Positions 1 through 50,812 of a stretch of 50,812 bases of DNA are shown here, piece by piece (position 1 is the stretch's first letter; every line of letters begins with the position of its first letter). A program made the translations under genes and the position numbers. The notes beneath the pieces are model-generated. The model was not told where the DNA came from and did not search any database. It saw only the letters and a program-made list of their open reading frames with translations. Origin of the DNA: a virus; the IMG/VR virus record IMGVR_UViG_3300046777_002561, positions 1 to 50,812 of that record; one strand, written 5' to 3'.

Positions 1-111
1 TAAAAAGACTATATTAACAGTTATCCCAACGATATAAACTAACGAAATTATAACAATGTTAATTCTAAAATTCCGTTTATTGATTTCTTCTTCTGTCATC
101 CAGTCTCTTTA

Positions 112-179
112 TGGTGGAGTGGGCGGGTGTCGAACCCGCGTCCGAAACATGTTTCTGCTTGCTTCATACAACTATATCA
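112..179 (-). ncRNA. ssrA: tmRNA 3' (acceptor) half, possible two-piece tmRNA acceptor RNA
   Basis: On the minus strand the segment ends in an encoded CCA (112-114) and contains a T-arm with stem GCGGG/CCCGC around loop TTCGACA, preceded by TTTCGGAC, the signature of the tmRNA 3' end. The acceptor 3' strand CCACTCC requires a 5' partner GGAGTGG or GGGGTGG. The usual one-piece gene would put that partner about 300 bases further inside ahpD, and none is visible there. A TATAAT box at 186-191 would start a transcript near 179, giving a roughly 68-nt RNA, the size of acceptor pieces from permuted tmRNA genes. The coding piece would then lie beyond the left edge. A non-functional remnant or old attachment site is the alternative. 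Confidence 0.6.
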
Positions 180-217
180 ATATTTATTATATGATAAAAG
201 TACGACAAAATCCACTG

Positions 218-733
218 TTACGAATTAAGAACCTTTGAAACTGCTGTAATAACTGAAGCAATTCTTCCAATATCACGAAGTTGTTCTACTGTCATTCCTT
301 CTTTCTTGAGAGTATCATAATGTGCTTTAACGCAGAAATGACACTTACCAACTATGCTTGCAGCCAAACTAAATGCCTCAAATCTTAGTTTAGTTGTTCC
401 ACCGTGGTTAGCAATAGCATTCATGCGAAGTGAAGCTGGTAATCCTTTCAAATTTTCATCACCAGTCATTTCAACATATGGATACCATACATTATTCTGT
501 GCCATAATGCTAGCAGCAGTAAGTGCAGAATTATACTCTGCACCACTATACAGCATTTCAGTCTGGATAAAGGATACCAACTTTCCATTACCTGTAGAAA
601 ATGCTGCCGCCAATGCACAACCCATTGCCACATCACCAGGCAATGAACTACGATTCATTACAGCATCAAGATTTAACTTAATGTCTTTAGCATAATCAGG
701 AATTGCTTCCTTAATTTGATCTACCCAACTCAT
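218..733 (-). CDS. ahpD: AhpD-like alkylhydroperoxidase, partner of AhpC
   Basis: The 171-residue protein matches the AhpD family (carboxymuconolactone decarboxylase fold). Glu119, Cys131, Cys134 and His138 have the same spacing as the catalytic E118, C130, C133 and H137 of Mycobacterium AhpD, in the motif GKCHFCVKAHY. In known systems AhpD's CxxC re-reduces oxidised AhpC, passing electrons from lipoamide. The start is fixed by an ATGA overlap with the upstream 30-residue gene, which itself overlaps ahpC, so the three genes are translationally coupled. It is the last gene before the tmRNA-like element. All key residues are intact, so activity is likely. Such genes are normally bacterial; presence in a T4-like phage suggests acquisition from a host. 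Confidence 0.93.
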   Translation of the reverse strand: MSWVDQIKEAIPDYAKDIKLNLDAVMNRSSLPGDVAMGCALAAAFSTGNGKLVSFIQTEMLYSGAEYNSALTAASIMAQNNVWYPYVEMTGDENLKGLPASLRMNAIANHGGTTKLRFEAFSLAASIVGKCHFCVKAHYDTLKKEGMTVEQLRDIGRIASVITAVSKVLNS

Positions 734-822
734 TCGTCATTATCCTTAAAATATTCAACTAATGTTATTGAAACTATGATAGTTAATAACAAAGATACCG
801 TTATCAACAACCATGGTTCCAT
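730..822 (-). CDS. 30-residue single-span membrane peptide between ahpC and ahpD
   Basis: Translating the ahpC-ahpD gap gives a 30-residue ORF beginning MEPWLLITVS with a hydrophobic span at about residues 4-22 and a charged tail ending KDNDE. Its ATG overlaps the ahpC stop as TAATG and its stop overlaps the ahpD start as ATGA, so spacing and frame are exactly those of a coupled operon gene. I do not recognise a family. The topology suggests an inner-membrane microprotein with the acidic end on one face; it could tether or modulate the peroxidase pair, but that is conjecture. It could also be a mere coupling spacer. Confidence 0.65.
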   Translation of the reverse strand: MEPWLLITVSLLLTIIVSITLVEYFKDNDE

Positions 823-1382
823 TAAAGTGTAGCACCACCTACAGCACGATTACATGCACAAAGTTCGCCAGTTTGTAATGCATCGAGAACACGCAAGGTT
901 TCCTCTGGACTACGACCAACATCTAAGTTATTAACTGTGACATGTTGAATAACATTATTAGGATCAACAATGAAAGTAGCACGCAAGGCAGCTCCTGCTG
1001 ATTCAAAGAAAATACCTAACTGATCAGCAAGGCTTTTTGATACCCAATCATCATTGCGACGTTGTGTATCGGCAAACATCCAGGAATTAGTTTTCTTTAG
1101 ATCTTCGTGAGCATTGCGCCATGCTAGTTTACAGAATTCATTATCTGTACTACCCATGAGTAATACTGCATCACGATCATTAAAATCGTTAACAAGTTTA
1201 TCATATGCAACAATTTCTGTTGGACATACAAAAGTAAAGTCTTTAGGATAAAACATAATAATCTTCCACTTACCAGGGAAGGATGTTTCCGTTAGGTCCT
1301 CAAAGGCACCTTCGGGTGTTAGAGCTCCGGGCTTAACACCAACGATATTGAACGGACTTAATTTATCACCAACAGTTTTCAT
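822..1382 (-). CDS. ahpC: AhpC peroxiredoxin (AhpD-dependent type)
   Basis: The 186-residue thiol peroxidase would reduce H2O2, organic peroxides or peroxynitrite in the cytoplasm. Thr50 and peroxidatic Cys53 sit in the motif FTFVCPTE, and the C-terminus has ELCACN with Cys175 and Cys177. That two-cysteine tail matches mycobacterial AhpC (C61, C174, C176), the class regenerated by AhpD rather than AhpF, and an ahpD lies just downstream. An SD (GGAG) precedes the ATG at 1382. The length is normal for the family. The gene sits in a leftward run between a RecB-like nuclease and ahpD. Annotation is secure; the biological reason for carriage (blunting oxidative stress in the infected host) is inference. 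Confidence 0.96.
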   Translation of the reverse strand: MKTVGDKLSPFNIVGVKPGALTPEGAFEDLTETSFPGKWKIIMFYPKDFTFVCPTEIVAYDKLVNDFNDRDAVLLMGSTDNEFCKLAWRNAHEDLKKTNSWMFADTQRRNDDWVSKSLADQLGIFFESAGAALRATFIVDPNNVIQHVTVNNLDVGRSPEETLRVLDALQTGELCACNRAVGGATL

Positions 1383-1408
1383 TTGTTAATTCTCCAAGAA
1401 GGATTTTA

Positions 1409-2068
1409 TTAATAGGAATTATTTTGTTCATACAAATCTCTATAATATAAAAGATCTTTCACCCAATTATCTCTTTTTTCAAAGAAGATCTGAGGTGCAT
1501 CATCTTCTACAGATATCATTATCACTAAGTTTGTTATAGGTCTTTTAGTTCTCTCTTCATACATGATAGCATAAGCAGCACATTGCATAAAGTAGGAATG
1601 TATCCATTCCTTTTTCTTTGCTTTGGAAGCAGTTTTAAAGTCTATAACTGATAACCTTCCATCATATTCTGCAATGCAATCTACCGTTCCTGCTAACCTC
1701 AAATGATCTGAATAAAGAGGTCTTTCCTGAACATGGATATTATCTATGTTTTCTAGGTATGGTTCCAATGAAAAAAATCTATTGAGATCTAAGTTATTTT
1801 CTATCGGCCTATCTTCATTCTTTAAGTATGACTCTATAATAGAATGAATTTTAGTTCCACGTTTAGTAGCAGCTACACTTATTCTATTAGCTTCTTCGTT
1901 ACCTACTCTTTTTCTCCAGGCAACGATTGCATCTTTATTATGTGCAGAAAGAACAGTAGTGACAGACGGGTATTTATTACCCGTTGCTGTCTCATACAAC
2001 CGCTTACTTTCTAGATTTACTTGCTTGATTGAAGGTAGGTCAATATTTACATGATTAAAGTGTTTCAT
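1409..2068 (-). CDS. RecB/Cas4-like PD-(D/E)XK exonuclease
   Basis: The 219-residue protein has the RecB-family nuclease pattern: RGTKIH with His75, Glu115, then Asp130 in AGTVDCIAEY and the Asp143-x-Lys145 pair in VIDFKTASK. These acidic residues and lysine bind Mg2+ and cut DNA in the superfamily. Stand-alone proteins of this size are common in T4-like phages, where they probably serve DNA processing or recombination. It ends a few bases before the ahpC leader. No Cas4 iron-sulphur cysteine cluster is visible, so an exonuclease without the cluster is likelier than a true Cas4. Confidence 0.85.
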   Translation of the reverse strand: MKHFNHVNIDLPSIKQVNLESKRLYETATGNKYPSVTTVLSAHNKDAIVAWRKRVGNEEANRISVAATKRGTKIHSIIESYLKNEDRPIENNLDLNRFFSLEPYLENIDNIHVQERPLYSDHLRLAGTVDCIAEYDGRLSVIDFKTASKAKKKEWIHSYFMQCAAYAIMYEERTKRPITNLVIMISVEDDAPQIFFEKRDNWVKDLLYYRDLYEQNNSY

Positions 2069-2069
2069 T

Positions 2070-2702
2070 TTATGTCTGTAAGACCTCTAGTGCATGATTG
2101 TAATGCTTAATGCGGTCATCTAGTCCAATGAAACCACCATTAATTCTTTTTGTCATCATTCTTATATCTTGTGAATCAGCGAATGCATTTAATTTATTAG
2201 CATACCAGAACCAGCACGCTGAATGCAACGCATAATATGGCTGAGCAAGAACATCTGGTTGCTCTAGTAATGTTTCATCTTCAAATAAGAATTGACTGCA
2301 GCGACGATAGTTATCTTTTCCAGTCAATTGGATAAGGCCACGTCCTCTAAACTTATACCCTTCGCCTGAAGATTCTGGTCCATTGCCCATTCTTCCACCA
2401 TAGACACGATTGGCGATCTTTTCTGGTTGTCTGTGATATTGTTGAGCAATCTCTGGACTAGGAAAGTACTTAGGAAAGATTTTTCTTAGACCATCTGCAG
2501 AATAATTTAGATTTTCAGAAAGAGCAGTGAATCCAGCTGATTCATGTGAACACTGAGCAATAAATGCAGCTACCCTTGCAACATCACTAATATGATATTG
2601 TGGAAGTGCATCAACCATTGAATCATACCATTCATCATGGTTCTTAACTCTTGGCAATAGTGCTCTAACGTGATCGACTGTAAAGTCAAAATCAAAACTC
2701 AT
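2070..2702 (-). CDS. GH19 (chitinase-like) endolysin
   Basis: The 210-residue protein matches glycoside hydrolase 19 lysozymes. The proposed catalytic glutamates are Glu54 in CSHESAGF and Glu63 in SENLNY; family signatures YGGRMGN, GRGLIQLTG and INGG follow. It would cleave peptidoglycan glycan strands at lysis. There is no signal peptide or TM segment, so release would depend on a holin. It starts with an ATGA overlap to the upstream gene. Length is typical of single-domain phage endolysins of this family. Confidence 0.92.
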   Translation of the reverse strand: MSFDFDFTVDHVRALLPRVKNHDEWYDSMVDALPQYHISDVARVAAFIAQCSHESAGFTALSENLNYSADGLRKIFPKYFPSPEIAQQYHRQPEKIANRVYGGRMGNGPESSGEGYKFRGRGLIQLTGKDNYRRCSQFLFEDETLLEQPDVLAQPYYALHSACWFWYANKLNAFADSQDIRMMTKRINGGFIGLDDRIKHYNHALEVLQT

Positions 2703-3286
2703 TTAACTCCTCCCGTTACTTTTGCTAATCTCTTATTTTCTCTCTTATCTACAGGATGTTCCCAAGTTTCACGATGATTCCAAACTAAACTACCTTCACG
2801 ATGTCGTTCGTTATTATGGTTAACAGAACGATCAACTTGGGTTACCTTCTTACCACTACCACTTAAATGAAATCTAAGCATGGTTCTATATCCAGGCTTT
2901 TCTTTATCAACGTACTTATTTGGACCATGAACTGCATAAACAGATTCAAACCCATGACGTCTTTCAAACTTAAAACCTACCTGGGCCCCTAAACTCATTT
3001 GCGGAGAGATATGTTTTCGAAATTGATCATGCTTGGCAATCAAAAGAGCTTTGGGTCGACCAATACGAGCTTCTAAATCATGGTAAGACATTACATCAGT
3101 ATGCTCATCTGGCTTACTATAGGATGTACTTACGCCCTCATTAGTAGCTTTTTTTATCTGATCAGCAGTAGGCGCACCCTTAGAAAAAGGTTTACGCATT
3201 CGTTCACCAGAGCCAGCCTTAATCCGTGCTCTCTTTGCATGAATGTTAGCCCAAAGCCCTTCTCTAAGTTGAGCGAGTGTTTTCAT
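2699..3286 (-). CDS. Conserved phage protein with AGSGERMRKP motif
   Basis: The 195-residue basic protein begins with a lysine/arginine-rich stretch containing IKAGSGERMRKP and SKGAPT, a module I recognise at the N-termini of diverse proteins of T4-like phages of aquatic bacteria, with no assigned function. The remainder (residues 60-195) looks globular and polar. It is coupled to the endolysin by an ATGA overlap and lies just downstream of the S8-type protein, which suggests late expression. The role is unknown; virion association is a guess. Confidence 0.75.
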   Translation of the reverse strand: MKTLAQLREGLWANIHAKRARIKAGSGERMRKPFSKGAPTADQIKKATNEGVSTSYSKPDEHTDVMSYHDLEARIGRPKALLIAKHDQFRKHISPQMSLGAQVGFKFERRHGFESVYAVHGPNKYVDKEKPGYRTMLRFHLSGSGKKVTQVDRSVNHNNERHREGSLVWNHRETWEHPVDKRENKRLAKVTGGVK

Positions 3287-3300
3287 ATTTATCTGTGATT

Positions 3301-5331
3301 TTATGAAGTTATTGTTAAATTAAAAGAAGCAGATAATGAAGTAGTAGGACCTTGAACTACAGGTAAATTTTGTCCAGTAGGTTCCTGTAAAGTTACCGTG
3401 CTTGCTGTTGCTTGAATAGTTCCACTAAATCCACCAGTCCTTACTTGAATGATGGATGTTTTTGATCCTTCAAATAAAGAAGATAAGGTTCTTGTAAATG
3501 TTGCTGAATTACTATTTACAGTTATTGCACGTTGAATGCTGCCATCAGCAAAATCAAAAATGGTAGATGTACCACCTTCCGTGATATAGAGTGTAGAACC
3601 ATCAGGTACATTAGTAGTAGTAATAGTAAACGTTACACTTTCGTCATTACTGATAGATGATTCGCTTGCAGAAATTGAAAATGTAGATTCAGGTAAAAAA
3701 AGTGTTTTATTATATCCAAATAAATTAAATCCCTCAGTTCCATTTATTGCGTTTGATTTAGCTATGGATTTAATATATGAAACCATGTCTCCGTGGGACA
3801 TATTCGGTTTTAATTCAAGTATACAAGCTATAACACTAGCCACTACTGGGCAGGCAGCACTAGTTCCTCCGAATGTTGATACTTTATTAGTAGAATTTCT
3901 AGGATCATTATCTACATACCAAGGTGCTGTAGAGACACTATCTAACGTTGCTGATATGGTTTCAGAACCAGGTGCTATAATAGTTATTCCTGGTCCTCTA
4001 GCACTCGATGCAATTAGATATAGATCTGATCCTAGATTTCCCGCTAAAATTGGGTTAGAAGAAGCATATTCACTTCGATTAATATAATAAGTAGTACCAC
4101 CATTAAATACTAAAGTATTGTTAAAATCAGCATGACTACTGTCTACAAGTCTTCTATATGAATTACCTGCTGAAAAAACCATTATTACACCATCATTTAT
4201 AGCATCTGTTATATCGGCATTCTCTGCAGTATTAGCTGTGGCTACTCCTACTTTATAATTCTTAGTTTTGTCTGGGTCACTACCGCCACCACCTCCCAAC
4301 CATACAACTGGTATGACTATATCAGGAAATCCTAAGTCTTGTAGAGTAACGGTGCCGTTCCACCAATTGCTTGATTTATACTCTTCGTATAAATTTTCAG
4401 GTACTCCAGGTTTAAGTGACCATGGGCCATAATATGACGTTCCCCTATAGTTTATTGTAACTGGCCCACCGCCAGATCCCTCGGTATTTAATTCATATAT
4501 TGAAAAAAAGAATTGAGAATTAACACTAGTATGACACACAGATGGTTTAGTTGTTAATAAATCACCATCTAAGTTAATTTTTTTCCAATTATGATATTGA
4601 CGAACGTAATCTAATTTTGTACTATATACAGGGTTATTATTTTGATCATAAGAGACACCAGTTGGTGTACCGTTGATTATTGTTGATTTTCTAGCAAAAC
4701 TATATCTACTTCCTGCTGCTAGACTAGAACATTGTTGAGCGTGATCACTATAGTAATCATTAGCGCTATACACATATAAGTTATTATTAAGGCCATCCCC
4801 TCCGTTTAAACCAAAACCATACCAATTAATTAGATTTAATCTAGAGTTACCAGTTCCATCATAATTTTCAGCCCATTCAACTCCAGTTGGTTGTATTAAA
4901 GCTTCGACGTTTATTACATCAACTCCTTTACCAGAGGTATTTCTTGATACAGTTTCAATTTTAGGCTGAAATAATTGGTAAGGGGTCGGTGTTTCTGAAG
5001 TACAAAACGATAAATGCCAACTTTGCCTGTCAGCAACATCTTGATAAACATTACCAAAATCTCCTGTTACTGACCAACTCGGAGTTATATTTATTTTGGG
5101 TTGTAAATGTGAAGGTATATCAACATCCCAAACTCTGGGATCTTGTTTAATTTGATCAGCTTCTTCTTTAGTTAACAAATAATGAGTATTCCTGCTAATA
5201 GGTCTACGATTAACAACTTCTACAGCACGATCTGGAATAAAAAGATTGCCACCAGGCGTTTCCATATCTTGATAAAAATCATCAAGATCTTCGTGCTTGT
5301 GTAGTGTTACAATATATTCTTTTAGTTCCAT
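3301..5331 (-). CDS. Subtilisin-like (S8) serine protease domain protein, probably virion-associated
   Basis: The 676-residue protein has an S8-fold core at roughly residues 130-545 and a Ser/Thr-rich beta domain after that. With the ATG at 5331, the His motif is DHAQQCSSLAAG (His197), the oxyanion Asn is Asn390 in SAGNS, and the Ser motif is FGGTSAACP (Ser491). The Asp motif (VDVINVEALIQP) has Glu143 where the catalytic Asp normally lies, so activity may be altered or lost. There is no secretion signal. Start 5331 was chosen over in-frame codons at 5343 and 5352 because it follows the stop of the upstream Ig-like gene. Large S8-domain virion proteins are known in T4-like phages of aquatic bacteria; substrate unknown. 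Confidence 0.82.
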   Translation of the reverse strand: MELKEYIVTLHKHEDLDDFYQDMETPGGNLFIPDRAVEVVNRRPISRNTHYLLTKEEADQIKQDPRVWDVDIPSHLQPKINITPSWSVTGDFGNVYQDVADRQSWHLSFCTSETPTPYQLFQPKIETVSRNTSGKGVDVINVEALIQPTGVEWAENYDGTGNSRLNLINWYGFGLNGGDGLNNNLYVYSANDYYSDHAQQCSSLAAGSRYSFARKSTIINGTPTGVSYDQNNNPVYSTKLDYVRQYHNWKKINLDGDLLTTKPSVCHTSVNSQFFFSIYELNTEGSGGGPVTINYRGTSYYGPWSLKPGVPENLYEEYKSSNWWNGTVTLQDLGFPDIVIPVVWLGGGGGSDPDKTKNYKVGVATANTAENADITDAINDGVIMVFSAGNSYRRLVDSSHADFNNTLVFNGGTTYYINRSEYASSNPILAGNLGSDLYLIASSARGPGITIIAPGSETISATLDSVSTAPWYVDNDPRNSTNKVSTFGGTSAACPVVASVIACILELKPNMSHGDMVSYIKSIAKSNAINGTEGFNLFGYNKTLFLPESTFSISASESSISNDESVTFTITTTNVPDGSTLYITEGGTSTIFDFADGSIQRAITVNSNSATFTRTLSSLFEGSKTSIIQVRTGGFSGTIQATASTVTLQEPTGQNLPVVQGPTTSLSASFNLTITS

Positions 5332-5332
5332 A

Positions 5333-5608
5333 TTATTCTTCATTATCCACAACAGTAACAGTAAAGGAAGTAAGCGAAAGTGTGGAACTTGGTGTTCCAG
5401 TTATAAACCCAGTAGAGGTGTTGAAAGATAGTCCAGATGGTAGGGAAGGGGAAATAGAATAGGTAAAATTGCCTGATCCCCCCATTGCTCGAATAGGTTG
5501 AGCACTGACAGACTCACCTACTGAATAGGTGAGATCAGAATTATTGACCACAAGATAAAACCTAGATTGAATTTTTATATTGTGTAAAAGAATATTATGA
5601 ATAAGCAT
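5333..5608 (-). CDS. Small Ig-like (putative Ig/cadherin-type) domain protein
   Basis: The 91-residue protein has the pattern of bacterial putative Ig domains at residues 35-88: SPSLPSGLSFN, then GFITGTPSS and a closing FTVTVVD strand. Such domains decorate phage virions and bind surfaces weakly. It ends immediately before the S8 protein start, so the two are probably co-expressed. A GATAAATA late-promoter-like box lies 28 bases upstream. No good SD is visible at the ATG, so the exact N-terminus is uncertain. Confidence 0.7.
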   Translation of the reverse strand: MLIHNILLHNIKIQSRFYLVVNNSDLTYSVGESVSAQPIRAMGGSGNFTYSISPSLPSGLSFNTSTGFITGTPSSTLSLTSFTVTVVDNEE

Positions 5609-5610
5609 GG

Positions 5611-5638
5611 ATATAGGGCCAATGTAATGACCCTATAT
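5611..5638 (-). other. Inverted repeat abutting the Ig-like gene start
   Basis: ATATAGGG (5611-5618) and CCCTATAT (5631-5638) form a perfect 8-bp stem with a 12-base loop, two bases upstream of the start codon at 5608. There is no T-run, so it is not a standard terminator. It overlaps the candidate late promoter, so only readthrough transcripts from phoH would carry the full hairpin; it could then occlude the start. Confidence 0.4.
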
Positions 5639-5643
5639 TTATC
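5636..5643 (-). promoter_or_regulatory. T4-type late promoter box, variant GATAAATA
   Basis: GATAAATA on the minus strand differs by one base from the T4 late consensus TATAAATA. It is 28 bases upstream of the Ig-like gene and ahead of the S8 protein, products expected late. It overlaps the phoH stop codon. Confidence 0.4.
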
Positions 5644-6392
5644 TAGTTTCCACCATACCTTTCTTCGTATGCCATTCTAGCTAGAATATACTCTTTTACT
5701 AGAGATGATCTGACAATATCTTCTACACCAAATTCATAGACTTTAAATGAGGGCATCATATCTGCTATGACCATGAACTTTTTGAGTCCTGACAAGTCTG
5801 TCTTCTTATAAAGATCAGTTTGTCTAAAGTCTCCACAAAATATTATCTTTGATCGATCTCCAACCCTTGTAATGATAGAATTTAATTCCATATCAGTCAT
5901 ATTCTGACACTCGTCTACGATAATAATCGCATCATCGAGTGTGATTCCACGTACAAACGATGTAATCATAAACTGGATCACACCTTGTTCGTTTAACCTC
6001 TGATAGGCATCTGCTCTGTGAAATAGAGACCTACAAATTTCTACATAGGGTTCAGTATATACTTCTGTTTTTTCCTTTTCATCTCCTGGTAAATGTCCAA
6101 TGTCTCTAGATGGAACTGCTGACCTTACGATTACAACCTTCTCATAAGGATTTGACTTATCTAACACTTCTTCGAGTGCATGATACAGTGCTATGAAAGT
6201 TTTACCTGTACCTGCAACGCCATGCAGCAACATAATCTTGGCATGATCGTAATCCTCAAATACTCTCCTTTGGTTTTCTGTTAATGGCTCAATTACATCC
6301 ATGTCATCCAATCGTAACTTTAACTTGTTATTAGTTAGAGTCATTCTTGGTGTATTTTCTTGTAATTGCAAATGTTGTTGTTTTTTTGCCAT
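5643..6392 (-). CDS. phoH: PhoH-like ATPase
   Basis: The 249-residue P-loop ATPase has Walker A HGVAGTGKT and Walker B AIIIVDECQNM, followed by FVRGITLDD and IIFCGDFRQTD, all typical of the PhoH family (SF1-helicase-like core). PhoH is frequent in large phages; its cellular role is unsettled, with RNA-related activity proposed. The ATG at 6392 was chosen over one 30 bases upstream because GAGGG lies 8 bases before it. It is separated from the upstream gene by a strong terminator, so it probably has its own promoter, perhaps between terminator and start. psiE, another gene of phosphate-starvation name, lies 0.8 kb upstream. Confidence 0.94.
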   Translation of the reverse strand: MAKKQQHLQLQENTPRMTLTNNKLKLRLDDMDVIEPLTENQRRVFEDYDHAKIMLLHGVAGTGKTFIALYHALEEVLDKSNPYEKVVIVRSAVPSRDIGHLPGDEKEKTEVYTEPYVEICRSLFHRADAYQRLNEQGVIQFMITSFVRGITLDDAIIIVDECQNMTDMELNSIITRVGDRSKIIFCGDFRQTDLYKKTDLSGLKKFMVIADMMPSFKVYEFGVEDIVRSSLVKEYILARMAYEERYGGN

Positions 6393-6404
6393 GTATGCCC
6401 TCGG

Positions 6405-6446
6405 TAAATAAAAAGAGGGCAATAACCGTTATTAGCTATCGCCCTC
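6405..6446 (-). terminator. Rho-independent terminator upstream of phoH
   Basis: On the minus strand a 12-bp stem GAGGGCGATAGC / GTTATTGCCCTC (two G-U pairs) with an 8-base loop is followed by TTTTTATTT. It lies after the zinc-ribbon gene at 6476 and just before phoH, and would end the transcript coming from the psiE region. Confidence 0.85.
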
Positions 6447-6475
6447 CAGGAGTAGTTTATTTTTATTAAACATGA

Positions 6476-6739
6476 TCATCGTCTAGATAGTTTGGATGCC
6501 AAGGTACTTCGTCGGCCATTAGCCGAATGTATCTTAGACAATACCTCTCTAAATCCACCATCTATCGTTCTGACTCCTAGACGAACCGAGTCTCCTACAG
6601 ACGGCGATGTGGTGGTAAAATGTTGTTCGTGATCTAGTGATCCACACTTTGGACAAGGTGTAGCGATACGTTCATCGTAGCTACACCTTAAAGTAAATTC
6701 TTCTTGACATTGATTGCATCTAAGGTCATAGGTTGGCAT
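6476..6739 (-). CDS. FmdB-type zinc ribbon protein
   Basis: The 87-residue protein opens MPTYDLRCNQCQEEF and has a second pair CPKCG, giving a CxxC...CxxC zinc ribbon across residues 8-35, as in the FmdB family of small putative regulators common in bacteria and phages. The C-terminal half is basic (ends KLSRR), compatible with nucleic-acid binding. It is the last gene before the terminator at 6405-6446. Confidence 0.85.
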   Translation of the reverse strand: MPTYDLRCNQCQEEFTLRCSYDERIATPCPKCGSLDHEQHFTTTSPSVGDSVRLGVRTIDGGFREVLSKIHSANGRRSTLASKLSRR

Positions 6740-6748
6740 AATAAATCC

Positions 6749-7033
6749 TTACATTGAAATAGGAACTTCTTCAACAGATCGAAGAATTTTTCTAATAACA
6801 CTTCTAGCATTTGCTGAAAAAATATTTAGGTCTTGTGCTTCGTGTAAATAAGCAAGCACAACACTGGAATCGAGTTTGGCAAGATCATCCTCAGATACTT
6901 TAAATGGAAGATTGCCAAATGCATTGACGCAGAGTAAAGTGATGAACACTTCCTCATCCGAATATAGAGGAATTCGGTAGTAGGTTTTGGAAGGTTTTTC
7001 CCTTACTGGAAAGTTAATTATCGTTGCTGTCAT
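6749..7033 (-). CDS. Hypothetical protein, 94 residues
   Basis: Unrecognised. It starts MTATIINFPV and is predicted mostly helical after residue 40, with no TM span or metal motif. A TATAAATA box lies 25 bases upstream of its ATG, the only gene in this part with a perfect T4 late box, so late expression is likely. It is followed after 9 bases by the zinc-ribbon gene. Confidence 0.7.
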   Translation of the reverse strand: MTATIINFPVREKPSKTYYRIPLYSDEEVFITLLCVNAFGNLPFKVSEDDLAKLDSSVVLAYLHEAQDLNIFSANARSVIRKILRSVEEVPISM

Positions 7034-7057
7034 GGAGTATCGTAGTATTCATAATTG

Positions 7058-7065
7058 TATTTATA
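7058..7065 (-). promoter_or_regulatory. T4-type late promoter TATAAATA
   Basis: Perfect match to the T4 late promoter consensus on the minus strand, in a non-coding gap, 25 bases upstream of the gene starting at 7033. Confidence 0.65.
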
Positions 7066-7068
7066 AAT

Positions 7069-7179
7069 CTAAGATACTAGAAATACAACGATTACTACTA
7101 TAAATGCAAGCTCAATAACAGAAAAATTTAGACTCTGATAAGTGTTAAAAATATATCTTGTAAATTGAGTTTTAGGCAT
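7069..7179 (-). CDS. 36-residue membrane peptide after psiE
   Basis: A short ORF starting MPKTQFTRYI has a basic N-terminus and one hydrophobic span (about residues 20-35, FSVIELAFIVVIVVF region), ending at the membrane. Its ATG lies inside the last codons of psiE (overlap of 8 bases), the standard coupling in this genome. I know no homologue. It could assist PsiE or be an independent membrane toxin or holin-like peptide; no evidence separates these. Confidence 0.5.
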   Translation of the reverse strand: MPKTQFTRYIFNTYQSLNFSVIELAFIVVIVVFLVS

Positions 7180-7600
7180 GCTCTTCTTTAGAAGAAGATG
7201 GAAATTTGCTGCTAGCATAGCGAATTACAAGAACACTTAGAGATAATATTAACGTAGTAATACTCATATACAGAATCTCTTCCATATGTTCAGAACCATC
7301 TGCAACAAGATCAACTAAGTGTCTTGTTAGTGCAGTAATTCCAATATAGATAAGAAATCTAACTGGCATATGGTTAGTCTTAAAGTAGATTCCAACCATA
7401 GCACCAATTTCTAAGTAGATAAAAAGTAGCAATATGTCTTGAATAGTTGCATAGTGGTTATAGAACATAGAAATAACTGCATAAGAAGCTGACCACACAG
7501 TCATTGCTCCTATAACAAATAATGCAATGTAGTGAAAAATACTTACTAAATTATTTCCTACTTTCTTCACATTTTCCATTGTTTTGTCCATTAATCCCAC
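7172..7600 (-). CDS. psiE: PsiE-family phosphate-starvation-inducible membrane protein
   Basis: The protein (142 residues from the GTG at 7600, 139 from the ATG at 7591) has four hydrophobic spans and the PsiE signature around YLEIGAMVGIYFK then PVRFLIYIGITALTRH, closely following E. coli PsiE. PsiE is a Pho-regulon inner-membrane protein of unknown function. The GTG at 7600 has an SD (AGAGG) at good spacing; the ATG at 7591 overlaps the previous stop as TAATG, so either start is possible. A small TM peptide overlaps its end. Phage carriage of psiE near phoH is notable. Confidence 0.85.
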   Translation of the reverse strand: MGLMDKTMENVKKVGNNLVSIFHYIALFVIGAMTVWSASYAVISMFYNHYATIQDILLLFIYLEIGAMVGIYFKTNHMPVRFLIYIGITALTRHLVDLVADGSEHMEEILYMSITTLILSLSVLVIRYASSKFPSSSKEEHA

Positions 7601-8223
7601 AATCCTCTATAGTATTTGCCAAACAGTCTAAGTCCGTTGCTAATACGTTCTTCGTGCTTTTTCAAACCTTCATTATCAATCTTAATTGCTAAAAGGCGCT
7701 CTTCATTGCTTTCAAACACTTCATCCTCATTAGGATGAGTAAAGAACTGAGCAGTGTTATCATCATCAGATAATTGTTCAAAGGTCCAGATCATTTCATC
7801 CATGATCCAATCCCACCGCTTGAAATGATTACTATCAACATCCCATTGGTTTTCTTTGTCAGGTGCAGCGGTAGAGCGAAGATGCTCAGGTACATCTTCA
7901 TCATCAGTATGAGGTGCACCGTGTTTGGTTGCCTGAAGTTGCTTTAACATGGGAACAACAATCATAGCCAATGTATGATCCATTCCCCAAGTATCCCAGG
8001 GGTCTATACGAATTTTGATGGTGGGATTACGCTTGCTTTGAATCCATTCACATAAGTCATTTACCCATGTGTTAGCTAACCACTCTGATATACGATCATG
8101 TAGTTTATAATCCCAACGTTCAGCTAACTTATCCTTAGGATAACGCTCATGCCAAAAGAAGATCGCATCCACGATTTGATATGGACCGATCCAATTTTTG
8201 TAAGGACCTATGTAAACTTTCAT
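7591..8223 (-). CDS. Conserved T4-like phage protein (MKVYIGPYKNWIGPYQ type)
   Basis: The 210-residue, Trp-rich, acidic protein opens MKVYIGPYKNWIGPYQIVD, an N-terminus I recognise from many phages as a conserved protein of unknown function. It has a central WDTWGMDHTLA motif and a long acidic stretch near residues 105-170. No TM segment or catalytic motif is apparent. It abuts the gene at 8223 and overlaps psiE at its end. Confidence 0.85.
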   Translation of the reverse strand: MKVYIGPYKNWIGPYQIVDAIFFWHERYPKDKLAERWDYKLHDRISEWLANTWVNDLCEWIQSKRNPTIKIRIDPWDTWGMDHTLAMIVVPMLKQLQATKHGAPHTDDEDVPEHLRSTAAPDKENQWDVDSNHFKRWDWIMDEMIWTFEQLSDDDNTAQFFTHPNEDEVFESNEERLLAIKIDNEGLKKHEERISNGLRLFGKYYRGLWD

Positions 8224-8489
8224 CAGAATGGTGCCTCTTCAATTCCTTCTAGTGGATTGTAATTCTTAAAGTCTTTCTTAGTACAAAGTACCCAATCAGG
8301 AAATGGCCAGTTACTTTGTGGAACTAACACATGGAATTTATCTTCAACCTTTCGCTGAATATATCCCACACGACCATCCTTCAGAATAACAGCTTTGGCC
8401 TTATATCCGCCTTGCCATTCAATCCTTTTTTCTTCGTCCTGATTTTCCGGGATTGCTCTTTGTCTCCTGTTTGGATTCGACAACTTCAT
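8223..8489 (-). CDS. Hypothetical small basic protein, 88 residues
   Basis: Unrecognised. The N-terminus is basic (MKLSNPNRRQR) and the C-terminal half is a compact beta-like domain with KDGRVGYIQRKV and WPFPDWVLC. A clear SD (GAGGA, 8 bases upstream) supports the ATG at 8489 even though it overlaps the preceding gene by 71 bases. Confidence 0.7.
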   Translation of the reverse strand: MKLSNPNRRQRAIPENQDEEKRIEWQGGYKAKAVILKDGRVGYIQRKVEDKFHVLVPQSNWPFPDWVLCTKKDFKNYNPLEGIEEAPF

Positions 8490-8622
8490 TAGATAATTCC
8501 TCTATTGGTTCTGGATCTTTGAATTCTGATTGTTCTACAACGAGTTTCGACACTTTACGAGGCCTTAAGTCGTAATAACTTTTAGGCAATGGTTGAACAC
8601 TTTTAATGAAGGATGCTACCAC
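8419..8622 (-). CDS. Hypothetical small Glu/Lys-rich protein, 67 residues
   Basis: Starts with GTG at 8622, overlapping the end of the upstream gene, and shares 71 bases with the next gene in another frame. Acidic middle (EPIEELSNEVVES) and basic tail (KSGRRKKD). The SD is weak. The long overlap makes this less certain, but without it a gap of about 130 bases would remain. Confidence 0.45.
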   Translation of the reverse strand: MVASFIKSVQPLPKSYYDLRPRKVSKLVVEQSEFKDPEPIEELSNEVVESKQETKSNPGKSGRRKKD

Positions 8623-8858
8623 AATTTTGTCTTTCTTGTTCGTGGTTTACTTGATTCCGAAGTAATTGTCCTCGTTGTTCTTTTATTACCTGTAGTAGTA
8701 GACCACGAAATACTAGACTTGCCTGTTTTAGTGTTTTTACGTTGAGTCATAGTCTGACTGCCAGTTTTTGTCCTCTTGACTGTAAATAATCCCACATCGT
8801 CCTCCAATAAAATATCAAGGCAACGTTGCCTCCGTTTAAAGTTAAATCCTGCAGCCAT
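8616..8858 (-). CDS. Hypothetical basic protein with Thr/Ser/Lys-rich tail
   Basis: 80 residues from the ATG at 8858, which directly follows the stop of the membrane gene at 8860 (TAACATG), so this start is preferred over an upstream in-frame one. The N-terminal 25 residues could be helical; from about residue 30 it is a low-complexity Thr/Lys/Arg/Ser tail, as in some DNA-binding or structural phage proteins. No family recognised. Confidence 0.6.
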   Translation of the reverse strand: MAAGFNFKRRQRCLDILLEDDVGLFTVKRTKTGSQTMTQRKNTKTGKSSISWSTTTGNKRTTRTITSESSKPRTRKTKLW

Positions 8859-8859
8859 G

Positions 8860-9015
8860 TTAAAATAGGATTGCTGCAGCGCCTGCAGCATTAGCTGCAC
8901 TTGCTACCAAGCAATACCAACCAGAAAAACTCTTTTTCATTTTAAAGTATTGTTCGCTTGCACGCCAACACCAAAATGCAAAAAATATGTTAATAGCAAC
9001 CCATACGTAACTCAT
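8860..9015 (-). CDS. Small two-segment membrane protein, 51 residues
   Basis: Found by translating the gap: starts MSYVWVAINIFFAFWCW, has hydrophobic stretches at about residues 3-17 and 32-51 (the second is Ala-rich: ASAANAAGAAAILF) with a basic linker. It follows the preceding stop after 2 bases and is followed by the next ATG after 1 base, which fits the operon. Function unknown; a small phage membrane protein such as a superinfection-exclusion or holin-like factor is possible. Confidence 0.6.
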   Translation of the reverse strand: MSYVWVAINIFFAFWCWRASEQYFKMKKSFSGWYCLVASAANAAGAAAILF

Positions 9016-9017
9016 GA

Positions 9018-9236
9018 TTAATCCGTGTGCGGTGGTATTTCATCTTCTTCGTGCTCAATGTGATCCCACACCCTAATCCACAAGCTACTAGAGTTACCAA
9101 GTTGATCAGCTTGAGTCTTAGGATAACCTTTCTCAATCAACCACTCAGTGATGTTGTTGTTATCAAAGTCAGTATCATGCAACTTTGGAAAACCATACAT
9201 CCATCCTGAAGGAGGATCTATCCATCTTTTGCTCAT
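9018..9236 (-). CDS. Conserved small phage protein (MSKRWIDPPSGW type)
   Basis: 72 residues beginning MSKRWIDPPSGWMYGFPK, an N-terminal pattern I recognise in many T4-like phages, function unknown. The ATG at 9236 forms an ATGA overlap with the previous gene, which fixes the start over the in-frame ATG at 9248. Acidic C-terminus (EHEEDEIPPHTD). Confidence 0.8.
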   Translation of the reverse strand: MSKRWIDPPSGWMYGFPKLHDTDFDNNNITEWLIEKGYPKTQADQLGNSSSLWIRVWDHIEHEEDEIPPHTD

Positions 9237-9517
9237 AATTTCATCCACTTTTCATAAACATAATCATTAATGGTATCGGCAATACCTATACCCCAATTGA
9301 GGTTGTTTTCGTGAGCCTCTTCCCATTCTTCAGTACCTTCTGCAGCATCAATAAATCCTTCTATTTGACGTGCAAACAACTCACCAAATTGTTGGACATC
9401 TAAAAGAGCTTCATCCTGGCACACATCGATTAACCTTCTAACCATATTAAGGTCAGTTGATCCATCGATGCACCAGGCAAGGTCTTCATCATCAATTATA
9501 TCATTAATTCTAACCAT
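9233..9517 (-). CDS. Hypothetical acidic protein, 94 residues
   Basis: Acidic helical protein (starts MVRINDIIDDEDLAWC), no recognised motif. Its ATG overlaps the stop of the secreted His-rich gene as TAATG. Probably a small cytoplasmic accessory protein. Confidence 0.7.
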   Translation of the reverse strand: MVRINDIIDDEDLAWCIDGSTDLNMVRRLIDVCQDEALLDVQQFGELFARQIEGFIDAAEGTEEWEEAHENNLNWGIGIADTINDYVYEKWMKL

Positions 9518-9819
9518 TAATATCTCTCACGCACACATTGAGTGTTATAGTATGCGATGTTTCCATATTGGTCGTATACTGGAACATAAAAGCAACGAGT
9601 TGTAATTCTAGGTACATACATGGGGGCATGGTGATGGTGAAACCCATGTCCATGTTGAATAACAGGTGGTGCATAGACTTGTGGTGCTGCATAAACTTGA
9701 TTTCTGGCTAGCATACTCCCGATAATTATACCAGCAAGCGCTCCCTGCTCTCGTTCGCCCCATGCATAAGCAGGTAAGGATACTGCTGCTAGCAGAAATC
9801 CTAAAAGTATTTTTTTCAT
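9517..9819 (-). CDS. Secreted His-rich small protein
   Basis: The 100-residue protein has a classical signal peptide (MKKILLGFLLAAVSLPAYA, cleavage about residue 19-20), a small Gly/Ala hydrophobic segment near residues 26-37, then a histidine cluster HGHGFHHHH at about residues 56-64 and a Tyr-rich tail with two cysteines. It should be exported to the periplasm or envelope. The His cluster suggests metal binding, by inference only. The segment AGIIIGSMLA resembles glycine-zipper regions of envelope lipoproteins. ATGA coupling to the upstream gene. Confidence 0.75.
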   Translation of the reverse strand: MKKILLGFLLAAVSLPAYAWGEREQGALAGIIIGSMLARNQVYAAPQVYAPPVIQHGHGFHHHHAPMYVPRITTRCFYVPVYDQYGNIAYYNTQCVRERY

Positions 9820-10136
9820 ACGGTCTCCGTATCGTTGAGATATCTAACAGGATAGGTTATTTTACCATCATACTCTAATTGACTACGTTCAAAACTAGTC
9901 ATGTAATCGTCATCAACTAATGACCACGATATTATATATTGTTTTGAGTATTCGTCAGACCACTCAACTTGGTCTCTAAGCGAATCTACAATCATCTGCA
10001 GCTTCTTAGAAGCCATCTCGTTAAACTTGAATGAAAAAAGGTCGTAATAGTACTCCTCACCACCCTTAGCTTTCCAGTAGGGATTGTCGGCAGAACCGTA
10101 GTTTTCATGATATTGTGTACAGATAAGTAGTTTCAT
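9816..10136 (-). CDS. Conserved phage protein (MKLLICTQYHENYG type)
   Basis: 106 residues. The N-terminus MKLLICTQYHENYGS resembles a conserved family in large phages and some bacteria, function unknown. Soluble, mixed alpha/beta, acidic. Coupled to the secreted protein by an ATGA overlap. Confidence 0.75.
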   Translation of the reverse strand: MKLLICTQYHENYGSADNPYWKAKGGEEYYYDLFSFKFNEMASKKLQMIVDSLRDQVEWSDEYSKQYIISWSLVDDDYMTSFERSQLEYDGKITYPVRYLNDTETV

Positions 10137-10149
10137 CTTTATTCCTCAG

Positions 10150-10314
10150 TTAACCAACGTAGTTGCAATATACTTGTTTGACGAATTTACCGCTTTTGTC
10201 GCATAACCATACTGAATATTGGAACCCTGATTTCCTTCCATAATTGATCGCATCTTGCTCAAGATCAAAGTAGTAAGTACTATCAAAATTGACCAACCTG
10301 GTCGCGTATTGCAT
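10150..10314 (-). CDS. Hypothetical protein, 54 residues
   Basis: Gap ORF beginning MQYATRLVNFDSTYYFDLEQ, with two cysteines and a pattern of short beta strands. Its ATG overlaps the stop of the preceding 26-residue gene as TAATG. The coding-like composition and coupling support it; no function can be given. Confidence 0.6.
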   Translation of the reverse strand: MQYATRLVNFDSTYYFDLEQDAINYGRKSGFQYSVWLCDKSGKFVKQVYCNYVG

Positions 10315-10394
10315 TAGATAACCCCATTAAGAATCAAAATCAAACTCGCAAACCCAATGACAACCATACCATAACCTACGATTTGATCCGACAT
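10314..10394 (-). CDS. 26-residue membrane peptide
   Basis: Gap ORF starting MSDQIVGYGMVVIGF, nearly all one hydrophobic span. It begins 1 base after the stop of the TM protein at 10396 and ends in a TAATG overlap with the next gene, so it sits in exact operon register. Family unknown. Confidence 0.5.
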   Translation of the reverse strand: MSDQIVGYGMVVIGFASLILILNGVI

Positions 10395-10395
10395 G

Positions 10396-10620
10396 TTACT
10401 GACCTCTCAATTTACGGTTTGTTTCAATATCATACTCTAGTTGACTCAAACGAATCCTGTAGAGTTGGTAAAAACAGAATGTAAATAATCCTACTCCTGC
10501 TGCACCAACGATTGTATTAGCATCAAACGTCTTAATCAAGATATCTACAACCACTGCAGCAAACACTGCCGCTGCAAGCATTCCAAAAACTTGTAAACCA
10601 GCTTTAACTCTCAAATTCAT
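10396..10620 (-). CDS. Two-TM small membrane protein, 74 residues
   Basis: Hydrophobic spans at about residues 8-30 and 36-53 with a short loop (KTFDANT), then a charged cytoplasmic tail (RIRLSQLEYD). SD AGGAGG lies just upstream of the ATG. No family recognised; topology is that of many small phage inner-membrane proteins. Confidence 0.75.
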   Translation of the reverse strand: MNLRVKAGLQVFGMLAAAVFAAVVVDILIKTFDANTIVGAAGVGLFTFCFYQLYRIRLSQLEYDIETNRKLRGQ

Positions 10621-10629
10621 AAAAACCTC

Positions 10630-10866
10630 CTAGGCTGCTTCGGTGAAAAGTGCATACTTAGCTACGTTCAACTGCTTGCGAATCTGATCACGCAGTGTCT
10701 TACTATCTGGAGCAGAATCAAGCAGCTCTTGAATATCAGAGAGAATACCTGCAGCAAACATCGGCAGGCGATTCTCGTTAGCGAAGATCAACTGCTCGAG
10801 CTCTTCGTGGCTCATACCGAAAGTGTTCATGTTGTGTTGGAAGCGAGCTTTTTCTGCTTGGTTCAT
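10630..10866 (-). CDS. Hypothetical helical protein under an early promoter
   Basis: 78 residues from ATG 10866 (MNQAEKARFQHNMN). This start is chosen over ATGs at 10902 and 10893 because the promoter at 10901-10928 would place the transcript start near 10895 and because the layout matches the promoter-leader-gene arrangement at 19.97 kb. Helical and acidic, with no motif I recognise. Its composition is GC-richer than that of its neighbours. Confidence 0.65.
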   Translation of the reverse strand: MNQAEKARFQHNMNTFGMSHEELEQLIFANENRLPMFAAGILSDIQELLDSAPDSKTLRDQIRKQLNVAKYALFTEAA

Positions 10867-10900
10867 TTGTTTGTTTCCGTTGTTGTTTAACATAACCCCC

Positions 10901-10928
10901 ATTATACAGATATTAGGAAAAAGGTCAA
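10901..10928 (-). promoter_or_regulatory. Sigma70-type early promoter
   Basis: Minus strand TTGACC (10928-10923), 16-base spacer, TATAAT (10906-10901). Immediately downstream is GGGGGTTATG, shared with the rightward promoter at 19941. Confidence 0.8.
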
Positions 10929-10933
10929 CATGT

Positions 10934-11001
10934 AAAATCCCGTGCAGGAATACCTGACTATTTTGGTCAGGTATTTAACTGCTTGATTTAAAAGGGATTT
11001 T
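10934..11001 (-). terminator. Nested inverted repeats between operons, possible terminator
   Basis: Inner stem AATACCTGAC (10949-10958) / GTCAGGTATT (10966-10975), loop 7; outer arms AAAATCCC (10934-10941) / GGGATTTT (10994-11001). On the minus strand the structure ends GGGATTTT just before the -35 box, so it may end the upstream transcript. The T-run is short and there is unpaired material between the stems, so it could also be an operator or an RNA structure. Confidence 0.45.
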
Positions 11002-11004
11002 TAT

Positions 11005-11268
11005 TTAAGTCTCCGTCCACACTTTTGTTTGCTCGAAGCTCTTTTCTTGTTTCGTTTTTTCGTTAAAAAGACGTCTTGGATTGGCACAATAGATGCATTT
11101 TGGATTACCACAGTTCATTGCACTGTGTTTGACAAATCTGTGCGGCTGATCCAAAAAGTCGCTGTATGAAGAGATTCCGTGTTGTTTTGCAATTCTTACT
11201 TGCTGCTTGATGTGATTCTCTTTTTGTTGGATCCGCTTGCTATGTTTTGCTTTGGTTTCTTCATCCAT
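11005..11268 (-). CDS. Conserved small protein with CxxxxCxxC cluster
   Basis: 87 residues, highly basic. Residues 45-67 read HRFVKHSAMNCGNPKCIYCANPRR, i.e. His and Cys residues spaced NCGxxxCxxCxNPR, a pattern I recognise in small conserved bacterial and phage proteins with probable metal binding. A strong SD (AGGAGG) precedes the ATG. It ends just before the nested hairpin. Confidence 0.75.
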   Translation of the reverse strand: MDEETKAKHSKRIQQKENHIKQQVRIAKQHGISSYSDFLDQPHRFVKHSAMNCGNPKCIYCANPRRLFNEKTKQEKSFEQTKVWTET

Positions 11269-11280
11269 ACAGCCTCCTTT

Positions 11281-11706
11281 TTATACACTTTGACGTTCGT
11301 ACACCCTCACTTCATGACCCATGTCCTTATTGAGCAGGGTGTAATAATACTTATGCGATGCACTTGGTAGTTTATCATTGATATGCATCTGAGCACACAA
11401 ATGAGGATCCTCTACATCACCCAATTGAAAGATCAGCACAGGAGGATTCATCTTTTCGTTGTACTCTTTTAGATCAATCTTATCTACACTTTCACCTTTC
11501 TTATCTGCTTCCCATACTTTATCAAATTCAACACGAATTGAACCATTAATTCGCTCTAATGAATTCAACATGCCATATAGTGCTTTTTCTAGATCTTTTT
11601 CGCCCATGTCTCTACAGGAGTAAATAAGACCTTTAAAAAGACTCAATGATGCATCCAATTCAATAATTTGTGTTTCTAACTCACTAAGTTCATGAAAAAG
11701 CTTCAT
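11281..11706 (-). CDS. Hypothetical protein, 141 residues, downstream of ligase
   Basis: N-terminal half is helical and coiled-coil-like (LSELETQIIELDASLSL), C-terminal half beta-rich. Starts with a TAATG overlap to the ligase stop with an SD (GGAG) inside the last ligase codons. Not recognised. Confidence 0.7.
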   Translation of the reverse strand: MKLFHELSELETQIIELDASLSLFKGLIYSCRDMGEKDLEKALYGMLNSLERINGSIRVEFDKVWEADKKGESVDKIDLKEYNEKMNPPVLIFQLGDVEDPHLCAQMHINDKLPSASHKYYYTLLNKDMGHEVRVYERQSV

Positions 11707-13019
11707 TATTTAATCTCCAAACTAGAATCTGCTAATGTCTTATCTTCTCTTATCTCAACAAATACTGGCAAAAATAGACTTTCTACATTGCCACGCTTGT
11801 CTTGAATTCGAGCATTGTACTTGATGGAAACAATCTTACCAACTACGTTAGGTTTAATCGTATCACGATCTAAGTCAGTAAATCCAGTACCTACTCCAAC
11901 TCTGATTACACCATCACTAGACTCAACAACAAGATTGCCTAAACGACCCTTGTTCTTACCAGTCCCCTCTTCCCAATCCACAACCTTAAGGTCACACTCA
12001 AGCTCTCCTTTGAACTTAATCTGACCTTTAGAGCGCTTGTCTTCCCAAATGCCATTTCGATCTTTAAGAATCGTCCCTTCAAAGCCAAGCTGAAGATACT
12101 TATTAAAAAGTTCTGTAGCCTGGTATTGATTTTCTACTTCTTTAGTCTCAACAATCGATAGCAGATGAGATAGATTTTGTGGAACATTGGTAAGCGATGT
12201 AGTGAGAGACTTCAATCGCTTGTGGTAAGGAGTATCAAACACACCTTCAACAAACGAATTGAACGGAATTGCATCCCAAAGTGTAGCCCTAACCATTGCA
12301 GCTTCTGCTTTAGATTGAGTTCCCTTGATCGATTTAGTAAGTATACCGTTTCCAGTCTTACGGTCTAGAGGTTTGCCAGACTCGTTAATCACTAACAGCT
12401 CACCATCAAATACAACATCTTCTTGATAGAACTTAGCAAGCTCAGTAAACGATTGATGGAATAATTCATTTGGAATGTTTAACTCTTTACCATTCCTCGA
12501 ACGTAACTCTACTTTTCCGTTACGGACGATCGCGTTAAAGCGCATGCCGTCCAACTTGAGTTGGACAAAGCCTGGCCAGTTAAACTTTTCGATGAGCTTT
12601 CCCTCAAACCCAGAAGCCAACATGACGGGATACGTTGGAATGAATCGAGGCCAGATTTTGTTGACTGTTGCCTCGCTGACTCCACATCTGAGATCTTTTT
12701 CGATGACTCGTTCAATGACCAAAGCGTCTTCTGCATTAACTGACTCCATAATATAAGTTAGGTGTTCAATACCAGCATTGCCTGTCTTATTACGACTAGA
12801 CAATTCACCAAGTTTGTCCAAAGCACCAGCAAGCGTCAATGTTACTTTGCTCGCTTTGTACTTTGGAATTTTGCGGATATAAAACTGGATAAAAGGATCG
12901 AGTGCTAGCTTGATAACACTCTTAAGTAGGTCGTTATCTGAGTTAGCTCTTAAGATTGCTTCCTTTTCCAAGCGTGAAGACGTCGCTGCTAGCTGAGAAA
13001 TAATTTGGTGTATTGACAT
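11706..13019 (-). CDS. ATP-dependent DNA ligase (T4 gp30-like)
   Basis: The 437-residue enzyme seals nicks using ATP. The adenylated lysine is Lys155 in motif I (KLDGMRF); further nucleotidyltransferase motifs include ELRSRNGKE, FDGELL, LGFEGTILKD and the closing KIKFKGE-like segment. The N-terminus aligns by eye with T4 ligase (IHQIISQLA...LEKEAILRAN..NDLLK), supporting the ATG at 13019; the in-frame codon at 13025 is TTG. No SD is visible, so expression probably depends on coupling to the overlapping upstream gene. Works with the RNase H encoded 1.7 kb upstream in Okazaki-fragment maturation. Confidence 0.95.
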   Translation of the reverse strand: MSIHQIISQLAATSSRLEKEAILRANSDNDLLKSVIKLALDPFIQFYIRKIPKYKASKVTLTLAGALDKLGELSSRNKTGNAGIEHLTYIMESVNAEDALVIERVIEKDLRCGVSEATVNKIWPRFIPTYPVMLASGFEGKLIEKFNWPGFVQLKLDGMRFNAIVRNGKVELRSRNGKELNIPNELFHQSFTELAKFYQEDVVFDGELLVINESGKPLDRKTGNGILTKSIKGTQSKAEAAMVRATLWDAIPFNSFVEGVFDTPYHKRLKSLTTSLTNVPQNLSHLLSIVETKEVENQYQATELFNKYLQLGFEGTILKDRNGIWEDKRSKGQIKFKGELECDLKVVDWEEGTGKNKGRLGNLVVESSDGVIRVGVGTGFTDLDRDTIKPNVVGKIVSIKYNARIQDKRGNVESLFLPVFVEIREDKTLADSSLEIK

Positions 13020-13194
13020 GATCAAATAATGTGTAGTCTGTTTGAATATTGAATTTTAGTCTTTTGTTCGAACCAAGTCCACATGTTACTTTTTCAACAT
13101 CTTCGAGAGTCCTGTATACGCCAATAATCGTTGAAGACTTCGACCTTCCCTTGCTATCTAACTTAATTCCTTCAAGGATGTATCGCTCACTCAT
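12943..13194 (-). CDS. Hypothetical protein overlapping ligase start
   Basis: 83 residues starting MSERYILEGIKLDSKGRSKSST. Start fixed by an ATGA overlap with the DsbA-like gene. The last 77 bases overlap the ligase N-terminal codons in another frame, an unusually long overlap here. First 60 residues look like a small alpha/beta domain; the tail may only be carried by the ligase frame. Confidence 0.6.
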   Translation of the reverse strand: MSERYILEGIKLDSKGRSKSSTIIGVYRTLEDVEKVTCGLGSNKRLKFNIQTDYTLFDHVNTPNYFSASSDVFTLGKGSNLKS

Positions 13195-13469
13195 GATTCT
13201 TGTGCAAGCGACGCTGATAGTGTAATGTTCTCATAGAGAACTTCAAATTCCTCGTGATCAGCTACTTCTTCACTAAAGTTCTGACGATGGAAGACTTTTG
13301 CCATCTTGCGGAATGTTTTCTTGTTGAGAAGATAGTCTTCATGCACAGTGTTAATGATGTCTTTAATAAGATCTCGCTCTGCTTCGATCCTAGTCATACT
13401 ATCAGAGATCTCTTGAAGAGCTAGTCTGATTTTCTTACGATCTTCTGGTGAAGATGGAATATTACTCAT
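13191..13469 (-). CDS. DsbA-like dsDNA-binding late-transcription protein (T4 type)
   Basis: 92-residue helical protein with the segment MTRIEAERDLIKDIIN followed by KKTFRKMAKVFHRQNF, which corresponds to T4 DsbA, a double-stranded DNA-binding protein found near late promoters (unrelated to the disulfide enzyme DsbA). Expected to bind DNA and help late transcription, consistent with the TATAAATA boxes in this genome. Sits in the ligase-RNase H region. ATGA overlap with the next gene. Confidence 0.8.
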   Translation of the reverse strand: MSNIPSSPEDRKKIRLALQEISDSMTRIEAERDLIKDIINTVHEDYLLNKKTFRKMAKVFHRQNFSEEVADHEEFEVLYENITLSASLAQES

Positions 13470-13677
13470 TTACATTTACCTCATAACGATCAAGAACAAA
13501 TAATAAAATGTCAAAGTCTGTTTGATTGAACTTCAACGCCTCAGTACCCATAGTAGTAGGTACTAATTCAAAAGTCAAGCTGTACATCTCACACAATTTA
13601 TACATGTGGCGCCTAGACCATTGGTCATAAGGCCACAATTCTAACAAATAACGGTTAATTGAAAATCCTAGCTTCAT
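13462..13677 (-). CDS. Hypothetical protein, 71 residues
   Basis: Starts MKLGFSINRYLLELWPYDQW; helical with aromatic residues, no known motif. ATGA overlap with the gene upstream and an 8-base overlap with the DsbA-like gene downstream; clearly part of the same leftward operon started at 14037-14064. Confidence 0.65.
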   Translation of the reverse strand: MKLGFSINRYLLELWPYDQWSRRHMYKLCEMYSLTFELVPTTMGTEALKFNQTDFDILLFVLDRYEVNVNE

Positions 13678-14012
13678 CGCCGCATTGAAGCAAAATCTTT
13701 AGCTTGCTCACCAGAAAATACTGGCTGCAGGCATGACTTATGGACAATAGAGATTCCCATCACCTTATCTCCAGTATACTGTGTTGCATCTTTCTTAGCA
13801 GCAACACCTATTCCAGAGTCATGTGATGGGTAGTTTGGAGTTTCACGACGAAACACTTTAGGGGGAACATACTTTCCAGGTTTGCTTATCATAGGTTTTT
13901 TCTGATTAGGATCAATTCCTACTTTACGACACCATGCTGCATATTCAGCTTTCTCTGCCTTTGTTTGTGACTTAGCCTTAACTTGAGACTTGGTCGATGT
14001 ATAAAGAATCAT
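13674..14012 (-). CDS. Conserved phage protein ending in SMRR
   Basis: 112 residues; basic N-terminal half, then KYVPPKVFRRETPNYPS and a C-terminus with HKSCLQPVFSGEQAKDFASMRR. This PPK...ET..YPS plus HKSN/C...QA.D...MRR pattern recurs in T4-like and other phages, function unknown. The ATG at 14012 has SD GGAG 7 bases upstream and is placed correctly after the promoter at 14037-14064. Confidence 0.8.
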   Translation of the reverse strand: MILYTSTKSQVKAKSQTKAEKAEYAAWCRKVGIDPNQKKPMISKPGKYVPPKVFRRETPNYPSHDSGIGVAAKKDATQYTGDKVMGISIVHKSCLQPVFSGEQAKDFASMRR

Positions 14013-14036
14013 ATGTTCTCCAAAGAGTGAAAGACT

Positions 14037-14064
14037 AGTATACATCAACACAAATAAAAGTCAA
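14037..14064 (-). promoter_or_regulatory. Sigma70-type promoter
   Basis: Minus strand TTGACT (14064-14059), 16-base spacer, TATACT (14042-14037), 25 bases before the start at 14012. It would drive the DsbA-like/ligase operon. Confidence 0.75.
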
Positions 14065-14067
14065 GTG

Positions 14068-14220
14068 TTACTCTTTGTGGATCTTAAACGTATAGTAGTC
14101 TTCGTACTTTGGAATATCATAATAAGACTTCCAATGGTCGATGTCCTTTGGTGGTTCTTCTTTTTTCTTTACTGCAATGAATCTTGAGAAGAATCTACCG
14201 AAAGGACTTTCGCTTTTTTT
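14068..14220 (-). other. Coding-like -1 frame extension of the gene at 14169 (candidate frameshift)
   Basis: From the A7 run at 14214-14220 (minus strand CCAAAAAAAGCG) the -1 frame stays open to a TAA at 14068-14070, giving about 50 residues with a coding look: SESPFGRFFSRF, then basic KKKEEPP and DIDHWKSYYDIPKYEDYY. The frame has no ATG, GTG or TTG start, only an ATT. Possibilities are programmed -1 frameshifting, an ATT-started small gene, or an indel in the A7 homopolymer. The zero-frame ends at 14169 with SVDSSQDSLQ, less conserved-looking. Confidence 0.45.
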
Positions 14221-14681
14221 GGTGCTTTGGGCTCCTTGGGAAGCTCTGTAATATCAGGAGGAATTAGGCCAGGATAAGCTGCTTGTACAACTTTAGGATG
14301 AAGAGTTTTGTACTTGGTGTGAAGCTTTCTATCCTTGGCAAGGATAACATCTTCAGCTTCTTTCCATTGTAATCCTTCTAACATTTGAATGAACAATTGT
14401 TCTTTTTTAACTTTAGGAAGCTGGACATTACGATCGAGCCAGATATAAAACCTACGATTTTCGGTATAAAGATTAGTCTGACCCATTCCATCTTGGACAT
14501 TTTTATCAGTCTTATAAGGAGGTGCTCCTTCAGGAAGATCCATTTTAAGATTAGGATCAAAGTTTAAACGAATCAAAAGTCTGAGTGGATCGCTGTTATA
14601 GCGTTGAAGTATCATTACTTTATCTTCAAAAGCTTTTGCTTTGTCCATCTCTTCGAGAGCTTGCGGTACTGTGGTTTTCAT
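14169..14681 (-). CDS. Conserved T4-like phage protein (DUF6433-like)
   Basis: 170 residues starting MKTTVPQALEEMDKAKAFEDK. I recognise the general pattern (helical N-terminus; LLIRLNFDP; GMGQTNLYTENRRFYIWL; AAYPGLIPP) from a family in T4-like phages of aquatic bacteria, function unknown. The Pro/Lys-rich tail includes an A7 run where a -1 shift opens about 50 more residues. Starts immediately after the RNase H stop (overlap at 14681). Confidence 0.8.
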   Translation of the reverse strand: MKTTVPQALEEMDKAKAFEDKVMILQRYNSDPLRLLIRLNFDPNLKMDLPEGAPPYKTDKNVQDGMGQTNLYTENRRFYIWLDRNVQLPKVKKEQLFIQMLEGLQWKEAEDVILAKDRKLHTKYKTLHPKVVQAAYPGLIPPDITELPKEPKAPKKAKVLSVDSSQDSLQ

Positions 14682-15637
14682 TAGAACTCCTCAATCAGTT
14701 CAATCATCTGCTTCATCTTATGTGACATAAAATAATTTAGAAGTTGACTACGATCTTTCTTTGGTTGTTGTTCATAGCATTCAATTACTGAATGCTTTAT
14801 CTTTTCAGGAATAAATCTAAAATCTATAAGGACTTGATTTCTTTTATATCTTGCTTGGAAATCTGGATCACTAGGAAGTGCTAGCGCCCATTCCTCAATT
14901 TTCTTGGAGGTAACAGGCTTTTGTCGTTCGCCAGCGACGATGGAGTCGTCCGCAGATAGGACGTTAGGGATTCCGTCTCCCTTATCCCCTCTAAACGTAT
15001 GTTCCAATATAGCTCGTTCCGGCGTTGTGTCAGCCTTAACAAATTTCTTTTGAATTGGAGAGAACTGTGTGACATTTTTGTACCTCTGAAGTTGCACAAA
15101 GTCGTGATCACCAGAAATAATTAAAAAAGACTCTGGATCGTCACCAAATAATGGATTGGAGGTTGATTTAGTAATTTGTGAGTATTCAGCTAAAGATGCG
15201 ATCACATCATCTGCTTCTGCACCCTCTACATCAATCACCTTATAAGGAAAGAACTTATCGATCTCTGCCTTAACGATAGACATTGTCTCAAAGATAGCAT
15301 TCCAATCATATCCAGACTCTTCTCTAGCTTTCTTTCTATTTGCTTTGTAGTATGGAAATACTTCTTTCCTCCAATACTTCTTGTTGTCACAAGCAATGAC
15401 GATTTCGCCATAGTCACGACCAAACTTTTGTTTGAAGCTTCTGATTGTGTTAAGGATCATGTGACGAAGTAAGGGAGTAGAGACTTCGATGTCTTTCCTT
15501 CCACCTACTTCATTCATGAAGTTTGAGATCACAGTCTGCGAATAATCTATAACTATCAATTTATTTCCAATATTATTAAGTGCTGATGAATCCTTGAGGA
15601 GCTTTGACTGATCCAGCTGTAACTTGAACACCACCAC
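14681..15637 (-). CDS. rnh: RNase H / 5'-3' exonuclease (T4 rnh-like)
   Basis: The 318-residue FEN-family nuclease removes RNA primers in T4-type replication. Recognisable segments: IVIDYSQ, LLRHMILNTIRSF, CDNKKYWRKEVFPYYKANRKKAREES, EGAEADDVIASLAEY, LIISGDHDFVQLQ, GDKGDGIPNVLS; the aspartates in these are the Mg2+ ligands of the family. The C-terminal VLIDFRFIPEKI also matches T4. The ATG at 15637 overlaps the preceding gene by 62 bases; no better ATG exists before the conserved core, though an internal TTG is possible. Confidence 0.92.
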   Translation of the reverse strand: MVVFKLQLDQSKLLKDSSALNNIGNKLIVIDYSQTVISNFMNEVGGRKDIEVSTPLLRHMILNTIRSFKQKFGRDYGEIVIACDNKKYWRKEVFPYYKANRKKAREESGYDWNAIFETMSIVKAEIDKFFPYKVIDVEGAEADDVIASLAEYSQITKSTSNPLFGDDPESFLIISGDHDFVQLQRYKNVTQFSPIQKKFVKADTTPERAILEHTFRGDKGDGIPNVLSADDSIVAGERQKPVTSKKIEEWALALPSDPDFQARYKRNQVLIDFRFIPEKIKHSVIECYEQQPKKDRSQLLNYFMSHKMKQMIELIEEF

Positions 15638-16514
15638 CTGCTATGCCACCAAGCTGACTTGCAGCAGCTTTAATTGCTGTATTCATGGCTGTTTGTGTCA
15701 CTGATCCAATCAATGTTTGAGCTGCAGAAGATGAATTATACGCCATTGCTAGTGTTTGCACACTTCCAATCGTATCAGTTTTAATAATTGTCTTATTAAA
15801 ATTAGTAACGTCGGTGTTAACTGTGGTATCTAAGTTTGACTTTAGCAATGTGATATTGGCAACAAGACTATCAACATAATTTTGATTGCCTGAATCAATA
15901 GCAGTACTTACTAACGCTAAATTACTCTGCACCAGACTAACAATTCCTGACCTATTTAGAGAGTTTGTGTAATCTGAAACTGAGATATTGAGATTAGATG
16001 CAACATTTGTATCTAAGCCAGATGTTAAGTTTAGGATATCAGTTAAAGCATATTGTGATTCATCATCAGGTATAGCAACACCTGAGATTCTATTTGTATG
16101 CGCTTCAAATACTTTAAGAGTATGGTAGATGTTATTACCTGCTGTTGAAAGCAGGTTACTCAAAGATGTAATATTTAAACCACCACCGTAGCCTGATATT
16201 GCTGAAACAGCAGTAGCATGAGCTGATGATGCGTCAGTAACATACGATTGAACAGGATTTTGAAATAACTGATTCAAAGAACCGTTATATGAAGTAGAAA
16301 GATTAGTTCCTACTCCAGCTGTTACTGTATTAATTAAACCACCTAAGCCACCAGCTCCACCTGTCGCAAGGCCAATTAAAGTAGCTGGTGAGATAGTAAG
16401 CTGGACAGTAGCAGGCATACCATTAATAGTAAGACCTGATGGAATCCCCATCAAAGGAATTCCACCGATCTTTGAAAGTACAATCCTTACTACTGTGCCA
16501 ACTCCAATTCCCAT
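15576..16514 (-). CDS. Putative virion structural protein, Ser/Thr/Asn/Ala-rich
   Basis: 312 residues. The N-terminus (VVRIVLSKIGGIPLMGIPSG) is hydrophobic, then comes a Gly-rich segment and a long low-charge Ser/Thr/Asn/Leu region of probable helical and beta repeats. Cysteine-free and uncharged, like phage structural proteins. It follows the gene at 16516 by one base. Family not recognised with certainty. Confidence 0.6.
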   Translation of the reverse strand: MGIGVGTVVRIVLSKIGGIPLMGIPSGLTINGMPATVQLTISPATLIGLATGGAGGLGGLINTVTAGVGTNLSTSYNGSLNQLFQNPVQSYVTDASSAHATAVSAISGYGGGLNITSLSNLLSTAGNNIYHTLKVFEAHTNRISGVAIPDDESQYALTDILNLTSGLDTNVASNLNISVSDYTNSLNRSGIVSLVQSNLALVSTAIDSGNQNYVDSLVANITLLKSNLDTTVNTDVTNFNKTIIKTDTIGSVQTLAMAYNSSSAAQTLIGSVTQTAMNTAIKAAASQLGGIAGGGVQVTAGSVKAPQGFIST

Positions 16515-16515
16515 C

Positions 16516-17568
16516 TTACTTTACTGTCCTTATGATTAGCATATCTGTGTTTACTCTACCGTTTACTTCTTGAGGCTTTGTTGAAAGCTCATCGATAAAC
16601 TTTCTTAACTGAACTTTACCTGCCTTGCTTAGTGCTGCAAGTGTTTCGACAGGCTTACGTAATGTCTTGGTGCATGAGAGTTCTGGTTCATAGTTTTGAA
16701 GAGTGGTTCCCTTCACTTGAATTCCAGTACTCGATTCAGTCTTATAGACAGATAATTTTTTAGTCTTCGTATTATATAGCCACACTTGAGAAGCACCAAC
16801 TATTTCTAATGGACTAACTGATTGTATATTTAGCTCTTCATCCTTACTCTTATATTTAAGAGTCTTGATTTGAGAGGCAGCAGGTCTAGCTTTCTTAGCT
16901 CTAGGTTTACGGTTTGCCTTACGAAATGATGAGTACTTTTCAAGATCTTCGATCATCGATGCAACGAGCTTAGCCATTAGTTTAGCCTTACTCTTACTCC
17001 AACCGTAACCTTCTAGCAATTCTTTGCTTTCATAGACATCAAGAAACTCTGTTAGCTTCTTTTTAGACCACGATTCAATCAGTGGAACATAAGGTTGAGG
17101 AATCGATTTACCTTTAAGGTCATTCAGTAAACTAAACGAAGGATCAGCCTCGTCCAGGACACCTTCAAGCTCACCAATATATTCAAATGCTTTCTCTTCC
17201 ACGTAGTCTCTTACAGACTTACGTGGAGTTGTTTCGACTACTTCTTTCACCTTAACAGGCTCTGGAATTAGTTCTGTGATGTACTTATTTAACTTATCAA
17301 GAGTACTAACATCTAGCTTTGCACCTTGATTAGCAAGCCTTGATACCCATCCATAAGACGTTACAATCTTGCTATCGCTGACCTTATCAAACGTCTTATA
17401 AAGCGTTGGATTGATTGTCTTGATGTATTGCTTTAAGTAGGTCCTAGCGTCCTTCTTTTCTTTTTCAAGAGAATACCAATTGATCGACCTAATTAGGTTC
17501 GATCTGTAGTCTGGCCGACCTTCAATGATCGCAGACGCTTTAGGTTCGAACGTTTCAGTGTTCTTCAT
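16516..17568 (-). CDS. Conserved T4-like phage protein, 350 residues
   Basis: Lys-rich, mixed helical protein. A DYVEEKAFEYIGELEG...DEADPS..L segment, a central basic KANRKPRAKKARPAAS hinge and a C-terminal beta domain ending NGRVNTDMLIIRTVK are typical of a conserved protein in T4-like phages; function unknown. ATGA overlap with the SH3-like gene upstream. Confidence 0.8.
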   Translation of the reverse strand: MKNTETFEPKASAIIEGRPDYRSNLIRSINWYSLEKEKKDARTYLKQYIKTINPTLYKTFDKVSDSKIVTSYGWVSRLANQGAKLDVSTLDKLNKYITELIPEPVKVKEVVETTPRKSVRDYVEEKAFEYIGELEGVLDEADPSFSLLNDLKGKSIPQPYVPLIESWSKKKLTEFLDVYESKELLEGYGWSKSKAKLMAKLVASMIEDLEKYSSFRKANRKPRAKKARPAASQIKTLKYKSKDEELNIQSVSPLEIVGASQVWLYNTKTKKLSVYKTESSTGIQVKGTTLQNYEPELSCTKTLRKPVETLAALSKAGKVQLRKFIDELSTKPQEVNGRVNTDMLIIRTVK

Positions 17569-17861
17569 ATGTCGAATTTGATAGTCTTAATCGAATCGTA
17601 ACGAAATGATCTCCAACTTGCCTTATCTAAATCCCAAACTGAGATTGTATCATTAGACTTAGCCTTTGTTCTTTCTGTCTTTTTCTCATACTTAACAACT
17701 GCAGACTCTCTTAGAGTGCATGACATCTCACGCTCTGAACCATCGCTCTTGGTAAATACAACTTTAACGTCGTTGGTCTTCAGTAAACCAGCCAACCAAT
17801 CTCTAAACGTAGCTTGCTCATCTTGATTTGCAGTACTGTAGTAACTTCTCACTGTTTCCAT
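17565..17861 (-). CDS. SH3 beta-barrel fold protein (DUF2693-like)
   Basis: 98 residues from ATG 17861, which directly follows the upstream stop; the longer ORF start would overlap the upstream gene by 74 bases. The pattern FRDWLAGLLKTNDVKVVFTKSDG then SVWDLDKASWRSFRYDSI matches small phage proteins of the DUF2693 / SH3-barrel type, function unknown. Confidence 0.8.
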   Translation of the reverse strand: METVRSYYSTANQDEQATFRDWLAGLLKTNDVKVVFTKSDGSEREMSCTLRESAVVKYEKKTERTKAKSNDTISVWDLDKASWRSFRYDSIKTIKFDI

Positions 17862-17865
17862 ATTA

Positions 17866-18333
17866 TTAGCTTCCTGTAGTAACATAAAGTGTATTTTTAG
17901 AAACCCTAAACCCTTCAATGTAGGGATGTCCAGGATCATACTCGCTAATCAACTTATCGACAACAGACCAAATCTCTAACCAAGTATGATTCTCTAGAGG
18001 AATTTTAGTATGAGCTGTTGGAACATGGTCAAGCTCGATCCTATTAAACGTGAAAGGAGCAAGGTCATCGATGTTATCTACATCGTATTTTGACCACACT
18101 GATTTGAATCCGTAATCATTCTGGATACGCTTGAAACGAGCAAAATTGTACGCAAACTTATCTTCTGTCTCAACGACCTGAAATTGCTTGTTGATCTTAC
18201 GAATAAACGTGATTGTATTTTGAGGAAATTCCTTGCGAGCACAATCAACTGCCTGCTTTTCAGTCTCACTCTCAACACCAATAGATTCAACAAAAGATCC
18301 TCTGTTGTGGATATCGAATATAAACATACTCAT
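17866..18333 (-). CDS. Hypothetical protein, 155 residues
   Basis: Starts MSMFIFDIHNRGSFVESIGV; alpha/beta, soluble, no motif recognised. Its ATG overlaps the stop of the 47-residue gene as ATGA. Upstream of the SH3-like gene in the same run. Confidence 0.7.
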   Translation of the reverse strand: MSMFIFDIHNRGSFVESIGVESETEKQAVDCARKEFPQNTITFIRKINKQFQVVETEDKFAYNFARFKRIQNDYGFKSVWSKYDVDNIDDLAPFTFNRIELDHVPTAHTKIPLENHTWLEIWSVVDKLISEYDPGHPYIEGFRVSKNTLYVTTGS

Positions 18334-18473
18334 AGGTTTTCCTTTGATTTGTGTTTAGGATTACGCTTATATAGAGTTTTCAAAGGGACTTTCTTTTGTC
18401 TAAACGGACTATCAGCGTGATACAATTCAATTGCACGACGCTTAAGTCGTTTAACTGGCACTACAATCTTCAT
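18330..18473 (-). CDS. Small very basic protein, 47 residues
   Basis: Gap ORF beginning MKIVVPVKRLKRRAIEL with 16 Lys/Arg in 47 residues, suggesting nucleic-acid binding. SD GGAG sits 7 bases upstream within the end of the preceding gene, and its stop overlaps the next ATG. No family recognised. Confidence 0.65.
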   Translation of the reverse strand: MKIVVPVKRLKRRAIELYHADSPFRQKKVPLKTLYKRNPKHKSKENL

Positions 18474-18476
18474 AGG

Positions 18477-18692
18477 TTACTCCAGGTGTTTATCGTAATA
18501 CAAGCGATTTAAAAAGCTTGAATGACGTGTGAAGAGCTTTGCGAGTCTCATCAGTTCCATGATTCCATCACGTTCATACTCTGACATGTCCTCAAGAAAC
18601 TGATCGTTGTCCAGATTGTCCTCTAGCTTGTTTAAACACTGGTACATCTCACCAGCAGTGTTCTCGTACATGCAGTAGCTCATTGAAGGCAT
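18477..18692 (-). CDS. Hypothetical acidic helical protein, 71 residues
   Basis: Starts MPSMSYCMYENTAGEMYQC with AGGAG at good spacing. Acidic, helical (MSEYERDGIMELMRLAKLF). Not recognised. Confidence 0.7.
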   Translation of the reverse strand: MPSMSYCMYENTAGEMYQCLNKLEDNLDNDQFLEDMSEYERDGIMELMRLAKLFTRHSSFLNRLYYDKHLE

Positions 18693-18694
18693 AA

Positions 18695-18898
18695 TTAAAC
18701 TCCTGTTACTAGTTCTTGTGAATTAATCAACAAACGGGATGTTGGCTCGCTGCGCCACCTTAACATCACAGGGGCATCCAAATTAACAGTGTACTGAACC
18801 TTGCCACCGTACTTAACACGGCTAGACTCAACAACACCAGAAACAATCTCACCCATGTATCGTGCAACAACATGCTCACCGTCTTTTACCCAAGCCAT
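18695..18898 (-). CDS. Small beta-barrel-like conserved protein
   Basis: 67 residues: MAWVKDGEHVVARYMGEIVSG then SSRVKYGGKVQYTVNLDAP, a KOW/SH3-like pattern seen in small phage and bacterial proteins. Role unknown. Two bases separate it from the gene downstream. Confidence 0.75.
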   Translation of the reverse strand: MAWVKDGEHVVARYMGEIVSGVVESSRVKYGGKVQYTVNLDAPVMLRWRSEPTSRLLINSQELVTGV

Positions 18899-18913
18899 TT
18901 TCTGATCCCCTAA

Positions 18914-19090
18914 TCAATGAAAGTCAGCGAAAATTTCAGCTTCACGGTCACGAGACCAAGCGCTGTATGTCTCGCACTCTTCCAACCACTGTTCCATCAT
19001 CAGGTTGTAACGATAGTTGATTTCGTCTTCGATAGACTCTGCAGCAATGATTTGCAGGAGACCGTTGATAAAATCGTTGATTTCTTTCAT
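18914..19090 (-). CDS. Hypothetical acidic protein, 58 residues
   Basis: ATG 19090 is chosen over the one at 19096 because GAGGA lies 6 bases before it. Acidic and helical (MMEQWLEECETYSAW). First gene after the promoter at 19115-19143. Confidence 0.65.
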   Translation of the reverse strand: MKEINDFINGLLQIIAAESIEDEINYRYNLMMEQWLEECETYSAWSRDREAEIFADFH

Positions 19091-19114
19091 TTGCATTCCT
19101 CAGTTGAAAAACTA

Positions 19115-19143
19115 ATTATATAGGAAAACCAAGTGTTGGTCAA
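19115..19143 (-). promoter_or_regulatory. Sigma70-type promoter
   Basis: Minus strand TTGACC (19143-19138), 17-base spacer, TATAAT (19120-19115). The sequence GTAACATGTTGACC at the -35 end resembles the other early promoters here. Confidence 0.8.
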
Positions 19144-19155
19144 CATGTTACGAAA

Positions 19156-19434
19156 TCACAATAAGTCGACTTGAACATTAATTTCCATACGCTTATTGTC
19201 AGGTCCGTAAACAGACTGACGTCCAGCCAAGCCAGTAGGAATCGATACACCACGAGCAGTAGCACCTCGGATGGAACAACCCAAACCTGTCAGGATTCCA
19301 GTCACAGCAATTCGCTGATGAGTGAACACCATATCAAAAGCACCAGCAACTGTGGTCACAAAACCAACACCATCACAAATCACACGGATTTTCTGATTGT
19401 TTTTGAGACCAGGAACAAAGTTCTTTGTTCGCAT
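19156..19434 (-). CDS. Hypothetical protein, 92 residues
   Basis: Starts MRTKNFVPGLKNNQKIRVI; beta-rich with a Gly-rich middle (TGILTGLGCSIRGATARG). SD AAGGAAG upstream. Not recognised. It ends just before the promoter at 19115-19143, so the two small units are transcribed separately. Confidence 0.65.
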   Translation of the reverse strand: MRTKNFVPGLKNNQKIRVICDGVGFVTTVAGAFDMVFTHQRIAVTGILTGLGCSIRGATARGVSIPTGLAGRQSVYGPDNKRMEINVQVDLL

Positions 19435-19470
19435 AATATCTTCCTTACATTAAATTAAATTGAACATCAA

Positions 19471-19510
19471 CGATCAACCAGCATCAACCAGCATCAACCA
19501 GCATCAACGA
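19471..19510. repeat. 10-bp tandem repeat at the end of the gene at 19494
   Basis: GCATCAACCA occurs exactly at 19481-19490 and 19491-19500, with near copies at 19471-19480 and 19501-19510. The repeat spans the stop codon of the gene at 19494-19745, so copy number changes would leave the protein end unchanged or alter only its last residues. Confidence 0.85.
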
Positions 19511-19745
19511 GTACTTGACAATACCAACCTTCGCGCTCGATTTTCCGCTTGGCTGCTAACATCTTAGCGCGCAGCTTAATCACTTCAGGGTTCTTGTAGC
19601 CAGCTGCCACGCCACCCATCTCACGCATGCGAATCAGGCATGCATCGCGCTTCTGATACGTCTTGAGAGCCACCGCAGGAATGACTACCAACGTGTTGAA
19701 AAACGGACTATTGTAAACAATGTTCGTCTGATCAAACTGATCCAT
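19494..19745 (-). CDS. Hypothetical protein, 83 residues
   Basis: ATG 19745 (MDQFDQTNIVYN) has AAGGA 8 bases upstream; an in-frame ATG at 19775 would coincide with the predicted transcript start. Basic helical C-terminal half (KLRAKMLAAKRKIERE). GC-richer than neighbours. Ends in the tandem repeat. First leftward gene of the divergent control region. Confidence 0.65.
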   Translation of the reverse strand: MDQFDQTNIVYNSPFFNTLVVIPAVALKTYQKRDACLIRMREMGGVAAGYKNPEVIKLRAKMLAAKRKIEREGWYCQVLVDAG

Positions 19746-19781
19746 CTGTGTTCCTTTGTGTTTTGTTGTTTCCATTATTCC

Positions 19782-19809
19782 ATTATCAAGGGACCGGAAA
19801 TAAAGTCAA
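19782..19809 (-). promoter_or_regulatory. Leftward sigma70-type promoter of the divergent region
   Basis: Minus strand TTGACT (19809-19804), 16-base spacer, GATAAT (19787-19782). Between it and the rightward promoter at 19941 lie two 13-base direct repeats ATCAAGG(G/A)GTTAC at 19830-19842 and 19874-19886 and the palindrome at 19909-19923. Confidence 0.75.
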
Positions 19810-19908
19810 CAGATGTTACGTCGTTTAAAATCAAGGGGTTACAAGAGCCATATGTTTTTATTTTTCCTTTGAAATCAAGGAGTTACGAATGCCCGAAATT
19901 GTAATAAC

Positions 19909-19923
19909 CTTACAAGTTGTAAG
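19909..19923. promoter_or_regulatory. 15-bp palindrome, operator-like (copy 1)
   Basis: CTTACAAGTTGTAAG is a perfect 7-1-7 palindrome located 17 bases upstream of the rightward -35 box. A one-mismatch copy overlaps the next promoter at 20208-20222. A dimeric repressor or activator site is the natural reading, but the protein is unknown. Confidence 0.55.
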
Positions 19924-19940
19924 CTGATTTTTGCGTAATG

Positions 19941-19968
19941 TTGACCTTTTTCTAGATATCTTGATAAT
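19941..19968 (+). promoter_or_regulatory. Rightward early promoter
   Basis: TTGACC (19941-19946), 16-base spacer, GATAAT (19963-19968), then GGGGTTATG, the same downstream block as the leftward promoter at 10901-10928. Confidence 0.8.
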
Positions 19969-19996
19969 AGGGGTTATGTCAAACAAAGGAAAAAAC

Positions 19997-20197
19997 ATGA
20001 AATACAACAAAAGGCACGGCGGTCCTTACGACCGTGGCGGTGCAGATAGTTACTATCGTCGTCCTTACAATCCTCACTACTTTTTAGGTGATTCCTATAA
20101 TAGTAGGTTGGTCAAACTTAGCGAGATGACAGCTAAAGAGATTGCTGATTATACAGCTGGTTTTCGTGACAATGAAAAAGCTGAAAATTTCAAGTAA
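19997..20197 (+). CDS. Conserved small protein (MKYNKRHGGPYDRG type)
   Basis: 66 residues from ATG 19997, preceded by AAGGA at 7-8 bases; an ATG at 19976 sits at the predicted transcript start and is not used. The N-terminus HGGPYDRGGADSYYRR followed by a C-terminal acidic helix (EIADYTAGFRDNE) is a widespread small phage/bacterial protein type of unknown function, often found in early regions. First gene of the rightward block. Confidence 0.8.
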   Translation: MKYNKRHGGPYDRGGADSYYRRPYNPHYFLGDSYNSRLVKLSEMTAKEIADYTAGFRDNEKAENFK

Positions 20198-20207
20198 TCG
20201 AAATACG

Positions 20208-20222
20208 CTTACAGGTTGTAAG
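20208..20222. promoter_or_regulatory. 15-bp palindrome, operator-like (copy 2)
   Basis: CTTACAGGTTGTAAG differs by one base from copy 1 and overlaps the -35 box of the promoter at 20216-20244, a position typical of repressor sites. Confidence 0.55.
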
Positions 20223-20244
20223 GTTACTTGATTTGTATTATAAT
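20216..20244 (+). promoter_or_regulatory. Rightward promoter for the accessory block
   Basis: TTGTAA (20216-20221), 17-base spacer, TATAAT (20239-20244). It is 30 bases ahead of the gene at 20274 and its -35 is covered by the palindrome at 20208-20222. Confidence 0.6.
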
Positions 20245-20273
20245 TGCCTAATGTTAGTTAAAAAGGAAAACAA

Positions 20274-20459
20274 TTGAAAGACGTCATGATTGACTTGATG
20301 GAAGAGATTGAGCGTGGTCAGCTCAGTTTTAGGCAGATTGCTGCTAAGTTTAACGTTCCTTTTAGCTGGGTTGACCTTGCTAATGGCGAATTGCTTCAGC
20401 AATATGCTGATGAGTTGAATGACAATTGGTATGACGAGCAGTACGAACTCAACGATTAA
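20274..20459 (+). CDS. Small helix-turn-helix-like protein
   Basis: 61 residues if TTG 20274 is used (AAGGA 8 bases upstream), 57 from ATG 20286. Residues 17-36 (GQLSFRQIAAKFNVPFSWVD) have the spacing of a helix-turn-helix, resembling small phage HTH proteins. With its position right after an operator-bearing promoter it could be a regulator of this region; not proven. Confidence 0.7.
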   Translation: MKDVMIDLMEEIERGQLSFRQIAAKFNVPFSWVDLANGELLQQYADELNDNWYDEQYELND

Positions 20460-20469
20460 AGGATATATC

Positions 20470-20640
20470 ATGGATAAAGAACTTTTTAAGCGTGATCCTA
20501 GGGAATATGCAATTTCTCTCGCACTTGACGAAGAGGTTGATGCTTCGTTCATCTTGACTTGCTGCCTTAAATACATGAGTCAGGATGATATCAGGAAAAT
20601 GTTAGATGTTAGTGAGTTGAGTCCAAGATTTTGGGACTAA
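20470..20640 (+). CDS. Conserved small phage protein (MDKELFKRDPREYA type)
   Basis: 56 residues from ATG 20470 with SD AAGGA. The pattern LFKRDPREYAISLALDEEV...CLKYMS.DDIR.ML...ELSPRF is one I recognise from several phage groups, function unknown. Confidence 0.75.
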   Translation: MDKELFKRDPREYAISLALDEEVDASFILTCCLKYMSQDDIRKMLDVSELSPRFWD

Positions 20641-20682
20641 CACATTCTTAGAAAACTAGCAAAGTAAAAGGAATATATCATA

Positions 20683-20868
20683 ATGGACATTAATTCTAAA
20701 AACTACATCGAACAGCAAATGTTTCAGGTAGCACCGCTGCCGCTGACTGCAGAGAATTTTCCTGCAGGGTTTGATATCCAAATCAGATCAGCAGGTCGTA
20801 AGACAAACTTCCTGAAGATCACACCAGAGCAGTTTCGTAAAATTGAAGATGTGTTAAGAGGGCTATGA
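20683..20868 (+). CDS. Hypothetical protein, 61 residues
   Basis: Starts MDINSKNYIEQQMFQVAP with AAGGA upstream. Alpha/beta, soluble; ends KITPEQFRKIEDVLRGL. No family recognised. Stop overlaps the next ATG. Confidence 0.65.
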   Translation: MDINSKNYIEQQMFQVAPLPLTAENFPAGFDIQIRSAGRKTNFLKITPEQFRKIEDVLRGL

Positions 20869-21086
20869 TGAACGAACGAATTCAAGAACTTGCTTATGAT
20901 GCTGAAGAATATGCCGACACTATGGTGGATGGAGGTAGTGATTTTCATCCCACCTTTGTCAAAAAGTTCGCCGAGTTAATTATCAGGGAATGTGCTAAGT
21001 CTGCCAACGATTGGTATCAGAACCATGATAAGATCCATAGCGATCCTATGTCATATGTTTTAGCGCATTTCGGAGTTGAAGAATGA
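20865..21086 (+). CDS. MNERIRELA-family small protein, copy 1
   Basis: 73 residues (MMNERIQELAYDAEEYADT; a second ATG follows directly). First of five paralogues defined by an N-terminal NERIxELA, a middle KFAELI(I/V)RE(C/V) and a C-terminal HFGVEE-like end, with variable residues between. The family is common in phage accessory regions; function unknown. Coupled by ATGA at both ends. Confidence 0.8.
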   Translation: MMNERIQELAYDAEEYADTMVDGGSDFHPTFVKKFAELIIRECAKSANDWYQNHDKIHSDPMSYVLAHFGVEE

Positions 21087-21220
21087 CTAACGATGAATTG
21101 ATCGCTACACTAAAGACTGCATCCAACGCACAAGATAACATCGCCCTCAAGATGTTGTTGCTGATGGCTGCTGAAAGATTGGAAAGATTACATAATGCTC
21201 TATATGGAGACAAGGAATGA
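21083..21220 (+). CDS. Hypothetical helical protein, 45 residues
   Basis: Gap ORF MTNDELIATLKTASNAQDN..., amphipathic helices (LLLMAAERLERLHNAL). ATGA overlaps on both sides place it exactly in the operon between paralogues 1 and 2. No family recognised. Confidence 0.65.
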   Translation: MTNDELIATLKTASNAQDNIALKMLLLMAAERLERLHNALYGDKE

Positions 21221-21450
21221 ACGAACGAATTCGAGAACTTGCCAAGCAGTCTGGCACTTGGGAATACTATGAGATCAACGAAGGCGTTGGCGAGGATGAA
21301 AAGCACCTAGAAAAATTCGCCGAGTTAATTATCAGGGAATGTATGGATCTGTTGGAAGATTATACTACAGACATTCATGTGGGTGGAATTCAATATAATG
21401 TCGTAGGTGCCAGTGAGACATTACAAGAATATTTTGGTCTTAAGGATTAA
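21217..21450 (+). CDS. MNERIRELA-family small protein, copy 2
   Basis: 77 residues: MNERIRELAKQSG, then KFAELIIREC, ending LQEYFGLKD in place of HFGVEE. The stretch encoding KFAELIIREC is almost identical in DNA to copy 1 (about 27 bases), suggesting recent duplication or recombination. Confidence 0.8.
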   Translation: MNERIRELAKQSGTWEYYEINEGVGEDEKHLEKFAELIIRECMDLLEDYTTDIHVGGIQYNVVGASETLQEYFGLKD

Positions 21451-21453
21451 GCG

Positions 21454-21618
21454 ATGGGTAACACATACGAAGTTAAAGTATGGGAATCAGCAGTAGGTAG
21501 TGACCACTTTTACTGGTTGGAGATTTACAGAGGTGAGAGTATAATCAAGGCTCTCTACAACGTTTGGTGGTGTAAGCGCCAGGGTTGGAAATGTATTAAA
21601 TTGGAATATAGACCGTGA
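21454..21618 (+). CDS. Hypothetical Trp-rich protein, 54 residues
   Basis: Gap ORF starting MGNTYEVKVWESAVGSDH; five tryptophans and basic end. Starts 3 bases after the previous stop and overlaps the next GTG start. Pattern of a small alpha/beta domain; not recognised. Confidence 0.6.
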   Translation: MGNTYEVKVWESAVGSDHFYWLEIYRGESIIKALYNVWWCKRQGWKCIKLEYRP

Positions 21619-21899
21619 AATTCAAGTATATCTTTAAAAAACCAGATCGAGATCAGCTATGGGGCATGTCTCCAAGTCAGTTTAAGACTTTACTGAAACG
21701 TAAAGGGTTTGAAGTTGATAGAGACTTCTTCAAGATGGGTGCTATGGCTAAGAAAGGCAATCGACTGTATCGGTTTCGTTACTGGGCATTCCCCGACTTC
21801 TTTGTAGACATCAGCTGCCCTCTCAATGAATTTGATCGATGGGCAAATAGTGTAGATCGTACTATAAACTTTTACAATTTTCTCGAGGATTACAAATGA
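21615..21899 (+). CDS. Hypothetical basic protein, 94 residues
   Basis: GTG start overlapping the previous stop (GTGA). Basic N-terminal half (MSPSQFKTLLKRKGFEVDRDFF) followed by an aromatic region (YRFRYWAFPDFFVDI). Not recognised. Confidence 0.65.
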   Translation: MKFKYIFKKPDRDQLWGMSPSQFKTLLKRKGFEVDRDFFKMGAMAKKGNRLYRFRYWAFPDFFVDISCPLNEFDRWANSVDRTINFYNFLEDYK

Positions 21900-22078
21900 C
21901 CTTTGAAGACGAAGTAATCGAAATAGCTCGATCTAATATGAACCTTGTTCCTGAGATGGAAAAGTTATTGCGTACGGTATATCGAGCTGGTTATAATGAA
22001 TGCCTTAGAAACATCAAAGAAAAACATAATACCAGTTATACTGATAGTAATTCTGATGGCGGAATGGATCCAAGATGA
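21896..22078 (+). CDS. Hypothetical helical protein, 60 residues
   Basis: ATGA overlap with the previous gene. Helical (EVIEIARSNMNLVPEMEKLL), hydrophilic tail. No family recognised. Confidence 0.6.
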   Translation: MTFEDEVIEIARSNMNLVPEMEKLLRTVYRAGYNECLRNIKEKHNTSYTDSNSDGGMDPR

Positions 22079-22308
22079 AATGGTATTGCTATAATGAATA
22101 TGATCCAGACCATCCAGAGGCAGATGAGACTGGCGGATACATTGTAACTATTTCTGAAGATGAAATTAAACGGACATACTGGCCTTATTGGTATGAAAGA
22201 ATGTGCAAGAAGTTTGGTAAGACTGAAGTCGATGCCAAGTATAGTTTTAAAGAGTGTTTGGAAGATTGGATAATTGTCAATTGGGCCTGGGAGAATAAAC
22301 GTGACTGA
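22075..22308 (+). CDS. Hypothetical aromatic-rich protein, 77 residues
   Basis: Starts MKWYCYNEYDPDHPEADETGGYIVTISEDEI; the ISEDEI...YWPYWYERM pattern is known from small phage proteins of unknown function. ATGA start; its last codons overlap the following GTG start. Confidence 0.7.
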   Translation: MKWYCYNEYDPDHPEADETGGYIVTISEDEIKRTYWPYWYERMCKKFGKTEVDAKYSFKECLEDWIIVNWAWENKRD

Positions 22309-22756
22309 CAGAGAACTAATGCAGCAGGCTCTGGAGGCTATGGAGTACGCCGATGCCTGCTTGAAGAAGCAATTGACCACAAAAACCAAACACGAGTACG
22401 CGCAAGACTTGCTACTTGAGGCTGGCACCGCCCTGCGCGATAGGCTGGCGCAGCCAGAGCAGGAGCCTGTAGACAGCGCTGAGAAAGCAGCGGCCTACTT
22501 GGATGCGCGGCTGTGGGAGTTCATTGATATGGCTGCTGCGTGGCCGGAAGCGAAGCCAGACCCGCGCATTTGGGGGCATGTCATGGTGTACGCGCCAAAG
22601 CAGCCAAGCAAGCCGTGGGTGGGGCTGACGGATGAGGAGTTAGCCGAGATCGATGGTGTTGTGATGAAATATATCGGGACAGGAGAATATGTAATTGATG
22701 GCGAATATGAGTTTGCCCGGGCGATTGAAGCCAAACTGCGGGAGAAGAACACATGA
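22301..22756 (+). CDS. Modular phage protein (MTDRELMQQALEALE type), copy 1
   Basis: 151 residues from GTG 22301, chosen because MTDRELMQQALEA matches the paralogue at 22938. Modules: N-terminal MTDRELMQQALEA, an ALRDRLAQPEQEPV segment, KPWVGLTDEEL at about residue 105, and the end FARAIEAKLREKNT. The family is abundant in phages of betaproteobacteria; function unknown. Clearly GC-richer than the genes around it. Confidence 0.8.
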   Translation: MTDRELMQQALEAMEYADACLKKQLTTKTKHEYAQDLLLEAGTALRDRLAQPEQEPVDSAEKAAAYLDARLWEFIDMAAAWPEAKPDPRIWGHVMVYAPKQPSKPWVGLTDEELAEIDGVVMKYIGTGEYVIDGEYEFARAIEAKLREKNT

Positions 22757-22941
22757 CTGAGGCAGAAGAAGACTTAAGCAGCCACTACCAAGTTCAAGAG
22801 TCCCGTGTCATTTTACACCCTGCGTATTTAAAACCTGTGTTGCTGACCCGTTATGGGTGGGCCAAACGTCAGGGATTTTTTGGCGAAAGGGTGCAATGGT
22901 ACAAACAAGAAGTCACTGAAATCAAGGAGAAGAACACATGA
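22753..22941 (+). CDS. Hypothetical protein of the EKNT cassette group, 62 residues
   Basis: MTEAEEDLSSHYQVQESRV..., ends KEKNT like its neighbours. The final 15 bases GAGAAGAACACATGA are identical to those of the two flanking modular genes and supply the SD and start of the next gene. Middle part (PVLLTRYGWAKRQGFFGE) not recognised. Confidence 0.65.
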   Translation: MTEAEEDLSSHYQVQESRVILHPAYLKPVLLTRYGWAKRQGFFGERVQWYKQEVTEIKEKNT

Positions 22942-23444
22942 CTGACAGAGAACTAATGCAGCAGGCATTAGAGGCTTTGGAGGCTGTATACATGCCGTAT
23001 CACCAAGTGGTTATTGCCCTGCGTGAGAGGCTGGCGGAGCCGGAAGCAGATGAGTTGCTAAATATCGCCGAAGCCTTGCGCCAGATCGGCCTGACTCTGG
23101 TGCGTACCTGCAACGGTTTCCGCGTGATGAACTTGGGGCAGATCGAAGCTAACGGAGCAGCACAGCAGCAAGAGCCGGTGGCGTGGCGTTATGCACTTGA
23201 CGCCAGTGTTGAGGGCCAACGTTGGATTTACATTGATAAAGACCCACATCAATGGCTCCAAGAGCCTGCGATGGTAAATGCGGCAATAGAGGAGCTTCAC
23301 ACATCCCCGCAGCCAAGCAAGCCGTGGGTGGGGTTGACGGATGAGGATATCAGCATCATCTGGCGTGACATTGACGGAAGCGAAGGGATGCTGATGCGTT
23401 TTGCCCGGGCGATTGAAACCAAACTGCGGGAGAAGAACACATGA
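22938..23444 (+). CDS. Modular phage protein (MTDRELMQQALEALE type), copy 2
   Basis: 168 residues. Shares with copy 1 the N-terminus, the ALRERLAEPE segment, SKPWVGLTDE and the end FARAIETKLREKNT, but the middle is different (EALRQIGLTLVRTCNG; EPVAWRYAL...WIYIDKD), a mosaic pattern. GC-rich. Function unknown. Confidence 0.8.
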   Translation: MTDRELMQQALEALEAVYMPYHQVVIALRERLAEPEADELLNIAEALRQIGLTLVRTCNGFRVMNLGQIEANGAAQQQEPVAWRYALDASVEGQRWIYIDKDPHQWLQEPAMVNAAIEELHTSPQPSKPWVGLTDEDISIIWRDIDGSEGMLMRFARAIETKLREKNT

Positions 23445-23665
23445 GCATTGAATCACAAGCAAGATGGTACGCAATCAAGTTAATCTTGAAATACTTTAGC
23501 ATTTTAGCGGCCTTATTGGTTATAGGCTATATTGATCTATTTTATATGGCCGTTGCAGTGGTTGCTATGCTTGTTGTAATGATAGCAAGTGCCATATTTC
23601 AGGATGCTTACTATTCCAAACTATTAGAGTTGAATAAAGGTAGATGGAATGAACATAAGGATTAA
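23441..23665 (+). CDS. Two-TM small membrane protein, 74 residues
   Basis: Starts MSIESQARWYAIKLI; hydrophobic spans at about residues 12-30 and 32-52, then a charged tail (LLELNKGRWNEHKD). SD and start come from the shared GAGAAGAACACATGA junction. Overlaps copy 3 of the MNERI family by 17 bases. No family recognised. Confidence 0.7.
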   Translation: MSIESQARWYAIKLILKYFSILAALLVIGYIDLFYMAVAVVAMLVVMIASAIFQDAYYSKLLELNKGRWNEHKD

Positions 23666-23900
23666 AGAACTTGCTGAACAGGCTGGAGAATATGTGAATG
23701 AAGTTTATACTCCACCTGTGAGAAGCAAGACTCCTGGAAAGATTTGGGAGGATGGGCACATCGAGTGGCATACACAATTTAATCAAAAGTTCGCCGAGTT
23801 AATTGTTCGTGAAGTTTTTGCTAAGATCGAGAACGAAAGGTTTGAAGTATATCAACCTGTGAAAGAATCAGTAATGAAACATTTCGGAGTTGAACAATAA
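23649..23900 (+). CDS. MNERIRELA-family small protein, copy 3
   Basis: 83 residues: MNIRIKELAEQAGEYVNE, then QKFAELIVREVFAKI and the end KHFGVEQ. The invariant Cys of RExC is Val here. Middle insert (PPVRSKTPGKIWEDGHIEWH) is specific to this copy. Confidence 0.8.
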   Translation: MNIRIKELAEQAGEYVNEVYTPPVRSKTPGKIWEDGHIEWHTQFNQKFAELIVREVFAKIENERFEVYQPVKESVMKHFGVEQ

Positions 23901-24037
23901 TGACCTTTTTTATAATAGTGTCCTGTTTTTTAATGTTGCTACTCTGCATTTTGTTAGTGTTTGTATTTGACGATATTGTATTAAACAAGCACTTTACTAA
24001 GAAACTACATCAGAGACTGGGTGTTGAACGTGATTAG
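23900..24037 (+). CDS. Small single-TM protein, 45 residues
   Basis: Gap ORF starting MTFFIIVSCFLMLLLCILL, one long N-terminal hydrophobic span (about residues 2-25) and a basic tail. TAATG overlap with the preceding gene and an 8-base overlap with the next. Family unknown. Confidence 0.65.
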   Translation: MTFFIIVSCFLMLLLCILLVFVFDDIVLNKHFTKKLHQRLGVERD

Positions 24038-24176
24038 GTGGTACTGGGATAAGTTTATGCAGCATATTGGATATAGAAAAGTCTGGTACTTTCCTACCAA
24101 CCACATGTGCGGCCTAGCTGACTTTTGGCAATGGGAATACAGGCCCGACCTATCGAAGGGAGTATATCGACGATGA
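24030..24176 (+). CDS. Hypothetical Trp/Tyr-rich protein, 48 residues
   Basis: GTG start at 24030 inside the end of the TM gene. Sequence begins MIRWYWDKFMQHIGYRKVW and ends with WEYRPDLSKGVYRR. Its stop overlaps the ATG of MNERI copy 4. Not recognised. Confidence 0.6.
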   Translation: MIRWYWDKFMQHIGYRKVWYFPTNHMCGLADFWQWEYRPDLSKGVYRR

Positions 24177-24376
24177 ATGAACGAATTCGAGAACTCGCTT
24201 ATAGAGCTGCAAACGGTATGCTTTCATACGATGCCGAAGGTGAATGGCAATTGAGTGAGCAAGAATGTAATAAGTTCGCCGAGTTGATTGTTCGGGAATG
24301 CCTTTCATATGCCAAAGAAGGTGACTTAGATTTTATGAAGTTTATGATTAAGAAACATTTCGGAGTTGAGGAATGA
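24173..24376 (+). CDS. MNERIRELA-family small protein, copy 4
   Basis: 67 residues from ATG 24173 (the ATGA overlap), MNERIRELAYRAANGML, NKFAELIVRECLSYA, ending KKHFGVEE. Closest to the family consensus. Confidence 0.82.
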   Translation: MNERIRELAYRAANGMLSYDAEGEWQLSEQECNKFAELIVRECLSYAKEGDLDFMKFMIKKHFGVEE

Positions 24377-24540
24377 AAGATGAGCGCTTAGAAATGCTAA
24401 GTGATAAGGTTCGCATGGGTGTACCTATTGACTTTAGAGAGGCCATTGAGGTAATTGACTATCAGATGAAATTGCAACAAGAACAAAAAAACAATTCTTG
24501 GATTTACAAAGTGCGAAGATTTTTTGGATTTAAACCATGA
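24373..24540 (+). CDS. Hypothetical protein, 55 residues
   Basis: Gap ORF MKDERLEMLSDKVRMGVPIDF..., helical, basic C-terminus (IYKVRRFFGFKP). ATGA overlaps on both sides. No family recognised, but the register and composition support it. Confidence 0.65.
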   Translation: MKDERLEMLSDKVRMGVPIDFREAIEVIDYQMKLQQEQKNNSWIYKVRRFFGFKP

Positions 24541-24749
24541 ACACAATTAGATTATGTAAAAGAGAAGTAGAGAGAATTAAAGAACTCTTTGATACCATTC
24601 ATACCACTGGCAATGTAGGATTTGTTACTCTGACTCAACATGATGAAGAAACTGGTATTGGTTATGAACTCAGAGCAACCTTTCAGATTACTCACAAAGA
24701 CACCGATGGTGATTTTGTTGTCACCATCACTGACCACAGAGATTGGTAA
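24537..24749 (+). CDS. Conserved small phage protein, 70 residues
   Basis: MNTIRLCKREVERIKELFDTI, then GNVGFVTLTQ and GIGYELRATFQITHKDTDGDFVVTITDHRDW. This helix plus beta layout is familiar from phage accessory genes of unknown function. ATGA start. Confidence 0.75.
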   Translation: MNTIRLCKREVERIKELFDTIHTTGNVGFVTLTQHDEETGIGYELRATFQITHKDTDGDFVVTITDHRDW

Positions 24750-24750
24750 T

Positions 24751-24951
24751 ATGAATGAACTAATTCGAGAACTTGCTCTACGAGCTGGATACCAGGCAGA
24801 TATGTTTGGTATGGGGCATTGGGACCAGCCTGAATGTCGAAAGTTCGCTGAGTTGATTGTAGAAGAGTGCTGTGCACAAATTCATGACCGTGGTCAATAC
24901 AGCAACGGCGACTGGGCAAAATATCGTATTCGTAAACACTTTGGACTATGA
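24751..24951 (+). CDS. MNERIRELA-family small protein, copy 5
   Basis: 66 residues from ATG 24751, MNELIRELALRAGYQADM, CRKFAELIVEECCAQI, ending RIRKHFGL. The start follows the previous stop by one base; longer in-frame starts lie inside the upstream gene. Most diverged copy. Confidence 0.8.
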   Translation: MNELIRELALRAGYQADMFGMGHWDQPECRKFAELIVEECCAQIHDRGQYSNGDWAKYRIRKHFGL

Positions 24952-25202
24952 ATAATTTTACACATCATTGCCCTGATTGGGACTTCACGCAAATTGATAG
25001 ATATGATCCAGAATTCAATTGCTGCACCTGTAATTTTTCAGATATCAATGTTGCCTTAGAAGTATTAGAAGACTTAAGAGGTTACAGTGGTGTTGGTACT
25101 GATGGTAATCCATATGATACTCCATCATGGAATGCTGCTCTATCTGCTGCAGCTGATGTTATAAGATTTAGAATGGAAAAAAATGATACATCCGAATCCT
25201 GA
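24948..25202 (+). CDS. Hypothetical Cys/His-containing protein, 84 residues
   Basis: MNNFTHHCPDWDFTQIDRYD with CC.C near residues 25-28 (NCCTCNF), a possible metal site. Middle has DLRGYSGVGTDGNPYD. ATGA start. Not recognised. Confidence 0.65.
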   Translation: MNNFTHHCPDWDFTQIDRYDPEFNCCTCNFSDINVALEVLEDLRGYSGVGTDGNPYDTPSWNAALSAAADVIRFRMEKNDTSES

Positions 25203-25404
25203 TTGCGAACGTCATTGTAAATTTGTGTATGGATATAGCATGACTACTGACGTGTACTACAATCCTGTCTATGACCGGCATGGTAACAATTTGAATCCAG
25301 ACGGCAACGTTACAAGTGGAACCATTGACTGTGTGGAGTGCCATAAACGGTGGGCATACTCTACACAATACGGAAAAACAACATTTAGTGAGGTTATACA
25401 ATGA
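25183..25404 (+). CDS. Hypothetical protein with Cys/His pairs, 73 residues
   Basis: MIHPNPDCERHCKFVYG with CERHC at residues 8-12 and CVECH at about residues 50-54, a plausible zinc site. Overlaps the previous gene by 20 bases and couples to the next by ATGA. No named family. Confidence 0.65.
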   Translation: MIHPNPDCERHCKFVYGYSMTTDVYYNPVYDRHGNNLNPDGNVTSGTIDCVECHKRWAYSTQYGKTTFSEVIQ

Positions 25405-25880
25405 ACAGCTACGAAAAACATGCCATGATAGAATTTAGAGCAGCAGGTTGGACTGATGAACATGGTAAATTTAAAGATGACATGCAAGAGGCCATTTGCA
25501 CCCATGTATTGAAGTTGCTTGAAGTGTTTGATGGTGAAGGACATTCTGGAACTTCTGCTCCGTATGCGATTAATCTATTTGAGAAACTGGCGAAGTTTGA
25601 ACCCGTTGCACCATTGACTGGTGAAGATTGGGAATGGCACGATGTCAGTTCTTACAGTACTCCTGATAAGGGCCCTGTCTACCAAAACAAACGATGTGGT
25701 CATGTATTCAAAGATGATACTGGTGCTTATGATATTGATGGTGTCATATTTTACGATTGGTACACCAGAGAAGAAACTGGTGAGCGATATAAATCATATT
25801 ACACTTGCAAAGAAAGTAGAGTGCCTGTAACATTTCCCTATGTCCCTAAGTCTGAGTATAGAGAGCGACCAAGTGAGTGA
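25401..25880 (+). CDS. Conserved phage protein, 159 residues
   Basis: MNSYEKHAMIEFRAAGW, EGHSGTSAPYAINLFEKLAKFEP, PLTGEDWEW, NKRCGHVFKD, then SRVPVTFPYVPKSEYRERP. This set of motifs marks a protein widely conserved in phages of different families; function unknown. No TM or catalytic signature. Confidence 0.88.
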   Translation: MNSYEKHAMIEFRAAGWTDEHGKFKDDMQEAICTHVLKLLEVFDGEGHSGTSAPYAINLFEKLAKFEPVAPLTGEDWEWHDVSSYSTPDKGPVYQNKRCGHVFKDDTGAYDIDGVIFYDWYTREETGERYKSYYTCKESRVPVTFPYVPKSEYRERPSE

Positions 25881-26073
25881 ACAACGCAAATCCTCCAATA
25901 GGACCACCGTGGTTATTCAATTTGATGAATATACCAATGATTATTTTATCGAGATTCCACCTGATATGTGTAATGCAGTTGACTTTAAGGTTGGAGATAC
26001 TATAATATGGGAAAAGAAGGATGAGGAAACCTGGATCTTAAGGAAGAAGGATGAGCGACATTTGGACCCGTAG
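25873..26073 (+). CDS. AbrB/MazE-like swapped-hairpin protein
   Basis: 66 residues from GTG 25873, which overlaps the previous stop; a longer ORF start lies in the upstream gene. Residues 18-62 (YFIEIPPDMCNAVDFKVGDTIIWEKKDEETWILRKK) follow the AbrB/MazE/SpoVT beta-hairpin pattern (IPxxxCxxxxxKxGDxxxW). DNA binding is the family norm, so a small regulator is likely. Confidence 0.65.
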   Translation: MSEQRKSSNRTTVVIQFDEYTNDYFIEIPPDMCNAVDFKVGDTIIWEKKDEETWILRKKDERHLDP

Positions 26074-26296
26074 AACAGAAATAGATAGAGCCCGCAACAA
26101 AAAGATGCAGGAGTTAATGGCAGAATATGATAAGACCGTTTATTATCCTGCCAAGAATGCCTTGATTGAAGAATGTGGTAAGATTGGTCATCGAGGCGGA
26201 AAGTATCATGACAATGGATTTGGTTGGTCTTGGTTTTATTGTCATGGATGTGGTGGTCGCTACGACATAACTGGTCCCAATGGAGAGAAAAAATGA
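26051..26296 (+). CDS. Hypothetical protein with C-terminal CHGCG motif, 81 residues
   Basis: Helical N-terminal half (RARNKKMQELMAEY), then EECGKIGHRGG and FYCHGCGGRYDI, which supplies Cys and His residues for a zinc ribbon. SD AAGGA. Family uncertain. Confidence 0.7.
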   Translation: MSDIWTRRTEIDRARNKKMQELMAEYDKTVYYPAKNALIEECGKIGHRGGKYHDNGFGWSWFYCHGCGGRYDITGPNGEKK

Positions 26297-26676
26297 GTAA
26301 ATTATTAGAAGCGATGCAGGCACTAGATACTGGTGATAGAAAATATATTACACCTAAAAAATCTAAATTATTTGAAAATGTAGTTAATGTAAAAAGCACT
26401 ATCTATGAAGATAAACAGTCTATCAATGTAGCCAAAGTTTATAGGGTTTCTGCTACGTTTGGCACCCAAGTAATGATAACAGATACTGAATTATTGAGGA
26501 ATCCTCATGCATTAGAGTATGCTGCCGATAATGCGAAGAGAGCTGTAGCGGAGGCTGTATTTGGTGAATTTAGACCTATTATTATACAAATCTACAACGC
26601 ATTATATGATTATGATGTAGAGCAAGCACGCAAATTGCTATCTGAACTTGAAATACAAATGTTTAATGATAGGTGA
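26293..26676 (+). CDS. Hypothetical protein, 127 residues
   Basis: From ATG 26293 (ATGA overlap): MSKLLEAMQALDTGDRK. Alpha/beta with a long helix LEYAADNAKRAVAEAVFGEFR. Not recognised; the conserved-looking end (ARKLLSELEIQMF) suggests a folded domain. Confidence 0.7.
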   Translation: MSKLLEAMQALDTGDRKYITPKKSKLFENVVNVKSTIYEDKQSINVAKVYRVSATFGTQVMITDTELLRNPHALEYAADNAKRAVAEAVFGEFRPIIIQIYNALYDYDVEQARKLLSELEIQMFNDR

Positions 26677-27000
26677 ATGGTGAAAGAATATCTAGATGAG
26701 GATGGTTATCCTACTGAAGAAGCAATTGAACAGATAGAAAACTGGTCCTATAATGATCCTAGGGGCTGGTTCAAGTTTATTGAAAACATCTGGCATTTAA
26801 GGTCTTGGGGTTGGGCAGAAGGTTATTTTAAGGAAAATGAATCTGATCCAGCAGACAAATATCAATATTACATCAGCACTGCTGGTTGGTCTGGCAATGA
26901 GGACATTATAAGGGCTATGCAAGTGAATAACATTCTTTGGTCCGATACCTGGGTACAGACTCGCCGAGGCGGGCACTATATTTTTGAAATAAAGGATTAA
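26677..27000 (+). CDS. Conserved phage protein, 107 residues
   Basis: MVKEYLDEDGYPTEEAIEQIENW, IWHLRSWGW, YYISTAGWSGNEDIIRAM, SDTWVQTRRGGHYIFEI. This combination is familiar from many phage genomes, function unknown. It begins directly after the previous stop. Confidence 0.82.
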   Translation: MVKEYLDEDGYPTEEAIEQIENWSYNDPRGWFKFIENIWHLRSWGWAEGYFKENESDPADKYQYYISTAGWSGNEDIIRAMQVNNILWSDTWVQTRRGGHYIFEIKD

Positions 27001-27004
27001 AAAG

Positions 27005-27265
27005 ATGGCACACATTATTCGTGATGGTGAAGTAGTACCTATTGCAATTCCTTTAGGAAAGCGTGTTAAGATTGGTAGTAACTATAGGGAACCACTGGAA
27101 AACTATGTTGCTAACGATCAATTATGGATTCAAGATATCTTTACATTTAACCAAATTCCTTGGTATGCCATTAAAAATAGAACAGAAAAATGGTTTATTT
27201 ATGCCGTTCTTTCGTGTTCAGCAATCTATATATTATCGTTCATTGGAAGATACCTAACTAATTAA
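27005..27265 (+). CDS. Small protein with C-terminal TM span, 86 residues
   Basis: Soluble N-terminal 60 residues (GDGEVVPIAIPL-type beta start) and one hydrophobic span at about residues 65-82 (FIYAVLSCSAIYILSFIG). Tail-anchored topology. Unrecognised. It abuts the amidotransferase-like gene. Confidence 0.65.
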   Translation: MAHIIRDGEVVPIAIPLGKRVKIGSNYREPLENYVANDQLWIQDIFTFNQIPWYAIKNRTEKWFIYAVLSCSAIYILSFIGRYLTN

Positions 27266-27897
27266 TGTCAAAAAAGATAGCAATATTTGTCAATCATCCT
27301 CAATGTTCCATCCAGTCAGTCAACGGTGTGATGGAAGCTTTGCCAGAATACTCATTTAAGATATTTACAAAACACCATGTGGAAAAATCGTTTTTTGACG
27401 ATGTCCACATGGTTTGTTTTCCTGGAGGGATTGGCGATAGTGATTCTTTTGACGATTTATTAAGGAAGAACAAAGATGAAATTAAAAAGATTGTGCAGCA
27501 AGGTAGGCCGTATTTGGGAATATGCATGGGTGCTTATTGGTGTGACAGCTTTTACTTTGATTTCCTTAAAGGGACTCGTGTGGTTCAGTACATCAAGGCT
27601 AGGGGAGCATGTACTAAAAGACCTCACGCAAAAGCTATACCAATAACTTGGAAAGGTCACCAGGACAGAATGTTCTTCTATGATGGATGCACATTTGAAG
27701 GTGGTGACTATGTAACAGTTGCAACATATGCAGAAACAGGTTATACTATGGCAATGACTCAAGAAAACCTTGGTCTAATTGGCTGTCATCCGGAAGCAAC
27801 GCAACACTGGTTTGATAGCTATAATTATATGAAAGAACATTGGCATCATGGTATGCATCATAAACTACTTAATCAATTTGTAAAGAAATTATTATGA
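27265..27897 (+). CDS. Class I glutamine-amidotransferase-like protein (BPL_N type)
   Basis: The 210-residue protein has the class I GATase triad: Cys87 in the nucleophile elbow YLGICMGAYW, and His175 and Glu177 in GCHPEATQHW. PGGIGDS near residue 53 fits the oxyanion region. The layout is closest to the N-terminal domain found in biotin-protein-ligase-type proteins, not to a full synthetase; no acceptor domain is fused. Substrate is unknown; it may hydrolyse glutamine for a partner enzyme or act on another amide. Start is a TAATG-style overlap with the upstream TM gene. Confidence 0.8.
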   Translation: MSKKIAIFVNHPQCSIQSVNGVMEALPEYSFKIFTKHHVEKSFFDDVHMVCFPGGIGDSDSFDDLLRKNKDEIKKIVQQGRPYLGICMGAYWCDSFYFDFLKGTRVVQYIKARGACTKRPHAKAIPITWKGHQDRMFFYDGCTFEGGDYVTVATYAETGYTMAMTQENLGLIGCHPEATQHWFDSYNYMKEHWHHGMHHKLLNQFVKKLL

Positions 27898-28136
27898 AAT
27901 TTGATAGATTTGACTTTGAGCAGCAATTGCTAGATTGCTGGAATATAACCAAAGACCTTAAGACTGTGTATGAAGGCATTTGCGATTCTAGTCCTGCATT
28001 GACTGAAGATCAAATCGGCAATGCTTTAATGGGTCTTGAGACATTGTACGAACTAAAATTTAACAAACTATGGTCAATGTTTGAAAATGGTGTGAATCAA
28101 CGATCAATTAATAGTACAAAGGAAGACCATGTATAA
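27894..28136 (+). CDS. Conserved small phage protein, 80 residues
   Basis: MKFDRFDFEQQLLDCWNITKDL, with DSSPALTEDQIGNALMGLETLYELKFNKLW; a helical family seen in other phages, function unknown. ATGA start. Confidence 0.75.
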   Translation: MKFDRFDFEQQLLDCWNITKDLKTVYEGICDSSPALTEDQIGNALMGLETLYELKFNKLWSMFENGVNQRSINSTKEDHV

Positions 28137-28386
28137 GTGGCGCGAAACTAGTAATATGAATTATTACTTCAGAGAGTCTGATGGTAGGATCGTGGGTGCA
28201 TCTTGGCATGCCGCACTATCTACAGCTTTTTATTCTGCCAAGATCTATACTGAGACTTTTCCATTTACCAATGACTGCGAGAAATACTTAGGGCACTATA
28301 TCAATGAGGGTGCTGCTAAAATAGCAGTAGAAAAATATTGGCTGCAACAATCTAATACTTTAGAATACAATGAAAATAGTAATTAA
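28129..28386 (+). CDS. Hypothetical protein, 85 residues
   Basis: MYKWRETSNMNYYFRESDGRIVG then a CEKYLGHYINEGAAKIAVEKYW helix; a compact alpha/beta pattern seen in phage accessory genes. Overlaps both neighbours (8 and 17 bases). Confidence 0.7.
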   Translation: MYKWRETSNMNYYFRESDGRIVGASWHAALSTAFYSAKIYTETFPFTNDCEKYLGHYINEGAAKIAVEKYWLQQSNTLEYNENSN

Positions 28387-28696
28387 CAGGTGCTGGGGTG
28401 GATTTAATTTGTCTTTTGAGGCGTATAAGCTAGTTGCCGAACGTAAAGGTTGGCAACATGCTGTTGATGATTGGGAAAATGATTACTGGATAATTTCTTC
28501 TAATGTTTACAGTGTTGCCAGTGACTTAGATAGAAATGATCCAGATCTTATTGCAGTAGTTGAGCAATTAGGTAATAAGGCAGATGGAGACCATTCAGAA
28601 TTAAAGATTGTTAATATTCCTGATGATGTGGATTGGTATATTCATGATTATGATGGTATGGAAAAAGTTCACGAACATCATAGAGAATGGTCATAA
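28370..28696 (+). CDS. Conserved phage protein (MKIVINRCWGGFNLS type)
   Basis: 108 residues: MKIVINRCWGGFNLSFEAYKL, NDPDLIAVVEQLG, LKIVNIPDDVDWYIHDYDGMEKVHE. A well-spread phage protein of unknown function. Last rightward gene; its stop overlaps that of the leftward gene at 28691 with no terminator between. Confidence 0.85.
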   Translation: MKIVINRCWGGFNLSFEAYKLVAERKGWQHAVDDWENDYWIISSNVYSVASDLDRNDPDLIAVVEQLGNKADGDHSELKIVNIPDDVDWYIHDYDGMEKVHEHHREWS

Positions 28697-29089
28697 CTTT
28701 TTAAGATGTGACCTATTTACTCTAACCATAATCCAAGTATTATACCAAAGTTCTGAATTCTCTAATACACCTCTCACAAACTGTTCTTTAGCTTCTAAGT
28801 AATTAGTTGCCCCTTTTGAAAGGCAAAGGTGTAGGATTTCTCTAGTAAAGTTATCCTTACCTAGCTTTTCAACATCAGCCTTAAGTTCATCAGAACTTGA
28901 CCAATACTCCTTCCAATCACTCTCAACCTTAAACCTAACACGTTTTTTGTTTACTTGTTTGCGTTTTGGTGTCCAGAATAACTTCTTACCAATATACTTT
29001 CTATTACTAATTATATTTGTAATGCAATAAACAAACCCGACATATTGGCCGGGTTCAGTAAATTCTTCACCATGATACATCCAACTCAT
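28691..29089 (-). CDS. GIY-YIG-like endonuclease protein
   Basis: 132 residues. GFVYCITN...RKYIGKKLFW is a GIY-YIG-type motif with VYC in place of GIY, followed by a basic region and a Ser-rich WSSSDELKADVEKLG segment, like small endonucleases of T4-like phages. It may be a stand-alone nuclease or a homing-derived gene; it sits at the junction between the accessory block and the nucleotide genes. Confidence 0.75.
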   Translation of the reverse strand: MSWMYHGEEFTEPGQYVGFVYCITNIISNRKYIGKKLFWTPKRKQVNKKRVRFKVESDWKEYWSSSDELKADVEKLGKDNFTREILHLCLSKGATNYLEAKEQFVRGVLENSELWYNTWIMVRVNRSHLKKL

Positions 29090-29229
29090 TCTTCATCTTC
29101 TTCTTCATCCAACTCATAGAGTTCGTGACCACAAAAAGGGCAAAAGTTTACGTGATAATAACTTTCATCTAAGTTATACTTTATCTTAAACATCGCCCCA
29201 CATTCATTACAATCAAATTGTTTTTGCAT
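29086..29229 (-). CDS. Small zinc-ribbon protein, 47 residues
   Basis: Gap ORF MQKQFDCNECGAMFKIKY..., with CNEC at residues 7-10 and CPFC at 30-33, then an acidic tail (DEEEDEE). ATGA overlap with the endonuclease gene; 17-base overlap with the deaminase end. Type of small Zn-ribbon found in phage operons. Confidence 0.75.
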   Translation of the reverse strand: MQKQFDCNECGAMFKIKYNLDESYYHVNFCPFCGHELYELDEEEDEE

Positions 29230-29653
29230 GGATTTGTTCTACCTCGACTTGACACTTCCTTAGGAACTCGATCCCTTCGCTGGATCTATACTGATTACGG
29301 TAATAAACGCTCTTAACACCTGATGTATATATCAACTTAGAACATTCCATACATGGGGCATGAGTGATAAACATAGTAGAAGCAAGCCCGCTCTCATTTG
29401 ATCTAGCAAGTTTAGCGATGGCGTTAGCTTCTGCATGAATGACTTCAGGTTTTGTTTTAAGCGTGATGTTAAATCCATCTTCGTGATTCTCTTCGCAGTT
29501 GTTATCCCATCCAGTAGGTGTACCGTTATAGCCTATACTTATGATTCTATCATCTTTGACTACTATCGCACCAACCTTTAGTCTCTTGGCATAGCTAAGT
29601 TTTGCAAATGTTTCTGCGACATCCATAAATGCTTGTTTAACTTTTTCTTTCAC
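29213..29653 (-). CDS. dCMP deaminase
   Basis: The 146-residue enzyme converts dCMP to dUMP, feeding thymidylate synthesis by the ThyX encoded at 35841. Zn and catalytic motif HAEANAIAKL and PCMECSKLI supply one His, one Glu and two Cys; an IGYNGTPTGWDN segment is characteristic of the family. It overlaps the next upstream gene by 17 bases. Confidence 0.94.
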   Translation of the reverse strand: MKEKVKQAFMDVAETFAKLSYAKRLKVGAIVVKDDRIISIGYNGTPTGWDNNCEENHEDGFNITLKTKPEVIHAEANAIAKLARSNESGLASTMFITHAPCMECSKLIYTSGVKSVYYRNQYRSSEGIEFLRKCQVEVEQIHAKTI

Positions 29654-29981
29654 GTTTCTTTCTTTCCATCATATCAACAAACAATATTTCTATGTCTGCA
29701 TGCTCACCGAATAATTTCTTAAACGTTTTAAGGACATCTTGAAAGTATGGAGAATCAGGATTGTTTCTTCCAAAGTATACATCATTAAGAATGAGGTCTC
29801 TATACTCTTGTGATGTTTCCTCTAATTGATCCCATTTATTCAATGGACATTTAAATAGAGGAATTACTGCTTTAAGTTTTATAACGCAGCCACATTCAGA
29901 GCACATCTCAATGCCGCCCATCGATTCTACTCTTTTATCGCATGAGCGGCAGGTCTCTAGTCTCTTTGCAATGTAGCTCAA
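29637..29981 (-). CDS. Zinc-binding conserved protein (DUF6171-like)
   Basis: 114 residues with CRSCDKR and MCSECGC in the first 35 residues and C at KCPLNKW, giving a Cys4-type site. Initiates with TTG at 29981, overlapping the NrdB stop as TTGA, with AAGG upstream. The C-terminal part is basic (MMERKKRERK). Function unknown. Confidence 0.75.
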   Translation of the reverse strand: MSYIAKRLETCRSCDKRVESMGGIEMCSECGCVIKLKAVIPLFKCPLNKWDQLEETSQEYRDLILNDVYFGRNNPDSPYFQDVLKTFKKLFGEHADIEILFVDMMERKKRERKS

Positions 29982-30970
29982 GCTACCTTACCCCATACTT
30001 CTTCCCAACTCCCAGATAATGCGCCTTTAGCATAATCGGTTGCTCTGTTTTCAAAAAAGTTAGTATGTGTTGGTGCATTGATCATTTCCTCCACCCAAGG
30101 CAAAGGATTCTTCTTAACCTTCATGATTCCTTTAAGACCCAAGCTAATAAGACGACGGTCAGCAATATAGCGGATATACTGTTTAACGTCACTAGCGTCC
30201 AAGTCAGCCACGCGTACCATGCCAAATGCCAGATCAATAAACTTATCTTCAAGCTCCACCATCTTGGTCGCAATCGTGTAAATCTTTCCTTTAAGTTCAT
30301 CGTTCCAGATTTCCCTATTTTCTTCTATATAGGTTCTGAATAATTTAATCATGCTTTCAGCGTGCATCGTCTCATCAACAATAGACCATGTTACGATTTG
30401 ACCCATTCCCTTCATCTTTCCATGTCTTGGAAAGTTAAGTAGCATAATAAAGGAACTGAATAGTTGCATCCCTTCAGTAAATGCACTGAATGCAGCAATA
30501 TGTTCAGCTGTTGATTCTTTAGTACTATTTCTAGAACTTAAATCTAAAAGATAGTCATGCTTTTCTCTCATTTCACCATATTGAAGGAATTCATTGTATG
30601 TTGTTTCTGGCATTCCTAATGATTCAATAAGATGTGAGTATGCTGCAATATGCAATGCTTCTCTTGCAGCAAATCCAGCTAACATCATTCTAATTTCTGG
30701 TTGTGGAAAATACGGTAAGTAGTTCTTTACATAACCACCAGCTACATCAATATCACCTTGTGTGAAGAATCTAAAGATATGAGTTAAGAACTTTTGTTCA
30801 TCTTCTGTTAGTTTGTTTTTCCAATCCTTAACATCCTCTAACATAGGGACTTCAGTATGTAACCAATGGGCTTGCTCATGCTTTAGCCAAGCCTCATATG
30901 CCCAAGGATAGTTAAATGGTTTGTAGTATGTTCTGTCTTCTAGTAAGTTTGTTTTTGTTTTTTTAATCAT
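29978..30970 (-). CDS. nrdB: Ribonucleotide reductase class I beta subunit
   Basis: The 330-residue diiron radical subunit. Ligands by family pattern: Asp73, Glu104 and His107 (EALHIAAY), Glu166 (FTEGMQLF), Glu200 and His203 (DETMHAE); radical Tyr111 is present, so a tyrosyl-radical class Ia-type enzyme. Pairs with NrdA at 32917. Thioredoxin lies immediately upstream in the same operon and would re-reduce NrdA. Confidence 0.96.
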   Translation of the reverse strand: MIKKTKTNLLEDRTYYKPFNYPWAYEAWLKHEQAHWLHTEVPMLEDVKDWKNKLTEDEQKFLTHIFRFFTQGDIDVAGGYVKNYLPYFPQPEIRMMLAGFAAREALHIAAYSHLIESLGMPETTYNEFLQYGEMREKHDYLLDLSSRNSTKESTAEHIAAFSAFTEGMQLFSSFIMLLNFPRHGKMKGMGQIVTWSIVDETMHAESMIKLFRTYIEENREIWNDELKGKIYTIATKMVELEDKFIDLAFGMVRVADLDASDVKQYIRYIADRRLISLGLKGIMKVKKNPLPWVEEMINAPTHTNFFENRATDYAKGALSGSWEEVWGKVA

Positions 30971-31214
30971 TTGCGATAAACTTTAAAAATTCTTTTTCCT
31001 TTAATACGCCTGTATGTCTCTTAACTTCACCGTTTTCATCTACTATGATCATAGTAGGCACCGATGTTACTTTCCAACTTTTAACTAAGTCAAACTTCTC
31101 ATCAATATCTACTTCTTCGATCTCGATGTTAACACGCTCACCTAAGTTCTTTATTATACTTGATTGTGTTTTGCAGGGGCCACACCATTCCCCATAAAAT
31201 TTAAGTAGTTTCAT
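30963..31214 (-). CDS. Small thioredoxin/glutaredoxin
   Basis: 83 residues with the active site WCGPC at residues 10-14 and cis-Pro region SVPTMIIV near residue 53. Short thioredoxin fold; likely the electron donor for the phage ribonucleotide reductase because it is co-transcribed with nrdB. Overlaps its neighbours by 8-14 bases. Confidence 0.93.
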   Translation of the reverse strand: MKLLKFYGEWCGPCKTQSSIIKNLGERVNIEIEEVDIDEKFDLVKSWKVTSVPTMIIVDENGEVKRHTGVLKEKEFLKFIAND

Positions 31215-31401
31215 CTTTGTCTATCCTCGTTACTTTTTCTTCTTCAATCATTCTTATAATGTTTTTGGTCAGTGTCAAATCTCTTTCTAACCAATACAAT
31301 TTATCTTGCAACTCGATTAGCTTTTCTTTGTAGAACAAAAGTTCTTTCTCCTTTTGTTCTTTCATCTCGTAGACGTCTTTAAGTAATATTATCTTGCTCA
31401 T
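31201..31401 (-). CDS. Small coiled-coil protein, 66 residues
   Basis: Nearly all heptad-like Lys/Glu/Leu (MKEQKEKELLFYKEKLIELQDKL). Common type in phage nucleotide operons, function unknown. ATGA overlap with the glycosyltransferase-like gene. Confidence 0.75.
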   Translation of the reverse strand: MSKIILLKDVYEMKEQKEKELLFYKEKLIELQDKLYWLERDLTLTKNIIRMIEEEKVTRIDKDETT

Positions 31402-32300
31402 ACCTTAGAACGAATGTTTTTAATTAGGTTTTCGACAATAGCATCTATCTCTTCTTTACCAAAATTCATTAGATCATGATTGTTTGTTTCACCAATGTAC
31501 ATATCGAATTCTGCTAAACGGTAAGGCATGTATGTTCTTGGTTCATTCTTCTGAATAATAGTAAACCATTCTGGATAGCTGCAATTAATTGGACTTGTCC
31601 CACCAAACACAACAGTCCCTGGTTTATCAAATGCATAAGCTAGGTGTTGTCCTGCACTATCACATCCAAAGTAATAATCACATCTTGATGCAATAATTGC
31701 CCATTCTCTAATCCCAACACCACGAATCGGTAATACTTGATTCCTATCTATAAATGGAATATCCCTATCATCAAATAAAGCAATCTGAAAACCAGCTTTC
31801 TTGATAGCTGTTATTGCTTTAATCGTTAACTCTTTCGTAAACGATCTAATTGTGTTATCTGTGATGTTATTATTTGCTATAGTCGCTGTACTTCCAAATG
31901 GTTGAAAAAGTACAGTCTTTTTGATTCCATCTTTACGCAGAACTTCATCAAACCTACTTTTTTCTGCTTCTGTAAGATATATTCTTGGTTTACCGGGCGT
32001 AGAAGTATCGTTATTTATCTCTTCATTAAAAGCTGTGGCCATATTTGTTTTTTCATTAATGTAGTTCGTATTAAAATATGGCTCTGGTTTAAGGATTTTT
32101 GTGTGTCTAATTCTTTCAAATAATCCTTTAGTAGTATTATCAAACGTTTTGTTAGCTAGTAGTTTGTTACCCCAATACAAAGGAGTCCAGAAATAAGTAA
32201 CAATCGTTGTTTCCGGATTAGTAGCAACATATTTCTCTAGCGCAGGAATGGCACAAATCTGGCGACCAGCGCCACCATCAATCAATATTGTAGATTTCAT
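31398..32300 (-). CDS. Glycosyltransferase family 9-like protein
   Basis: 300 residues. N-terminal IDGGAGRQICAIPAL and C-terminal FGCDSAGQHLAYAFDKPGTVVFGGT segments match GT9-like (heptosyltransferase-fold, GT-B) enzymes found in phages; the DSAGQH motif corresponds to the donor-binding DSG/H region. Could glycosylate a phage DNA base, virion protein or host surface component. Neighbour of a 2OG oxygenase, which hints at a two-step modification, unproven. Confidence 0.75.
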   Translation of the reverse strand: MKSTILIDGGAGRQICAIPALEKYVATNPETTIVTYFWTPLYWGNKLLANKTFDNTTKGLFERIRHTKILKPEPYFNTNYINEKTNMATAFNEEINNDTSTPGKPRIYLTEAEKSRFDEVLRKDGIKKTVLFQPFGSTATIANNNITDNTIRSFTKELTIKAITAIKKAGFQIALFDDRDIPFIDRNQVLPIRGVGIREWAIIASRCDYYFGCDSAGQHLAYAFDKPGTVVFGGTSPINCSYPEWFTIIQKNEPRTYMPYRLAEFDMYIGETNNHDLMNFGKEEIDAIVENLIKNIRSKV

Positions 32301-32305
32301 AATAA

Positions 32306-32902
32306 TTACCTAAATTTAGGACCGTTAACCCATCCTACTAAACTATATCGAGTTCCTTTGGTTACTGGAGTTACTTCATGCAACGTAAAAGAAGGAAAGA
32401 AGTTGATTGTTCCACGCTTTTTGGAAGGTCTTGCTGGTTCTCCTGCATTATAAAGCAGCAATTCACCCCCTTCGTAAGTATCAGGATCAGTTAATTGTAC
32501 GCTAAAACTTAGTTTTCTGCTAATTGCGGAATTATAACCATAATCTGCATGTTTGTCATACATGCCTCCATCACCATCTGTATCATAGTAATGAGTAAAT
32601 TGCAATTCTTCAAGAGCAATTAATTCAAATTGAAAAAACTTATCATTTATTGTGTATATCAGGTCTGTACATTTACGATATAACCAGTCACAGTCTACAC
32701 TACGATAATTTAACCAAGTTATATCTGACCGTCTAACTTTGTTACGTTCTTCTTCATTCTGGTTTTCTGAACCAAATGTAACAGCTCGTGTTTTTTCAAA
32801 CACTTCTGTACCTAATCTAATAATATCATCACATTCTTGATCGCTAAAAGCGTTATCTATATAAGCAAATGGCTCGTTTACCCAATTTGTCAAAAACCAC
32901 AT
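32306..32902 (-). CDS. 2OG-Fe(II) oxygenase (prolyl-4-hydroxylase-like)
   Basis: 198 residues. Iron triad: His and Asp in YDKHADYG (HxD) and His in FTLHEVTPV; 2OG-binding Arg in GTRYSLVGW. Family EGGELLLY strand present. Phage members are common; substrates may be virion proteins or, less likely, nucleic acids. SD AGGAG upstream of the ATG. Confidence 0.9.
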   Translation of the reverse strand: MWFLTNWVNEPFAYIDNAFSDQECDDIIRLGTEVFEKTRAVTFGSENQNEEERNKVRRSDITWLNYRSVDCDWLYRKCTDLIYTINDKFFQFELIALEELQFTHYYDTDGDGGMYDKHADYGYNSAISRKLSFSVQLTDPDTYEGGELLLYNAGEPARPSKKRGTINFFPSFTLHEVTPVTKGTRYSLVGWVNGPKFR

Positions 32903-32916
32903 AATATAATCTCCTA

Positions 32917-34719
32917 TTAACCCTCACAAGCTAAACAAACATCATCACTTTGTGCTAATTGTTTTAAATCTATTTCTTCGATCACTTGACGTTCTATTTT
33001 CTTAGAGACTTTATCAGCCTTCGAAATCTTTTCGCTGCGGCAGTAGTATAACGTTTTGAGTCTTTGCTTCCATGCCATAAAATGGACTGCATGGATGTAT
33101 TTGACACTTGAGTCAGGCCTGAAAAAGAGATTAACACTCTGCGCTTGGTCAATATAGGATTGGCGATCAGCGGCATGCTGTACAATCCATCTTTGGTCAA
33201 TTTCCATCGAAGTCTTAAACACTTCTTTGGTCCATTCATCGAGTATTTCCAGATGCTGAACGCTGCCATCGTTGGCGATAATACTCGACCAGATTTCGTT
33301 ATAGTCCAACTTAGAATCGGCATCACATTTTTCCTTTATAATAATATCTAACCACTTATTCTTATTCAGAAAAGCACCTGAAAGAGTGTCTTGTCTATAA
33401 GCATTAGCACGATAAGGCTCAATGGAGGGACTAGTATTGCCCATAATAATGGAACTTGAAGCATTAGGAGCAATGGCAAGCATGTGGCTAAAACGCTTAC
33501 CTGTACCTGCAGCATCAGGAGCCTCGCCTCTTTCTTTTCCGAGTTCGATATTTGCATGATCTAATCCTTCACGGATATGTTTAAACATCTGTTTATTTTT
33601 GCTTACAGCCAGCGCTGATTCAAACGGGACTTGTACTTTTTGGAGGTAAGCATGAAAACCGAGAGCGCCAATACCAATAGACCGTTCGCGCATAGCTGAA
33701 TACTTTGCTCTTGATACGCTATCAGGAGCATGATCAATGAAATACTGAAGAACGTTATCAAGCATTTCTGCAACGTCCCGAAGAAATAGTTTATTATTTT
33801 TCCAATCATCATAATATTCTAAATTAACAGACGATAGGCAACATACTGCTGTTCTTTGTTTGTCAGTAGGTAAAATAATCTCACTACACAAGTTGCTTTG
33901 TTTGATACTTAAACCAAGTTTCTTCTGAAACTCTGGCATTGCATTATTGCTAGTATCGATAAAATGCAAATAAGGTTCACCAGTTTGCATTCTAAGTTCT
34001 AAGATACGTTGCCAAAGTTCTCTAGCTGAGATTGTTTCTCTTACTTCACCATTATGTGGATCCTTCAACTCCCAAGTATCATCAGCAGATGGATCAATCA
34101 TACACCTTTCAATGATATGCATGAAATCATCAGTAATATTAATACCGTGATGTAGATTTAAAGCACGCATGTTAGGATCGCCTGTTGGCTTTCTCATATC
34201 TAGAAATAAGAGAATATCAGGATGAGAGATATTAAGGTATGCAGCATAAGAACCACGACGAGTCCTACCTTGTCTATAAGCGAGAGATGATGCGTCATAT
34301 GTGCGAAGATGGGGCATCACTCCAACAGACTTATCGTCAGCAGAACGTATACCGATTCCAATTCCTACTCCTCCACCGAGCATTGAGAGCCAGTTGACTT
34401 CTGATAAAGTGCTGACCAAACCTTCAGCACTGTCATCCAAATAAGGCAAAAAACAACTGATAGGCAAACCACGCTTACTTCGTCCAAATGAAAGTATCGG
34501 TGTGCTATAACTAAGCCAATGCATGCTGCTATAATCGTAAAGACGCTGAGCGTGCTCATTATTAGATCCAAACGCTGCTGAGACATATGCAAACCTTTCT
34601 TGAGGAGAAGCTTCACCTTCCATCATGTATGATTCTTGCAACCTTTTAACACCCAATTCATCGAACAAATTATCTCGAGAATAGTCTACCTTAATGCCAT
34701 GGACAATTCCAGGGGTCAT
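32917..34719 (-). CDS. nrdA: Ribonucleotide reductase class I alpha subunit
   Basis: 600 residues: catalytic Cys89 (ISCFLPYLDDS), radical-site triad Asn276, Cys278, Glu280 (NLCSEI), Cys293/294 partner, radical-transfer Tyr558-Tyr559 (LYYCR), and C-terminal redox pair CLACEG. Shorter than E. coli NrdA (761) because the N-terminal ATP-cone is absent, so dATP feedback inhibition should be missing. Partner of NrdB, reduced by the thioredoxin. SD not strong. Confidence 0.96.
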   Translation of the reverse strand: MTPGIVHGIKVDYSRDNLFDELGVKRLQESYMMEGEASPQERFAYVSAAFGSNNEHAQRLYDYSSMHWLSYSTPILSFGRSKRGLPISCFLPYLDDSAEGLVSTLSEVNWLSMLGGGVGIGIGIRSADDKSVGVMPHLRTYDASSLAYRQGRTRRGSYAAYLNISHPDILLFLDMRKPTGDPNMRALNLHHGINITDDFMHIIERCMIDPSADDTWELKDPHNGEVRETISARELWQRILELRMQTGEPYLHFIDTSNNAMPEFQKKLGLSIKQSNLCSEIILPTDKQRTAVCCLSSVNLEYYDDWKNNKLFLRDVAEMLDNVLQYFIDHAPDSVSRAKYSAMRERSIGIGALGFHAYLQKVQVPFESALAVSKNKQMFKHIREGLDHANIELGKERGEAPDAAGTGKRFSHMLAIAPNASSSIIMGNTSPSIEPYRANAYRQDTLSGAFLNKNKWLDIIIKEKCDADSKLDYNEIWSSIIANDGSVQHLEILDEWTKEVFKTSMEIDQRWIVQHAADRQSYIDQAQSVNLFFRPDSSVKYIHAVHFMAWKQRLKTLYYCRSEKISKADKVSKKIERQVIEEIDLKQLAQSDDVCLACEG

Positions 34720-34764
34720 ATACTTTACTCCGTTATTTTTGTTTTACAGATCAAAAACTAATAA

Positions 34765-35025
34765 TTAAAGACCTAATAAGTTCTTCTTAGGTGCCTCTAT
34801 TTTGATAGTCTCTACTTTGCATTTTTCAGCCAATGCAATCGCTCCTACTCTTACTCCAGTGTCTCCACCTTTAGCAATTTCAGTCACAGCAGCAAAACAT
34901 GCAGCTTGTGAAATCGTTGTGTCTTTACTTATAGACTTTGCAGTGTCGTAATATAACTGTTCTTTACTTGTAGTTGCACAAGAGGCTAGAAGTAGTGAAA
35001 TTAACATAATCATGACATATCTCAT
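34765..35025 (-). CDS. Small lipoprotein, 86 residues
   Basis: Signal peptide with lipobox LLASC (Cys at about residue 16), then a helical Ala/Lys-rich mature part. Membrane-anchored on the outer face after processing. It overlaps the upstream lipoprotein by ATGA. Function unknown; third member of the lysis-like cluster. Confidence 0.75.
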   Translation of the reverse strand: MRYVMIMLISLLLASCATTSKEQLYYDTAKSISKDTTISQAACFAAVTEIAKGGDTGVRVGAIALAEKCKVETIKIEAPKKNLLGL

Positions 35026-35303
35026 TTCTTGACCCCATCATACACTTCTTTTTGTTTCTTATACCAATCATTCCAACCATCATTCTTAAGACTGCATTCA
35101 TAGTAAAGAGTATAGTTGTTAACTACTGCTTTTAGCAACTCAGTAATTGCAATTTTGTCACCTTCTATCTGTTTAAGATCAGGACATTTTTCTAACAATT
35201 GCTTAGGTGCCTCTGGCCACTGAGGTTTAGCTGGTAAAAACTTAGTAACCATACCGCAACCAGATAATCCTAAAGCTACAAGAATGGCTAATAGATATCT
35301 CAT
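35022..35303 (-). CDS. Outer-membrane lipoprotein, candidate o-spanin
   Basis: 93 residues: signal peptide with lipobox LSGC (Cys16), Pro-rich linker (PAKPQWPEAPKQ), then CPDLKQIEGDKIAITELLKAVVNNYTLYYEC, ending in a short charged helix. This layout and the adjacent TM coiled-coil gene match separated i-spanin/o-spanin pairs that fuse inner and outer membranes at lysis. Confidence 0.7.
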   Translation of the reverse strand: MRYLLAILVALGLSGCGMVTKFLPAKPQWPEAPKQLLEKCPDLKQIEGDKIAITELLKAVVNNYTLYYECSLKNDGWNDWYKKQKEVYDGVKK

Positions 35304-35839
35304 TTCTTGTCTCCGGTTGCTGGTGATTTAGCTGCTTCATTATGCATATTAAGTATTACAGAAGGAACTGGACATTCTTTAATGACACGTTTCAGTTCTT
35401 CAATCTCACCTTCAAGTTTCTTCTTCTGATCTTCTGATAAGTCTTTAGTTACTTCTTTTACTACTTCAGGTCCCTGAATTATCTTATCGACAAACTTAGT
35501 AATTACTTCACCTTTTTCTTTAATTACTTTAGTTTTTTCAACAATCTTTTCTTGAACTTCTACAGTAACTTGTTTACCTTTATTTTCAGCAACTGAAACC
35601 TGCTCTTCAAGTTCCTTGACACGATTTTCCCATTTTTGTTCATTGCTAGCTGCACCAAGAAACCATATCGATATTACTGTTAGAGCAATACCAATACCTT
35701 GTACAGCAAACCTATTTGCAGTTACTAATGGAATTTTTGATAGGAACCAAGCAGCAGCAATCGCTGCGACTCCTAGTGCAAGTGTGAATCCCCAAAACCA
35801 AGTTGGGATCCAACCAAAGAGCATGGTTAGTTGCCACAT
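35300..35839 (-). CDS. Candidate i-spanin (two TM spans plus coiled coil)
   Basis: 179 residues with hydrophobic spans at about 8-35 and 44-64, then a long Lys/Glu coiled coil (about 68-150) and the C-terminal CPVPSVILNMHNEAAK found in phage Rz-type proteins. ATGA overlap with the lipoprotein downstream. Two TM spans instead of one leaves a dual holin or different role open. Confidence 0.65.
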   Translation of the reverse strand: MWQLTMLFGWIPTWFWGFTLALGVAAIAAAWFLSKIPLVTANRFAVQGIGIALTVISIWFLGAASNEQKWENRVKELEEQVSVAENKGKQVTVEVQEKIVEKTKVIKEKGEVITKFVDKIIQGPEVVKEVTKDLSEDQKKKLEGEIEELKRVIKECPVPSVILNMHNEAAKSPATGDKK

Positions 35840-35840
35840 A

Positions 35841-36509
35841 TCAGTCTAACCTCTTAATGAGTGGAAATACTTTTGATATAACTTCTGCGCACGCTAGAGC
35901 AATATCAGCGTGCTCTTTTTGTGTTCCGTTTTCTTTTCGTAGAGATATATAGTGAATCCAAGATCTCACGGTTCCATTCATATAAAGTCTAGATTCTGTC
36001 AAACCTTCTGGAAGTACTGCACGAGCTTGTTCTTTTGCAATTCCGTTCTCTATAGCCCAAGTGTAAGCATGCTTTGCTGCTTGGATAACATCTGCCTGGA
36101 TGTTATCCCATCTAGCTTGTAACATGATATCATCAGTTTTTATACTGTTTTGTCTGTTCTTGGTGTCCTGTAACCTTGCTTCTCTAAAAACGAAATTGAG
36201 TTCTTTAACAGGGTCAGCATATCGCTGGGAGAACTCTTGGAAACTGAAACTTCTGTGTCTGAGGATTTGTCTTGCAATGTCTCTTGTGGTTGTGATTTCG
36301 AGACAGACGTTAACCATTTCGAATGGTGACCAATGCTGGTTTTTAATAAGGTATCGCAGTAATCTGTCCGAGGTTTCTGTATTGGATTGATTACTTGGGT
36401 TCGACACTCTGGCGCAGTAGGCAATGAGATCTTGTATATCGGGTGCAGTTTCGAAATCATCTAGTAACTCCGATGAGGGTTCTGAATAACTAATTAACTT
36501 AACTTTCAT
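35841..36509 (-). CDS. thyX: FAD-dependent thymidylate synthase ThyX
   Basis: 222 residues from ATG 36509, set by the GTATGA overlap with the primase stop. ThyX signature RHRSFSFQEFSQRY is intact and the C-terminal half has RAVLPEGLTESRLYMNGTVRSW. Methylates dUMP with methylene-THF and FAD, using dUMP from the dCMP deaminase. T4 itself uses the unrelated ThyA. Confidence 0.96.
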   Translation of the reverse strand: MKVKLISYSEPSSELLDDFETAPDIQDLIAYCARVSNPSNQSNTETSDRLLRYLIKNQHWSPFEMVNVCLEITTTRDIARQILRHRSFSFQEFSQRYADPVKELNFVFREARLQDTKNRQNSIKTDDIMLQARWDNIQADVIQAAKHAYTWAIENGIAKEQARAVLPEGLTESRLYMNGTVRSWIHYISLRKENGTQKEHADIALACAEVISKVFPLIKRLD

Positions 36510-37522
36510 ACTCTTTTCCATGATGTAAATTTTAACTTTGCTTGCAAACCTTGAAACGTATTTGTATTTATAATCTTATTAACATTTATCCCAGCTAATA
36601 TCATCTCATTAATATCTTTTTCCTCGATTGTTTGAGGCCAGATAACGACACGATATTGCTCATCGATCATACTACCAAGTAATTTAACTACTTCTTTATT
36701 TCTTGGTTGATTATCTAGGACGATAATTAGCTTTTCTTTAGGCAAATTAGACTGTTTTAGCTTTACAATAGCTGTTCCTGCTACTGCAATAGCATTAGGT
36801 ACAAATAAACTGTCTATTGGCCCTTCAACAGCGTAGATATCTTTATTTAGATCAATATCATCGATATTGTAGATCATTGGATCGTCTTCATTAATCTTAA
36901 TTGTAAGATATCTTAGAGCTTCACCTCTCAATGCTCTGCATGTTAGACCAACTAATTTATCTTGTTGATTGTAAAAAGGAATCACAAGCCTTGGTTCTGT
37001 GGTTTTAATTTGTTCTTTATATTTGTCGGATAATTGCACAATCTTGCTAATATCATCAACATAATAAAGTTTATGAAATTTTTCGATCGGTATCTTACGC
37101 TTCGTAACAAACTCAACTGCCTCATTATCTTTTGGTAGCTTATCGAGTCTTTCCATCAGAGAATCAATAAGTCTTGTTGGTCCAAATACTGGTTCTTCTG
37201 TCTTGAATAATTGTTCAATATTTGCCGTAGATTTCTTTTGTTGGTCACCATCAGCATATCTCTCAAGCAAGTACTGCTTAAAGATCATATGATCAAGGTC
37301 TTTCAAAAAATTACCAAATGTCATACTTGCAGAACAATTGTGACATTTATAGTAGAGTGTATTATTTCTACCATAAAAGTAGCCACGAGTCTTTAGTTTA
37401 TTTTTTGTTGAATCACCACAAAGAATACAGCGACAATTGTAGAGGTTGCTACTCTTCTTTTTAAAAAGAGGCAACCTGTTACTAATTAGGGAAAGATACT
37501 TGAGATCGAGATATAAAGACAT
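36506..37522 (-). CDS. DNA primase (T4 gp61-like)
   Basis: 338 residues. N-terminal zinc ribbon CxxC at residues 32-35 and 60-63; TOPRIM-like domain starts around VEGPIDSLF with a later LIIVLDNQPRNKE. Synthesises RNA primers with the replicative helicase (not in the window). An inverted repeat with the SD in its loop lies over the start (37521-37544). Confidence 0.9.
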   Translation of the reverse strand: MSLYLDLKYLSLISNRLPLFKKKSSNLYNCRCILCGDSTKNKLKTRGYFYGRNNTLYYKCHNCSASMTFGNFLKDLDHMIFKQYLLERYADGDQQKKSTANIEQLFKTEEPVFGPTRLIDSLMERLDKLPKDNEAVEFVTKRKIPIEKFHKLYYVDDISKIVQLSDKYKEQIKTTEPRLVIPFYNQQDKLVGLTCRALRGEALRYLTIKINEDDPMIYNIDDIDLNKDIYAVEGPIDSLFVPNAIAVAGTAIVKLKQSNLPKEKLIIVLDNQPRNKEVVKLLGSMIDEQYRVVIWPQTIEEKDINEMILAGINVNKIINTNTFQGLQAKLKFTSWKRV

Positions 37523-37544
37523 ATAGGCTCCTAAGAACCTATAT
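37521..37544 (-). promoter_or_regulatory. RNA hairpin over the primase ribosome-binding site
   Basis: ATATAGG / CCTATAT arms (7 bp, perfect) with a 10-base loop carrying AGGAG; the ATG begins in the downstream arm. Could be a translational operator. A TATAAT-like box at 37543-37548 overlaps the upstream arm. Confidence 0.45.
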
Positions 37545-37568
37545 TATACATGCAAATGATGTTAAGAG

Positions 37569-37880
37569 CTACTCACCACTGAATAACTTAAGAACAACGG
37601 GGTTGTGTGACAACCAACCAGCTGCAGCAATAGCTCCAAGGACTAAGTAAGTCCATTTCGTTTTAATTTTTTCAAACTCTTCTAAACGTAGAGACAAAGC
37701 TGAGTGTTGAGTACTAGCTTCTTTTCTCATCTCTTTAAGAGTAGTTGAAATGTCGTCGCGTGTTCTATCCAAACAGTCATGCATCTTTTGAACTTCGACT
37801 TTTACTTCATCGAGTTTTTCATCTAAATTTCTGACTTGTTCTTCTAACACTGCTATTCTCGCTAGGTGATCGTCGACCAT
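37569..37880 (-). CDS. Coiled-coil protein with C-terminal TM (XhlA/holin-like topology)
   Basis: 103 residues; heptad-rich residues 1-72 (LARIAVLEEQVRNLDEKLDEV) then a TM span about 78-94 (YLVLGAIAAAGWL). Topology matches XhlA-type holin accessory proteins, so a lysis role is possible; equally it may be a virion membrane-anchored factor. Confidence 0.65.
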   Translation of the reverse strand: MVDDHLARIAVLEEQVRNLDEKLDEVKVEVQKMHDCLDRTRDDISTTLKEMRKEASTQHSALSLRLEEFEKIKTKWTYLVLGAIAAAGWLSHNPVVLKLFSGE

Positions 37881-37882
37881 TG

Positions 37883-38440
37883 TTACTTTTTCTTTGCTGG
37901 AGCCTTCTTAGCTGGAGCTTTAGAGGCAGGTTTGGCTGGAGCTTTAGCTGGAGCCTTTTTAACTGGAGCAGCTTTAGCGACTTTCTTTACTTCTTCTTTG
38001 GGTTTGTTTAATTCTTTATACTCCTCTGACGAAATAATATGACCACGAATATTTTCTAACGTATCTGGAGTTTCTACCCAGTACTTTAAGCCAGCCTCAT
38101 CAGGATCACGCTTTAGTAACTCTTTATATAAAGCAGTGATTGCTTCTACTCTCATCTTTGTATTAAATTCATCAGACTTCATGAACTCTTCTCTAATTGT
38201 ATCAATATCATGTGGTGTGGATACCCAATAATCTAATCCACCTTGATCGGCCTCACGTCCAAGTACTTCTTTGTATAGATCTGAAATTTGTTGTTTTCTA
38301 CTCGCCATAATATCATCCTCTATTTGTTTTGATGTCTCTGGTTCTTTCACTACAACAGGGTTAACAGGAGTAGCTGGTACTACGGACTCAAGTTTTTCAC
38401 CCTGATCTAATCCGAATAACTTTTTTAAAAACTTAAGCAT
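37883..38440 (-). CDS. DUF4214 tandem protein with Lys/Ala/Pro tail
   Basis: 185 residues. Two DUF4214-like units at about residues 50-93 and 97-142 (LYKEVLGREADQGGLDYW and LYKELLKRDPDEAGLKYW), then a histone H1-like tail KAPAKAPAKPASKAPAKK. DUF4214 occurs in secreted or surface proteins; the basic tail suggests nucleic-acid or surface binding. Function unknown. Confidence 0.85.
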   Translation of the reverse strand: MLKFLKKLFGLDQGEKLESVVPATPVNPVVVKEPETSKQIEDDIMASRKQQISDLYKEVLGREADQGGLDYWVSTPHDIDTIREEFMKSDEFNTKMRVEAITALYKELLKRDPDEAGLKYWVETPDTLENIRGHIISSEEYKELNKPKEEVKKVAKAAPVKKAPAKAPAKPASKAPAKKAPAKKK

Positions 38441-38993
38441 TAGGCTTTCTCCTAAACATATTTAATTTCTTTGACTTTCCAGTCGGTTTTCCTCCTACAG
38501 GATCTGTAGCAGTTGTGTAAGTTGTTTTTTCACCACCTGTGCTCGAACCAATGGCAGCTCCAGATGTATTAGCAATGGCAACATCTTCTGAGTACTGTTT
38601 AAATGTCTTTGTAAACTGTTCTGAAAAGAACTTATTAACAATACTTTTTTCTTCAGCCAAAGGTCTTGAAGCTTTTGTTATAAACTTCATTTCAAGATCT
38701 ATCGATTCCTTACCAGCATCCAAGTCTTCTCTAATTAAAGCGAGTGCTGCAGCGATCGATGTTAACTTCTTGTTTTCAGTTGGAATTCTCTCAATAATTC
38801 TTTTCATTCTAAAAACTAGTCTATGTAAGAGAGTATAATTGTCTAACTCTTCTTGTGTTTCTAGTTTACTTTTTAACAGCTTACCTTTTTCATCTATAAT
38901 ACCAAGACGATATGCATCGGTCTCCTTAAATGGAGTAACTAACATCTTTAGGATTCTGTAAGTTATTAATCCGTCTACAAATCTATTAGACAT
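38433..38993 (-). CDS. Conserved T4-like virion protein, 186 residues
   Basis: MSNRFVDGLITYRILKMLVTPFKETDAYRLGIID, LLHRLVFRMKRIIE, LTSIAAALALIRED are conserved in T4-like phages of aquatic bacteria; the C-terminus is Thr/Gly/Lys-rich. Likely structural; precise role unknown. Abuts its upstream neighbour. Confidence 0.78.
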   Translation of the reverse strand: MSNRFVDGLITYRILKMLVTPFKETDAYRLGIIDEKGKLLKSKLETQEELDNYTLLHRLVFRMKRIIERIPTENKKLTSIAAALALIREDLDAGKESIDLEMKFITKASRPLAEEKSIVNKFFSEQFTKTFKQYSEDVAIANTSGAAIGSSTGGEKTTYTTATDPVGGKPTGKSKKLNMFRRKPNA

Positions 38994-39376
38994 TATAGCT
39001 TCTTTAAAGTTTCTAAAATAGATTCATCTATACTAATATCAGAATCTTTAATATGAACGTCTCTAGAGACAATAACTAGTCTCGGCATGAAGTTTAAAAA
39101 CACTAGGAAGGTTTTTAACTGCGACCAATATTGCTTCTCTATTTTATAAAACAGCATTTTTGTTGCTGCTTCTACACCAAATAAGTTATAGATGACGATG
39201 ATATGATTGAGTATCAATCGTTCTCTTAATTCACCTTTATCATTAAACTTTTTAAATAACCTTTTAAGGTATTTAAATTTGTTTAAGTCATCATAAAACT
39301 CATTTAAACCTGTACAATTTTTGTTATCGTAATGCTTAATTGCATACATCACAAAGTTATCATCATTTAATTCCAT
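38993..39376 (-). CDS. Conserved T4-like phage protein, 127 residues
   Basis: MELNDDNFVMYAIKHYDN, LKRLFKKFNDKGELRERLILNHIIVIYNLFGVEAATKMLFYKI; helical, basic. A familiar neighbour of virion genes in T4-like phages, function unknown. Confidence 0.8.
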   Translation of the reverse strand: MELNDDNFVMYAIKHYDNKNCTGLNEFYDDLNKFKYLKRLFKKFNDKGELRERLILNHIIVIYNLFGVEAATKMLFYKIEKQYWSQLKTFLVFLNFMPRLVIVSRDVHIKDSDISIDESILETLKKL

Positions 39377-39387
39377 ACTGTAACTTA

Positions 39388-40233
39388 TTATGTTAGTCTG
39401 ACAAACACCTGCCCATTTGCTTGATAATAAACACTACCTACTGCAATTCCTGCTGTTGCAGCAGCTGTATCATCTGCATAAGGTCCTGGAACCACTGTTG
39501 CAGCTGTCACTCTTCCATTTGCAGCAATATTAACACCAGATCCTGCAGTTAACGCAGAAACTACTCTTGTATTAGTAAAGTAAAGGTTAGAGCCTTCTGT
39601 AACATTGGAAGTATTTAGAACGGCAGAAGATATCACTGCACATGCAAGTTGCGCATTAGAGACAGTGAATGTTTGACCAAATACACTCGATACTGTTCCT
39701 GTTTCAGTTGCAGTAACTAGACCATTTGCTGCAATAGTAATTCCAGAACCACCAGTAAGAACATTAGATGTAGCAAGACTAACGTATTGAGTAACCCCAG
39801 TGAGGTTCCTTCCCATTACGTTCCATTTATTATTTGCATAGATAAAAATTGCTGTGTCGCCAACATTGCCAAATAATATGTTTGCATCATTAGCAATATT
39901 AGAACTAATCCAGTAGTCACCACCATAAACGGTCATTGTGACAACTTTAATTTGATTTTCTGATCCTGAAGGAATAAAAATTCTACCTGGACCATCTGTA
40001 GAATTTAAGAATGTTACAGTAGCTGTAACAGGAATTGAAGCACCAGCTGAAGATACTGTAGAAGTAGCAGATCCAAGCTGAACCTTGGATTTCATATTAA
40101 CGTTAGCTGCAGAAGCGTTAAGATTATCTAAAGAAATCTTTCTGCTATTTGTTCCTTGAACTAGATAGAGTAAATCTGACCCTGCAGCAGGCAGCGTAGC
40201 AGCTGTTAGTTCAGTAAGTTTTGCATCTGCCAT
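39388..40233 (-). CDS. Tail-fibre-like protein 1
   Basis: 281 residues. N-terminal MADAKLTELTAATL...LLYLVQGTNSRKISLDNL is shared with the next two genes, then Ser/Thr/Asn-rich beta structure with two GSGITIAANG/GSGVNIAANGRVTA repeats and an AGIAVGSVYYQANGQVFVRL end. Probably a receptor-contacting fibre or its attachment piece. Confidence 0.75.
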   Translation of the reverse strand: MADAKLTELTAATLPAAGSDLLYLVQGTNSRKISLDNLNASAANVNMKSKVQLGSATSTVSSAGASIPVTATVTFLNSTDGPGRIFIPSGSENQIKVVTMTVYGGDYWISSNIANDANILFGNVGDTAIFIYANNKWNVMGRNLTGVTQYVSLATSNVLTGGSGITIAANGLVTATETGTVSSVFGQTFTVSNAQLACAVISSAVLNTSNVTEGSNLYFTNTRVVSALTAGSGVNIAANGRVTAATVVPGPYADDTAAATAGIAVGSVYYQANGQVFVRLT

Positions 40234-40239
40234 AATTAA

Positions 40240-40737
40240 TTATTCTTGAATAGTTGTGTAGAACAAAGTAACAGATACTGAATTAGCACTTGCTGAAAGG
40301 TTTGTCACGTTTAAATATATTGTTGCATTAGGATTTGGATCACTATTGAATCCAGTAACTGCTGGTGCAATATATGAATTTACATTGGATACTGGATTAT
40401 AATAATCTAGGACAACGCCAGCATTTGCATTTGGAACTGTTGAAGCAACACGTGCAATATCATTAGATCTCATTGCACTATCCGTATAAATTCTAATACG
40501 GCTAGCTACATTAGAACCAACTCTGTAAAGAGAATAGATGTTAGCACCAGTAACTTGAATATTAGCATTAGCTCCTACTTCAATATTAGCGGTACTAACT
40601 ACTTTTACTAATCTCGCAGTTCCAGTAAGGTTACCTGCTGAAATTTTTCTACTATTTCCAGACGAAACAATATAAAGATAGTCACCTGCAGCTGCTGCAT
40701 TGACTTCAATTAAATCTGAAACTCGTGAATCTGCCAT
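40240..40737 (-). CDS. Tail-fibre-like protein 2
   Basis: 165 residues; MADSRVSDLIEVNAAAAGDYLYIVSSGNSRKISAGNL N-terminal domain (first about 40 residues), followed by a beta domain ending SVTLFYTTIQE. Same layout as its neighbours but with a short distal part, so perhaps a decoration or adaptor. Confidence 0.7.
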   Translation of the reverse strand: MADSRVSDLIEVNAAAAGDYLYIVSSGNSRKISAGNLTGTARLVKVVSTANIEVGANANIQVTGANIYSLYRVGSNVASRIRIYTDSAMRSNDIARVASTVPNANAGVVLDYYNPVSNVNSYIAPAVTGFNSDPNPNATIYLNVTNLSASANSVSVTLFYTTIQE

Positions 40738-40748
40738 GTTAGTTTCTC

Positions 40749-42455
40749 TTATCTATTTTTAAGTTGATCTACTTCATCACTAAGCGTTTTTACTGCATTA
40801 ACAAGAGCAGCAACTATTTGATTAACATCAATACCAAGATATCCGCGACTATCAGATATGATAGGATTCATATCGACGTAATTATTAGCAGCATTATAAA
40901 CATCCTGAGCAATGAAACCTATAACTTTAGGACCATAACCAGCAGATTCATTGACTGTTGAATTTCTCATTTCAAAAGATTTGACATCCAATGATTTAAT
41001 GAAATTCAATCCAACTGTACTTGGAGTAACTGCTCTTTTTAAATTAACATCAGAAGGTACTGCACCAATCGTTCCATCACCACGATATACTTGAGATGAT
41101 GTTCCGCTTGGATCTTCTAAAATCGATGCGCCAAAATGTACACCATCAGCACCTAAACCAACTGAGCTTGTTCCATCACCTGGCCAGTAGTATCTAAATC
41201 CGCCAGCTGAGATATCATTTAAGAAATAAGCGCCCTTTGCACCAGTATGACCAGCTGGATCTCTAAATGCATAGATATTTGATGAGATTGCAAATACGTT
41301 GGTTGCACGACCACCTGGATACAAGAAATCTCCACCACCATCATTTACGATGTAAGTAAGATTACCTTGTTTAGCTGTGATTAGAGTATTCTGGCTTAGT
41401 ATGTATCCTGATTCAGAAACAGTAGCTTTCGTAACACTATCAGAGATAAAATCCCAACCAGTAGGTTGCGAAAATGCTAATGAATGGCCACTAAATCGAT
41501 TATAAAAGTTTAGTGCATTGTCAGTAAATGTAGTGTTGTTTACATTTGCCCAACGTAAAGAAAGGTTACCAACTTGCTGGCCAGTGCCTTGAGCAGTAGC
41601 GACCACGTAGAGTGAATTAGCTTGCTTTCCTGTTAATAACGTATCTTGGCTTAACAAGTATCCAGATTGAGAAATAGTACCTCTTGTAACACTATCAGAG
41701 ATAAAATCCCAACCAGTTGGCTGAGCAAATGCAATAGAATGACCGCTCCATCTATTGTAGAAATTAAGAGCATTATCTGTAAACGTACTATTATTTAAGT
41801 TTGCCCAACGAAGTGATAGGTTACCAACCTGTTGACCTGTTCCTAGAGCTGTAGCTACAACATATGTCGCATTAGCAGTCTTAAATGTAGGAATAGTATT
41901 TTGACCAATTGCTGAATCAGCCACGGGCCAACCATCAGCAGTAATGTATGCTCGTTCGTTATTATTTCTATTGAATGCCCAATATCCATCTCTTGCTAAG
42001 GCATTTTCATACCAATAAAAAGAAGTACCTGTAAATGCATTATAGAAATTTACTGCATTATCTGTAAATGTCATATTTCTGACATTTGCATAAGATAATG
42101 TTACATTGCCAATAAATTGACTATTTAATGCTTTAGAGAGTTGAACGTTAGATACAAATCCAGTACCTGATGATGCACCGACACCAGCAAGTCCAGTTAT
42201 ACCACCACCAGACTGAGGTTCCCACGTCTCTGTAACATTATTCCAGGTCAGAACCTGACCGTTAGCTGGTACTAACCCGGAAACATCAGCAATGTGGGCA
42301 AGATATGCGGCATTGACTCTTGCATCAATTCTAGAGTTTGCAACTACTGTTGATACGTTAGCTTTCTTACTTGATCCAGATTGAACCAAGTAAAGGTAGT
42401 CTGCATTATTAGCTACCGTAGCTTCAGTAAGTTCTGATACCTTAATATCTGCCAT
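40749..42455 (-). CDS. Tail-fibre protein with S74 intramolecular chaperone
   Basis: 568 residues. N-terminal MADIKVSELTEATV...DYLYLVQ is shared with the two downstream genes. Central repeats each contain GQQVGNLSLRWAN, FTDNALNFYNR, FSQPTGWDFISDSVT. The C-terminal about 110 residues form a peptidase S74 chaperone with the Ser-Asp dyad in SDVNLKRAV, GFIAQDV and a closing coiled coil (LVNAVKTLSDEVDQLKN); it trimerises the fibre and cleaves itself off. Confidence 0.88.
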   Translation of the reverse strand: MADIKVSELTEATVANNADYLYLVQSGSSKKANVSTVVANSRIDARVNAAYLAHIADVSGLVPANGQVLTWNNVTETWEPQSGGGITGLAGVGASSGTGFVSNVQLSKALNSQFIGNVTLSYANVRNMTFTDNAVNFYNAFTGTSFYWYENALARDGYWAFNRNNNERAYITADGWPVADSAIGQNTIPTFKTANATYVVATALGTGQQVGNLSLRWANLNNSTFTDNALNFYNRWSGHSIAFAQPTGWDFISDSVTRGTISQSGYLLSQDTLLTGKQANSLYVVATAQGTGQQVGNLSLRWANVNNTTFTDNALNFYNRFSGHSLAFSQPTGWDFISDSVTKATVSESGYILSQNTLITAKQGNLTYIVNDGGGDFLYPGGRATNVFAISSNIYAFRDPAGHTGAKGAYFLNDISAGGFRYYWPGDGTSSVGLGADGVHFGASILEDPSGTSSQVYRGDGTIGAVPSDVNLKRAVTPSTVGLNFIKSLDVKSFEMRNSTVNESAGYGPKVIGFIAQDVYNAANNYVDMNPIISDSRGYLGIDVNQIVAALVNAVKTLSDEVDQLKNR

Positions 42456-42474
42456 GTTTTATTACTCAATAAGA

Positions 42475-43011
42475 TTAGGAATTAGGTAATACGCTACTAT
42501 CGTTAGCATCGACCTGAAGGTCACCAGTAGTATTAGCGTTAAAGTTTTTAGACATTGCAACGAGCGCTTCAGTCTTATAACGTGTACTACCTTGAGAAGT
42601 TGTGTAGGACATATGTGAAGACCAGCCTGGAATACTAAATCCACGACCCTTATTTGCTGCTACTGCAACTTCAACTCGATCTACACCGTATACATTTGCC
42701 TTGCCAACAGTATTAGCACCAGCTGCTGCAGTTATTCCCCAACCATAAGTACGAATACCTTTTGGTGATTGTTGAGCAGCGGTAGTTGTCAAGTTTGCTG
42801 TAGAACCAGCATAAGGTGCGTCAATTGTTAGAACGTTAGCTGAAAAGATTGCGTTTACAGCATATTCAACGTTATCTAATGCAATAGCATCACCAACATT
42901 AATATTACCTGTGAAAACTGTTGTAGCATTTCCACGTAGATAAACGTTTCCGTTTACTACCCAAACACTACCTAAGATAGGTGATCTATCTAATTTACCC
43001 CATTGTGACAT
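42475..43011 (-). CDS. Virion structural protein, 178 residues
   Basis: MSQWGKLDRSPILGSVWVVNGNV; LDNVEYAV, IDAPYAGSTA, KANVYGVDRVE, FSIPGWSSH. The pattern is shared with virion structural proteins in pelagiphage-like and cyanophage-like myoviruses. A TATAAATA late promoter and AAAGGAG SD precede it. Confidence 0.75.
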   Translation of the reverse strand: MSQWGKLDRSPILGSVWVVNGNVYLRGNATTVFTGNINVGDAIALDNVEYAVNAIFSANVLTIDAPYAGSTANLTTTAAQQSPKGIRTYGWGITAAAGANTVGKANVYGVDRVEVAVAANKGRGFSIPGWSSHMSYTTSQGSTRYKTEALVAMSKNFNANTTGDLQVDANDSSVLPNS

Positions 43012-43030
43012 CTTTTGTCTCCTTTGAATT

Positions 43031-43038
43031 TATTTATA
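43031..43038 (-). promoter_or_regulatory. T4-type late promoter TATAAATA
   Basis: Perfect consensus on the minus strand in an intergenic gap, 20 bases upstream of the gene at 43011. Confidence 0.7.
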
Positions 43039-43045
43039 GGTGGAA

Positions 43046-44233
43046 TTAATCGTTAGCTTTTGCGTCTTTCTTAGTACGCGAACCCATATTTTCCACTCTT
43101 CTTGTAGAACCGTGATGGATATACTTACGGCGTACGCCGGTTTCCTTATCAGTTACGACATACTCACCATAGGGCTTTCCATCCTTCATACTAAATTTTT
43201 CACCAGAGATTTGATGCCCGGCATCCATGTGTGCCTTCATTTTCTGTTTTAGATCATCACGTGTTAACTCTTCTAAAATAATATCTTCTTCTTGTGTTCT
43301 AAATGCTTCATATGCTACTGCTACAATTTGATGCTCTTCAAGTTCTGATCCAACAAGTGATGTTACTGCTGTTAGATAGTCTTTGAATGTAAACTGTTCT
43401 GGAGCATCAATATTTAAATCTTCTTTGATGATTGTTTCATCAAATTGTTCTTCTTCCTCTTTAAGTCTGCCTTCTTTTTTAGCTCTATCCAACATAGCCA
43501 ATCTATCTGCTACACCTTTGATTCCAGGTTTAATGTTAGCAGCATCTTGCTTATCACCATAATTCTGTTTGAGAGTACCTGGTTTAATATGCTTCATAGT
43601 AGTAGCAGCCTGATGGCTCATCGCTTCATTAGTTTGTTCTTCTTGCTCAATTAACTTCTTAGCATGAACTTCATAACCTTTCTTTTCCATATCAGCAATA
43701 TGCTTTTTAGCTGCAGCAACAGCACTATGAGTACCAATAAACTTATTCTTAACAATTTTACCAGTCTCTTTGTGCTTCATATGAACTTCAACACCCTTAG
43801 GTGTTTCTGCGAATTTCTTTTCAAATTCTGGTGTCATTGCTTCATCAACACCCTCTGACCTTAGAGGACTACTCATAAGACTTTTATGACCTAGTTTTTG
43901 ATACTCTTGATCAGCTTGTTTTGCTCTTTCATGATATTCTTTATGCTTATCATGATCACCTTTTTCTTTAGCTTCAACGCCCAATTGTCTCAGAGATCTA
44001 ATTTTATCAATTAACATGGAAGCTTTTTTATGCTCTGCATCTTTTGGATTTGGGGGTCGAGTAGCTGGCTCTGGTGACCATGGTTTTTTAGCTTCATCAA
44101 TAGATTCAGTTTCTTTGTTAATACTTTCAACTTTTTCAGAAAGTACTTCTTGTTTTTGTTCTGAAGAGCCTGACGTAACTTTTTGAATTGCTTCAAATAG
44201 ACTAGTAGTGATTCTGGTATATTGCTGTTCCAT
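43046..44233 (-). CDS. Prohead/internal virion protein with (L/I)xE|A sites
   Basis: 395 residues, Lys/Glu-rich, mostly helical with flexible linkers. Contains ESIDEAKKP (IDE|A) and related NEA/DEA junctions, a predicted mark of T4-type prohead-protease processing, and a C-terminal beta domain (GEYVVTDKETGVRRKYIHHG). Probably a scaffold or packaged internal protein. Late promoter 33 bases upstream; AGGA SD. Confidence 0.65.
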   Translation of the reverse strand: MEQQYTRITTSLFEAIQKVTSGSSEQKQEVLSEKVESINKETESIDEAKKPWSPEPATRPPNPKDAEHKKASMLIDKIRSLRQLGVEAKEKGDHDKHKEYHERAKQADQEYQKLGHKSLMSSPLRSEGVDEAMTPEFEKKFAETPKGVEVHMKHKETGKIVKNKFIGTHSAVAAAKKHIADMEKKGYEVHAKKLIEQEEQTNEAMSHQAATTMKHIKPGTLKQNYGDKQDAANIKPGIKGVADRLAMLDRAKKEGRLKEEEEQFDETIIKEDLNIDAPEQFTFKDYLTAVTSLVGSELEEHQIVAVAYEAFRTQEEDIILEELTRDDLKQKMKAHMDAGHQISGEKFSMKDGKPYGEYVVTDKETGVRRKYIHHGSTRRVENMGSRTKKDAKAND

Positions 44234-44265
44234 GGATAGAGGTCCTGAAATAAAAGTTATTTTAA

Positions 44266-44273
44266 TATTTATA
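44266..44273 (-). promoter_or_regulatory. T4-type late promoter TATAAATA
   Basis: Perfect consensus on the minus strand overlapping the stop of the upstream gene, 33 bases ahead of the ATG at 44233. Confidence 0.65.
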
Positions 44274-46029
44274 GTTTACTAACTGGCGTAGATGACCAGA
44301 ATTTACATGACCAGTAGCGAGCTTTCCACTTTGGTCCTGGATTATCGCAATTATGGCGGGCTCTGAAGCTAGACTTACGTTCTGGATCATCTCTCTTAAT
44401 TTCTAAGTTAGGATCACCAAAATTTACTTTAACTGTATTACCTTTATCATTCTTAACATATACTGCACGCTTCTTTGGACCACCTGGTGTTAGGAATGGT
44501 TTATTTAACTTAACATTCTTATTATCTTCTTCCTGAAGCTTTTGTGATAGTTTAGAGAATGATAACTTACCTTCTACAATATCATCACCCCAATCCTCAT
44601 ATTGCTCGTTTCCAGTCACTGTAAACTGTTCCTCAGTAAATCCATAATCTTCATCTGCACAACAATTAGAGTTGAAGGCTGCTTCTCTTAGATCTTTAAA
44701 TGATTTACCATAATTTAATTCTTCAGCTAGATTACCTTTGTGATATGCTTTGGCTGCTGCTTGAGGGGTATCATGAAGTGTAGTTTTTTGTGTGAACGCT
44801 GTAGAAGAACCACCTGCTGCATAATACTTTTTAGTATCGTTATGTTTTAGAATGTTGGCACCCTTGCCTTTGGTGGCAGAATGTGTATAACCTACATAAG
44901 TTCCTGATTTGCCCTTTATTACTTGACCTCCAGACTGATCTATGTACTTGTACATATCATCATTGGCTTCTGTTACATCTTCGATCTCTTCCTTGGTAAC
45001 CTTGGCTACGCCAACATGATGATTTTTAGTACCTATCGCTTCAATTTCCTTGACACGATTTTTATCTTGCTCTTTGCGTTTCATAAGAGCATTGTAGGCG
45101 ACCGAACCTTTGCGTGGTGGTTTGGCTCCATAGGAAAATGGACCTGCTTCGTCTATTTCCGATTTAAATACACTTTCTCTTACCTTGGGGGAAATATTTT
45201 TTTTCTTTTCAATATCAGCTATGTCTACCGTAGCTTCCGCCACACCTTGCCTTTTAGTGCGTGTTTGTTTTTCAGTATAGGCTACAGCATCTTCCAATGC
45301 GGCCAATCCCTTTTGTTTAGAGTTCTTGCTCATACCAGTGTCGTGTAGTTCATCACCGTTATAGATACGAACCTGCCAACCCATTCCTGTATCAACCAAG
45401 TCGTGTCTAAAGTTGCCTACCTTGACTGACTTGACTACATTCTTTCCCGAGCCTTCCGCCACACCTTGCTCTCTAACATACTTACGATCACCAATGGTTT
45501 CTAGAGAACCGGAAACAACTGAATTACCATAAGCATTTCTATGAGCAGCTTCTCTTGATTTATAAGATGCCAAAACATTACCATCTAACTTTGATACTAC
45601 ATGATGTTGATACTCTGACTGCTTAACAGGCTTGGCCATTTCTTTATCACTGACTGGATACTGTCTTAAAAAACGAGTAGTAGCATTAGGTTTCTTGGAT
45701 GCTTCGTCTAACTCTGTTTCTTCTTTAACTACATAACTAACTGTTTTCATACCAGATGTTGGATGAATAAATGTCTTTTTCATCACCTTGCCGCCATGCT
45801 GCTTGGCATGAGCAAAAGCATCTTCTTTCTTATCAAACTCATTCTTTGGTGGTTTGATCATAGGAGACGCTTCTTCTGATTTTGTTGAATTCATTTCTCG
45901 TTCTTCTCTTTCTTTCTTTTGCTTATCAAGCAAGTCTTGTAATCTCTTAGCGCCAGCATCCATATCATATCCAGCACGTTTCATGCTATTTTTAAATTTT
46001 TCAAAAGGTGTTTTTTGTAACTTCTTCAT
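44269..46029 (-). CDS. Modular prohead/internal virion protein with QGVAE repeats
   Basis: 586 residues from ATG 46029, which lies 2 bases after the upstream stop; a longer ORF start lies inside that gene. Strings of small Lys/Glu modules separated by putative protease sites: ELDEAS, EIDEAG, LREAAF, and QGVAEG/QGVAEA. The 73-codon module between the two QGVAE sites (VKSVKVGNFRHDLVDTGMGWQV...) is a compact beta domain. The C-terminal module (ERKSSFRARHNCDNPGPKWKARYWSCKFW) is a Cys-containing basic domain seen elsewhere in phages. Confidence 0.7.
   Translation of the reverse strand: MKKLQKTPFEKFKNSMKRAGYDMDAGAKRLQDLLDKQKKEREEREMNSTKSEEASPMIKPPKNEFDKKEDAFAHAKQHGGKVMKKTFIHPTSGMKTVSYVVKEETELDEASKKPNATTRFLRQYPVSDKEMAKPVKQSEYQHHVVSKLDGNVLASYKSREAAHRNAYGNSVVSGSLETIGDRKYVREQGVAEGSGKNVVKSVKVGNFRHDLVDTGMGWQVRIYNGDELHDTGMSKNSKQKGLAALEDAVAYTEKQTRTKRQGVAEATVDIADIEKKKNISPKVRESVFKSEIDEAGPFSYGAKPPRKGSVAYNALMKRKEQDKNRVKEIEAIGTKNHHVGVAKVTKEEIEDVTEANDDMYKYIDQSGGQVIKGKSGTYVGYTHSATKGKGANILKHNDTKKYYAAGGSSTAFTQKTTLHDTPQAAAKAYHKGNLAEELNYGKSFKDLREAAFNSNCCADEDYGFTEEQFTVTGNEQYEDWGDDIVEGKLSFSKLSQKLQEEDNKNVKLNKPFLTPGGPKKRAVYVKNDKGNTVKVNFGDPNLEIKRDDPERKSSFRARHNCDNPGPKWKARYWSCKFWSSTPVSKL
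45234..45250. repeat. 17-bp direct repeat, copy 1 (encodes QGVAE)
   Basis: CTTCCGCCACACCTTGC, identical to 45453-45469, 219 bases (73 codons) apart and in frame, in GC-richer sequence than the flanks. The two copies bracket one protein module. Confidence 0.8.
45453..45469. repeat. 17-bp direct repeat, copy 2 (encodes QGVAE)
   Basis: Second exact copy of the 17-mer at 45234-45250, at the start of the same module in reading order. Confidence 0.8.
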
Positions 46030-46031
46030 CG

Positions 46032-46640
46032 TTAGTACCAGGGCCTTTCTAATCCAAAATACGTTGCTTTCCAATGAGCTTGAGCATACCAACCTTTAAG
46101 GTTTTGCCATTCATCTCTTAGAGACCAAACTCGCTTGGCAGCATCTACCCAATCAGTGTTTTTTACTAAAGCTTCTGCTTTTATTCTTTCTTCTTCTATA
46201 AATTCTAGATTAGGGCTATCCCATTCTAGATGCAATACTTCTAGTGCTATATCACCATCACAATAATCAATATTTAAATCTAAACCCCATTTCTTTTTGC
46301 AGGTTAATAACCAACCTACTCTAGGATATTTTTTAGAATGCCACTCAATTTGTTTTCTAGCATCATCCTCAAAATTACAACGATACATTGCACAACTATG
46401 ATCTATACTTAGATAAGGGTGATCAACATGAATCCAAGGTTGAAAAACACCTGGATGATCTGCTGTATACTTTGTAACTTCTAACCCTTGAGCTCTATAA
46501 TATATTTGCTCCAATTTAGTTAGCTCGTAACCATCTTTATCAAAAAAGTTTACAGCTCTTGGATCCTTAAAAAACACATCATCAATAATAATATTAATTT
46601 TAGGATCTTTTAAGAAATTGATCTTATCTATTCTAAACAT
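46032..46640 (-). CDS. Hypothetical protein, 202 residues
   Basis: MFRIDKINFLKDPKINIIIDDVFF; several His and Trp residues (HVDHPYLSIDHSCAMY) and a DWVDAAKRVWSLRDEW helix. The HPGVFQPWIHVDHPYLS segment might hint at a metal or hydroxylase-like site, but I cannot assign a family. Sits among virion genes. Confidence 0.65.
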   Translation of the reverse strand: MFRIDKINFLKDPKINIIIDDVFFKDPRAVNFFDKDGYELTKLEQIYYRAQGLEVTKYTADHPGVFQPWIHVDHPYLSIDHSCAMYRCNFEDDARKQIEWHSKKYPRVGWLLTCKKKWGLDLNIDYCDGDIALEVLHLEWDSPNLEFIEEERIKAEALVKNTDWVDAAKRVWSLRDEWQNLKGWYAQAHWKATYFGLERPWY

Positions 46641-47066
46641 TTACATGGTACGATCTTTATTATCGATTGGTCCGTCTGTCAACCAAAGTGAGCAACTTCT
46701 TGTTCCTGCACATTTAAAATGGAGAACATTGCAGTAACCAAGATCAGCTTTTTCTGCTGTTGCCATAGTATCGGCATTATCTTCTTTGCCAGCCATTCCT
46801 TTAGCAATACAATCTCTCATTTTATCAGAGATATCAAATGCTGCACAATTCCCACATCTCATTGTTTTTGCATTTTCAACAGAGATACCCCAAACCTTTG
46901 CTAACTTATTCCAATGGTCTCCTGGAACATTTGGATTAGCTGGTCCATACAAGTATTCCTCTATTGCATGTTGTCTGTTCTTAACATTGGTGTCAAGATC
47001 TTGAGTGGCAACTGGACAACCACCAGCTGCTTCATCCAGTTGTAATGAAAATTGTTTAAATTTCAC
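46641..47066 (-). CDS. Cys-rich virion-associated protein with LDE|A leader
   Basis: 141 residues. MKFKQFSLQLDEAAGGCP carries an LDE|A site near residue 12, so the first dozen residues are a candidate propeptide. Then MRCGNCAAFDISDKMRDC and LGYCNVLHFKCAGTRSCSLW give about eight Cys, compatible with zinc or an iron-sulphur cluster. Conserved in T4-like phages; function unknown. Confidence 0.75.
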   Translation of the reverse strand: MKFKQFSLQLDEAAGGCPVATQDLDTNVKNRQHAIEEYLYGPANPNVPGDHWNKLAKVWGISVENAKTMRCGNCAAFDISDKMRDCIAKGMAGKEDNADTMATAEKADLGYCNVLHFKCAGTRSCSLWLTDGPIDNKDRTM

Positions 47067-47545
47067 TTTTTAGCTCTACTTGATAATCTAGAACGCTCAA
47101 TCTCTCTAATTCTTGGCATCATTCTTGTTGCTAAGTTATTAACAATATGCTCCATCGATTTTAGCTGAGCTTCAATACGATCTTTTTCCATAGCAGATAG
47201 TTGATCCTTACTTCTTCCACGTAACAATCTTTTTTGAAGAGCACGACGTGCAGCCAAATTAGCACGCTTTTTTAATGTTTCTAGATTAGATGCACGTTTT
47301 AATTTTACATTTAATGCGGCTTGTCTAGTTACTGCAGTTCTTGCAAAGTGCATATGCTTACGCATTCTTGAAGATGCAGAAATCTTTTCATCCAAAGTTT
47401 CTTCATTGACTTCTATACCTAGTTCTTCTTCAAAGTCTTCTGGAGCATATAGATCAGCAATATCTTCCCAAGATAGGCGATTAGCCATATCCTCTAGTTC
47501 ATCGTCAGAAATTTCTTCTGAAAGGTAAGTTTTAAAATTAAGCAT
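47063..47545 (-). CDS. Conserved virion-region protein, 160 residues
   Basis: Acidic N-terminal half (DDELEDMANRLSWEDIADLYAPEDFEEE), then TLDEKISASSRMRKHMHFARTAVTRQAALNVKLKRAS and a basic RKALQKRLLRGRSK-type region, a pairing conserved in T4-like phages. The LDEK site could be cut by the prohead protease, releasing the basic half. Overlaps its neighbours. Confidence 0.75.
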   Translation of the reverse strand: MLNFKTYLSEEISDDELEDMANRLSWEDIADLYAPEDFEEELGIEVNEETLDEKISASSRMRKHMHFARTAVTRQAALNVKLKRASNLETLKKRANLAARRALQKRLLRGRSKDQLSAMEKDRIEAQLKSMEHIVNNLATRMMPRIREIERSRLSSRAKK

Positions 47546-47978
47546 TTTTTATTGTAGCCCTTAACATCCAGCCATGTTTTTCGTGTGCTGTTAATCTATC
47601 TTGTAAAAAGTTTGATATTCCTAACTGACCTAATTCTTCAGCTTTTTGATATGCTTTGGTAAGAGTTAATAATAAAATATCGTTATCATTATTTAATGAT
47701 GCAAACATTTCTCTCGGTTGAGCAATCGATAAGGATTCAATAACAGCACTCATTGCAAGCATAGCAGCAATAGAAGTCGGTGCATATTGATCTAATGTTC
47801 TAATTTGTTCTGCAATTGGATCTACAGCGCCATGTAACTCTTCATAAAGGTCACCTAAAAAGCTATGATACTGTGGAAAATTTGGACCCTCTACATTCCA
47901 ATGAAATTGGTGAGCCTTAAAATACATCACAAATGTATTTGCTAAACTTTCTTTTAAATATTGTACTAATTCATCCAT
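47538..47978 (-). CDS. dps: Dps-like ferritin
   Basis: 146 residues with the Dps core. HWNVEGPNF carries His26, followed by His38, Asp53 and Glu57 at the spacing of E. coli Dps H51, H63, D78 and E82. The D67 position is Gly42 with Asp43 next to it, so one ferroxidase ligand is shifted or missing. Dps stores iron and shields DNA from peroxide; it may work with the AhpC/AhpD at the other end of the window. The gene sits between virion proteins and could be packaged or expressed late. Confidence 0.87.
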   Translation of the reverse strand: MDELVQYLKESLANTFVMYFKAHQFHWNVEGPNFPQYHSFLGDLYEELHGAVDPIAEQIRTLDQYAPTSIAAMLAMSAVIESLSIAQPREMFASLNNDNDILLLTLTKAYQKAEELGQLGISNFLQDRLTAHEKHGWMLRATIKNA

Positions 47979-50075
47979 TTAGGGCTCCAATTGATGACTT
48001 TTTCTCATTGCTTTATAAGCTGACGAAGGTTGAGTGAATTGTTGAACCTGAGCTCTATGAATGCTTTCACGCTCTGCACCGTGTGCTGCTGTAACTTTTT
48101 GAGTCTCAGGATTGCCAGCATAACTCTTAAATGATACTAAGCCAACTGGTTTACCTTCATGTCCTTGATCATCAATTGTCTTATCAACACCGTGCCATGC
48201 ATCTTTACTATCATTAAAATTGATATCTCTTGGTTGTTTGTCGCTTAGAGGAGAAATAGTTTCATCAGCTTCTCTTAAGTCCTTATCAGCTGTATGATAA
48301 GTTTTACCTTTAGTGATATAGGAATTAACTCTTGCCATGCCCCATTGTTGAGGAGTAGTTCCTGGTCTATGTGATGTTTTCCAGGCAGCCATCCCTCTGC
48401 TATACACTTGTTTTAGAGTACCTAGCGATACTCCAGATGCTTTTGCTTTAGCAGCAAGTCCTTTCTCAGCAGCTTCATCTATTTGATCAGGAGTTCCATC
48501 TTTTGCTGTCACAATTCTTCCTTTTCTTATTTTTCTCTTAAACACTTTGCCACCAGGACCTACAGTTTCTTTTTCATCATAATCAGATGTATCTACAGAT
48601 TCTTCCACTTCTGATCCTCCTGCTGTAAATGTAGGAACGTGTGCCATTGGTTCATTTGCAAAACTTACGTCTCTATGAATAGAAAGCTCTGACATCTTTT
48701 GTAAATGACCTCTCATGAACTCTAACTTAGTATCATCAACACCTAAAAGATTTAGAGTGTCATGAGCAATTGCAAATTTCATCATAAAAAGATGCATCAT
48801 TTGTTCGTTAGCAAATCCATCCTTAATCGCTTTCTTTTCAATACCGAGATACTGATCAGTAGCTTGCATAGCTTGCAACAGTTTTTCAGTATTTAAACTA
48901 GTATCTTTTATTAATTGATTAAAAAGAGCCTGAGCACCTGGACACATATCAAAATGTCTAGTTGCGTATCCTGCAAAAGTGATTTGAGAATTCTCTTCCT
49001 TCAATTCCTGTTTTTGTTTATCTGTCATGCAAAGGAAAGGAATTTGTTGTTCGCCAAACATTCTTTTTGCCCTAAGTGTATAGATAGAAGGTTTAGTCTT
49101 AACGTTCTTATCAGTACTCCATGGCTCCATCAGTGATGGATCGTCTGGATTTTTCTTAACTTTTTCTTTAGCTTTATCTTGATTTTTCTTTACTTCTGCT
49201 GCAGATGCAACACCTTTTGGTGCATTCTTTTTATTAACATCTGGAAAATTCTTGAATGATGGTCTTTCTTTGTAGGCACCAGAATCTTTATAGAATTTAC
49301 TTTCCGTTATTGATGCAATCCAATGCTTAGATGTAGAACCATCTTCTTCTTGAATCGTTACATAGGTAGTTCCACGGTAAACAATTACTCCATGCTTTCC
49401 ATCAAATGTAGTTACTTCTTCACCAAGTTTAAATATTCTACCAGCAACATATAATTCACGAATGTCAGGGATTTCTGGCATCGATTTTTGTTCTTCTATC
49501 TTCATTCCTTTTCTCAAATCATGAAAAAGTTCTTTTGCGTGGTCATCTGATACATGATATGGTATTCCTTTTCTGAATGATTTAAAATCGTTATTTGATG
49601 CATGCTCTCTTTGTCTTGTTCCTGAAATTCCAGTGGTTCCTTCAGCATCAGGGTCTCTGTGTCCTGCTGAAACTACTTCTACATCCATTCCTGGATGCTT
49701 ATACTTTTCTACTTTTTCTTTATACTCATCGACACGATCAGAACCAGCTACCATCGTTACCTTTTTATATCCAGCCTTATGAAACTTATCAAGATAGTGC
49801 ATGAATGTTGGTGTTTCTTTTGAAGAATGCTCAATATTCACGCCAGGAAACATTCTTTTAGCGTGTTTGACTTTAATAGCTGGGGGTAGGGGATTCTTTT
49901 TTGGATCATGTGAATGCGACATAACAACCACATGATCTGCTTTGTGCTGGAGTGCAGTGTCTCGCACCTTATGTGCTACGAGACCATGCCCTGATGTTGG
50001 TGGATTGCCTCGCATATAGGCAAATACTATATGCTTAGATTGTTCTTCCTCGGCAATAAAAGATTTGAAGTCCAT
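47979..50075 (-). CDS. Multidomain virion protein with N-terminal nucleotidyltransferase-like domain
   Basis: 698 residues. Domain 1 (about 13-200) resembles NadR/cytidylyltransferase-type nucleotidyltransferases: GNPPTSGHG (TxGH variant of HxGH) and TTGISGTRQRE (ISSTRxR-like). A beta/KOW-like domain follows (about 215-262, GKHGVIVYRGTTYVTI), then a helical Cys/Met-rich part, and a DUF5824-like segment (SLGTLKQVYSRGMAAWKTSH; PQQWGMARVNSYI). QIDEAAEK and DLREADE are (L/I)xE|A sites, so the chain may be cleaved during capsid maturation. Activity is unproven. Confidence 0.72.
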   Translation of the reverse strand: MDFKSFIAEEEQSKHIVFAYMRGNPPTSGHGLVAHKVRDTALQHKADHVVVMSHSHDPKKNPLPPAIKVKHAKRMFPGVNIEHSSKETPTFMHYLDKFHKAGYKKVTMVAGSDRVDEYKEKVEKYKHPGMDVEVVSAGHRDPDAEGTTGISGTRQREHASNNDFKSFRKGIPYHVSDDHAKELFHDLRKGMKIEEQKSMPEIPDIRELYVAGRIFKLGEEVTTFDGKHGVIVYRGTTYVTIQEEDGSTSKHWIASITESKFYKDSGAYKERPSFKNFPDVNKKNAPKGVASAAEVKKNQDKAKEKVKKNPDDPSLMEPWSTDKNVKTKPSIYTLRAKRMFGEQQIPFLCMTDKQKQELKEENSQITFAGYATRHFDMCPGAQALFNQLIKDTSLNTEKLLQAMQATDQYLGIEKKAIKDGFANEQMMHLFMMKFAIAHDTLNLLGVDDTKLEFMRGHLQKMSELSIHRDVSFANEPMAHVPTFTAGGSEVEESVDTSDYDEKETVGPGGKVFKRKIRKGRIVTAKDGTPDQIDEAAEKGLAAKAKASGVSLGTLKQVYSRGMAAWKTSHRPGTTPQQWGMARVNSYITKGKTYHTADKDLREADETISPLSDKQPRDINFNDSKDAWHGVDKTIDDQGHEGKPVGLVSFKSYAGNPETQKVTAAHGAERESIHRAQVQQFTQPSSAYKAMRKSHQLEP

Positions 50076-50110
50076 GAAAGTCCATTAAAATAAAACTATT
50101 AACAATATAT

Positions 50111-50118
50111 TATTTATG
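50111..50118 (-). promoter_or_regulatory. T4-type late promoter-like box CATAAATA
   Basis: One mismatch from TATAAATA on the minus strand, 36 bases upstream of the ATG at 50075. Confidence 0.4.
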
Positions 50119-50135
50119 GACTTTCAATTTTAGGT

Positions 50136-50516
50136 TTAATAAGTAAATTCTTGCCAATTCAAAATATCTTCATTCCATGTATAAAATTTAGGAGGATCAC
50201 CAGTGCCAGCATCTTGAGGTAATGCTACTGGTGCTTCCCAATTGCATGTTGTCTCGTTTAGTAACCAACTATTAAATGGTTTTGGAGGAACGAATGCATC
50301 ACGTTGACTATCATAAGTGTAGCCAATTCCAGCATAGTTCTTTCTAAAGTTACCATTGTAACTAGTTTGCTTCCATGTTCCCCCTAAAAGGTTTCTACAG
50401 AAAGTAGCTCCTATTGATTCTACTTCATTGCCGTTTGCATCCGCTGTATCAGAATTTGCTACAACTATTACACGAAGAACGACATTATTTTCTCCCAATT
50501 CAGCAAAATGTGCCAT
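50136..50516 (-). CDS. Conserved virion-associated protein, 126 residues
   Basis: MAHFAELGENNVVLRVIVVANSD, then GGTWKQTSYNGNFRKNYAGIGYTYD, DAFVPPKPFNSW and CNWEAPVALP, a pattern widely shared among T4-like phages of aquatic bacteria, often beside fibre or baseplate genes. Function unknown. Confidence 0.85.
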   Translation of the reverse strand: MAHFAELGENNVVLRVIVVANSDTADANGNEVESIGATFCRNLLGGTWKQTSYNGNFRKNYAGIGYTYDSQRDAFVPPKPFNSWLLNETTCNWEAPVALPQDAGTGDPPKFYTWNEDILNWQEFTY

Positions 50517-50531
50517 ATTAAATTTACTCCT

Positions 50532-50812
50532 TTAAAATTTTACGTTTTCATCAATAAAATTAAATGCTATTGATATTCTTGTATCATTATCTTGATTTGG
50601 TATTACACTATGTCTCAAAAAAGAAGGAAAAATAATAAATCTTCCTTGTTTAGGTTGTATTTCCCATGAACCAAAAAACATACTATTTGTATCATTTATT
50701 GGATAGGAATGGGATAATGTTGGATTTTCAAATACTATGTTTCCTGACTTTTCATCTGCCTTCAGATATAATACAGCTGACATTGTTGATCCTGGATGCC
50801 CATGCGGTATAT
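50532..50812 (-). CDS. 2OG-Fe(II) oxygenase-like protein, 5' end beyond the window
   Basis: Only the C-terminal about 93 residues are visible; the frame stays open to the right edge. Visible motifs: PHGHPGSTMSAVLYLK (probable HxH/HxD region), GNIVFENP, GRFIIFPSFLRHSVIPNQ (second His) and RISIAFNF (Arg). They fit the family of phage 2OG-Fe(II) oxygenases with conserved ends. A complete start cannot be seen. Confidence 0.75.
   Translation of the reverse strand, partial: IPHGHPGSTMSAVLYLKADEKSGNIVFENPTLSHSYPINDTNSMFFGSWEIQPKQGRFIIFPSFLRHSVIPNQDNDTRISIAFNFIDENVKF

Follow-up and report, generated by a model that had tools for sequence, protein, structure and literature searches.

An AhpC-AhpD peroxide reductase gene pair of likely Burkholderiales origin in uncultured phages

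The closest characterised counterpart of the phage gene pair described here comes from Burkholderiales. In Burkholderia thailandensis, AhpC combines the peroxidatic Cys57 with the resolving Cys171/173, and AhpD serves as its donor via Cys131/134 (PMC6626918). It was shown biochemically that NADH electrons reach this AhpD/AhpC pair via Lpd and SucB, with thioredoxin as a weaker alternative (PMC6626918). The best solved relatives are AhpC (2bmx) and AhpD (1gu9, 1knc) of Mycobacterium tuberculosis, which show the same catalytic residues. The AhpF-dependent AhpC of the E. coli type (TIGR03137) belongs to the same peroxiredoxin superfamily and shares the peroxidatic motif. With regard to viruses, single peroxidase genes have reportedly been observed in phages, e.g., the peroxidase of the Liberibacter prophage SC2, which is likewise a virus-borne antioxidant gene. 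To our knowledge, none of these single peroxidases is part of an AhpC-AhpD pair.

We studied a window of 50,812 nt, i.e., the whole stretch from position 1 to 50,812 of the IMG/VR virus record IMGVR_UViG_3300046777_002561. An initial annotation, made from the sequence alone, had claimed an intact ahpC and ahpD at positions 218-1382. Both minus-strand ORFs are confirmed and all seven residues named there are in place (Table 1). The ahpC ORF is matched by the Pfam families AhpC-TSA and Redoxin (PF00578 with 76.7 bits vs. a cut-off of 26), and the top PDB relative of its product is the M. tuberculosis AhpC (2bmx, E 1e-40). The peroxidatic Cys53 is embedded in the motif PKDFTFVCPTE and accompanied by Thr50 and Arg134, while Cys175 and Cys177 are the resolving cysteines, i.e., a CxC arrangement as in M. 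tuberculosis and B. thailandensis. These five residues are invariant in 148 viral homologues from the best-matching loci. When compared to the NCBIfam model of AhpF-dependent AhpC (TIGR03137), the protein scores 107.9 bits and thus stays under the curated cut-off of 272; in contrast to the E. coli type, its partner is AhpD. That is, the protein shows the domain, the TxxC/Arg site, the CxC and the adjacent ahpD that characterise AhpD-dependent 2-Cys peroxiredoxins, and we assign it to this type based on these features. Since the AlphaFold model of AhpC is of low confidence (pLDDT 57) and was left out of use, its fold rests on sequence. Beside this, we observe that the loop following FADTxR (about residues 107-118 in the window) is highly variable in length and sequence among the phage AhpC proteins; it is short in loci L007, L014 and L158 and far longer in L084 and L113.

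The ahpD ORF is matched by Pfam CMD (PF02627) with 35.5 bits (cut-off 23) and by the AhpD core domain model TIGR00778 with 28.3 (cut-off 27.8). The NCBIfam model TIGR00777 yields 124.5 bits over the full length, which is under its curated cut-off of 191.95, but is matched at E <= 0.001 by all 28 phage AhpD members. Judged by these profile matches, phage AhpD is related to the curated TIGR00777 subfamily over its full length but has diverged from it. The catalytic set consists of Glu119, Cys131-x-x-Cys134 and His138 and is invariant in 146 viral homologues from the best-matching loci, a set that reaches down to about 50% AhpD identity. The top PDB relatives are M. tuberculosis AhpD structures (1gu9/1knc, E 5e-23). 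This is also reflected in the AlphaFold model (pLDDT 90.5), which predicts the all-helical AhpD fold with TM-scores of 0.83-0.87 to M. tuberculosis AhpD chains, although the structural alignment shows no more than about 36% identity between the two proteins and the M. tuberculosis genes reside on a bacterial chromosome. Pfam, NCBIfam and PDB searches as well as the residues all support what had been proposed from the sequence, i.e., that a phage contig encodes an AhpD-dependent AhpC together with the matching AhpD. Since every catalytic residue is invariant in 146-148 viral homologues, chance is excluded and the status of a decaying passenger is unlikely.

Table 1. Features of the window discussed in the text.
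Feature	Position	Strand	Evidence or remark
Acceptor piece (T-arm plus CCA) of a circularly permuted tmRNA	112..173	-	directly 3' of ahpD
ahpD, AhpC reductase, 171 aa	218..733	-	intact ORF, Pfam PF02627, nearest PDB 1gu9, model
Hydrophobic ORF, 30 aa, MEPWLLITVSLLLTIIVSITLVEYFKDNDE	730..822	-	translation; bridges ahpC and ahpD
ahpC, 2-Cys peroxiredoxin, 186 aa	822..1382	-	intact ORF, Pfam PF00578, nearest PDB 2bmx
PHROG 298 exonuclease, upstream neighbour of ahpC	1409..2068	-	PHROG match
nrdB	29978-30970		beside the phage thioredoxin
Thioredoxin, 83 aa, WCGPC motif	30963..31214	-	PF00085; abuts nrdB
nrdA	32917-34719		class Ia RNR with nrdB

The two genes had also been described as a coupled operon, and the gene arrangement agrees with this. 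Within the window, ahpC and ahpD are 88 nt apart on the same strand and the gap is bridged by the 30-aa ORF, which begins within the overlap TAATG at the ahpC stop and terminates within the overlap ATGA at the ahpD start. In L002 and L003, the closest relatives, the two genes themselves overlap. The bridging ORF may form a single membrane helix; since no homologue of it was found in the fetched loci, we consider it a putative gene only. All 147 resolved viral pairs of the best-matching loci are encoded on one strand with ahpC ahead of ahpD, 145 of them within 2 kb, and overlapping stop/start codons (-1 or -4) are found in 66/147. Compared to these often overlapping or tightly coupled phage genes, the gaps in the inspected Burkholderiales operons are longer, and many of them contain a hairpin-like stretch when read by eye. 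Upstream of ahpC, the exonuclease gene of the window follows the same direction at a distance of about 26 nt, and in 20 other loci an exonuclease-like gene precedes ahpC at a distance of about 1 kb. Scans for the T4 late-promoter motif TATAAATA and for sigma-70 promoters provided matches no more common than expected by chance.

A different micro-ORF is conserved elsewhere. Just upstream of ahpD, 11 loci (L029, L038, L041, L043, L080, L087, L094, L134, L136, L145, L155) encode a peptide of 22-31 aa (e.g., MSFQEQFEYLKRWHCPSCNTQGDNK) that contains the motif CP[S/T]C, the stop of which is found at the ahpD start or a few bases from it. The micro-protein is possibly redox-active or metal-binding.

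The phage pair resembles the Burkholderiales AhpC-AhpD system in the three AhpC cysteines, the AhpD CxxC and the gene order, and every catalytic cysteine known from the B. thailandensis pair is retained. By analogy, we hold with good confidence that ahpC-ahpD encodes a functional, phage-owned peroxide reductase of the Burkholderiales type, i.e., an auxiliary metabolic system that is fed by the lipoyl E2/Lpd/NADH chain of the host. It would thus probably remove peroxides in the infected cell via host lipoamide and NADH. Here, AhpC Cys53 would reduce H2O2 and organic peroxides, and perhaps peroxynitrite as well; Cys175/Cys177 would then resolve the sulfenic acid formed in this step. AhpC would be re-reduced by Cys131/Cys134 of AhpD, where Glu119 and His138 would relay protons. 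AhpD in turn would be re-reduced by the host via a SucB-type lipoyl E2 protein, Lpd and NADH, an electron route that we infer from the characterised Burkholderia pair. On this scheme, the phage contributes the two terminal enzymes only and would tap NADH from the host.

The initial annotation had called this peroxide-reduction branch self-sufficient, which does not agree with our screen: since a search of 18 phage records, which may be incomplete, revealed neither an Lpd-type domain nor a lipoyl domain, the electrons are probably supplied by the host. Because the pair would depend on host lipoamide/NADH, phage fitness would be tied to host TCA-cycle enzymes, and this dependence is directly testable with the known in vitro assay. 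With regard to the benefit, peroxide levels would be kept low once host gene expression is shut off, such that phage DNA synthesis would be guarded, with the phage class Ia ribonucleotide reductase (RNR) among the things protected. Both the expression of the phage genes and their benefit to replication, and to RNR in particular, are presumed here. In cyanophage-infected Synechococcus, host ahpC rises (PMC5931967), which suggests a demand for peroxide removal during infection. The window's own thioredoxin beside nrdB may act as an alternative or second reductant. This thioredoxin has few relatives in the phage collection (35-38% identity).

The same thiol chemistry could serve another end, i.e., the pair might be a thiol-redox unit with a main role other than peroxide removal, using electrons of host lipoyl dehydrogenase complexes to alter central metabolism or to keep phage thiol enzymes of the RNR type reduced. 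In the known system, lipoyl E2 proteins indeed act as electron donors of AhpD (PMC6626918), and the window encodes both a class Ia RNR and a thioredoxin adjoining nrdB. We nevertheless regard this as unlikely, given that the full AhpC peroxidase site (Thr50, Cys53, Arg134) is invariant in the 148 homologues and that the two genes are retained together, neither of which would be needed if AhpD served as a reductase alone. Still less probable is a counter-defence role, in which the pair would neutralise peroxide or nitrosative bursts from host defence in infection: H2O2, organic peroxides and peroxynitrite are all substrates of the characterised Burkholderia homologue (PMC6626918), but among the common flanking families no defence or counter-defence neighbours were recognised. 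A peroxide reductase fed by the host remains our preferred reading of the pair.

To trace the donor, as the initial annotation had proposed, we compared the phage proteins with bacterial ones. The nearest bacterial sequences found are Burkholderiales ahpC-ahpD operons, with identities of 62–69% for AhpC and 56–61% for AhpD; this bacterial sample is biased towards close relatives since it was drawn with phage-derived peptide patterns. Among 249 evenly sampled Pseudomonadota genomes, a full-length AhpD match was obtained for 12, and the match in Burkholderiales is far stronger than all others. In the phylogenies, phage AhpC forms a single clade (support 99/94), while phage AhpD splits into two supported clades inside the Burkholderiales AhpD group (100/100), the union of which is weakly supported (70/35). 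Given the nearest operons and this clade pattern, ahpC-ahpD was likely captured from Burkholderiales, once or a few times. The capture from Burkholderia-type bacteria would have happened long ago, with the pair now common to hundreds of uncultured phages. It differs from the Burkholderiales operons by its low GC content, the variable AhpC insert after FADTxR and its phage-specific clades. A more far-reaching reading, which we offer as speculative and doubtful, is that this phage-specific lineage, after one or a few captures, spread in diverse large uncultured phages and forms a general infection-time redox module on host lipoamide/NADH, with the conserved CPxC micro-protein (22-31 aa) directly upstream of ahpD added in some lineages as a redox adaptor.

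The pair is located at the contig end, adjacent to a tmRNA piece, which scores 24 bits for RF04321 (below the gathering score) and matches RF00023 with E 2e-6. The tmRNA coding piece is absent from the window, probably because it lies beyond the contig end. Complete permuted tmRNAs are found at the same place in L002 (2539-2936), L003 (2348-2745) and L082 (1486-1883) as well as in L083 (2382-2771). The complete tmRNAs of close relatives encode the tags ANDDYFYQDLKLAA or ANDEVYALAA and are of the betaproteobacterial type, and a permuted tmRNA is located near the pair in 13 further ahpCD carrier loci. Their type is consistent with betaproteobacterial hosts of the carriers. Genes for tmRNAs are a common integration target. 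Because only the 3' part is present, we also considered the piece as an attachment site; this is not preferred since the permuted tmRNA of close relatives is complete at the same place. Two-piece tmRNAs of aquatic myophages are also represented by phage Melnitz, the tmRNA of which is alphaproteobacterial in type, while those near ahpCD match the betaproteobacterial model (PMC9004378 for Melnitz).

The search for viral ahpC and ahpD that had been suggested initially identified relatives of each protein in at least 597 IMG/VR contigs. Both genes are present in 148/158 best-matching loci. AhpD is encoded in 72 of the 80 best AhpC loci and AhpC in 78 of the 80 best AhpD loci. Furthermore, AhpC is encoded by all of 17 further carrier records of 92–343 kb (gp23 in 5, terminase in 8), and the pair is also found in the interior of phage records of this size. 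Its GC content (37.8%) equals that of the window (37.7%). The window itself encodes PHROG-matched exonuclease, endolysin, PhoH, ligase, primase, RNR, thymidylate synthase and head genes. Its assignment as T4-like is plausible: the primase is closest to its gp61 counterparts in T4-like cyanophages and Melnitz, and RNR, PhoH and further phage genes are present, but gp23, sheath and terminase are without match in the 50.8-kb record. We thus class ahpC-ahpD, from these comparisons, as auxiliary metabolic genes, i.e., as apparently host-derived and stably kept in genuine phage genomes. An origin of the segment from host DNA or a chimeric contig edge, as cautioned initially, or its status as a decayed passenger is largely refuted and hardly credible. 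The position at the contig end with its partial tmRNA would favour such a reading, but the following argues against it: the same pair is found on hundreds of viral contigs including the interior of many large ones, several with gp23 or terminase, its proteins form their own clades with invariant residues, its GC content is phage-like and relatives hold a complete tmRNA at the same spot.

We also screened for earlier reports of the pair. AhpD is absent from 50,697 phage records at a tblastn threshold of E 1e-5, and another query, a more diverged AhpD of phage origin, gave no match at E 1e-2 either. AhpC-like matches in this phage collection are about 35% identical. The sole one inspected, in 'Microcystis phage MaAM05' (MW495066.1, L251), is located in a region that looks like a bacterial chromosome (rplA, rplK, nusG, secE). 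In agreement with the initial annotation, which knew of no well-described phage AhpCD system, a full-text search of 5.39 million papers provided no description of a phage AhpC-AhpD pair; prior mention is possible since the search covered few subscription journals and preprints and no AMG tables in supplements. The enzymes themselves are well known, while the widespread phage gene pair is apparently undescribed. A pair absent from the searched phage collection is kept by hundreds of uncultured phages, and its spread suggests that phages of betaproteobacteria-like hosts are under real selection from oxidative stress while they infect.

Some further observations concern the surroundings of the pair. 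One contig of a Bacteroidota MAG (L161) carries ahpCD of the phage type; it probably stems from a phage and was misbinned. At 3301-5608 (-) of the window, an ORF for a subtilase-family protease (683 aa) is preceded by a putative Ig-domain ORF, which is unusual phage cargo. Finally, tRNAs with a CTA anticodon (tRNA-Pyl according to ARAGORN) are located near ahpCD in L010, L017, L021, L027, L029, L049, L101 and L136; these are probable amber suppressor tRNAs of recoding phages.
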